Positions 1 through 35,950 of a stretch of DNA of 35,950 bases are shown here, one piece after another (positions within the stretch are counted from its first letter, which is position 1; the number at the start of each line of letters is the position of its first letter). Made by a program: the position numbers and the translations under genes. This DNA comes from an uncultured Lachnospiraceae bacterium (lineage in GTDB: Bacteria > Bacillota > Clostridia > Lachnospirales > Lachnospiraceae). Below the pieces are notes generated by a model. That model did not search any database. It saw nothing but the letters and a program-made list of their open reading frames with translations, and had not been told where the DNA came from. The stretch lies in NCBI GenBank assembly GCA_902792005.1, contig CADAXW010000016.1:1-35950 (forward strand), in the 5' to 3' direction.

Positions 1-366
1 GTTCTTGATCTTCTCCCGAAGCTGAACACTTCCGGAGAGAAGTATGATGTGGTGATCCTGGATCCTCCTGCCTTCACAAAAACCCGCGATAAGGTGAAAC
101 AGGCTGCGAAGGGCTACCGGGAGATCAATATGCAGGGCATGAAGCTTGTCCGAAACGGCGGATATCTTGCAACCTGCTCCTGCTCCCATTTTATGGACTA
201 CGAGACATTTACCGCAGTTATAGGGCAGGCGGCCCGTGCTGCCCACCGCAAGCTGCGCCAGATCGAATACCGCACCCAGGCCCCGGATCATCCGATCCTC
301 TGGTCCGGAGACGAGGCCAGCTACTATCTGAAGTTTTATATCTTCCAGGTGCTGGAGGAAAGATAG
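1..366 (+). CDS. class I SAM-dependent rRNA methyltransferase (RlmI-like), 3' part only
   Basis: The reading frame is open from the first base of the window, so the gene begins outside it; only the C-terminal 121 residues are visible. The fragment holds the catalytic-loop motif VVILDPPAFTK of RlmI/RlmK-type 23S rRNA cytosine-5 methyltransferases. It is followed by a helix, the strand GGYLATCSCSHFM and the C-terminal LWSGDEASYYLKFYIFQV block typical of that family. The Cys-Ser-Cys-Ser run fits the cytosine methyltransferase fold. The family modifies 23S rRNA in the cytoplasm. The exact target base cannot be read from this fragment. A GTG at 49 could be mistaken for a start, but the family motif structure continues upstream of it. 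The gene ends in TAG and is followed by an inverted repeat. Confidence 0.85.
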   Translation, partial: VLDLLPKLNTSGEKYDVVILDPPAFTKTRDKVKQAAKGYREINMQGMKLVRNGGYLATCSCSHFMDYETFTAVIGQAARAAHRKLRQIEYRTQAPDHPILWSGDEASYYLKFYIFQVLEER

Positions 367-372
367 TTATAA

Positions 373-424
373 CAAAAGTCCTATGACTTTTGCAAGTACA
401 GTTGCAATTGTCATAGGACTTTTG
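373..424. other. inverted repeat between the methyltransferase and lipoprotein genes
   Basis: A perfect 15-bp inverted repeat has arms at 373-387 and 410-424 and a 22-base loop. The loop contains two copies of TTGCAA, itself a palindrome. Because of this a direct repeat also runs through it (GACTTTTGCAA at 385-395 and 417-427). It lies 9 bases after the methyltransferase stop, so it may act as a terminator, although the following T-run is short. Its right arm overlaps a possible promoter for the next gene, so an operator role is also possible. Confidence 0.6.
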
Positions 425-434
425 CAAATATAAT
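408..434 (+). promoter_or_regulatory. possible promoter of the 525-2060 lipoprotein gene
   Basis: A perfect -10 hexamer TATAAT at 429-434 is preceded by TTGTCA at 408-413 with a 15-base spacer, which is shorter than ideal. The predicted start near 441 would leave a leader of about 84 bases. The -35 lies in the right arm of the inverted repeat. This is seen in sequence only and the short spacer keeps confidence low. Confidence 0.35.
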
Positions 435-524
435 GTTCTATATCCCAAATACCTGATACAATTCAGATGCATTTGTCAGATATTATCTTATACGAACAAA
501 GTAAGATCAAAGGAGCTATTTAGA

Positions 525-2060
525 GTGAAAAAGAAAAGATACAGTCGAATTCTGGCATATACCCTCTGTCTCTCACTGCTTGCCACGGGATGCGGCAAGT
601 CTGCGGAGGATGTAACGGACTATGGTTCGAAGCAGACCGAAGCAGAAAACGGAAGCACCGCTGCGAAAACCGGGGCAGATACAGAGGCTCAGCCCAAAAC
701 GGAAGCCGGAAGCGAAAGTACGAAGAAGGCTGCCGGCGCAAAGAACGGCCACACCCTGGCAGACCAGCTAGGCGGAACCGATCTCTCCTATGAGCAGAGC
801 TTCCCCATCGGAAATATAACCGGAAAGATAAGCGCGAAGGTTCGCCTTCTGGATTATATGTCTGTCGCGTCCGAGGAAATAGAGGAATATGAGCAGACGG
901 CAATGGAAGGACTTGCTATGGGCGAGTCGCTTCTGTATGACACGGAAACCCTTCCCTCCTACCGTGTGCAGGAAATGTCCGCAGATAAGGTATATGAACA
1001 GGAGATCGTGAAGAACATCCTGGGGGATACTGCAACGGAGGTTCACCGGAATATCAGCGTGAAAAACGGCGACGCCCAGTATGCGGTGTCTGCAGCACAG
1101 GACACCTACAACCTTTATGTTATGAGCGATGACGCCGATCCGGATAGCCAGCCGGAGGAATTTTCCTCCTGGGACGAGAATGATCTCTACACGCTTCACA
1201 CCTACGAAGGAACATTTAACGGGATCGAAACCCAGCTGGTCATCAATTACCGGAAGGACAAAAAAAGCAAGGTGATCACATTTGGCCCGAAGAACTGGGC
1301 GGACGCGGTGAGTACCCCCGGATATAACGAGTATTCAACCGCAAATGACGGAAAGGTGCTCCTGCCAAGCAAGGACAAGGACGATACATTTGAACCCCAG
1401 AGCATTGAAACATTCTTCCCTGACCTGACCAATCAGGCAGGAAGCGACCTCGGGGCCATGCGAAGCGACGCCCAGAAGTTTGCAGAGGAGAAGCTGCTTC
1501 TGAAACTGCCGGAGTCCGCATTCCTGGATGACCGGATCTACGGACGGAAGCCCACCCAGATCCTGTCCTATCCCGAGGGCGAGCTGGATAAGGCTGATCC
1601 GAAGGATGTGATCCTGGACGGATATGATATTGTGTTAGCGCAGGGGATCGGGCGTCAGAGCTATTATATGGACCCGGAAATCACGGATGTCGCCAGAGAA
1701 AACTTTGGATCTGTCTATGTTACAAAGAAGGGGATCGTGGCCGGTGACTTCCATATCACCTATGACTTTGAGGAACGGCTGTCCGATCAGGTAGCGATCC
1801 TGCCCTTTGACACGGCCATGGAAGCGCTGCAGGAGGGTATCTCCTCAAAACTGGACACCTCCAAAATCTCCGGCACCGAAGCCGTATTTCAGGAGGCCGA
1901 CCTGGTCTACTATCCCATCCCCTCCCCCGATAAGGAGGGTGAATACACCTTCATACCCGTATGGGTGCTGTCCATCTATTCGAACCAGTATCACTGCGCA
2001 GGGCATGTTGTGATGAACGCCATGGACGGAACCATTTTGGAGGTTACCTATACCGAATAG
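525..2060 (+). CDS. secreted lipoprotein of unknown function
   Basis: This encodes a 511-residue protein starting at GTG, chosen because AAGGAG at 510-515 sits 9 bases upstream and a lipoprotein signal follows at once. The signal has a basic n-region (MKKKRYSR), a hydrophobic stretch and the lipobox LATGC with the lipidated Cys at residue 23. A Ser/Glu/Lys/Thr-rich low-complexity linker (about 25-75) precedes the globular part. The last 50 residues (FIPVWVLSIYS...HVVMNAMDGTILEVTY) have the strand pattern seen at the end of PepSY-type modules, ending in an NAxDGxIL-like turn. I do not recognise the rest. It may belong to one of the unnamed lipoprotein families common in Lachnospiraceae. Expected location is the outer face of the cytoplasmic membrane. 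The stop codon directly abuts a palindromic repeat. Confidence 0.75.
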   Translation: MKKKRYSRILAYTLCLSLLATGCGKSAEDVTDYGSKQTEAENGSTAAKTGADTEAQPKTEAGSESTKKAAGAKNGHTLADQLGGTDLSYEQSFPIGNITGKISAKVRLLDYMSVASEEIEEYEQTAMEGLAMGESLLYDTETLPSYRVQEMSADKVYEQEIVKNILGDTATEVHRNISVKNGDAQYAVSAAQDTYNLYVMSDDADPDSQPEEFSSWDENDLYTLHTYEGTFNGIETQLVINYRKDKKSKVITFGPKNWADAVSTPGYNEYSTANDGKVLLPSKDKDDTFEPQSIETFFPDLTNQAGSDLGAMRSDAQKFAEEKLLLKLPESAFLDDRIYGRKPTQILSYPEGELDKADPKDVILDGYDIVLAQGIGRQSYYMDPEITDVARENFGSVYVTKKGIVAGDFHITYDFEERLSDQVAILPFDTAMEALQEGISSKLDTSKISGTEAVFQEADLVYYPIPSPDKEGEYTFIPVWVLSIYSNQYHCAGHVVMNAMDGTILEVTYTE

Positions 2061-2091
2061 CGTGACAAAGGGGACAGTCCCCTTTGTCACG
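2061..2091. repeat. palindromic repeat element, copy 1, probably a bidirectional terminator
   Basis: This is a perfect palindrome with 15-bp arms at 2061-2075 and 2077-2091 around a single central A. It begins at the base after the stop of the upstream + strand gene. It also supplies the TGA stop (minus strand, 2087-2089) of the frame that ends the convergent HD-GYP gene. A closely related element lies at the right end of the window (35923-35950). Both share the core TGACAAnGGGGACAGTCCC. The position between convergent genes fits a bidirectional transcription stop, although no long T-run follows. Short dispersed palindromes like this resemble REP-type elements mobilised in trans by Y1 (IS200-like) transposases, but no such transposase is in the window. 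Confidence 0.7.
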
Positions 2092-2385
2092 CATTGCGTA
2101 TCTGTATGTTGGTCAGTGCGCACTGGTCGCCTGAGAGTGCAACGTAAAGGTCCTTATGCGCATCGACAGCGATGGTATCACGGATCTGGACGCCCAGGTT
2201 TTCCGTGGTCATGATCATCTCACTCTTTGTTCGTTCAAATGTCACGACGCAATCGTAGCCTTCTTTATTCTTGTCCTTCCATGTACCCCATCCTTCAAAA
2301 TCCACATGCTGAGAAACCTGAAGCTGATTTCGAACGGATGTGTCCGGGGTCCAGCATTCTCCGTCCAGGAAGTGAAGAATACGAT
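2087..2385 (-). pseudogene. out-of-frame C-terminal remnant of the HD-GYP gene
   Basis: In the minus-strand frame offset from the 2242-4161 gene, the sequence reads as a coherent protein end: LDGECWTPDTSV, then VDFEGWGTWKDKNKEGYDC, then a conserved-looking YVALSGDQCALTNIQI end and a TGA inside the palindromic repeat. The main frame by contrast turns into low-quality residues after WHCPFIVFF. I read this as the true C-terminus of the HD-GYP protein, detached by a frameshift or small deletion between about 2365 and 2390. An internal GTG at 2305 could start a 72-residue product, but without a convincing ribosome binding site. Confidence 0.65.
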
Positions 2386-4161
2386 AAACGGGCAGTGCCA
2401 GATCAGCCGGGCAGTGGGAAGGCTCATGGTATGGAAACGGATCTCCATCTTGTCCCGAACGGGAATGCCTTCGGAAAATGCCGACCGGAATCCATCCACC
2501 TGAACATTCGGAATATCTCCCTCCGGTCCGTCGATATAACTGATCTCCGGAGCGATCCTCGGGATATAATCAGCCCCGACGGTTATGCCCTGCTTCTTGG
2601 CAGTCACTTCCGTGATATGGCAATTCTCACCCGTAATTCCCATATACACATATCGGGTGCTGTCCGGCAGCGCGATGATCATCTGCGTCTGCTTCGGACC
2701 ATTGTCAATGGTGATCATTACATGATCCTTATACTTCACCGCTTCTATGTCATATATATTTTCCGGAGCCTTCTTCAGGATGGACGTAAGCTTCGATTCC
2801 TTATTCGAAGTATCCACCCGGGACGTCCGCGCACCGCTGATGGTCACATTTCCGTCAAGGCGCACCTCGGCGTATTCAAAATACACCATATCCCGTGCAA
2901 GCTTCTCTTCCGTATGGACTCTTCCGTCCAGCGAGTCAAACAGAACAAGGGTAGGAAGAAACTTTGATACGTCGCCCTTTTCCGTAGGCTCGGACTTAAT
3001 GCGCATTTTTGTGATCGTAGATGTGATACGGATTCCGTCCGAGATCTCACGTCTGTAGTCTGTACAGATCAGCTCCTTCTTTCCGATCAGGTCCTGAACC
3101 TCTTCGCGTTCCTTCATGTTGTATTCTTCATCAACATCGATCAAATGTTGCATGATCTTTGCGATCTGGGGATCAAACTGTGTTCCGGACCCCTTTATGA
3201 TCTCCTCGCGTACGATCTGCTGGGGCATTGCCGTACGATAGCTTCGATTGGAGGTCATGGCATCATATGCGTCGGCAACCGCAATGATCCGGGCAATCTC
3301 AGGGATATCTTCTCCCTTAAGCCCGTCCGGATAACCCTTACCGTCATATCGTTCATGATGATAATGTGCTCCGATACTAAGAAACGGATATTCGCGGATC
3401 CCTGAAAGGATTCCTTCCCCGATGCCTGGATGCTTTTTGATCTCCTGATACTCTTCGTCTGTCAGTTTTCCGTTCTTTGTCAGGATCCGGTCTGCAATAC
3501 CGATCTTACCTACATCATGCAGAAGTCCTGCATAGAAGATCTGCTTGCACTCCGTCTCTTCCTTGCCCATATCCTCGGCAATCTGTCTGGAATACTTCGC
3601 TACACGAACGGAATGTCCGCGCGAATATTCATCCTTCGCATCGATTGCAGTAACAAGAGAGGTGATGGTCTGCTCAAAAAGACGTCTGGATCCTTTCTCC
3701 TGTTCCTTCACCTGATCCAGCTCAATCTTTCGGTATTTTTCAATCTTCCTATTTCTCTGATAAATGATCAGGATGGACATCAGGGTCAGAATATTGATAA
3801 AAAGTCCCGGAAGTCCCAACAGACTATGAGTTCGGATCACTGCCACCAGAATGATGGGAAACTGCGACAGACAAAGGATAAGAGAAGTAAAGAATCCGAT
3901 CTTTCCCAGATACACCACCATAATAATGGTGCACATGCTGGCCACGGATGAGAACACGCCCGAAAATGACCTGAACGGCACGGTGAAATCGGCTATCTCA
4001 AGGTTACTGTTTGAGGAGGAAACCCGCCTTGTATAGTAGGTTGCCACCAGATACAGTATGATCAGCAGCACATAGAGCACCTTCATGCTTAACTGTGAAG
4101 TGTGTCCCTTGCCCTGCTCCTTATTCGTCAATACTATGTCTTCAAAAGGTTTGTCTTCCAT
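2242..4161 (-). CDS. membrane HD-GYP domain protein (putative cyclic-di-GMP phosphodiesterase), frameshifted at its 3' end
   Basis: This encodes 639 residues as read. Four hydrophobic segments (about 28-41, 69-84, 88-110, 118-134) form a membrane anchor. A charged linker at 135-160 leads into a full HD-GYP domain: H183, HD pair at 215-216, H244, HHE at 268-270 and GYP at 276-278, followed by the VADAYDAMTSNRSYR block. In characterised family members this domain hydrolyses cyclic di-GMP, so a signalling role at the membrane is likely. A second C-terminal domain (about 350-600) is less familiar to me. It contains FHTMSLPTARLIWHCPF and then loses sense for the last 40 or so residues, while its natural ending continues in another frame to 2087. 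Catalysis could survive because the HD-GYP part is upstream. GGAGAGG precedes the ATG. Confidence 0.85.
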   Translation of the reverse strand: MEDKPFEDIVLTNKEQGKGHTSQLSMKVLYVLLIILYLVATYYTRRVSSSNSNLEIADFTVPFRSFSGVFSSVASMCTIIMVVYLGKIGFFTSLILCLSQFPIILVAVIRTHSLLGLPGLFINILTLMSILIIYQRNRKIEKYRKIELDQVKEQEKGSRRLFEQTITSLVTAIDAKDEYSRGHSVRVAKYSRQIAEDMGKEETECKQIFYAGLLHDVGKIGIADRILTKNGKLTDEEYQEIKKHPGIGEGILSGIREYPFLSIGAHYHHERYDGKGYPDGLKGEDIPEIARIIAVADAYDAMTSNRSYRTAMPQQIVREEIIKGSGTQFDPQIAKIMQHLIDVDEEYNMKEREEVQDLIGKKELICTDYRREISDGIRITSTITKMRIKSEPTEKGDVSKFLPTLVLFDSLDGRVHTEEKLARDMVYFEYAEVRLDGNVTISGARTSRVDTSNKESKLTSILKKAPENIYDIEAVKYKDHVMITIDNGPKQTQMIIALPDSTRYVYMGITGENCHITEVTAKKQGITVGADYIPRIAPEISYIDGPEGDIPNVQVDGFRSAFSEGIPVRDKMEIRFHTMSLPTARLIWHCPFIVFFTSWTENAGPRTHPFEISFRFLSMWILKDGVHGRTRIKKATIAS

Positions 4162-4220
4162 CTGATCCTCTCCGTTATTGGTTCCTTCAAACCTTCACTT
4201 TAATTTCATCTAAATGAATG

Positions 4221-4254
4221 TGCGAAAATGTGCGAAAATGCGCGAAAACCGCGC
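4221..4254. repeat. 10-bp tandem repeat plus small hairpin in the HD-GYP gene leader
   Basis: TGCGAAAATG occurs at 4221-4230 and 4231-4240, followed by a variant CGCGAAAA at 4241-4248. The last unit merges into a 5-bp hairpin (GCGCG at 4240-4244, CGCGC at 4250-4254). It falls between the predicted promoter (4266-4294) and the start codon, so it would be transcribed. The rest of the 4162-4461 gap holds that promoter and the fba terminator; I see no gene or recognisable riboswitch in it. Confidence 0.6.
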
Positions 4255-4265
4255 CCCATCACGGG

Positions 4266-4294
4266 ATAATAGCACATCCTGAAACAAGATACAA
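4266..4294 (-). promoter_or_regulatory. possible promoter of the HD-GYP gene
   Basis: On the minus strand TATTAT (4266-4271) is preceded with a 17-base spacer by TTGTAT (4289-4294). The -10 matches 5 of 6 and the -35 only 3 of 6. The predicted start lies about 95 bases before the ATG at 4161. Confidence 0.35.
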
Positions 4295-4368
4295 GCAGAA
4301 ATTGAAAAAATAGTTAAAAACCTTTAAGTATTTTGATCCCGTACCTTCTCCCACGTCAAACAAGAATA

Positions 4369-4439
4369 AGTAAAGCCGGCTGCAACAGAGTGACTCCAAT
4401 GCCGCCGGCTTTACTATAAAAACCAGAAATCCGGTTTTT
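4369..4439 (-). terminator. tandem hairpins terminating fba
   Basis: Two stem-loops follow the fba stop. The first in the direction of transcription has arms 4418-4424 and 4433-4439 (AAAAACC with GGTTTTT), giving its own T-run. The second has perfect 12-bp GC-rich arms at 4369-4380 and 4404-4415 and is followed by a T-rich stretch. Either could work as an intrinsic terminator. Together they insulate the HD-GYP gene from fba. Confidence 0.7.
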
Positions 4440-4461
4440 ATTTACATTTTATTATATCTTA

Positions 4462-5325
4462 TTATGCCTTGTTTGCAGATCCGAATACAGCTACGCGATC
4501 CTTAACCTCATCGCGGATAGCCTGTGCACCCGGTGCCAGAAGCTTACGGGGATCATAGCCCTTACCCTGCTGATCCTTGCCTTCTTCGATGTACTTACGA
4601 GTAGCTGCTGCGAATACCAGCTGGCACTCTGTATTTACATTTACCTTTGCAACGCCCATGGAGATGGCCTTCTTGATCTGCTCATCCGGGATACCGGAAC
4701 CACCATGAAGAACCAGCGGAGTATTTCCAACCTTCTCCTTTACTGCTGCCAGTGTGTCGAAGGAAAGTCCTGCCCAGTTGTCAGGATACTTACCATGGAT
4801 GTTACCGATACCGCAAGCCAGCATGGTTACGCCAAGAGCGTTTACTGCTGCACACTCCTCGGGATCAGCACACTCGCCGGCAGATGTAACACCATCTTCC
4901 TCACCGCCGATACCGCCAACCTCTGCCTCAAGAGAGATACCCTTCTCGTTGCAGATTGCCACCAGCTCTTTTGTCTTTTCGATGTTCTCCTCAAGCGGAA
5001 GAGAGGAACCATCAAACATGATGGATGTGAAGCCTGCCTCGATGCAAGCCTTAGCGCCTTCGTATGAACCATGATCCAGATGCAGAGCAACCGGAACAGT
5101 GATTCCCAGAGACTCATCCATAGCCTTAACCATAGCAGATACGGTCTTAAAACCAGTCATGTACTTACCTGCACCCTCAGATACACCAAGGATAACCGGT
5201 GTCTTAAGCTCCTCGCACTCAAGCAGGATGGACTTGGTCCACTCAAGGTTGTTGATGTTGAACTGAGCGACTGCATAGCCGCCTTCAACTGCCTTCTTCA
5301 GCATGTCTGTAGCTGATACTAACAT
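4462..5325 (-). CDS. fba: class II fructose-bisphosphate aldolase (Fba/GatY family)
   Basis: This is a 287-residue protein of the usual length for the short class IIA/GatY-type aldolases. It starts MLVSATDMLKKAVEGGYAVAQFN. It carries the LHLDHG motif with catalytic Asp84 and zinc ligand His85, the EAEVGGIGG region, the zinc-ligand His in GIGNIHGKY and the LHGGSGIP phosphate loop. It reversibly cleaves fructose 1,6-bisphosphate in glycolysis. A tagatose-bisphosphate specificity cannot be excluded from sequence, but no galactitol or tagatose genes are nearby. GGAGG lies just upstream of the ATG. It has its own strong promoter and its own terminator, so it is monocistronic. Codon choice looks more biased than in the neighbours, as expected for a highly expressed glycolytic gene. 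Confidence 0.93.
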   Translation of the reverse strand: MLVSATDMLKKAVEGGYAVAQFNINNLEWTKSILLECEELKTPVILGVSEGAGKYMTGFKTVSAMVKAMDESLGITVPVALHLDHGSYEGAKACIEAGFTSIMFDGSSLPLEENIEKTKELVAICNEKGISLEAEVGGIGGEEDGVTSAGECADPEECAAVNALGVTMLACGIGNIHGKYPDNWAGLSFDTLAAVKEKVGNTPLVLHGGSGIPDEQIKKAISMGVAKVNVNTECQLVFAAATRKYIEEGKDQQGKGYDPRKLLAPGAQAIRDEVKDRVAVFGSANKA

Positions 5326-5397
5326 ACGTCTACCTCCATTAAATATAAATGTGTATTAAACGGCGACGGACCTTTTGCGCCTCCGTCAGCCATTGCT

Positions 5398-5437
5398 AAC
5401 CGTTTTCCATTATAGTACATGTAAACGGTTTTCACAA
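5398..5437 (-). promoter_or_regulatory. fba promoter with overlapping operator-like palindromes
   Basis: On the minus strand TTGTGA (5432-5437), a 17-base spacer and a perfect TATAAT (5409-5414) form a good sigma-A promoter about 80 bases before the fba start. Two palindromic sites with a central C/G, of the kind bound by LacI/CcpA-family regulators, overlap it. One covers the spacer (TGTAAAC-G-GTTTTCA at 5420-5434 on the + strand). The other is around AACCGTTTT at 5398-5406, just downstream of the -10. AACCGTTT (5398-5405) and AAACGGTT (5423-5430) are also perfect inverted repeats of each other. Confidence 0.65.
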
Positions 5438-5501
5438 TCTGTTTTTTGAAATGTGGCGTTATCCCGTCCCACTTCGTTCTTCCTCGCGTTTTCTCTGCGC
5501 C

Positions 5502-7634
5502 CTACTCTTCTTCCTCCCATTCAGAGTCCAGCTCCTCAATGGCCTCGTCCGTAACATCCTCTTCTGTCAGGGTCATGGCATCCTTGAAGTCCACATCCCC
5601 TTCCTCCACCAGTCGATTGGCCTGGCGCTCGATGCAGCGTTCAAAGAAGTTTCTGACCTCACGGGCATTCGCAAAGTTGTCGCCCTTATAGAGAACCATC
5701 AGTCCGAAGTTCTTTCTTACCTTCTCATTGGCCTCCTCGGTCAGCTGATAATCCTGCTTCTCACACATGGAGAGGAATATCTGATATAAGTCCTCCGCAG
5801 TATAATCCTCAAACTCAATGATCTTGCTGAATCTGGACCGGAGACCGGGATTAGATTCCAGGAATTCCTCCATGGGCTCTGTATAGCCTGCGGCGATCAC
5901 AACAAAATCCTCGCGGTCATCCTCCATACGCTTCAGAAGGGTATCCACTGCTTCCTGACCGTAATCACTGCTGTCCTTCTTATTCGTAAGGGTATATGCC
6001 TCATCAATAAAGAGCACGCCGCCGATGGCGCTGTCGATGACCTCCTGGGTCTTCTGCGCGGTCTGGCCCATATAGCCCTGTACCAGGCCGGCACGATCCA
6101 CCTCAACCAGCTGTCCCTGCTCTACAACGCCCAGCGCCTTGTAGATCTTGGCCAGCAGTCTTGCCACCGTGGTCTTACCGGTTCCGGGATTTCCGGAGAA
6201 TACAAGATGCAGTGACATACTCGTCTGCGAAAGCCCCATATCCTTCCGGACCTTGCGGATCCGGATCACATTGATCAGGTTATTCAGATTCTTCTTTACA
6301 TTTTCCAGACCAATGAGCCCGTTCAATTCATCCATGAGAGCATCCAGGTTGTCCGACCCGAATCCTCTTTCCTTGTCAAACTCTGCCTGTTCCTTCCGGC
6401 GAATCTCCATCCGTCCCAGAGGTCCCCTTGTTTCCTCTCCCTGATCCAGGTGTCCTCCGACACGGAACACACGGTCGTCATCCCGGGCCCTCTCAAATGC
6501 AGAGCTCCCAAGGCCACCCTCTCTGTCTCGCAGCGTTCCCTCATCTCTGTTTCCGAGCACGCCTTCATCCCGATTTCCGAGGCCGCCTTCATACCGGTTT
6601 CCGAGGCCGCCTTCACCCAGGCTTCCGAGACCGCTGTCTCTATCCTGCAGGGACCAGGTATCCCCCCCGGAAGCCGCCTCTTCGTTTTCTTCCTTGTCCT
6701 TCTTCTGGGGGAAATCGATACCGCCGGGTCTTACCATATTTGCATCCGGATACGGGGATGCATTGATCAGCATCGGGTTCTCCGGGACCGGCCCTCCCAT
6801 CGGTCCTCCCATCGGTCCTCCCATCTGGGGTGCGCCGTCCATGGGACCGTTCTTAATAAGTCCGTCTCCGGAAATGGTCCTTCTCACATTCAGGCAGTAC
6901 TCCGGATGTGCCGAAGGTCCGTGCCGCTCCGGATCTCTATACTGATCCAGGCCCATCTGCTGCAGGTAATCATTCATCATGCAGATATAGGCGGTGATCT
7001 TATCGATCTCAGTCTGACTCATGCCTCCAAAGGCAATATAGTTAAAGCCCAGATCCCGAAATGTGTTGACCAGAAAACGGGATACCGAACAGCCAAATCT
7101 GGTATAGGCATTGTTATTAGTCTTATCATCTGCTGCAAAATACTGAAGAGACTTCGGAGGGCGCTTCATTTTCTCCGGATCCTTCAGCACCTCCTCCCTC
7201 CGCTTAAAGAAGTCCTGGGTGGAGATCCGCTTTCCCATAACATTGTTGACCATGGTCACCTGATTTACGGGATCCGCACTTTCCGGATCATGAAGATAGC
7301 CCACGAAAGCGATATAGTCCTGATACAGCTGATCTGCCAGGGTAACCTTCATATCCTTCGGACATACGCTTCCATCCCTGTACTGCACCTCATCCGCCAG
7401 ATCAAAGGAACGGAAGATATGCTCGGGCAGGGAGGGTTCTCTTACGGGCATGGGCTGCTGCTGATCTATCATCCCGTTCCCGTTGGCCATAGGCCCGCTC
7501 CTGTTTACATTCTGGTTGATAAACTCCTGCTCTCTTCTGGCTGACCTCTCACGCTCAGAGAGAACCCCGTCGATGATATCTACGGTCAGGTCCCCGATCA
7601 GCCCCCCAAATCCCCGGTGACGACGATAACTCAT
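5502..7634 (-). CDS. AAA+ ATPase of the CbxX/SpoVK type with a novel N-terminal region
   Basis: This encodes 710 residues from the ATG at 7634, chosen because GGAGG (7643-7647) lies 8 bases upstream; a TTG five codons earlier overlaps that site. The C-terminal third is a CbxX/CfqX-class AAA+ module: Walker A GNPGTGKTT at 481-489, Walker B VLFIDEAY near 541, the pore-type GYMGQT segment, and a lid with an arginine-rich RSRF motif. The N-terminal 230 residues (for example QDYIAFVGYLHDPESAD and NTFRDLGFNYIAFGGMSQTEIDK) form a conserved-looking region I cannot name. The two are joined by a Pro/Gly/Met-rich stretch (MGGP units) and a Gly-rich linker of 8-residue repeats (about 338-362, LGNRDEGG-like, three 24-bp DNA units at 6550-6621). 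The tail is very acidic. Family members are often hexameric remodelling ATPases. The substrate here is unknown. Confidence 0.85.
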   Translation of the reverse strand: MSYRRHRGFGGLIGDLTVDIIDGVLSERERSARREQEFINQNVNRSGPMANGNGMIDQQQPMPVREPSLPEHIFRSFDLADEVQYRDGSVCPKDMKVTLADQLYQDYIAFVGYLHDPESADPVNQVTMVNNVMGKRISTQDFFKRREEVLKDPEKMKRPPKSLQYFAADDKTNNNAYTRFGCSVSRFLVNTFRDLGFNYIAFGGMSQTEIDKITAYICMMNDYLQQMGLDQYRDPERHGPSAHPEYCLNVRRTISGDGLIKNGPMDGAPQMGGPMGGPMGGPVPENPMLINASPYPDANMVRPGGIDFPQKKDKEENEEAASGGDTWSLQDRDSGLGSLGEGGLGNRYEGGLGNRDEGVLGNRDEGTLRDREGGLGSSAFERARDDDRVFRVGGHLDQGEETRGPLGRMEIRRKEQAEFDKERGFGSDNLDALMDELNGLIGLENVKKNLNNLINVIRIRKVRKDMGLSQTSMSLHLVFSGNPGTGKTTVARLLAKIYKALGVVEQGQLVEVDRAGLVQGYMGQTAQKTQEVIDSAIGGVLFIDEAYTLTNKKDSSDYGQEAVDTLLKRMEDDREDFVVIAAGYTEPMEEFLESNPGLRSRFSKIIEFEDYTAEDLYQIFLSMCEKQDYQLTEEANEKVRKNFGLMVLYKGDNFANAREVRNFFERCIERQANRLVEEGDVDFKDAMTLTEEDVTDEAIEELDSEWEEEE

Positions 7635-7673
7635 ACTGTCTGCCTCCAATATACAATCAATAGCATAATGCCT

Positions 7674-7721
7674 TATCTAAATACCTATCTAAATACCTAT
7701 CTTAATACCTGTCTTAATACC
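7674..7721. repeat. four tandem copies of a 12-bp unit upstream of the AAA+ gene
   Basis: Units TATCTAAATACC (7674-7685, 7686-7697), TATCTTAATACC (7698-7709) and TGTCTTAATACC (7710-7721) follow each other without gaps, and a partial unit trails to about 7728. They fill most of the intergenic space between the HAD gene stop (7734) and the AAA+ gene start (7634). They would therefore sit in the leader or promoter of the AAA+ gene, where copy number could alter expression. Confidence 0.85.
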
Positions 7722-7733
7722 TTATCCCGAATG

Positions 7734-8384
7734 CTACTTTAGATACTCAATCACATCAAACAGCGACGCCAGGATCACATCGGCCTTCTCGCGCATTTCC
7801 GCATCCGGTTCCAGAAGATCCGGTACCATGATGGGCTTCATCCCGGCTGCCTTCGCCGCCCGGATCCCGTTAAAGGAATCTTCGATCACAAAGCATTCCG
7901 CCGGCTCCGCTCCCAGCTGCTCCGCAGCCTTCAGGAAAATGTCGGGCGCAGGCTTGCTTCTGGTCACCTGATCTCCGCCCACTACAACATCAAAGTTCTG
8001 CAGGAGTCCTGCGATCTCCAGCTCCCGGGTCAGGGTCTCCGTGCGGGTGGAGGATGCCAGGGCGATCTGATATCCGTTTTCCTTCAGCCAGGCAAAGATC
8101 TCATGAACTCCCGGCTTGATCATATGCTTCCCGTCTCCGAACCTCTCCTGAAATACCTTCGAGGAATCCCGGAAATAGTCATCAATGGGGAAGTCCTCTC
8201 CATAGGTATCCAGTATGGTCTTCCGGGTCATGGCGCTGGTGATGCCGATGCAGCGATAGCAAAGCTCCTCCACGTCCCGGTCGGTTCCCATATGATACTT
8301 GTCCTTTACTGCCTTGCAGCATTCGATGTAGAGTCTCTCCGTATCGAAGATCACTCCGTCCATATCAAAAATAATCGATTTCAC
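7734..8384 (-). CDS. HAD-superfamily hydrolase, subfamily IA (beta-phosphoglucomutase/phosphatase-like)
   Basis: This 216-residue protein has all four HAD motifs. Motif I is DMDGVIFDTE with nucleophile Asp7 and acid/base Asp9. Motif II is the Ser/Thr in LASSTRTE. Motif III is the Lys in TRSKPAPDIF, and motif IV is VIEDSFNGIRAA. The helical cap between motifs I and II marks subfamily IA, whose members act on small phosphorylated metabolites; the substrate is not readable from sequence. The start is GTG at 8384, with GAGG a few bases upstream overlapping the stop of the preceding gene. Only 7 bases separate it from the aldo/keto reductase gene, so the two are almost certainly co-transcribed. 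Confidence 0.88.
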   Translation of the reverse strand: MKSIIFDMDGVIFDTERLYIECCKAVKDKYHMGTDRDVEELCYRCIGITSAMTRKTILDTYGEDFPIDDYFRDSSKVFQERFGDGKHMIKPGVHEIFAWLKENGYQIALASSTRTETLTRELEIAGLLQNFDVVVGGDQVTRSKPAPDIFLKAAEQLGAEPAECFVIEDSFNGIRAAKAAGMKPIMVPDLLEPDAEMREKADVILASLFDVIEYLK

Positions 8385-8391
8385 TTTTTCC

Positions 8392-9594
8392 TCACTTCCC
8401 GCGCTTCATGCGGCCCTTGCGGTACATGTATTTTCGCGCCACATTTATCCCGACCTTAAAGGGCAGAGGGCGAAGGGCCTTGTCTGCCTCCTTCAGCTTC
8501 TCGCGGATCGGGATGTTCTGGGGACAGTGCATCTCACATTTTCCGCATTCAATGCACTGACTTGCAAAGGGAGGTTCCTCTGCAAGCGCTACGGTCTGCG
8601 CATATTCAAAACGTCCGGCGCTCTTTCCTTCAATATACATCTGGTTATAACAGCGAAAGGTCCCCGGAATATCCACGCCCTTGGGACAGGGCATGCAGTA
8701 CCGACAGCCGGTGCAGCCCACCTTCTCCTTCTTTCGGATGATCTGCTTCACCTTCTCGATCAGCTTAAAGTCTCTCGGTTTCAGAGCTCCAGCCTTCATC
8801 TCACTTGCAACACGGCAGTTCTCCTTCACCATCTCCACGGAGTTCATGCCGGAAAGCACGCAGGTAACACCTGTCTGGTTGTAAAGCCAGCGGAAGGCAA
8901 GCTCTGCGGGAGACCAGCCGTTCCCATACTTTGCGATAAGCCGCTTCGCAGCCTCCGGCAGCATATTTACCAGCTTGCCGCCCCGAAGAGGCTCCATGAT
9001 GATCACAGGGATCCCCTTTTTCTCTGCTGCAAGAAGACCTTCCTCTCCCGCCTGGGATACGTCATCCAGATAGTTATACTGGATCTGGCAGAAGTCCCAG
9101 TCATAATCATTCAGGATCTTCAGGAAATTATCCGTATTTCCATGGTAGGAAAATCCGATATTCCGGATCTGTCCCGCCTTTTTCTTCTCCTCGATCCAAT
9201 CCAGGATCCCCACGGACTTCAGGCTGTTCCACATGGCAACATCCGTAAGATGGTGCATCAGATAATAATCCACATGATCCGTTCTGAGCCTTGTCAGCTC
9301 GATCTCAAAAAACTTATCGATGGCCTTCCGGCTGGAAATGAGATACTGCGGCAGCTTCGTGGCGATATTCACCTTATCCCGGATCTTATTCTTCTCCAGG
9401 ATCTTCCCCAGTGCTTCCTCACTTCCGGGATAGATATAGGCCGTGTCGAAATAATTCACGCCTGCACGGTAGGCTGTCATGATCTCCCGATTGGCCTTGG
9501 CCAGGTCGATCCCTCTTCCCTTCTTCGTAAAGCGCATGCAGCCATATCCCAGCAGGGATATATCGTTTCCATACTTATCCTTCCTGTATTGCAT
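8392..9594 (-). CDS. aldo/keto reductase with C-terminal 4Fe-4S ferredoxin domain
   Basis: This is a 400-residue protein. The N-terminal 280 residues form an AKR barrel with the catalytic tetrad Asp50, Tyr55, Lys80 and His114/115 (MHHL). The C-terminal part carries a cluster-binding segment CTGCRYCMPCPKGVDIP and a second one, CIECGKCEMHCPQNIPI, typical of the ferredoxin-tailed AKRs common in anaerobic Firmicutes. It would be a cytoplasmic oxidoreductase coupling carbonyl reduction to NAD(P)H and/or ferredoxin; the substrate is unknown. It lies 29 bases after the LUD gene and 7 bases before the HAD gene, in a likely operon. A G-rich ribosome binding site precedes the ATG. Confidence 0.9.
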   Translation of the reverse strand: MQYRKDKYGNDISLLGYGCMRFTKKGRGIDLAKANREIMTAYRAGVNYFDTAYIYPGSEEALGKILEKNKIRDKVNIATKLPQYLISSRKAIDKFFEIELTRLRTDHVDYYLMHHLTDVAMWNSLKSVGILDWIEEKKKAGQIRNIGFSYHGNTDNFLKILNDYDWDFCQIQYNYLDDVSQAGEEGLLAAEKKGIPVIIMEPLRGGKLVNMLPEAAKRLIAKYGNGWSPAELAFRWLYNQTGVTCVLSGMNSVEMVKENCRVASEMKAGALKPRDFKLIEKVKQIIRKKEKVGCTGCRYCMPCPKGVDIPGTFRCYNQMYIEGKSAGRFEYAQTVALAEEPPFASQCIECGKCEMHCPQNIPIREKLKEADKALRPLPFKVGINVARKYMYRKGRMKRGK

Positions 9595-9623
9595 ATAACA
9601 CCCCCAATACGGACAAAACCCAA

Positions 9624-10267
9624 TTAGAAACCAAGTGAATCGTTGACCAGGATCACATGGATCCGGTCCTTATGTCTCGAATATCTTGTGATCAGGAACT
9701 GACAGCAGATGGTATCCGGAGATTTGCAGTCTGCGCAGGCCCCTGTTTTCGCGCAGGGCGTAGTCAGCCCGAATCGCTGAGCATTGATGGGCGCCGCTAC
9801 ATTTCTTGCGCGCTTCATGGCGCCCGCTTCATGGCGCCATCCAGATCGCTGCAGACCTTGTTCATTCCAATGATGAACAGTACCTTCTTCGGTCCCTGGC
9901 AGATGGCGGATACCCGGTTGGAATTCCCGTCGATGTTCACCAGCTCTCCGTCCTCCGTCATGGCGTTGGCGCTGGACAGGAAGAAGTCTGCATCATAGGC
10001 CGCCAGCATGGCCGCCCGCTTGTCCTCCATTTTATCCCGGTCAATGAAATTGTAATTCCCGTTCTTCAGCTGCTCCACCAGCCCGATCTCATGCGCGCTC
10101 ATGCAGCCGCCCATGGTAACCGACGCGCCCTCCGGGATCAGCTCCAGGGCCTTAGCCACAGCCTCCTCCGCATTTGCTGCATAGTAGCCCGTCATATTCC
10201 TGGACGCAAGTCCCTTCAACACCTTCTCTGCAAGAAGTTCATTTCGTTTAATAATATTCTTATTCAT
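9624..10267 (-). pseudogene. LUD-domain (lactate-utilisation, DUF162-type) protein, broken by a 14-bp tandem duplication
   Basis: The ORF starting MNKNIIKRNELLAEKVLKGL runs 150 residues (10267 to 9815) and stops right after SDLDGAMKRAP. The rest of the protein (AMKRARNVAAPINAQRFGLT, then the Cys-rich CAKTGACADCKSPDTICC and a VILVNDSLGF end) continues in another frame to 9624. A perfect 14-bp tandem duplication at 9811-9838 lies exactly at the break. Deleting one copy restores a single ORF of about 210 residues, the usual length for these stand-alone LUD proteins. The family is linked to lactate utilisation and iron-sulfur chemistry. As written the Cys-rich C-terminus would be lost, so the product is probably inactive unless the repeat reverts by slippage or the duplication is an assembly error. 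Confidence 0.85.
9811..9838. repeat. perfect 14-bp tandem duplication inside the LUD gene
   Basis: CGCTTCATGGCGCC is present twice, at 9811-9824 and 9825-9838, with no gap. Fourteen is not a multiple of three, so the second copy shifts the reading frame of the LUD gene and brings in a TGA stop. Confidence 0.95.
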
Positions 10268-10349
10268 AAGTAAACCCCGTACTCCCTTTGTCTAATAACG
10301 ATCAAAATACTGTAAATTATATTGTAACATGTTTCCATCCGACTTTCCA

Positions 10350-10378
10350 TTGAAATGCGCCGCGGAATATGATACATT
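10350..10378 (+). promoter_or_regulatory. possible promoter of the VanZ-like gene
   Basis: TTGAAA (10350-10355), 17 bases, then TACATT (10373-10378) preceded by a TGA extended -10. The predicted start leaves a leader of about 27 bases. In the same divergent gap a minus-strand TATAAT (10316-10321) without a good -35 may serve the LUD gene. Confidence 0.45.
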
Positions 10379-10411
10379 CTCAATACTGACGTTTTAGGAA
10401 GGGGACCATTT

Positions 10412-10972
10412 ATGCAAAGTCTCATACGCCAACTGTTTGTGAACGATCCTGTCTGGACACTGTTCCCGGGATCCAAGGGTAATATCGAGGTGCTTCTGGC
10501 TCTCGGTTTTATCGTGCTGTCCCTTCTTCTGCTGAAGCTGACCCGGAGCCGGAATCTCATGTGGCTCATCACCCTTTCCTATCTCTTCGGTCTGCTGTTC
10601 CTTACCCTGTTTACACGCACGCCGGGCCCGAATCGGATCTCCCTCCTCGTGCCCTTCACTACCATAAGAAATGCGCTGGACTGGCAGGACGGCGGTCTCC
10701 GGGTGATCGACCACATGAATCTCTATGCCCTCATCGGAAATGTGCTCCTCTTCGTCCCCTTCGGCTATCTGCTTCCAAAAGCATTCCCGAAGACGGCGAA
10801 ATTCTATCTGACGATCCCGGCAGGACTTCTGGCCTCCCTGGCCATCGAGACCACCCAGTACATAACAAAGCTTGGCTGCTTTGACGTGGACGACCTGATC
10901 GCCAATACCATCGGAGCCGCCATCGGATATCTTCTCTTCCTTCTGGTTCTGCGCGGCCGGAAGAAGCGATAA
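10412..10972 (+). CDS. VanZ-like integral membrane protein
   Basis: This 186-residue protein has four or five hydrophobic segments (about 27-41, 48-68, 102-120, 130-147, 165-182). It carries the VanZ-family signatures NVLLFVPFGYLLP and ETTQYITKLGCFDVDDLIAN, followed by TIGAAIGYLLF. VanZ proteins are small membrane proteins. The namesake gives low-level teicoplanin resistance, but most genomic copies are of unknown role, and there is no van cluster here. An AGGAAGGGG site lies about 8 bases before the ATG. The gene is divergent from the LUD gene and is followed by an independently promoted lipoprotein gene. Confidence 0.88.
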   Translation: MQSLIRQLFVNDPVWTLFPGSKGNIEVLLALGFIVLSLLLLKLTRSRNLMWLITLSYLFGLLFLTLFTRTPGPNRISLLVPFTTIRNALDWQDGGLRVIDHMNLYALIGNVLLFVPFGYLLPKAFPKTAKFYLTIPAGLLASLAIETTQYITKLGCFDVDDLIANTIGAAIGYLLFLLVLRGRKKR

Positions 10973-11009
10973 CAAAAGCCGCCTGGGGCATGCGGAAAAC
11001 AGCTTTCAC

Positions 11010-11038
11010 TTGACAATCCCTCAAACACAATGTAAAAT
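11010..11038 (+). promoter_or_regulatory. strong promoter of the small lipoprotein gene
   Basis: A perfect -35 TTGACA (11010-11015), a 17-base spacer and TAAAAT (11033-11038, 5 of 6) make one of the best sigma-A promoters in the window. A predicted start near 11045 places the palindrome at 11047-11065 at the very 5' end of the transcript. Confidence 0.75.
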
Positions 11039-11046
11039 CATTCCGA

Positions 11047-11065
11047 ATGTGCGACAGTCGCACAT
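11047..11065. promoter_or_regulatory. perfect 19-bp palindrome just downstream of the promoter
   Basis: Nine-base arms (ATGTGCGAC and GTCGCACAT) flank a single A. It lies within a few bases of the expected transcription start of the small lipoprotein gene. It could be an operator for a dimeric repressor or a 5' stabilising hairpin with a three-base loop. Confidence 0.6.
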
Positions 11066-11100
11066 ATGTATTCATTCATCAAATTAAACGGAGGTAAAGG

Positions 11101-11625
11101 ATGATGAAGAAAGCAACAAAGAAGCTGGCACTCGTCCTCGTAGCTGCAATGGTTATGGGTCTGTGCCTCGTAGGATGCGGCAGCATCGTGAAGGACACTC
11201 TTGGTGACTGGTGTGTTGATACCGTTAACGGACAGCCCGTCGCTGAGTATGCTGCAGCAGCAGGTGTAACTGAAGACATGATGCAGTTCAACATGAAGAT
11301 CGAGGAAGACAAGATCACTCAGACAGGTATGAGCGGAACTCAGGAGTTCAAGCCGGAGTTCAAGTCTGACGGAATCGAGCTTCACAAGGACGGTCAGCAC
11401 GTAGGAAACCTTGTATGGGACAAGGACAAGAAGGTTCTTACCCTGGATGTAAACGGTGCACCGTATGTATTCAAGAAGGGTGCATACACATTCAGCTCTT
11501 CTGACGCTCAGCAGGGCGGCGAGGAGCAGGCTTCTGAGGCAGGCGCTGAAGGCGGTGCTGAGGAAGGTGCTGAAGGCGGTGCTGAGGACGGCGCTGCTGA
11601 AGGCGGCGAGGAAGCAGCTGAGTAA
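11101..11625 (+). CDS. small lipoprotein with a repetitive acidic Gly/Ala/Glu tail
   Basis: This encodes 174 residues. A signal peptide ends in the lipobox LVGC (Cys26). Residues 30-130 form a compact domain beginning KDTLGDWCVDTVNGQPVAEY that resembles small extracytoplasmic domains reporting an added-to-base-value or lipocalin-like fold; I cannot name it with confidence. The last 40 residues are a low-complexity acidic tail built from the 24-bp DNA unit at 11545-11568 and 11569-11592 (AEGGAEEG-like) plus partial copies. GGAGG at 11090-11094 serves ATG 11101 or 11104. The strong promoter, biased codons and efficient terminator suggest an abundant surface protein. Confidence 0.75.
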   Translation: MMKKATKKLALVLVAAMVMGLCLVGCGSIVKDTLGDWCVDTVNGQPVAEYAAAAGVTEDMMQFNMKIEEDKITQTGMSGTQEFKPEFKSDGIELHKDGQHVGNLVWDKDKKVLTLDVNGAPYVFKKGAYTFSSSDAQQGGEEQASEAGAEGGAEEGAEGGAEDGAAEGGEEAAE

Positions 11626-11654
11626 TCTAAGCTTCTAACCAAAACAGTTACACA

Positions 11655-11711
11655 AAAAAGAACACCGTCGAATTGTAATCACTGATCACACAATCCGGCG
11701 GTGTTCTTTTT
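11655..11711. terminator. bidirectional terminator between convergent lipoprotein genes
   Basis: Perfect 13-bp arms (11655-11667 and 11699-11711, AAAAAGAACACCG with its complement) enclose a loop that can pair further (ATTGT with ACAAT). T-runs follow on both strands, so it can end transcription of the small lipoprotein (+) and of the clostripain-like gene (-), whose stop is at 11719. Confidence 0.85.
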
Positions 11712-11718
11712 ATTGTTC

Positions 11719-14151
11719 TTAGTCCTCTTCGATCACGAAGGATACCTCACCCTTATCGTCTACATGGAAGACGGTCAGGTCTGTCATATAATAATCACTG
11801 TAGATATCATCGATCACGAATGCATACATGAAATCTCCGGTATCCATTACAGAATAGTTTACGGAGAAGTCTCCCTGCACGGTGTACTCTTCACCCTCGT
11901 ACTCGCTTTCGGTCATCTTGTCATCCAGTGTATAGCTGTAGTACATGGGAACGATCTTGTCCCCTCCTTTTATCTTCTTGATCTCTCTCGAAGCAGCCCC
12001 GCTCTCAGCCAGGCCGTCCCATGCACCCTCAACGATCAGCTCTCCGCTTTCCAGCATCTGCTTGATACGGAGGTTGGTTTCCTGCCCGTTCAGCTTGATG
12101 GGTGATGTGTAGATGATGAAATCATCCTTCTTATCTACGATAAATGTACAGATATTCTGTCCATCCGGAAGTGAGATCCAGGAGCCGTCAAAGCAATCCT
12201 TGAATACTCCCTTATCCCAGTCACACTCCACATCATAGGTATCTCCCAGAAGAAGTGCTTCGTTGTCATTCAGAACCTGATATACATTTGCACATACATC
12301 CTCGGTATGATCCAGCGAATACTTGGTAAGCTTGAATCCGAATACTCCGTCCTTATCCAGCTTTGCCTTCTCCAGGAACTTGATGTGCTTACTTTCACCG
12401 CTCTGCTGATAGCTGTCCGCATAATTGAAGTGATCAGTCTGCTTCGGCTTGCTGCGGTAGCTCTTGGTGGTGGAATCCTGCTCATAATCACAGTTCCACT
12501 CCCAGTTTCCGTCCGAGTCCGTAACGCCCTCGTTGCTGTAGTCGGTTTCGTTATCTCCCTGGCTCACAAACTGGAATGAACTGATGTCGATGTCGCTTCC
12601 GTCCGTTTCCTCAAACTCTTCCGTTTCCTCATTGTAAATGTAGTACTTCTGAGAAGACTCTTCGTAGCAGTACTGCTGATCATCCTTCTGGAAGTAGTAG
12701 ATGCCGTTCTCCTCATCATGATAGAAGTTTGACTGCTCCTCAGCCTTTTCGTTGTTCTGCTCATTGCTGTAGTAGGAAGCATTGTAGCCCTGACGGTCGA
12801 TGAAGGACATGTAATTCGGGCTGACGGTGATATCGCTAAAGGTCTTCAGCTCCTCGGAGCCCTGAATTGCCAGCGGATAGTAAGTGGAAAGTCCGCATGC
12901 ATCCGGATGGTTCGGTCCGGCAATCTTATAAACCACCGCTGCGTCAATGGCCTGAAGCACTGCATCTGCATTCTGAGAGAAATCACTGCAGGACTTAACG
13001 ATACCGCCAAGATCCAGCATGTTGGAATAACCCTCGTTCTTGTTGTTCGCACCGAACTTCTCTCCTGCCTCGATATTACGAAGCATGGTGGACAGGTTGT
13101 CCGTGTTGTTTCCTGCTTCATACATATCCTTTGCAAATGTATTGAAGCTCTTTACCACGTCGTCCATCTTGGAAAGATCGATGCAGGCCAGTGTACATAC
13201 ATCGGAATCTCCGATCTCCTGGCAACCCTTGTAGAAGGAGTCGCATACGATGGGGCCGAGATCTGCACCGGATGCTCCCGGGTTCTGTGCCAGATAGTTT
13301 CCGATCTCCACATAGTTCCAGCCGCAGCCGGGCTCCAGCTCCTCAGAGCCGTACATATAGTTTGCATAGTTGGCCAGGATGTTGGCTGCCTCCACATTTC
13401 CCATCAGGCAGGCATCAAAGCCGATAAACTCGAACTTCTCTGTCATGTACTGCTGTGTGGAAAGCAGTGCGCTGTCCAGCTCACGGAGGGTCAGGCCGTC
13501 ATTCTCATGCAGCTCATCAAAGCACACACCGTAAATGGAGCCGTTTCCGTGATCCCAGAGGATAACACCCATGTTATCTGCCGGGTAGGTCTGCACGCCC
13601 CAGGTCAGGAAGGACTCCAGTGTGGACGGATCGCCCATGCTGTCATTGTCTCCCTCATAAACCGGGGTGACGTCTCCGTTCTCAACGACGAAGCGCTGAA
13701 TCTTTTCATTACTGATGCTTTCCGAGTTCCAGGTGGATGTTCCACCGGTCTGGACCACAAACTTCACCTTTTCGCTCTCGGTTGCCTGAGCCATCTCACC
13801 AAGATCGGTCACTGCGGCTCCATTGCCAGACTCAAGATCCGTACCGCAGAGGTGAATGAAGATCGTCCATGTTCCGTCAGCACCCATGGCGGTTCCCGCC
13901 AGCTGCGGACGCTCAATGGTCATCTCGCCAGTGGATCCGTCCACCGACATTTTCATGGGCGACACCTCAGAGATGCTCTTTCCGGAGGATGCTGTGCTGT
14001 CCTCCGTTCCTGCTTCGGAGCTTTCCGCCGAGGTTGACCCCTGGGATGCTCCCGAGTCCGATTCACTGCTGCTTCCGCAGGCTGCCAGGCTGAAAGCCAT
14101 GGCTCCTGTCAGGGCACATGCAGTGACCTTTCTCCATACCTTTCGTTTCAT
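11719..14151 (-). CDS. surface lipoprotein with clostripain-family (C11) cysteine peptidase domain
   Basis: This encodes 810 residues. A signal peptide ends in the lipobox SLAAC (Cys25), followed by a Ser/Glu/Ala-rich linker to about residue 90. The C11 peptidase core starts at WTIFIHLCGTDLES. It has the catalytic His201 in LWDHGNG and the nucleophile Cys248 in GFDACLMGN, as in clostripain and PmC11. The family cleaves after Arg/Lys and usually self-activates. The C-terminal 400 residues, after TYYPLAIQGS, include a very acidic Tyr/Glu/Asp-rich stretch (about 455-540) and beta-rich segments ending in a YMTDLTVFHVDDKGEV module; I cannot assign them. AGGAGG lies 8 bases before the ATG. It follows the carB terminator, so it is probably a separate unit. 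A role in extracellular protein breakdown would fit the nearby peptide transporter, but this is inference. Confidence 0.87.
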   Translation of the reverse strand: MKRKVWRKVTACALTGAMAFSLAACGSSSESDSGASQGSTSAESSEAGTEDSTASSGKSISEVSPMKMSVDGSTGEMTIERPQLAGTAMGADGTWTIFIHLCGTDLESGNGAAVTDLGEMAQATESEKVKFVVQTGGTSTWNSESISNEKIQRFVVENGDVTPVYEGDNDSMGDPSTLESFLTWGVQTYPADNMGVILWDHGNGSIYGVCFDELHENDGLTLRELDSALLSTQQYMTEKFEFIGFDACLMGNVEAANILANYANYMYGSEELEPGCGWNYVEIGNYLAQNPGASGADLGPIVCDSFYKGCQEIGDSDVCTLACIDLSKMDDVVKSFNTFAKDMYEAGNNTDNLSTMLRNIEAGEKFGANNKNEGYSNMLDLGGIVKSCSDFSQNADAVLQAIDAAVVYKIAGPNHPDACGLSTYYPLAIQGSEELKTFSDITVSPNYMSFIDRQGYNASYYSNEQNNEKAEEQSNFYHDEENGIYYFQKDDQQYCYEESSQKYYIYNEETEEFEETDGSDIDISSFQFVSQGDNETDYSNEGVTDSDGNWEWNCDYEQDSTTKSYRSKPKQTDHFNYADSYQQSGESKHIKFLEKAKLDKDGVFGFKLTKYSLDHTEDVCANVYQVLNDNEALLLGDTYDVECDWDKGVFKDCFDGSWISLPDGQNICTFIVDKKDDFIIYTSPIKLNGQETNLRIKQMLESGELIVEGAWDGLAESGAASREIKKIKGGDKIVPMYYSYTLDDKMTESEYEGEEYTVQGDFSVNYSVMDTGDFMYAFVIDDIYSDYYMTDLTVFHVDDKGEVSFVIEED

Positions 14152-14215
14152 TCTGAAAACCTCCTATACCATTTTCCTTTTTTTCACTGTAACAGTTTAA
14201 CCCAAAACAGTGAAA

Positions 14216-14252
14216 AAAGAAAGTACCCCAAGCATTTCGGGGTACTTTCTTT
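14216..14252 (-). terminator. intrinsic terminator after carB
   Basis: A perfect 14-bp stem (14216-14229 with 14239-14252) and 9-base loop are followed on the minus strand by a T-run. A second 12-bp stem (14179-14190 with 14207-14218) shares the A/T end and may be an alternative fold. It closes the long nitrogen/nucleotide transcription unit. Confidence 0.88.
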
Positions 14253-14266
14253 GCATTATACTGTTA

Positions 14267-17200
14267 TCAGATCACTGAGATCTCCGGAGTGATATCCTCC
14301 AGAACATCCAGCAGGATCCGTACGGTATCCAGGGATGTGAACATGGTCACGCCGTTCTCCACCGCACACTGACGGATGGCAACACCGTCATTAAAATGTA
14401 CGCCTGACAGGATTGCCCTGGTATTGATGATGTAGCTTACATAACCGGCTCTGATGGACTTTAATACCTCATCACTTCCATCCGACAGCTTTCCGCGCAT
14501 TCTGGTGCGGATCCCGTTTTCCTTAAGGAAATGCGCCGTTCCCACGGTTGCCTCGATATTGAAGCCCAGCTGGTAGAACCGACGTACCAGAGGAAGCGCT
14601 TCCTCCTTATCCTCATCTGCCAGAGTAACCATGACGGTACCATAGTCCTTCATCTTGATGCCGGAGGCCTGCAGCGCCTTATAGAAGGCTCTCTTCAGCT
14701 TACGGTCGTAGCCGATGGCCTCACCGGTGGACTTCATTTCCGGGGACAGATAGGCGTCCATGCCGTGCAGCTTTTCAAAGGAGAAGGCCGGTGCCTTAAC
14801 ATACCAGAACTGCTTCTCCGGAGCAACGCCCGCTGTGATGCCCTGATCCTTCAGACTCTGTCCCAGCATGACCTTCGTTGCGATATCCACCAGCGAATAA
14901 CCGGAGGACTTGGACAGGAAGGGAACGGAACGGGAAGCCCGGGGGTTCACCTCAATGATATAAACGCTGTCATCCTTATCCACGATAAACTGGATATTAT
15001 AAAGACCTACGATGCCGATGCCAAGTCCCAGCTTCGTGGTATAGTCCAGAATGGTTGCCTTCACCTGATCGGAAATGGAGAAGGGTGGGTAAACGCTGGT
15101 GCTGTCGCCGGAGTGTACGCCGGTCCGCTCTACCAGCTCCATGATGCCCGGCAGGAATACTTCCTTCCCGTCGCAGATGGCATCCACCTCAACCTCTTTT
15201 CCTACCAGATATTTATCTACAAGGACCGGCTGATCCTCATTAACCTCAACGGCGCTCTGCAGATAATGCCGGAGCATTTCTTCATTGGCCACGATCTCCA
15301 TGGCACGTCCGCCCAGAACGAAGCTGGGACGTACCAGAACAGGATATCCGATGCGGGAAGCAACCTCTACACCGCTTTCAATATCGGTAACCGCCTCTCC
15401 CTTGGGATGGGGGATATTCAGCTCTTCGATGAGGGCCTCAAATGCGTCTCTGTCCTCTGCCTTGAAGATGGCATCACAGTCTGTGCCGATGATCTTCACG
15501 CCACGTTTGGTCAGGGGCTCTGCCAGGTTGACCGCTGTCTGTCCTCCCAGAGTGGCGATGACGCCCTCCGGCTTCTCCAGCTCCACGATATTCATGATAT
15601 CCTCAGGAGTCAGGGGCTCGAAATACAGCTTGTCCGCTGTCGTATAATCTGTGGAAACCGTCTCCGGGTTGTTATTAACTACGATGGCCTCAAAGCCCAT
15701 ATCCCGGATGGTCTTTACGGCATGTACCGTGGAATAGTCAAACTCTACGCCCTGTCCGATACGGATGGGACCGGAGCCAAGCACCAGCACCTTCTTCTTA
15801 TCGGAAACGATGGACTCATTTTCCTCCTCATAGGTGGAATAGAAGTAGGGTACATAGCTCTCAAACTCGCTGGCACAGGTATCGATCATCTTGTAGACCG
15901 GGAAGATATTCATACTGCGGCGCAGCTCCCAGATCTCCTCCTCGGACTTGCCCAGCATTTCTGCGATATAGGAATCGGAGAAGCCGATCCGCTTTGCTTC
16001 ATACATCAGCTCCTTGGAAAGAGACTCGCCGGTACCCTTCAGGGCCTCCAGCTTCTTCTCGAAGTCCACGATGCGCTTGATCTTATCCAGGAAGAACATA
16101 TCGATCTTCGTAATGGCGTTGATCCGCTGATGATCCACGCCCAGCCACATCAGCTGGGAAATGGCGTAGATCCGGTCATCGGTTCCTTCCTTGATGTAGT
16201 CCAGAAGCTCCTCCTGAGACATGTTGGACTGGTCGAACTTTGCCAGATGCAGATGGTTCTTTCCATCCTCCAGGGAACGAATGGCCTTCAGAAGACTCTC
16301 CTCCAGCGTACGGCCCACACTCATGACCTCGCCGGTGGCCTTCATCTGGGTGGAAAGCTTATTGGATGCCAGTGTAAACTTATCAAAGGGGAAACGCGGC
16401 ATCTTTGTAACCACGTAATCCAGCGCCGGCTCAAAGCAGGCCGGTGTGTTCGCCAGCTGTATCTCCTCCAGCTTCATGCCCACTGCGATCTTCGCAGACA
16501 CGCGGGCGATGGGATATCCGCTGGCCTTGGAAGCCAGGGCGGAGGAACGGGATACTCTGGGGTTTACCTCGATCACATAATACTGGAAGGACTCGGGATC
16601 CAGTGCGAACTGTACGTTACAGCCGCCGCAGACACCCAGCGCCCGGATCAGACGGAGCGCACTGTCTCTCAGCATATGATATTCCTTATTGGTCAGGGTC
16701 TGGCTGGGAGCCACCACAATGGAGTCACCGGTATGGATTCCCACGGGATCCAGGTTCTCCATGTTGCAGACTACGATGGCGGTATCATTTGCGTCCCGCA
16801 TTACCTCGTACTCGATCTCCTTATAGCCCTTGATGCTCTTCTCTACAAGCACCTGATGAACCGGAGACAGGGCCAGCGCATTTCGCATCATGTCCTTCAT
16901 TTCCTCCGGATCGTTGGCGAAGCCGCCACCGGTTCCGCCCAGAGTAAAAGCGGGGCGGAGAATTACGGGGTAACCGATCTCCTCTGCGGCCTGAAGACCC
17001 TCCTCGATGCTGTAGGTGATCTTCGAGGGTACCACGGGCTCACCGATCCGCTCGCAGAGCTCCTTGAACTGCTCCCGGTCCTCGGCACAGCGGATGCTGG
17101 CCGCATCGGTTCCCAGAAGTTCGATCTCGCACTCTGCCAGAACGCCCTTATCGTAGAGCTGCATAGCCAGGTTAAGACCAGTCTGTCCGCCGATGCCCGG

Positions 17201-17461
17201 CACCAGTGCGTCGGGACGCTCGTAGCGGCAGATCCTTGCCATATATTCCAGTGTCAGAGGCTCCATATAGACCTTATCTGCCACTGCATTATCTGTCATG
17301 ATGGTCGCCGGATTCGAGTTTGCCAGCACCACCTCATATCCTTCTTCTTTTAAGGCCAGACAGGCCTGGGTTCCTGCATAGTCAAACTCGGCAGCCTGTC
17401 CGATGACGATGGGACCGGAACCGATGACCAGAACCTTATGTATATCCTTGCGCTTCGGCAT
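14267..17461 (-). CDS. carB: carbamoyl-phosphate synthase large subunit
   Basis: This 1064-residue protein has the standard CarB length and layout. It has two homologous ATP-grasp halves, each opening with a nucleotide loop ([19 protein letters not shown] and [19 protein letters not shown]). An oligomerisation segment lies between them (about 400-550) and a C-terminal MGS-type allosteric domain lies from about 930. It uses ammonia tunnelled from CarA, bicarbonate and two ATP to make carbamoyl phosphate for pyrimidine and arginine synthesis. The start ATG is preceded by GGAGG. carA ends 14 bases upstream, so the two subunits are co-transcribed. Confidence 0.97.
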
Positions 17462-17475
17462 TCTTCTTTCCTCCG

Positions 17476-18555
17476 TTACTTAGACATGTTTTTGATGAAC
17501 CGCTCAAAGAGGTACGTGCTGTCCTGGGGACCCGGCGCGCTCTCCGGATGATACTGTACGGAGAATACCTTATCCTCAGGCACTTCCATGCCTTCCACGG
17601 TATGATCCAGCAGGTTGATATGAGATATCTTCAGGGGCGTACCCTCCACCGATTTCTCATCCACCGCATAGCTGTGGTTCTGGCTGGTCATCTCGATCTT
17701 TCCGGTGGCAAGATCCATGACCGGATGGTTTCCGCCTCGGTGACCGAACTTCAGCTTGTAGGTCTTTGCACCGTAGGCCAGAGACAGCAGCTGATGTCCA
17801 AGGCAGATGCCGAACATGGGAACCTCTCCCCGAAGCTGCTTCAGTGTCTCGATCACGCAGGTCACATCCTCCGGATCTCCGGGGCCGTTGGAGATGAATA
17901 CTCCGTCCGGGTTCATGAATTTGATCTCCTCATAGGTGGTATCAAAGGGAACCACCGTTACGTTGCAGCCGTACTGATTCAGCTTCCTGACGATATTGGT
18001 CTTCATGCCGCAGTCAATGGCTACCACGCGGAACTTGGGATTGGCTGTCCGGGCATACCAGCGGCGCTTGCTGCTGACCCGGGCCACTGCATCATGGGGA
18101 ACCGGTGTCTGAGCGATCCTTCTCAGTCCCTCCTCCGTAGTAACCTCCGGTCTTGTGATGAGCACTCTCCGGCTTCCCAGATCCCGGATACTGCGTACCA
18201 GCTTCCGTGTATCCACGCCGGTCACGCCCGGCACATGATTCTCCTCCAGAAGCTCGGCCAAAGTCCTCGTATAACGGAAATTAGACGGCAGATCGTTATA
18301 GTCCCGCACGATCAGGCCGCCCAGCGTTAACATTTTACTTTCAAAATCCTCATCCGTGATCCCGTAGTTTCCGATCAGCGGGTAGGACATCACGATGGCC
18401 TGATCCGTATAGGACGGATCGGACACGATCTCCTGATATCCTGCCATGGATGTATTGAAGACGATCTCGCATACCGCATCCCGCTCCGCGCCGAAGCCGG
18501 TGCCGTAGTATACACTGCCGTCCTCCAGGATCAGTTTCCGATTTAATTCACTCAT
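17476..18555 (-). CDS. carA: carbamoyl-phosphate synthase small (glutamine amidotransferase) subunit
   Basis: This encodes 359 residues from the ATG at 18555 ([13 protein letters not shown]), chosen because AAGGAGG (18564-18570) lies 8 bases upstream; the longer frame to 18582 would read through that site. The N-terminal CarA domain ([19 protein letters not shown]) precedes a class I amidotransferase domain with nucleophile Cys near 251 in [10 protein letters not shown] and the His/Glu pair in QYHPE. It releases ammonia from glutamine for CarB. A GC-rich hairpin and overlapping palindromes lie in the 150-base gap before it. Confidence 0.96.
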
Positions 18556-18563
18556 TGAATATG

Positions 18564-18627
18564 CCTCCTTTGGACCGCACACCGCGGCCCACGCAGTCTC
18601 TGTTATTCGAATACCGATTGTATTCTA
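18564..18627 (-). promoter_or_regulatory. carA leader: hairpin against the ribosome binding site, and palindromes
   Basis: A 7-bp GC-rich stem (18572-18578 with 18584-18590, one G-U pair, loop of 5) ends one base before the AAGGAGG of carA, close enough to affect ribosome access. Further upstream are the perfect palindrome TATTCGAATA (18604-18613) and the inverted repeat GAATAC-CGATT-GTATTC (18609-18625). The latter overlaps a possible minus-strand -10, TAGAAT (18622-18627), that has only a weak -35. I do not see a PyrR-type binding loop. Function is unproven. Confidence 0.35.
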
Positions 18628-18706
18628 CTACTATTTTCCCCGAACTACCACTGTTTTTTCGTAGAGATATTCCACAGAAATTTACCATATAGATATGCAC
18701 TATGCC

Positions 18707-20131
18707 CTACATCAGCTCCGACAGACGTTTTTCAAAACGCTCCTTGCTGGTGACCTCCGGGATCTCCGTCTCATACTGTCCGCTGAAGCATGCGTGGCAG
18801 TAGCCCTTGTGTCCCACCAGCTCTGTAAGGGTGTTCAGTGGCAGATACCCAAGAGAGTCCGCGCCGATCATTTCCGCGATCTCCGAAAGGCTGTGATGAC
18901 ATGCCACCAGATTCTCCTTGGAATCGATGTCCGTACCATAGTAGCAGGGACTGATAAATGGCGGCGAGGAGATACGCATATGGATCTCCTTTGCTCCCGC
19001 TTCCCGCAGCAGCTTTACGATACGTCCGCTGGTGGTTCCCCGGACGATGGAGTCGTCCACCAGGATCACTCTCTTCCCTTCCACCGTGGACCGAACCGGG
19101 TTCAGCTTGATCCGAACGCCGCTGGTCCGCTCTTCCTGTGTGGGGGAGATAAATGTTCTGCCGATATATTTATTCTTGATCAGTCCGATGCCATAGGGGA
19201 TACCGGAATATCTGGAATAACCCAGGGCCGCATCCAGTCCGGAGTCCGGCACGCCAACCACCACATCCGCGATCACCGGATAGGTCCGGGCCAGGATCTC
19301 TCCTGCCTTCAGACGCGCACCGTGCACCGAAACACCGTCGATCACGGAGTCCGGTCTTGCAAAGTAGATATACTCGAAGATACAGGTGCTGCGTCGCTTC
19401 GTATTGCAGTGTCGTTTAAAGGTCTGCACACCCTCATCGGAGAAGACGATCAGCTCACCCGGCTCCACGTCACGGACGAATTTTGCACCTACTGCCTCCA
19501 GGGCGCAGGTTTCCGAAGCCGCCACGTAGGTACCGTCCTCCCGGAGCCCATAACAAAGAGGCCGGAAACCATGCGGATCCCGGGCCACGATCATTTTCGC
19601 GGCGGACATGAGTACGATGGAGTAAGCTCCCTCCAGATGATCCATGGTGGAAAGCACTGCTTCCTCGATGGACGGACTCTTCAGTCGCTCCCGCGTTACG
19701 ATATATGCGATGATCTCTGTATCCGAGGTGGAGTGGAAGATGGCTCCCGAAAGCTCCAGCTCGTTTCTCAGTGCGAAGGCATTGCTGATATTACCGTTGT
19801 GGGCAAGGGCCATTTTTCCCTTCTGATGATTTACCTCCATGGGCTGGCAGTTGCTGCGGTTATTTCCGCCGGTGGTACCGTAACGGACATGTCCCACGGC
19901 CATCTGTCCCTTGGGAAATACTTCCAGCTCCTCCGAAGTAAAAACGCTGCTGACCTGTCCCAGATCCTTATGAGAATGGAAGATCCCGTCCTCGTTCACA
20001 ACGATCCCGCAGCTCTCCTGTCCTCTGTGCTGGAGGGCGTACAGTCCGTAATATACATCCTTTGCAATGGGATATGCCTCCTCGGCATAAATACCTATGA
20101 TTCCACACTCTTCATGCAGCTTGCCTTCCAT
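18707..20131 (-). CDS. purF: amidophosphoribosyltransferase
   Basis: This 474-residue protein catalyses the first committed step of purine synthesis, transferring ammonia from glutamine to PRPP. A short propeptide (MEGKLHEE) precedes the nucleophile Cys9, which becomes the N-terminus, as in the Bacillus-type enzyme. The class II amidotransferase domain (ECGIIGIYA, YALQHRGQESCGI) is followed by a phosphoribosyltransferase domain with the PRPP loop VILVDDSIVRGTTSG. Cysteines in STCIFEYIYFARPDS and in the C-terminal YCHACFSG segment fit the 4Fe-4S cluster of this PurF class. GGAG lies upstream of the ATG. It lies 57 bases downstream of the ANTAR gene, with no terminator between. Confidence 0.96.
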   Translation of the reverse strand: MEGKLHEECGIIGIYAEEAYPIAKDVYYGLYALQHRGQESCGIVVNEDGIFHSHKDLGQVSSVFTSEELEVFPKGQMAVGHVRYGTTGGNNRSNCQPMEVNHQKGKMALAHNGNISNAFALRNELELSGAIFHSTSDTEIIAYIVTRERLKSPSIEEAVLSTMDHLEGAYSIVLMSAAKMIVARDPHGFRPLCYGLREDGTYVAASETCALEAVGAKFVRDVEPGELIVFSDEGVQTFKRHCNTKRRSTCIFEYIYFARPDSVIDGVSVHGARLKAGEILARTYPVIADVVVGVPDSGLDAALGYSRYSGIPYGIGLIKNKYIGRTFISPTQEERTSGVRIKLNPVRSTVEGKRVILVDDSIVRGTTSGRIVKLLREAGAKEIHMRISSPPFISPCYYGTDIDSKENLVACHHSLSEIAEMIGADSLGYLPLNTLTELVGHKGYCHACFSGQYETEIPEVTSKERFEKRLSELM

Positions 20132-20188
20132 GGCCTGCTCCTCCGTATCTCATAAAACTGATAATATAACTCTTTTCTCTGCTTCCGG

Positions 20189-20776
20189 TCACTCCCACCG
20201 GTCGATGATCTCCTCCGCAACGGCGCGTCTGGAGATGCAGCGGTCCATGGCCAGCTTTCCGATCCGGCTGTGGGCCTCCGCTTCGGTCAGATGCTCCTTT
20301 TCCACCAGGAGACACTTGGCCTGACTTACGATGCGGATCTCCTTCATCTTGTCCTCCATGGAAAGAAGCTTCTTCTCCGTATCGTGGAACTTATTCTGTA
20401 TGGCAATGAGATGCCGGATATTTCTGACCAGACCCCGGGCAGTCATGGGCTTGGCAAGCACCACAACTCCGTGGTCGATGACACGCTCCGTCACATCATC
20501 CGCAACCTCACCGGGACTGAGGATAATGATGCCTGAGGTATATCGTCCGCAGATATCCAGAACAAAATCCACGCCAAAATTATCCGGCAGCGGCGCATTT
20601 ACGATGATCACATCATAGTGCCGGTTCAGCAGCTCCTGGGCTGCCAGGGCCGCACTCTTCCGCACTTCGATGGTCGTGAAATGTCTGTCGGAGATATTCT
20701 TCTTCACAAATGTATTCAGTTGTTCCACTGCAGACACGATGAGGATCGAATACTGCCGATCTGTGATCTTTCCCAT
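20189..20776 (-). CDS. ANTAR-domain RNA-binding antiterminator with pseudo-receiver
   Basis: This encodes 195 residues. Residues 9-120 have a response-regulator fold, but the phospho-acceptor position reads VIIVNAPLP (Asn instead of Asp) and the acidic pair near the N-terminus is replaced (ILIVSAVEQ). Only the Ser of IILSP and the Lys of LAKPM remain. It is therefore probably not phosphorylated in the usual way. A coiled segment (about 120-135) leads into the ANTAR domain (about 137-190: QAKCLLVEKEHLTEAEAHSR, RCISRRAVAEEIID). In known cases that domain binds paired RNA hairpins with A1/G4 hexaloops and prevents terminator formation. The gene lies 33 bases after a glutamine-synthetase-like gene, and matching hairpins occur before gltB and gltD. 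Confidence 0.88.
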   Translation of the reverse strand: MGKITDRQYSILIVSAVEQLNTFVKKNISDRHFTTIEVRKSAALAAQELLNRHYDVIIVNAPLPDNFGVDFVLDICGRYTSGIIILSPGEVADDVTERVIDHGVVVLAKPMTARGLVRNIRHLIAIQNKFHDTEKKLLSMEDKMKEIRIVSQAKCLLVEKEHLTEAEAHSRIGKLAMDRCISRRAVAEEIIDRWE

Positions 20777-20809
20777 ATGTCACCTGCCAAACCGGTTATG
20801 AATCTCTGT

Positions 20810-21982
20810 CTAAACGATATAGCACTTCAGCAGACCCTCCGGGATCAGCTCCTTGATAAAGCTGCTGTCCGATGCTGCCTGAATGGCCTCTCTTCTGGAC
20901 TGGGGAAGCAGGATGCTCTCTGCATCCATCTCCTGCGGAAGCTCCAGCTTGTTCTCAATGCCGTACAGTCCGGCATGGATCAGCAGTGCGTACACCAGGT
21001 ACGGATTGCTCAGGGCATCCGGAGATCTGAGCTCCACCCGGGTATGCTCATGATGGGTGGAAATGTGCACCATTTCCGAACCGTCCACGCTGGACCAGTT
21101 TACACGGTCCGGTGCAGTTCCCGTTCCAAAGCGGGCATAGGAGCCATCCGCCGGATTGAGGAACAGAGTCATCTCACGGATCTTATCGATAATACCGGCT
21201 GCAGCATAACGGCAAAGATCATTTCCGTCATGATCCACAGCATAAATGTTGATGTGATAGCCGTTTCCCGGTGCATCCGGAAGCGGTACCGGTGAAAAAT
21301 CAGCAATGAGACCGTTTCTGTCTGCCACGGTCTGAACTACCATCTTATATGTAGTCATCTGATCCGCAGCCTTAAGCGGTCTTCCGAAATGGAAATCGAT
21401 CTCGTTCTGTCCGGGACCGCGCTCATGGTGGGAGCGCTCCGGTGTAAGACCCATCTGCTCAATGGTAAGGCAGATCTCACGGCGGATATTTTCGCCCCGA
21501 TCCAGAGGTGCGATATCCATATAGCCTGCCTGGTCGTAGGGGATCTTCGTCGGATTCCCTTCCTCATCCTTCTTGAAGAGGTAGAACTCCGAAGCGGAAC
21601 CGAAACGGAAGTCTACTCCTGCCTCATCCGCCTTCGTAACAGCCTCCTGCAGGATCCGGCGGGTGTCTGCCTCAAAGGGCTTTCCGTCCGGTGTATATAC
21701 ATCGCAGAACATGCGGACAACACGTCCGGAATCCGGACGCCAGGGCAGGATCGCCAGAGTGGACGGATCCGGGATCAGATACAGCCTTCCGCTTTCCGCA
21801 TTGGTAAAGCCGGCGATCTCTCCGGCGCCGATGCTGATGCCTTCATCAAAGGCCTTCTTCAGCTCTCCCGGCATAATGGATATATTCTTCTGAACGCCGT
21901 AGGCATCACGAAAGGCAAGACGGATAAACTTCGCATCCTCTTCCTCAATAAACTGCATTACTTCATCGGGTGTATATCGCAT
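20810..21982 (-). CDS. glutamine-synthetase-like protein with degraded active site
   Basis: This encodes 390 residues from ATG 21982, chosen because AAGGAGG lies immediately upstream; the frame extends to 22015 without support. The fold is GS type I throughout: beta-grasp start, SEFYLFKKDE, SHHERGPGQNEIDF (185-197), GNGYHINI, RVELRSPDALSNPYL (315-329). It is about 50 residues shorter than Bacillus GlnA (about 444). Several residues needed for catalysis are changed. The D50 loop (FDGSSI in the family) reads IGAGEI at 51-56. The first metal Glu of EPEF is Ala130. The flap Glu of GYEAP is missing (TGTAP, 287-291). The NRSxxxR(I/V)P arginines are absent (DGSEMVHIS, 300-308). It may be a sensor or a ligase of other specificity rather than a housekeeping synthetase. 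It has its own possible promoter and sits next to the ANTAR gene. Confidence 0.85.
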   Translation of the reverse strand: MRYTPDEVMQFIEEEDAKFIRLAFRDAYGVQKNISIMPGELKKAFDEGISIGAGEIAGFTNAESGRLYLIPDPSTLAILPWRPDSGRVVRMFCDVYTPDGKPFEADTRRILQEAVTKADEAGVDFRFGSASEFYLFKKDEEGNPTKIPYDQAGYMDIAPLDRGENIRREICLTIEQMGLTPERSHHERGPGQNEIDFHFGRPLKAADQMTTYKMVVQTVADRNGLIADFSPVPLPDAPGNGYHINIYAVDHDGNDLCRYAAAGIIDKIREMTLFLNPADGSYARFGTGTAPDRVNWSSVDGSEMVHISTHHEHTRVELRSPDALSNPYLVYALLIHAGLYGIENKLELPQEMDAESILLPQSRREAIQAASDSSFIKELIPEGLLKCYIV

Positions 21983-22017
21983 ACGTCCCTCCTTCATCTG
22001 TTTGGATTTCCTCAATC

Positions 22018-22046
22018 ATTATACGATTCATGATTCTCTGCCGCAA
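22018..22046 (-). promoter_or_regulatory. possible internal promoter before the GS-like/ANTAR genes
   Basis: On the minus strand a perfect TATAAT (22018-22023) has TTGCGG (22041-22046, 3 of 6) 17 bases upstream. It lies in the 77-base gap after pyrG, with about 30 bases from the predicted start to the GS-like ATG. It would allow GS-like, ANTAR, purF and perhaps carAB to be transcribed apart from gltD-pyrG. Confidence 0.4.
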
Positions 22047-22059
22047 CAGAAACGTTCCA

Positions 22060-25192
<3,133 letters not shown>

Positions 25193-25212
25193 GTTTTATT
25201 CCTCCTGAGTAT

Positions 25213-25257
25213 AAAAAAAGGCATTTCGAGTACGGAACTCGAAACGCCTTTGCTTCG
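25213..25257 (-). promoter_or_regulatory. gltD leader attenuator: intrinsic terminator with overlapping ANTAR-type hairpin
   Basis: Terminator: arms 25217-25230 and 25238-25251 (14 bp with one G-U), 7-base loop, then seven T on the minus strand. The sequence ends about 20 bases before the gltD start codon, so it would stop transcription before the gene. Competing hairpin: minus-strand CGAAGC-AAAGGC-GTTTCG (25240-25257), a 6-bp stem with hexaloop AAAGGC, A at position 1 and G at position 4. It uses the 5' arm of the terminator, so forming it precludes termination. This matches the P2 element of ANTAR targets as I know them. An upstream P1 with a canonical loop is not evident. Confidence 0.75.
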
Positions 25258-25304
25258 TATCATAATCCTATGCGCAGACTACCCGCCTGCATCTTTATGT
25301 TAGT

Positions 25305-25332
25305 AGTATACCACTTTCTTTTTGAAAGTCAA
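25305..25332 (-). promoter_or_regulatory. gltD promoter
   Basis: On the minus strand TTGACT (25327-25332), a 16-base spacer and TATACT (25305-25310). The spacer with its edges forms a perfect inverted repeat ACTTTC-AAAAA-GAAAGT. Nearly the same arrangement precedes gltB, suggesting a shared regulator acting between -35 and -10. Confidence 0.8.
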
Positions 25333-25368
25333 CAGTAAGATTTGTTAATTTTCAAAAGAGAAATGTAG

Positions 25369-28300
25369 TTATTCTTGTTTTTTCTGAGGTTGCAGTGTGC
25401 CCTGACTTGCATGGAAGGCGAAGGTTTCTGCCTGCTCGCGGCTCATACCCTGCTCCTCTCCCTGAGCGATCAGGTGCAGCAGCTTCTTATAGTCTGCCGG
25501 AATGATCTTCTTGAAGCTTCCGATGTAATGATCAAAGTCCTCCAGGATCCGCTGACCCTTCTTGGAACCCGTGCTCTCCACATGGCGCTCGATGATCCGC
25601 TTCAGCTCCTCCTTCTCATTCCGCTGCTCCACATGCTCCATCAGGACCAGTTCCTTGTTCAGGTTCTTATATAAGGTATTCTTCTCATCCAGGACATATG
25701 CGATACCGCCGCTCATGCCGGCTGCGAAGTTCTTGCCCGTGGGGCCCAGGATCACGGCACGTCCACCGGTCATATACTCACAGCCATGCTCGCCCACGCC
25801 CTCAACTACAGCTGTCACGCCGGAGTTTCGGATGCAGAAGCGCTCGCCTGCCATACCTGCGATGTAGGCCTCACCACTGGTGGCACCGTACAGCGCCACA
25901 TTTCCGATGATGATGTTTTCCTCCGCATCATAGGCAGCTTCCTTCGGTGCCCGAACGATCAGCTTACCGCCGGAAAGTCCCTTGCCGAAGTAGTCGTTGC
26001 TGTCGCCGGTCAGGCGAAGGGTCAGTCCCTTCGGGATAAATGCGCCGAAGCTCTGTCCGCCTGCGCCGGTGCACTCTACCTGAACCGTATCCTCCGGAAG
26101 TCCCTCCGGATTCTGTCTTGTGATCTCCGCACCCAGCAGGGTTCCGAAGGAGCGGTCGATGTTGCTGACCTCCAGAGAGATCCGGCTCTCCTTTCCCTTC
26201 CGGATGGACATCTGTACTGCCTTGCTGGCAAGCAGGACCTTCTCGTCCTTGGTATCCTCCAGATGGAAATCGTATGCCTTCTCAGCATGGAAGGTCTGCT
26301 CCTCACGGTCGAACTCGGAAAGATCTGCAAGGATCCGGTCCAGAAGCAGCTCCTCTGCTCTGCCGTTTTCCGAAAGGCCCTTCCGCTTCAGAAGATCCGT
26401 ACGTCCCACCATCTCGTCGATGCTGCGGACACCCAGCTTTGCCATGTATTCCCGAAGCTCTCTTGCGATGAATACCATAAAGTTCTCTACATATTCCGGC
26501 TTACCCGTAAACCGTGCACGAAGCTCCGGGTTCTGGGTTGCCACGCCCATGGGGCAGGTATCCTGATGGCAGACACGCATCATAACACAGCCCAGGGTTA
26601 CCAGCGGTGCTGTGGCAAAGCCGAACTCCTCAGCGCCCAGAAGGGCTGCGATGGCCACGTCACGTCCGCTCATCAGCTTACCGTCGGTCTCGATCACCAC
26701 CTGATTCCGAAGTCCGTTCAGAAGCAGGGTCTGGTGTGTCTCTGCAAGTCCCAGCTCCCAGGGAAGTCCTGCATTATGGATGGATGAAAGCGGTGCGGCA
26801 CCGGTTCCTCCGTCATAGCCTGAGATCAGAACAACCTGTGCACCGGCCTTGGCAACGCCGGCAGCAACGGTTCCGACTCCCGCCTCGGATACCAGCTTTA
26901 CTGAGATCCGGGCATTCTTATTTGCATTCTTTAAGTCGTAGATCAGCTCCGCCAGATCCTCGATGGAGTAGATATCATGGTGCGGCGGAGGCGAGATCAG
27001 AGAAACACCGGGGGTGGAATGTCTGGTCTTTGCGATCCAGGGATATACCTTCTTTCCGGGCAAATGTCCTCCCTCGCCGGGCTTTGCGCCCTGTGCCATC
27101 TTGATCTGGATCTCCTTTGCGCTGACCAGATACCTGCTTGTTACGCCAAACCGTCCGCTGGCCACCTGCTTGATGGCTGAGCTTCTGTCCTCTGCGGTTC
27201 CTGCGGAAGCAATTCTTTCATCACTCTCACCGCCCTCACCGGAGTTGGACTTTCCATGCAGCCGGTTCATGGCGATGGCAAGGCAGGTATGTGCCTCCTC
27301 GGAAATGGAGCCGTAGGACATGGCACCTGTCTTGAAGCGCTTTACGATCTCCTCCTCGCTCTCTACCTCTTCGAGAGGGATGCCCTCTGCAGGATAGTTG
27401 AAGTCCAGAAGGCTTCGGAGATAACCTGTCTCCTCTGCATCCACCATGGCAGTGAATTCCTTAAACTTATCATAGTCTCCGGTACGGGTGGAAAGCTGAA
27501 GCATATGGATGGTCCTGGGATCATATCTGTGATTTTCACCCTGGGCTCTTGCCTTATGCCGTCCCACTGCCGTAAGGGAAAGATCCGTGGGAAGTCCCAG
27601 AGGATCAAAGGCACGGCTGTGCTGTGCATCTGCCGATGCTGCGATATCGGAAAGGGTGATTCCGCCCACCCGGCTCACCGTACCGGTGAAGTATTTGTCG
27701 ATCACATCCTTGGAGATACCGATGGCTTCAAAGATCTTGCTGCCCTGGTAGGACTGGATCGTGGAGATACCCATCTTGGAAGCGATCTTCCGGATGCCGA
27801 AAAGCACGGCCCGGTCGTAATCATCCACTGCTGCGTAATAATCCTTCTCCAGCAGTCCGTCCTCTGTCAGCTCGCGAATGGTCTCATGGGCCAGATACGG
27901 GTTCACTGCGGAAGCACCATAGCCCAGAAGTGCTGCGAAATGATGCACCTCGCGGGGCTCGCCGGACTCCAGGATCAGAGACATGGCGGTACATTTCCGT
28001 GTGGTAACCAGATGCTGATGCACTGCGGCAACTGCCAGCAGGGACGGAAGGGCTACGTGGTTTTCGTCCACGCCGCGGTCCGAAAGGATCAGGATATTCG
28101 CGCCTTCGCGGTAAGCCTTGTCCACCTCAACAAAGAGGTGATCGATGACCCGCTCGATGGGAGTGCTCTTGTAGTAAAGGATGGAAACCTTTGCCACAGA
28201 GAAACCTTCCTTCTGCATATGCTCGATCTTCAGAATATCCAGATCCGTCAGGATGGGATTGTGGATCTTCAGCACATGACAGTTCTCCGGACGCTCTGCC

Positions 28301-29970
28301 AGAAGATTTCCGTTCTTCCCCAGGTATACGCTGCTGGTGGTTACGATCTTCTCACGTTCTGCATCGATGGGCGGGTTTGTTACCTGCGCGAACAGCTGCT
28401 TGAAATAGTAGAACAGGGGCTGGTACTCCTTGGAAAGGGCAGCGATGGGCGTATCCACACCCATGGCTCCGATCTGCTCGATACCACGCTCCGCCATGCT
28501 GCGGATGCCCTCATGGTAATTCTCATAGGTATAACCGAAGGCCTTCTGCAGACGTGTGCGCTCCTCTCTTGTATAGGACATGACCTTCTTGTTCGGGACC
28601 TTCAGATCATGCAGCTCCAGCAGGTTGGCATCCAGCCACTCACCGTAGGGCTCCTTGCCTGCATACTTCTCCTTTAATTCTTCATCGGAATAGATCCGTC
28701 CTTCCTTGGTGTCAACCAGAAGCATCTTTCCGGGATGCAGACGTTCCTTCCGCAGGATATGACGCTCATCCAGAGGCAGAACTCCTACTTCAGAGGAAAG
28801 GATCAGCCGGCCGTCATCCATGACCACATAGCGGGAAGGACGAAGACCGTTCCTGTCCAGGATCGCTCCCATCTGATCTCCGTCGGAGAACAGGATGGAT
28901 GCAGGTCCGTCCCAGGGCTCCATCATGGTTGCATAGTACTGATAGAAATCCCTCTCCTCCTGAGTCAGTGTATCGTTATGAGCCCAGGGCTCCGGGATGG
29001 CGATCATGGCTGCAAGAGGAAGCGGCATACCGCTCATCATCAGGAATTCCAGTGTGTTATCCAGCATGGCGGAATCGGATCCGCTGGAGGAAATGACAGG
29101 CAGGACCTTGGTCATATCCTCGGAGGACAGAATGTTTGTTGCCATGGTCTCCTCACGGGCCAGCATTTTGTCCGCATTTCCCTTGATGGTATTGATCTCT
29201 CCGTTATGAACCATGAGGCGGTTCGGGTGAGCCCGGTTCCAGCTGGGATTGGTATTCGTGGAAAAACGGGAGTGAACCATGGCGATGGCAGATGTATAAT
29301 CCGGATCCATCAGGTCCGTGAAAAATGTACGCAGCTGTCCTACCAGGAACATACCCTTATATACGATGGTCCTGCAGGACATGGAGGGCACATAGGTCTC
29401 CACATTACTCTGCTCGAACTCACGGCGGATCACATAGAGTCTCCGGTCATAATCCAGATCTGTTGCAAGATCCTCTCTTCTTCCCAGGAAGGCCTGCAGG
29501 ATCACGGGCATGCAGTCACGGGCCTTGCTTCCCAGAACCTCCGGGGCGATGGGAACCTTACGCCATGCCAGTACCGGCGCACCTTCCTTTGCCGCGATGG
29601 TCTCGAACATTTTCCTTGCCTGGCGGATCTTCAGATCACTCTGGGGAAAGAAGAACATACCTACGCCGTACTGCCGTTCTCCCGGCAGGGTCACGCCCTG
29701 CTCTGCCAGCTTCTTTACGAAAAACTTATGAGGGATCTGGGTCAGGATGCCCACACCGTCACCGGTCTTTCCTTCTGCATCCTTTCCTGCCCGGTGCTCC
29801 AGACGCTCTACGATCTTCAGGGCGTCATCCACCAGTCCATGGCTCTTTTCTCCCTTTACATGAATGATGGCTCCGATACCGCAGTTATCATGCTCAAAGG
29901 CCGCATCATAAAGACCATTTTTCCGAAGCTCTTCATTTCTTCGAAGTTCTTCATTTCTCGTTTCCAGCAT
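25369..29970 (-). CDS. gltB: glutamate synthase (NADPH) large subunit
   Basis: This 1533-residue protein has the full GltB layout. It has a propeptide before the class II amidotransferase nucleophile Cys30 (HDNCGIGAI), a central domain, and an FMN-binding synthase barrel with GEGGESDERIA and KPGEGGHLPGKKV. The 3Fe-4S cysteines lie near 1127-1142 (MMRVCHQDTCPMGVATQN), and the C-terminal GXGXG beta-helix from about 1270 contains GAGGQSFGAF. It converts glutamine and 2-oxoglutarate to two glutamates. The propeptide is about 29 residues and contains a duplicated NEELR unit from an 18-bp direct repeat (29924-29941, 29942-29959). GGAGG lies 8 bases before the ATG. It has its own promoter and leader and is followed by gltD's promoter rather than a joint operon gap. 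Confidence 0.97.
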   Translation of the reverse strand: MLETRNEELRRNEELRKNGLYDAAFEHDNCGIGAIIHVKGEKSHGLVDDALKIVERLEHRAGKDAEGKTGDGVGILTQIPHKFFVKKLAEQGVTLPGERQYGVGMFFFPQSDLKIRQARKMFETIAAKEGAPVLAWRKVPIAPEVLGSKARDCMPVILQAFLGRREDLATDLDYDRRLYVIRREFEQSNVETYVPSMSCRTIVYKGMFLVGQLRTFFTDLMDPDYTSAIAMVHSRFSTNTNPSWNRAHPNRLMVHNGEINTIKGNADKMLAREETMATNILSSEDMTKVLPVISSSGSDSAMLDNTLEFLMMSGMPLPLAAMIAIPEPWAHNDTLTQEERDFYQYYATMMEPWDGPASILFSDGDQMGAILDRNGLRPSRYVVMDDGRLILSSEVGVLPLDERHILRKERLHPGKMLLVDTKEGRIYSDEELKEKYAGKEPYGEWLDANLLELHDLKVPNKKVMSYTREERTRLQKAFGYTYENYHEGIRSMAERGIEQIGAMGVDTPIAALSKEYQPLFYYFKQLFAQVTNPPIDAEREKIVTTSSVYLGKNGNLLAERPENCHVLKIHNPILTDLDILKIEHMQKEGFSVAKVSILYYKSTPIERVIDHLFVEVDKAYREGANILILSDRGVDENHVALPSLLAVAAVHQHLVTTRKCTAMSLILESGEPREVHHFAALLGYGASAVNPYLAHETIRELTEDGLLEKDYYAAVDDYDRAVLFGIRKIASKMGISTIQSYQGSKIFEAIGISKDVIDKYFTGTVSRVGGITLSDIAASADAQHSRAFDPLGLPTDLSLTAVGRHKARAQGENHRYDPRTIHMLQLSTRTGDYDKFKEFTAMVDAEETGYLRSLLDFNYPAEGIPLEEVESEEEIVKRFKTGAMSYGSISEEAHTCLAIAMNRLHGKSNSGEGGESDERIASAGTAEDRSSAIKQVASGRFGVTSRYLVSAKEIQIKMAQGAKPGEGGHLPGKKVYPWIAKTRHSTPGVSLISPPPHHDIYSIEDLAELIYDLKNANKNARISVKLVSEAGVGTVAAGVAKAGAQVVLISGYDGGTGAAPLSSIHNAGLPWELGLAETHQTLLLNGLRNQVVIETDGKLMSGRDVAIAALLGAEEFGFATAPLVTLGCVMMRVCHQDTCPMGVATQNPELRARFTGKPEYVENFMVFIARELREYMAKLGVRSIDEMVGRTDLLKRKGLSENGRAEELLLDRILADLSEFDREEQTFHAEKAYDFHLEDTKDEKVLLASKAVQMSIRKGKESRISLEVSNIDRSFGTLLGAEITRQNPEGLPEDTVQVECTGAGGQSFGAFIPKGLTLRLTGDSNDYFGKGLSGGKLIVRAPKEAAYDAEENIIIGNVALYGATSGEAYIAGMAGERFCIRNSGVTAVVEGVGEHGCEYMTGGRAVILGPTGKNFAAGMSGGIAYVLDEKNTLYKNLNKELVLMEHVEQRNEKEELKRIIERHVESTGSKKGQRILEDFDHYIGSFKKIIPADYKKLLHLIAQGEEQGMSREQAETFAFHASQGTLQPQKKQE

Positions 29971-29998
29971 AACATTTTCCTCCGCTTTATAAGCAAAT

Positions 29999-30042
29999 AA
30001 GCAAGGGCGTCTCAGGTAAAAACCCGAAACGCCCTTGCTTCG
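29999..30042 (-). promoter_or_regulatory. gltB leader attenuator: terminator with overlapping ANTAR-type hairpin
   Basis: Terminator: arms 29999-30016 and 30023-30040, 18 bp with two wobble pairs and a 6-base loop, followed by a T-rich stretch on the minus strand. Competing hairpin: minus-strand CGAAGC-AAGGGC-GTTTCG (30025-30042). It has the identical 6-bp stem to the gltD leader and a hexaloop AAGGGC with A1 and G4. The overlap with the terminator 5' arm is the same. The loop differs from gltD at one position that keeps A1/G4, as expected of a selected RNA motif. It lies within 45 bases of the promoter, leaving little room for a P1 hairpin. Confidence 0.75.
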
Positions 30043-30067
30043 CTCTGATATATATCCATTTGTAGAA

Positions 30068-30095
30068 AGTATATCACTTTATTTTTAAAAGTCAA
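30068..30095 (-). promoter_or_regulatory. gltB promoter
   Basis: On the minus strand TTGACT (30090-30095), 16 bases, TATACT (30068-30073). Flanks and spacer match the gltD promoter closely (GTTGACTTT, AAAAA, AAAGTG, TATACT in both), with an inverted repeat ACTTT...AAAGT in the spacer. It sits only 37 bases after the oppC stop. Confidence 0.8.
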
Positions 30096-30131
30096 CAGGA
30101 AATTTATTTAATTTATTAAGCATTATCCCTG

Positions 30132-31205
30132 TTATTCCGTTGCTTTCTTCATACCCTCTGCTACCAGATGGCTTGCAACCATCAGCATGATCATGATCGC
30201 TGCGGAAGGAAGCAGCTTATAGGGATGCAGAAGTACATTCTGGAAGCCGTCGGTAAGCATGGTTCCCAGGGAACAGGTTCCCGGGGGCATACCCAGACCC
30301 ACGAAGCTGAGGAAGGCTTCCAGGAATACCGCTGCCGGAATGCTCAGCATGATCTGTGTTACCAGCTTTCCTGTGATGTTCGGCACGATCTCACGGAAGA
30401 TGATATGCCGGTGGCCGGCTCCCATGGTCCTTGCCGCCTGGATAAACTCCAGCTCCTTCACCTTCATAACCTCGGCTCTGGCGATCCGGCTCATATCGAT
30501 CCATCCGGAAAGCATCAGGGCGAAAATGATGGAGCCCATACCCGGCTGCAGCACAAGCATCAGCAATGTCACCACCACCAGGGTGGGGATACTTCCTATG
30601 ACATCGATGATCCGCTGCATGATGATATCCGTCATCCCCCCGAAGTATCCGGAGATCACTCCGTAATTCATACCGATGAGCAGGTTGATCACCGTTGCCA
30701 CCAGGGCAATGATGAGGGATATCCGGAGTCCCATGAAACAGCGGGAGAACATATCACGTCCCAGATTATCCGTTCCGAAGAGATAGTTTTCCTCTACGCC
30801 CAGCTCCTCATACCGGTTCACCTTTACGGCCCCGCTGCTCTTCCGCATCATTTCGGACCCGTCCAGGAATCCCATGGAGGAAAAAAGCGGAACTCGGGGC
30901 GCCATATTTGCGCGCTCCAACATTTGCTCATCATAGGAATGGCCTGAGAGATAGGGGCCGATGATGCTGAGAAGCACCAGGATCGCCAGCAGAACCAGTC
31001 CCACCACTGCAGACTTCTGAGCGAAGAACCGTTTCAGAGTTTCATGCTTCACGCCCGTGACTGCCTCCGCCGATGTATCCTCCTTCATCTCGGGAGGAGC
31101 AAGGACGAAGTCTTCATCTACGGGAACATACGCTTCTATAACATCTGCACCATCAGCCGCTGCCACAGCGGTAGCCGCACGTGCCTTCTTTGTATGATCT
31201 TTCAC
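30132..31205 (-). CDS. oppC: oligopeptide ABC transporter permease, OppC-type
   Basis: This encodes 357 residues starting at GTG, with AAAGGAGG 7 bases upstream. An unusually Ala-rich cytoplasmic N-terminus (about 60 residues, ARAATAVAAADGADV) leads to a first membrane helix (GLVLLAILVLLSIIGPYL). A loop with the family motif GTDNLGRDMFSRCFMG follows. Then come five helices with the EAA-type coupling segment (ARTMGAGHRHIIFREIVPN). It forms the membrane channel with OppB. It is last in the operon, 15 bases after oppB, with no clear terminator before the gltB promoter. Confidence 0.92.
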   Translation of the reverse strand: MKDHTKKARAATAVAAADGADVIEAYVPVDEDFVLAPPEMKEDTSAEAVTGVKHETLKRFFAQKSAVVGLVLLAILVLLSIIGPYLSGHSYDEQMLERANMAPRVPLFSSMGFLDGSEMMRKSSGAVKVNRYEELGVEENYLFGTDNLGRDMFSRCFMGLRISLIIALVATVINLLIGMNYGVISGYFGGMTDIIMQRIIDVIGSIPTLVVVTLLMLVLQPGMGSIIFALMLSGWIDMSRIARAEVMKVKELEFIQAARTMGAGHRHIIFREIVPNITGKLVTQIMLSIPAAVFLEAFLSFVGLGMPPGTCSLGTMLTDGFQNVLLHPYKLLPSAAIMIMLMVASHLVAEGMKKATE

Positions 31206-31220
31206 AGCGTCTCCTCCTTT

Positions 31221-32156
31221 CTACTCGGCTTTTCCACCCAGACGAACTCTGGGATCAACAATACAGTACAGAATATCCAGGATCAGCATGACTACGATGT
31301 ACAGCGCCGAATAGACGAAGCTGAGTGCGATAACAACACTGTAGTCATTGCTGCTGATGGCATTGGTCAGCAGAGCGCCAACACCGGGGATCGAGAACAT
31401 CTGCTCGATCACAAGAGAGCCGGTCAGCAGTCCCACCAGAAGTCCCGCCATGACCGTGATCACGGGGATCAGGGAATTCCGCAGGATATATCTTATGATA
31501 ATGGTGCTGTTCTTCAGTCCCTGACACCGGGCAAGCATGACGTAATCCGACTTCATGACATCCTGTGCCTCTGCCCTGGTAAATCTTGCGATCACCGCCA
31601 TGACCATGAGACTCAGGGCCATGATGGGCATCACCGTGGTAACCCCCGGCGACCGGTAATCGTAAAGCATGGGGAAGAGCTCCCACTTGTAACCCAGCAC
31701 ATAGGAGAAGAACATGGCAAACAGGTAGGACGGTACTGCAACTCCCAGAAGGGAAAGGATGCTGTACAGAGCCCTGAGCAGCTTGTTCTTAAAGAAGGCT
31801 GCCAGAAGTCCCAGGGTAAGTCCCGCCAGTGTTCCGAAGATCAGACTGAGGAAGCCGATCTTCAGTGTCACCGGGAACCGGCTCACCAGCAGCTCCGTGA
31901 TGGGTGTGTTCACGGAAATGGAATAGCTGACACCCAGATCACCCTTCAGCATATTTCCCACATACTGGAAAAACTGAACGATGATGGGCTTATCCAGACC
32001 GTACTTTTCCTTCAGCATTGCAACCTGTTCCGCTGAAAGCTTCTGGTCATTGAAGGGAGATCCCGGCATAAACTGAAGCAAAAGGAAGAGGATCAGCAGG
32101 ATCACCAGCAATGTTACTATGGATATGATGATTCGTTTGATCAGATATCTGGCCAT
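31221..32156 (-). CDS. oppB: oligopeptide ABC transporter permease, OppB-type
   Basis: This encodes 311 residues from ATG 32156, which overlaps the oppA stop by one base (TGATG) and has AAGGAGG 7 bases upstream; a GTG one codon earlier is the alternative. It has the six-helix layout of OppB with the N-terminal YLIKRIIISIVTLLVILLIL helix, and the periplasm-side segment (DQKLSAEQVAMLKEKYGLDK) and YSISVNTPITELLVSRFPVT typical of the family. The EAA-type coupling loop is ARCQGLKNSTIIIRYILRNSL. It partners with OppC. Confidence 0.93.
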   Translation of the reverse strand: MARYLIKRIIISIVTLLVILLILFLLLQFMPGSPFNDQKLSAEQVAMLKEKYGLDKPIIVQFFQYVGNMLKGDLGVSYSISVNTPITELLVSRFPVTLKIGFLSLIFGTLAGLTLGLLAAFFKNKLLRALYSILSLLGVAVPSYLFAMFFSYVLGYKWELFPMLYDYRSPGVTTVMPIMALSLMVMAVIARFTRAEAQDVMKSDYVMLARCQGLKNSTIIIRYILRNSLIPVITVMAGLLVGLLTGSLVIEQMFSIPGVGALLTNAISSNDYSVVIALSFVYSALYIVVMLILDILYCIVDPRVRLGGKAE

Positions 32157-33850
32157 CACTTCACCTCCTTTTCCAGTCCTTCACAGACAACCTGGACACC
32201 GGTAGGTGCAAACATCAGATTTTTCACATTTGGTTTGATCAGGACATCCAGTCCGTTGGTGTAGATCGGGATCTGAGCCATATCGTTCATCAGGATGTCC
32301 TCGGCCTTTTCCAGAAGTTCATCCCGTTCCTGCCCTTCCGCCAGTACCAGCCCCTGATATACCTTTTCGAAATCCGGATTCATATACTTGTTTCCCTCTG
32401 CCTGCTCTGCGGAATACCGTCCGTAAAACGAGGTGGGATCCGTATAATCCACAGCCCAGCCTCCGTAGATCAGATCATAGCCTTCTCCCTCCGTACCGTG
32501 CTGCAGCCAGTCCTTTGTGCTCCAGACCACGATATTGATGGTAAGCCCCGGAAGTGCCTTCTCCATCTCCTGCTTCAGAGCCTCACATATGGACTGCGCA
32601 TTGCTATAGCAGCAAAGGCTAAGTTCCACTGAGCTTTTTCCGATCTCCTTTAAGCCCTGCTCCCAGTATTCCTTTGCCTTTGCAGGATCATAAGAGGTCA
32701 GGTCCTTATACTTGTCAGGATCCTCCGCGATATCCTTTCCGGAGGCTTCATAATAATACCCCGGCGGATTGATCCGGGTGAGACTTTGGGCTCCGGCTCG
32801 GACCACATTTTTCACGATACTGTCCCTGTCAATGCTCTTTGCGAGAGCGAGCCTCAGGTTCCGATTCTGCAGCGGAGAATCCGACCCAAAATTCATATCC
32901 AGAAATGCTACGCTTGCCTGGGAGAATACCGTAAGCTCCGGGTCACCCTCTGCCAGTTCAACAGTGGCACCGGTCACACGGATCACATCCATTTCCCCGG
33001 CTTCGTAGCACATCATTGCCTGCTGCGCATCCGTGATGATCTGGATATTGATCCCCTCCAGGGTAACCTGATCTGCATCATAATAATTTTCATTCTTTGA
33101 CATGTGGATCTGCGTCGCAAGGGGCTCATACCGGTCCACCTTAAAGGCGCCGCTGGAAAGAATGGTATCCGCACTTGTGCAGTAATCGTCGCCGCAGGAC
33201 TGGACAAACGACTGGCTGCAGGGGCCCAGGGTGGGGGACGCTACCAATGCGGTTATGAAGGGACACGGTTTTTGAAGCTCGATCACAAATGTATCATGAT
33301 CCGGTGCCGACACCCCGAGTTCACTGGGCGGAAGGGTTCCTTCCGATACCTTGTCCGCATTATTGACCATACAGCAGTCCGTGATCAGATAAACGGATCC
33401 GCTTTTCGTATCCGGATCTGCAAGTCTCCGGAAGGCATAAACAAAATCCTCTGCAGTGAGCGCACTTCCGTCGCTCCATTTCAGATTCTTTTTCAGATGA
33501 AATGTGACGGTGAGCTTATCCTCGGATACCTCATAGCTCTCGGCACAGCCGGGAACCAGCTTACGGTCCTTATCGTACTTGTACAGGGTGCTCACAAAGA
33601 AGCTCACTACATTTCCGGCATTCGTGTCCGTTACAAGCTGCGGGTCCACGGTTACCGGGGAAGCTGCCAGATGATAGTTCAGATCCGATCGTTCCGATCC
33701 GTCCTTTCCGCAGCCGCTGAGAGCGGTCAGAAGGAACAGGAGACTGAGGACCACGCAAAGAAGCTTCCTGCCCTTTCCTGTTTTCTCTATTCTTTTCTCT
33801 ATTCTTTTCTCTATTCTTTTCTCTGTTCTTTTCTCTGTTCTTCTCCTCAT
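32156..33850 (-). CDS. oppA: oligopeptide-binding lipoprotein (SBP family 5), with repeat-built n-region
   Basis: This encodes 564 residues, extracellular solute-binding protein family 5 (OppA/DppA). It has the motifs DPQLVTDTNAGNVVSFF, VTFHLKKNLKWSDGSALTAEDFVYAF and DFEKVYQGLV near the end. The lipobox is LTALSGC (Cys47). The n-region before the hydrophobic core is about 29 residues, far longer than usual, and consists of (E-K-R-I/T) units from five perfect-length 12-bp repeats. The start is well supported: AAGGAGG lies 7 bases before the ATG and the start overlaps the oppF stop (ATGA), so the repeat is translated. The protein would capture peptides at the cell surface for OppBCDF. Confidence 0.93.
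   Translation of the reverse strand: MRRRTEKRTEKRIEKRIEKRIEKTGKGRKLLCVVLSLLFLLTALSGCGKDGSERSDLNYHLAASPVTVDPQLVTDTNAGNVVSFFVSTLYKYDKDRKLVPGCAESYEVSEDKLTVTFHLKKNLKWSDGSALTAEDFVYAFRRLADPDTKSGSVYLITDCCMVNNADKVSEGTLPPSELGVSAPDHDTFVIELQKPCPFITALVASPTLGPCSQSFVQSCGDDYCTSADTILSSGAFKVDRYEPLATQIHMSKNENYYDADQVTLEGINIQIITDAQQAMMCYEAGEMDVIRVTGATVELAEGDPELTVFSQASVAFLDMNFGSDSPLQNRNLRLALAKSIDRDSIVKNVVRAGAQSLTRINPPGYYYEASGKDIAEDPDKYKDLTSYDPAKAKEYWEQGLKEIGKSSVELSLCCYSNAQSICEALKQEMEKALPGLTINIVVWSTKDWLQHGTEGEGYDLIYGGWAVDYTDPTSFYGRYSAEQAEGNKYMNPDFEKVYQGLVLAEGQERDELLEKAEDILMNDMAQIPIYTNGLDVLIKPNVKNLMFAPTGVQVVCEGLEKEVK
33781..33840. repeat. five tandem 12-bp repeats within the oppA signal peptide
   Basis: Three copies of TTTTCTCTATTC (33781-33792, 33793-33804, 33805-33816) and two of TTTTCTCTGTTC (33817-33828, 33829-33840). 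On the minus strand each adds four residues, Glu-Lys-Arg-Ile or Glu-Lys-Arg-Thr. Twelve is a multiple of three, so copy-number change would lengthen or shorten the n-region without breaking the frame. Confidence 0.95.
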
Positions 33851-34800
33851 GCCTGCACCTCCTTCTTGGACATGACCTCCTGGGTCCAGTCCTCAAATTC
33901 GCTGTCCGTGCAGAGGACACTGTGGGTTTTCGTCACGTCATGAAGGGTTCCCTGGGCATAATCGATACCCGAGTTCGCATAGTCGTAGACCTTTCCCTTC
34001 TCCGCCTGGATGATGGGATTCATCCGCGGGATGGCGGAAAGAAGCCCCCTGGTGTAGGGATGGATGGGATACTCAAATATCTCCTCCGACTCTCCCACCT
34101 CCAGAAGATAGCCCAGATGCAGAACACCGATCCGGTCGGACAGGAAGCGCACCATGGAAAGGTCATGGGAAATAAACAGGAATGAGGTTCCCACCTCCTC
34201 CTTGATCCGTCCCAGCATATTTACCACCTGCGCCTGCACGGAGGCGTCCAGCGCGGCGATGCACTCATCTGCGATGATGAGACTTGGATTTCCCACCAGT
34301 GCCCGGGCGATCCCGATCCTCTGCCGCTGGCCTCCGGAGAAGCTGGAGGGATAACGATTACTGTATTCCACGGGGATCCCCACACGATCCAGGGCATCCT
34401 TCACCAGCTGATTCCGCTCCTCTTCGTTCTTCCCGATCTTCTGGATCACCAGAGCCTCCCGGAGGATCTGACCGATCTGCTTCCTCGGGTTCAGGGAGGA
34501 CATGGGATCCTGGAAGATCATCTGGATCTCCTTCATTTTCTCGTTATATTCCTTCCGGCTCCGGATTCCCGTGAGCTCGGTGCCGCGGAACTTTATACTG
34601 CCGCTGGTAGCCTTGTTCAGGCCGATGATACATTTTCCAATAGTTGATTTTCCACTTCCGGATTCTCCCACCAGACCGAAGGTTTCACCCTCATTGATGG
34701 TAAATGTGATATGCTCCGACGCCTTGATCCGCTTTCCCGCACTGTCGAAATACATGCAGAGATCATCTACGGAAAGCAGTTCCTTCTTACTCTTTGACAT
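33847..34800 (-). CDS. oppF: oligopeptide ABC transporter ATP-binding protein, OppF-type
   Basis: This 317-residue ATPase has Walker A GESGSGKST, the Q-loop IFQDPMSSLNPR, signature SGGQRQRIGIARAL and Walker B LIIADECIAALD. In this last motif the usual Glu-Pro is Glu-Cys-Ile, and the His switch is FISHDLSMV. The C-terminal extension of the Opp/Dpp type is present (HPYTRGLLSAIP). It powers transport with OppD. Its start overlaps oppD by 14 bases and its end overlaps oppA by 4, indicating translational coupling. Confidence 0.93.
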   Translation of the reverse strand: MSKSKKELLSVDDLCMYFDSAGKRIKASEHITFTINEGETFGLVGESGSGKSTIGKCIIGLNKATSGSIKFRGTELTGIRSRKEYNEKMKEIQMIFQDPMSSLNPRKQIGQILREALVIQKIGKNEEERNQLVKDALDRVGIPVEYSNRYPSSFSGGQRQRIGIARALVGNPSLIIADECIAALDASVQAQVVNMLGRIKEEVGTSFLFISHDLSMVRFLSDRIGVLHLGYLLEVGESEEIFEYPIHPYTRGLLSAIPRMNPIIQAEKGKVYDYANSGIDYAQGTLHDVTKTHSVLCTDSEFEDWTQEVMSKKEVQA

Positions 34801-35863
34801 AGTCCCTGCCCTCCTTCTTCATTCGTTCGATCCGGCCTGCCAGCTCCTCCGGCATCTCTACCTTCGGTGCTCTCGGGTCCGCCAGCCAGGTGGCTGCATA
34901 ATGGGTACCGGATAATTTGAATAACGGGGGTTCTGCCTTGAAATCCACTGCCAGGGCGTAAGGATTTCTGGGCGCAAATGCGTCTCCCACGATCTCCAGC
35001 GCAAGATTCGGCGGAGTTCCCGGGATGGAATAGAGTTCTCCCTTTTCATCTGAAACCTCGGGAACCGCAGATAAAAGGCCCCAGGTATAGGGATGGCGGG
35101 GATCATAGAAAATATCGAAGATGGTGCCGTACTCGATGATCTTGCCGGCATACATAACCCCTACGTAATCGGCGATCTTTGCAACGACACCCAGATTATG
35201 GGTAATGAAAATAACGGACAGGCCTCTGGCCCTCTGAATACTCTGGATCAGCTCAAGAATACGGTCCTGAATGGTCACATCCAGCGCCGTGGTGGGCTCA
35301 TCACAGATCAGTACCTTCGGATTTCCGGACAGGGCGATGGCGATCACTACTCTCTGCCGCATACCGCCGGACAGCTGATGGGGATACTGCCCCATGGTCC
35401 GCTCCGGATCCGTGATACCTACCTCGCGAAGCAGCTGCACGCCCTCCGCATAGGCTTCCTTTTTTGCTACATTTTTATGGCTCCGGATAGCCATGATCAT
35501 CTGGGATCCGATGGTCATCGTCGGATTGAGCGACGTCATGGGATCCTGAAATACCATGGCGATCTTGGAACCGTTGATGGTCTTCTGCCGCCGGGCAGGC
35601 TTCACCTTGAGAAGATCCACGGTCTCCTCATCATCATGAAACAGGATCTCCCCCGACTCGATCACAGCATTATCCGCCAGAATCCCCATAATGGCCTTAA
35701 CGCTGATACTCTTTCCGCAGCCGGACTCACCCACCAGCGCCAGCACCTCATTTTCCAGGAGCTGATAGTTCACCCCACGGAGTGCATGCACATCCCCGGT
35801 GGGCATTTTAAACGTGATCCTGAGGTCCTTCACCTCGATCACAGGTCTAGCTTTATCTGCCAT
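34787..35863 (-). CDS. oppD: oligopeptide ABC transporter ATP-binding protein, OppD-type
   Basis: This encodes 358 residues from ATG 35863 ([16 protein letters not shown]), chosen because a G-rich ribosome binding site (GGGGGG) lies 5-7 bases upstream; the frame extends to 35902 without support. Walker A is GESGCGKS, the Q-loop [10 protein letters not shown], the signature [15 protein letters not shown], Walker [13 protein letters not shown] and the His switch FITHNLGVV. The C-terminal PFAM oligo_HPY-like end ([24 protein letters not shown]) lacks the usual run of cysteines that binds a 4Fe-4S cluster in some OppD proteins. It is the first gene of the operon. Confidence 0.93.
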
Positions 35864-35908
35864 ACATTTCCCCCCAAAAATAGACAAACAACAAAACACC
35901 ACAATTCG

Positions 35909-35917
35909 ATTTTACCA
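35909..35917 (-). promoter_or_regulatory. possible extended -10 promoter of the opp operon
   Basis: On the minus strand TGGTAAAAT gives a TGn-extended -10 (TAAAAT at 35909-35914). No -35 is visible; that position is occupied by the palindromic repeat at 35923-35950. The leader would be about 40 bases. Confidence 0.4.
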
Positions 35918-35922
35918 TAAAT

Positions 35923-35950
35923 GTGACAACGGGGACAGTCCCTCTTGTCA
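35923..35950. repeat. palindromic repeat element, copy 2, cut by the window edge
   Basis: The arms around the central A at 35937 pair over 13 positions with one mismatch (35930/35944) and one G-U, ending in TGACAA/TTGTCA. It shares TGACAAnGGGGACAGTCCC with copy 1 at 2061-2091. Here it lies just upstream of the opp promoter rather than between convergent genes. It may extend beyond the window. Confidence 0.7.

Follow-up and report, generated by a model that had tools for sequence, protein, structure and literature searches.

Walshe et al. 2022 (PMC8934654) concluded that an ANTAR dimer takes one RNA hexaloop at a time; the same work redefined the minimal EutV binding motif as one hexaloop, found isolated P1 and P2 hairpins to be bound by EutV without significant difference, suggested that P1 serves to recruit the protein and is required for antitermination, and raised the question of what single hexaloops do. 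Deletion of P1 abolished eutP induction, so that one hexaloop was insufficient there, and the spacing between P1 and P2 also mattered, the linker being 5–12 nt in eut leaders (PMC3369931). Other ANTAR proteins include AmiR, which has a pseudo-receiver (PMC8934654), and the partner-steered NasT of the NasS–NasT pair (PMC3795266). A wider P1–P2 linker of 2–25 nt was allowed in the actinobacterial curation of ANTAR targets.

ANTAR control of glutamate synthase also has precedents. The gene of one such regulator, NitR, adjoins ammonium-assimilation genes. The regulator also appears as “nitR” of C. acetobutylicum (PMC4676874).

Gene neighbourhood and leader elements

The window (the whole stretch of DNA analysed, 35,950 nt) carries on its minus strand gltB (25369–29970), encoding the glutamate synthase large subunit with Pfam domains GATase_2, Glu_syn_central, Glu_synthase and GXGXG, gltD for the small subunit (23708–25192), pyrG for CTP synthase (22060–23670, 37 nt 3′ of gltD), a glutamine synthetase gene (20810–22015), directly 3′ of it the gene of an ANTAR regulator with a pseudo-receiver domain (20189–20776), and purF for amidophosphoribosyltransferase (18707–20131) as the next gene in the run. 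The genome, the assembly of which is 92% complete, yielded no second ANTAR gene. The ANTAR gene does lie downstream of the gltD promoter, as the first-pass annotation had it, with its start about 4.5 kb away. It is possibly cotranscribed from that promoter and, given its place within the run gltD–pyrG–glnA–ANTAR–purF, the regulator may boost its own synthesis.

The matching A1/G4 hexaloop hairpins with identical stems that had been reported before both genes were confirmed, within leader elements at 30042–29999 (gltB) and 25257–25213 (gltD), both on the minus strand. Each P2 hairpin, read from the sequence and backed by covariation, has a 6-bp stem and a hexaloop with A1 and G4: CGAAGC-AAGGGC-GTTTCG at 30025–30042 for gltB and CGAAGC-AAAGGC-GTTTCG at 25240–25257 for gltD. 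Each is overlapped by an intrinsic terminator detected by folding and covariation (29999–30040 and 25217–25251, respectively), which re-uses the loop and 3′ arm of P2, making the two pairings mutually exclusive. The terminator stems, 19 bp for gltB and 15 bp for gltD, are the longest among 20 terminator-like sites in 20000–35950, the next having 8 pairs; the poor U-tract of the gltB terminator (ATTTGCTTAT) is the weak point of the element. With ViennaRNA, P2 came to −4.9 kcal/mol in each leader and the terminators to −34.2 (gltB) and −21.4 kcal/mol (gltD), so the P2 hairpin would need help to win.

Upstream lie predicted sigma-70-type promoters, both TTGACT-16-TATACT, at 30068–30095 for gltB (from sequence, and kept in alignment A4) and 25305–25332 for gltD (from sequence and alignment), the distance from −10 box to P2 being 25 nt and 47 nt, respectively. 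Rfam searches gave no match to the window at gathering score and none to 24900–30400 at E up to 1, and among 20 fetched loci there was one match only, adjacent to an element without overlapping it. That match, a Clostridiales-1 RNA in locus L255, was considered as a possible sequestering RNA and rejected: the family is multicopy and also present in ANTAR-less genomes such as G030 and G087, and no such hexaloop was seen in the L255 copy.

Hexaloop frequency and covariation

A pattern search of the window’s own genome allowing ≤3 mismatches was no better than control (6 real versus 10 control matches, exact only in the two leaders), hence a covariance model was used instead. Among 173 distinct gltB leaders, a count that leaves aside two shorter than 60 nt, 39 had a terminator-overlapping A1/G4 hexaloop, compared with ≤7 for any other loop class, 0–3 A1/G4 elements in 20 shuffles and 4 on the opposite strand. 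Alignment A1 comprised 44 of 47 elements, three with hairpins at other places being excluded, and all were preselected for P2 pairing (≥4 pairs) and an A1/G4 loop; this inflates the paired percentage and leaves the variety of pairs as the informative measure. Two-sided changes occupied 67 cells in the P2 stem versus 19 in shuffles, and 95 in the terminator stem versus 27. From A1, the 31 elements picked by eye for alignable terminators formed alignment A2, from which covariance model R1 was built. The gltD P2, itself in the training set, was the top R1 match (E = 6e-9). We used 102 of 144 model matches further, excluding opposite-strand, duplicate-locus and weaker ones; the presence of A1 and G4 in all 102 is not independent evidence, as R1 was built on such loops.

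These data bear on the idea that the elements are ordinary terminators, in which an A-rich 5′ flank and a GC-rich stem yield AANGGC and P2 is a functionless by-product. The loop letters do pair with the U-tract, as in a bidirectional terminator, and several terminators match the model on both strands. However, the opposite strand of the 173 leaders is nearly devoid of A1/G4 elements, and the P2 5′ arm, unpaired in the terminator model, still shows covariation with its 3′ partner; selection had been applied to the inner four pairs, though not to the variety of pairs. Furthermore, of 10 matches in ANTAR-less genomes, only two, both in an 81%-complete genome, resemble an element. We regard this explanation as highly improbable.

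Co-occurrence with ANTAR genes and the predicted regulon

Genomes of the family carried covariance-model matches in 118 of 131 ANTAR-bearing cases, the other 13 having none, versus 5 of 19 ANTAR-less cases (7 of 19 with laxer filters), and in a sample of the class the element was present in 55 of 124 ANTAR-bearing versus 7 of 121 ANTAR-less genomes; the Fisher tests applied ignore relatedness. Orthologous leaders lacking the A1/G4 loop had been named beforehand as evidence against ANTAR control, and on this point the outcome is mixed: the element is present in 123 of 150 family genomes but absent from 134 of the 173 distinct gltB leaders. Family genomes commonly carry it on nitrogen genes other than gltB. 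Some 87 of the 101 proteins encoded downstream act in the metabolism of glutamine, glutamate or ammonium. Loci inspected singly were mostly the best-scoring ones and not a random draw.

Within the window’s own genome, the amtB leader has the hairpin immediately after its promoter. Two further matches, one at a potA-like gene (C40:7177) with no strong promoter nearby and one at a ferredoxin/FAD gene (C40:2796), are weaker regulon candidates, and a script check of the model matches at C35 and C5 found no hexaloop element. If the regulon holds true, gut and rumen Lachnospiraceae would gain a nitrogen regulon under one RNA-binding protein, comprising glutamine synthetase, GOGAT, AsnB, PurF, PyrG, CarA, Amt and P-II in a mix that differs per genome.

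Promoter spacing and the single hairpin

The hairpin begins ≤17 nt from the end of the −10 box in 84 of 139 distinct elements, which leaves no room for a P1 of the kind that eutP antitermination needs. Likewise, 70 of 101 model matches lie 7–17 nt from a promoter, versus 0–4 in shuffles, these 70 elements representing 50 Lachnospiraceae genomes, one per genus. The short 5′ leaders hold no conserved second motif except an A before P2. The suggestion of a single-hairpin variant, made from the two window leaders, is supported more widely than the first-pass annotation could tell. The window leaders are not the clearest single-hairpin cases, amtB and many relatives being clearer: with promoters 25 and 47 nt upstream, space alone permits a non-canonical P1. 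The reported absence of a canonical P1 was borne out, neither leader having a P1 with an A1/G4 hexaloop or a fitting P1–P2 linker. In the gltB spacer, no fold was predicted for the 20 nt 5′ of P2; the gltD leader has an additional hairpin at the place of P1 (25274–25290, GCAGGC-GGGTA-GTCTGC), with a 5-nt GGGTA loop.

Canonical dual-hairpin antitermination, with P1 degenerate or with transcripts that begin upstream of the predicted promoters, draws on this gltD hairpin and on the two hairpins of all three characterised systems compared (PMC3369931). In addition, 7 of 39 elements with longer leaders have another A1/G4 hexaloop after the promoter and ahead of P2 (≤1 for any other loop class), and upstream ones were seen at four loci of the class sample (L331, L332, L338 and L344). 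In one of the seven (L022), the extra hexaloop belongs to a tandem element, as its P2. Against this, the seven have their additional hexaloop 23–49 nt from P2, outside the range of eut leaders and in only one case (23 nt) within the 2–25 nt of the curated targets, and the L009 counterpart of the gltD leader has the same promoter 13 nt from P2 with no hairpin between. With most elements also lacking room behind a strong promoter, we consider a dual-hairpin arrangement unlikely.

The ANTAR protein

The window protein scores 51.6 bits against the ANTAR family PF03861 (curated cut-off 27.3), and its structural model has RNA-bound EutV as its nearest match (6ww6, E = 6.4e-12, TM 0.76). Its receiver domain has Asn60 where the phosphoacceptor Asp is expected, and that Asp was found in only 1 of 59 aligned ANTAR proteins, which suggests that the signal is passed by a partner and not by phosphorylation. 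EutV contact positions K149 (58/59), E160 (58/59) and M172 (59/59) are kept, and position 164 is always a ring residue (His in 36, Phe in 16, Tyr in 7). Contacts R142, K147, R168, N173, R175 and R177 are not generally conserved in the 59 proteins, and the few cases of Tyr at 164 likewise count against an EutV-like grip. Such departures from EutV, together with a 5′-end position unusual for ANTAR targets, could indicate a true attenuator or 5′-terminal control element read by some other RNA-binding protein or factor. This seems very doubtful to us, as the A1/G4 hexaloop is a known ANTAR signature, co-occurrence with ANTAR genes is strong in both samples, and 128 of the 131 ANTAR-bearing genomes gave just one ANTAR match, near glutamine synthetase in many fetched loci.

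Proposed mechanism

The best-supported reading remains ANTAR-controlled antitermination of both GOGAT genes, as first proposed, for which loop class, stem covariation, ANTAR co-occurrence, the nitrogen regulon and the EutV-like predicted protein all argue. Judging from sequence, ANTAR antitermination here likely takes a variant form with one hexaloop, often close to the promoter, under a pseudo-receiver ANTAR protein, and the neighbouring ANTAR protein very probably switches the glutamate-synthase genes on via the hairpin. Each leader would be a transcription attenuator whose default fold, the terminator, stops transcription before gltB or gltD. The active ANTAR protein would grip the P2 hexaloop as the RNA exits the polymerase. 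By analogy to EutV, G4 would face the ring residue at position 164 of the EutV numbering (His in the window protein), and the Met at 172 would act as a plug. P2 pairing held in this way would keep the loop and 3′ arm from the terminator, allowing the genes to be read. In this genome amtB, and perhaps a few further genes, would be under the same protein. What it responds to is probably nitrogen or glutamine status, conveyed via a partner protein.

One hexaloop would suffice, unlike in EutV targets. In many relatives it would lie only a few nt from where the mRNA is predicted to start, a place that the first hexaloop appears to occupy in the few two-hexaloop leaders. We lean, by a narrow measure, towards a general view in which ANTAR antitermination in Clostridia, above all Lachnospiraceae, commonly works with one hexaloop at the extreme mRNA 5′ end, position replaces the P1 recruitment hairpin, and a single pseudo-receiver ANTAR protein governs much of how the cell manages glutamine and ammonium. 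The position might replace P1 if, for example, the ANTAR protein were loaded on the polymerase during initiation or promoter-proximal pausing.

Comparison with known systems

The system resembles EutV/EutW of the Enterococcus faecalis eut genes in its ANTAR protein, which is modelled closest to RNA-bound EutV, and in an A1/G4 hexaloop hairpin that excludes an intrinsic terminator (PMC3369931, PMC8934654). It differs in that eut needs two hexaloops and a phosphorylated receiver, whereas here there is one hexaloop and no phosphoacceptor Asp. The dual-hairpin ANTAR targets of Ramesh et al. (2012) share the A1/G4 P2 and terminator exclusion but have a P1. The many putative natural one-hexaloop attenuators with terminators are relevant to the single-hexaloop question (PMC8934654), as their existence makes directly testable why two hairpins are needed elsewhere.

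In AmiR/AmiC and NasT/NasS the ANTAR protein is steered by a partner protein, as we propose here, though no partner gene was recognised here and the AmiR target has two hexaloops (PMC3369931). NitR of Clostridium saccharobutylicum is likewise an ANTAR regulator, reported to induce GS/GOGAT genes under nitrogen limitation by antitermination, with an antisense RNA also involved there (Stutz et al. 2007, as cited in PMC6316151). Regulons predicted for ANTAR proteins in Desulfotomaculum reducens and D. acetoxidans similarly place ANTAR-type leaders with terminators on glutamate synthase and other nitrogen genes, but were found by a dual-hairpin model, which would miss single-hairpin leaders such as those described here (PMC3369931).

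Paired leaders of gltB and gltD

The glutamate synthase genes gltB (29970-25369) and gltD (25192-23708), both on the minus strand, are each preceded by a separate promoter and leader; the two promoters have the same sequence, TTGACT-16-TATACT. Downstream of each promoter lies a CGAAGC-N6-GTTTCG hairpin (P2), with the loop AAGGGC in gltB and AAAGGC in gltD, and its loop and 3' arm make up the 5' arm of a terminator (19 bp in gltB, 15 bp in gltD), the two pairings being mutually exclusive. The first-pass annotation had described these hairpins as a matching pair and predicted ANTAR antitermination control: the match is real, in its identical arms, loops with A and G at positions 1 and 4 (A1/G4) and exclusive terminator pairing, and the antitermination reading is correct in outline. 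Among the closest relatives, the gltD promoter and P2-terminator are kept while the stretch between them is 13 to 47 nt.

Leaders were drawn from 80 named GltD loci, 150 Lachnospiraceae genomes (119 with a gltB match) and further fetched stretches, giving 189 gltB leaders, 173 of them distinct and sufficiently long. When all hexaloop hairpins with 4 bp or more that a terminator overlaps were tallied, the A1/G4 class was present in 39 of the 173 (next loop class, n = 7) and absent from 134; controls gave 0–3 A1/G4 elements in 20 dinucleotide shuffles and 4 on the opposite strand. In an alignment of 44 selected elements, changes on both sides occur at five of the six P2 pairs and the closing C-G is constant. 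The loop shows no variation at A1, A2 and G4, A1 and G4 having been selection criteria. Terminator covariation was equally strong, in 31 of the 44.

The terminator is more stable than P2 by 16–29 kcal/mol. P2 can nevertheless fold first, because the terminator's 3' arm is transcribed later, and an active ANTAR protein, by seizing it, would delay refolding until the polymerase is beyond the U-tract. For EutV, the RNA-binding ANTAR protein of the Enterococcus faecalis eut genes, P1, the upstream hairpin of dual-hairpin targets, is proposed to bring in the protein early enough (PMC8934654). A hexaloop at the extreme 5' end may dispense with P1, given a slow or paused polymerase near the promoter.

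A predicted nitrogen regulon

A covariance model of the P2-terminator elements (R1) matched gltD, gltB and an ammonium transporter gene on contig C21 (E 1.6e-7; named by Pfam) in the window's own genome (2.3 Mb, 102 contigs). It also matched there an ABC ATPase (Pfam ABC_tran and TOBE_2), presumably PotA-like, and a small protein, resembling the Fer2_4 protein of locus L303, followed by a FAD-type oxidoreductase, besides weaker sites. One weak match (30.8 bits), at G000:C13:100407-100451 (L221), lies just before a 333-aa ORF. Among named genomes, those most closely related to this one are MAGs with the label Eubacterium sp. or Lachnospiraceae, the top one coming from deer rumen.

R1 matched 123 of the 150 family genomes at E up to 0.01. 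A downstream ORF was present for 101 of the 102 matches read out, named by BLAST clusters with Pfam on 20 representatives. Glutamine synthetases were the products of 37 (type III in two of three tested), followed by AsnB or PurF amidotransferases (n = 19), ammonium transporters or P-II (n = 12), GltB (n = 7), PyrG (n = 6), CarA (n = 3), and GltD, GuaA and glutamate dehydrogenase (n = 1 each). These total 87 of 101, the remaining 14 being mixed. Two tandem attenuators, each with hexaloop and terminator, precede one gene at L022:5304-5417 and at L299. At L255:11018-11182 a Clostridiales-1 RNA (RF01699) separates the amtB element from a gene for type III glutamine synthetase; this RNA family matched in 82 of the 150 genomes, with 17 or more matches in some.

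An ANTAR gene was found in 131 family genomes, as a single match in 128. R1 matched 118 of these 131 vs 5 of the 19 ANTAR-less genomes (Fisher 8e-9, kinship ignored), and 70 vs 0 at E up to 1e-4. Laxer filters gave 10 matches in 7 of the 19 ANTAR-less genomes; an A1/G4 hexaloop element was at the matched place in two, both in one 81%-complete genome (G137). Across 245 Clostridia genomes, counted without correction for relatedness, R1 matched 55 of 124 ANTAR-bearing vs 7 of 121 ANTAR-less genomes; with family members left out, the counts were 49 of 115 vs 7 of 121.

One hairpin near the promoter

Of the distinct model hits that had 130 nt of upstream sequence (n = 101), 85 showed a sigma-70 promoter (at least 9 of 12 matches), and in 70 of the 101 the -10 box ended 7–17 nt before P2 (0–4 in 20 shuffles). 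Pooling model hits with gltB/gltD leaders gave 139 distinct elements, 84 of which had a -10 box to P2 distance of 17 nt or less. With transcription starting some 6–8 nt after the -10 box, the RNA ahead of P2 in these 84 would be about 11 nt at the longest, which is too short for a hairpin and linker. The own-genome amtB leader is of this promoter-proximal kind (TTGACA-17-TATAAT, 11 nt to P2). Longer spacing without a second hexaloop occurred in 32 elements, including both window leaders (25 and 47 nt), and 16 lacked a strong promoter. Seven carried a further A1/G4 hexaloop between promoter and P2. It starts 5–11 nt past the -10 box, in the 5'-end position that P2 itself takes in the promoter-proximal elements, and lies 23–49 nt from P2.

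Among 29 of the best Clostridia loci (3 from the family), 26 had an A1/G4 element, 14 of these with a -10 box 10–17 nt before P2; three had none at the matched place. Four of the 26 (L331, L332, L338, L344) had an additional upstream A1/G4 hexaloop.

Inverted repeats occur in the promoter spacers of gltD (ACTTTC-A5-GAAAGT, 25329-25313), gltB (ACTTT..AAAGT, 30092-30076) and amtB (CAGAT-A5-ATCTG, L214, upstream of 1501). Spacer arms of 5 or more were found in 24 of 125 regulon promoters, with the L022 promoter counted twice (50 mononucleotide shuffles, mean 9.2, maximum 17), and a second regulator acting on DNA is possible.

The ANTAR protein and its gene run

AlphaFold modelled the ANTAR-domain protein of the window at a mean pLDDT of 90, and the model's best PDB match is RNA-bound EutV. 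Of the hexaloop-contacting EutV residues given in PMC8934654, K149 (58/59), E160 (58/59) and M172 (59/59) are kept among 59 proteins, the window's included; R142, K147, R168, N173, R175 and R177 are mostly changed. Position 164 is a ring residue throughout: His in 36 proteins, the window's among them, Phe in 16 and Tyr in 7. Phosphorylation at the receiver site is an unlikely signal, judging from sequence, because the window protein has Asn in place of the phosphoacceptor Asp, a residue kept in just one of the 59. Two ANTAR kinds lie near glutamine synthetase genes in L008-L087 and L118-L143: a window-like kind (about 195 aa) and a shorter kind (about 180 aa) adjoining a glutamine synthetase only about 35–40% identical to the window's.

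After gltD follow pyrG, the glutamine synthetase gene, the ANTAR gene, purF and carAB (the last two genes assigned by translation), with gaps of 14–124 nt. The ANTAR gene may be transcribed from the gltD promoter, since the stretch from gltD to carB has a single terminator-like match on that strand, weak and located within the ANTAR gene; a promoter-like match (9 of 12) lies between the ANTAR gene and purF. In this minus-strand run (25192-14267) glutamine-making and glutamine-using enzymes flank the regulator, an arrangement that suggests autoregulation. Oligopeptide-type ABC transporter genes (35902-30132, named from translations), likewise on the minus strand, immediately precede the gltB promoter.

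Comparison with known systems

ANTAR control of glutamate synthase is not itself new, because Ramesh et al. predicted it for glutamate synthase leaders (PMC3369931) and the NitR regulator of C. saccharobutylicum is reported to induce GS/GOGAT genes via antitermination (Stutz et al. 2007, as cited in PMC6316151). An ANTAR protein has also been suggested for an ammonia-assimilation cluster of C. thermocellum (PMC4676874). Listings of the open-licence literature yielded no single-hairpin or Lachnospiraceae ANTAR target; PMC8934654 raises the possibility of a single-hairpin case, and PMC8164766 curates dual stems. The lasting value of our analysis lies in an architecture with one hairpin, often close to the promoter, together with the regulon surrounding it.
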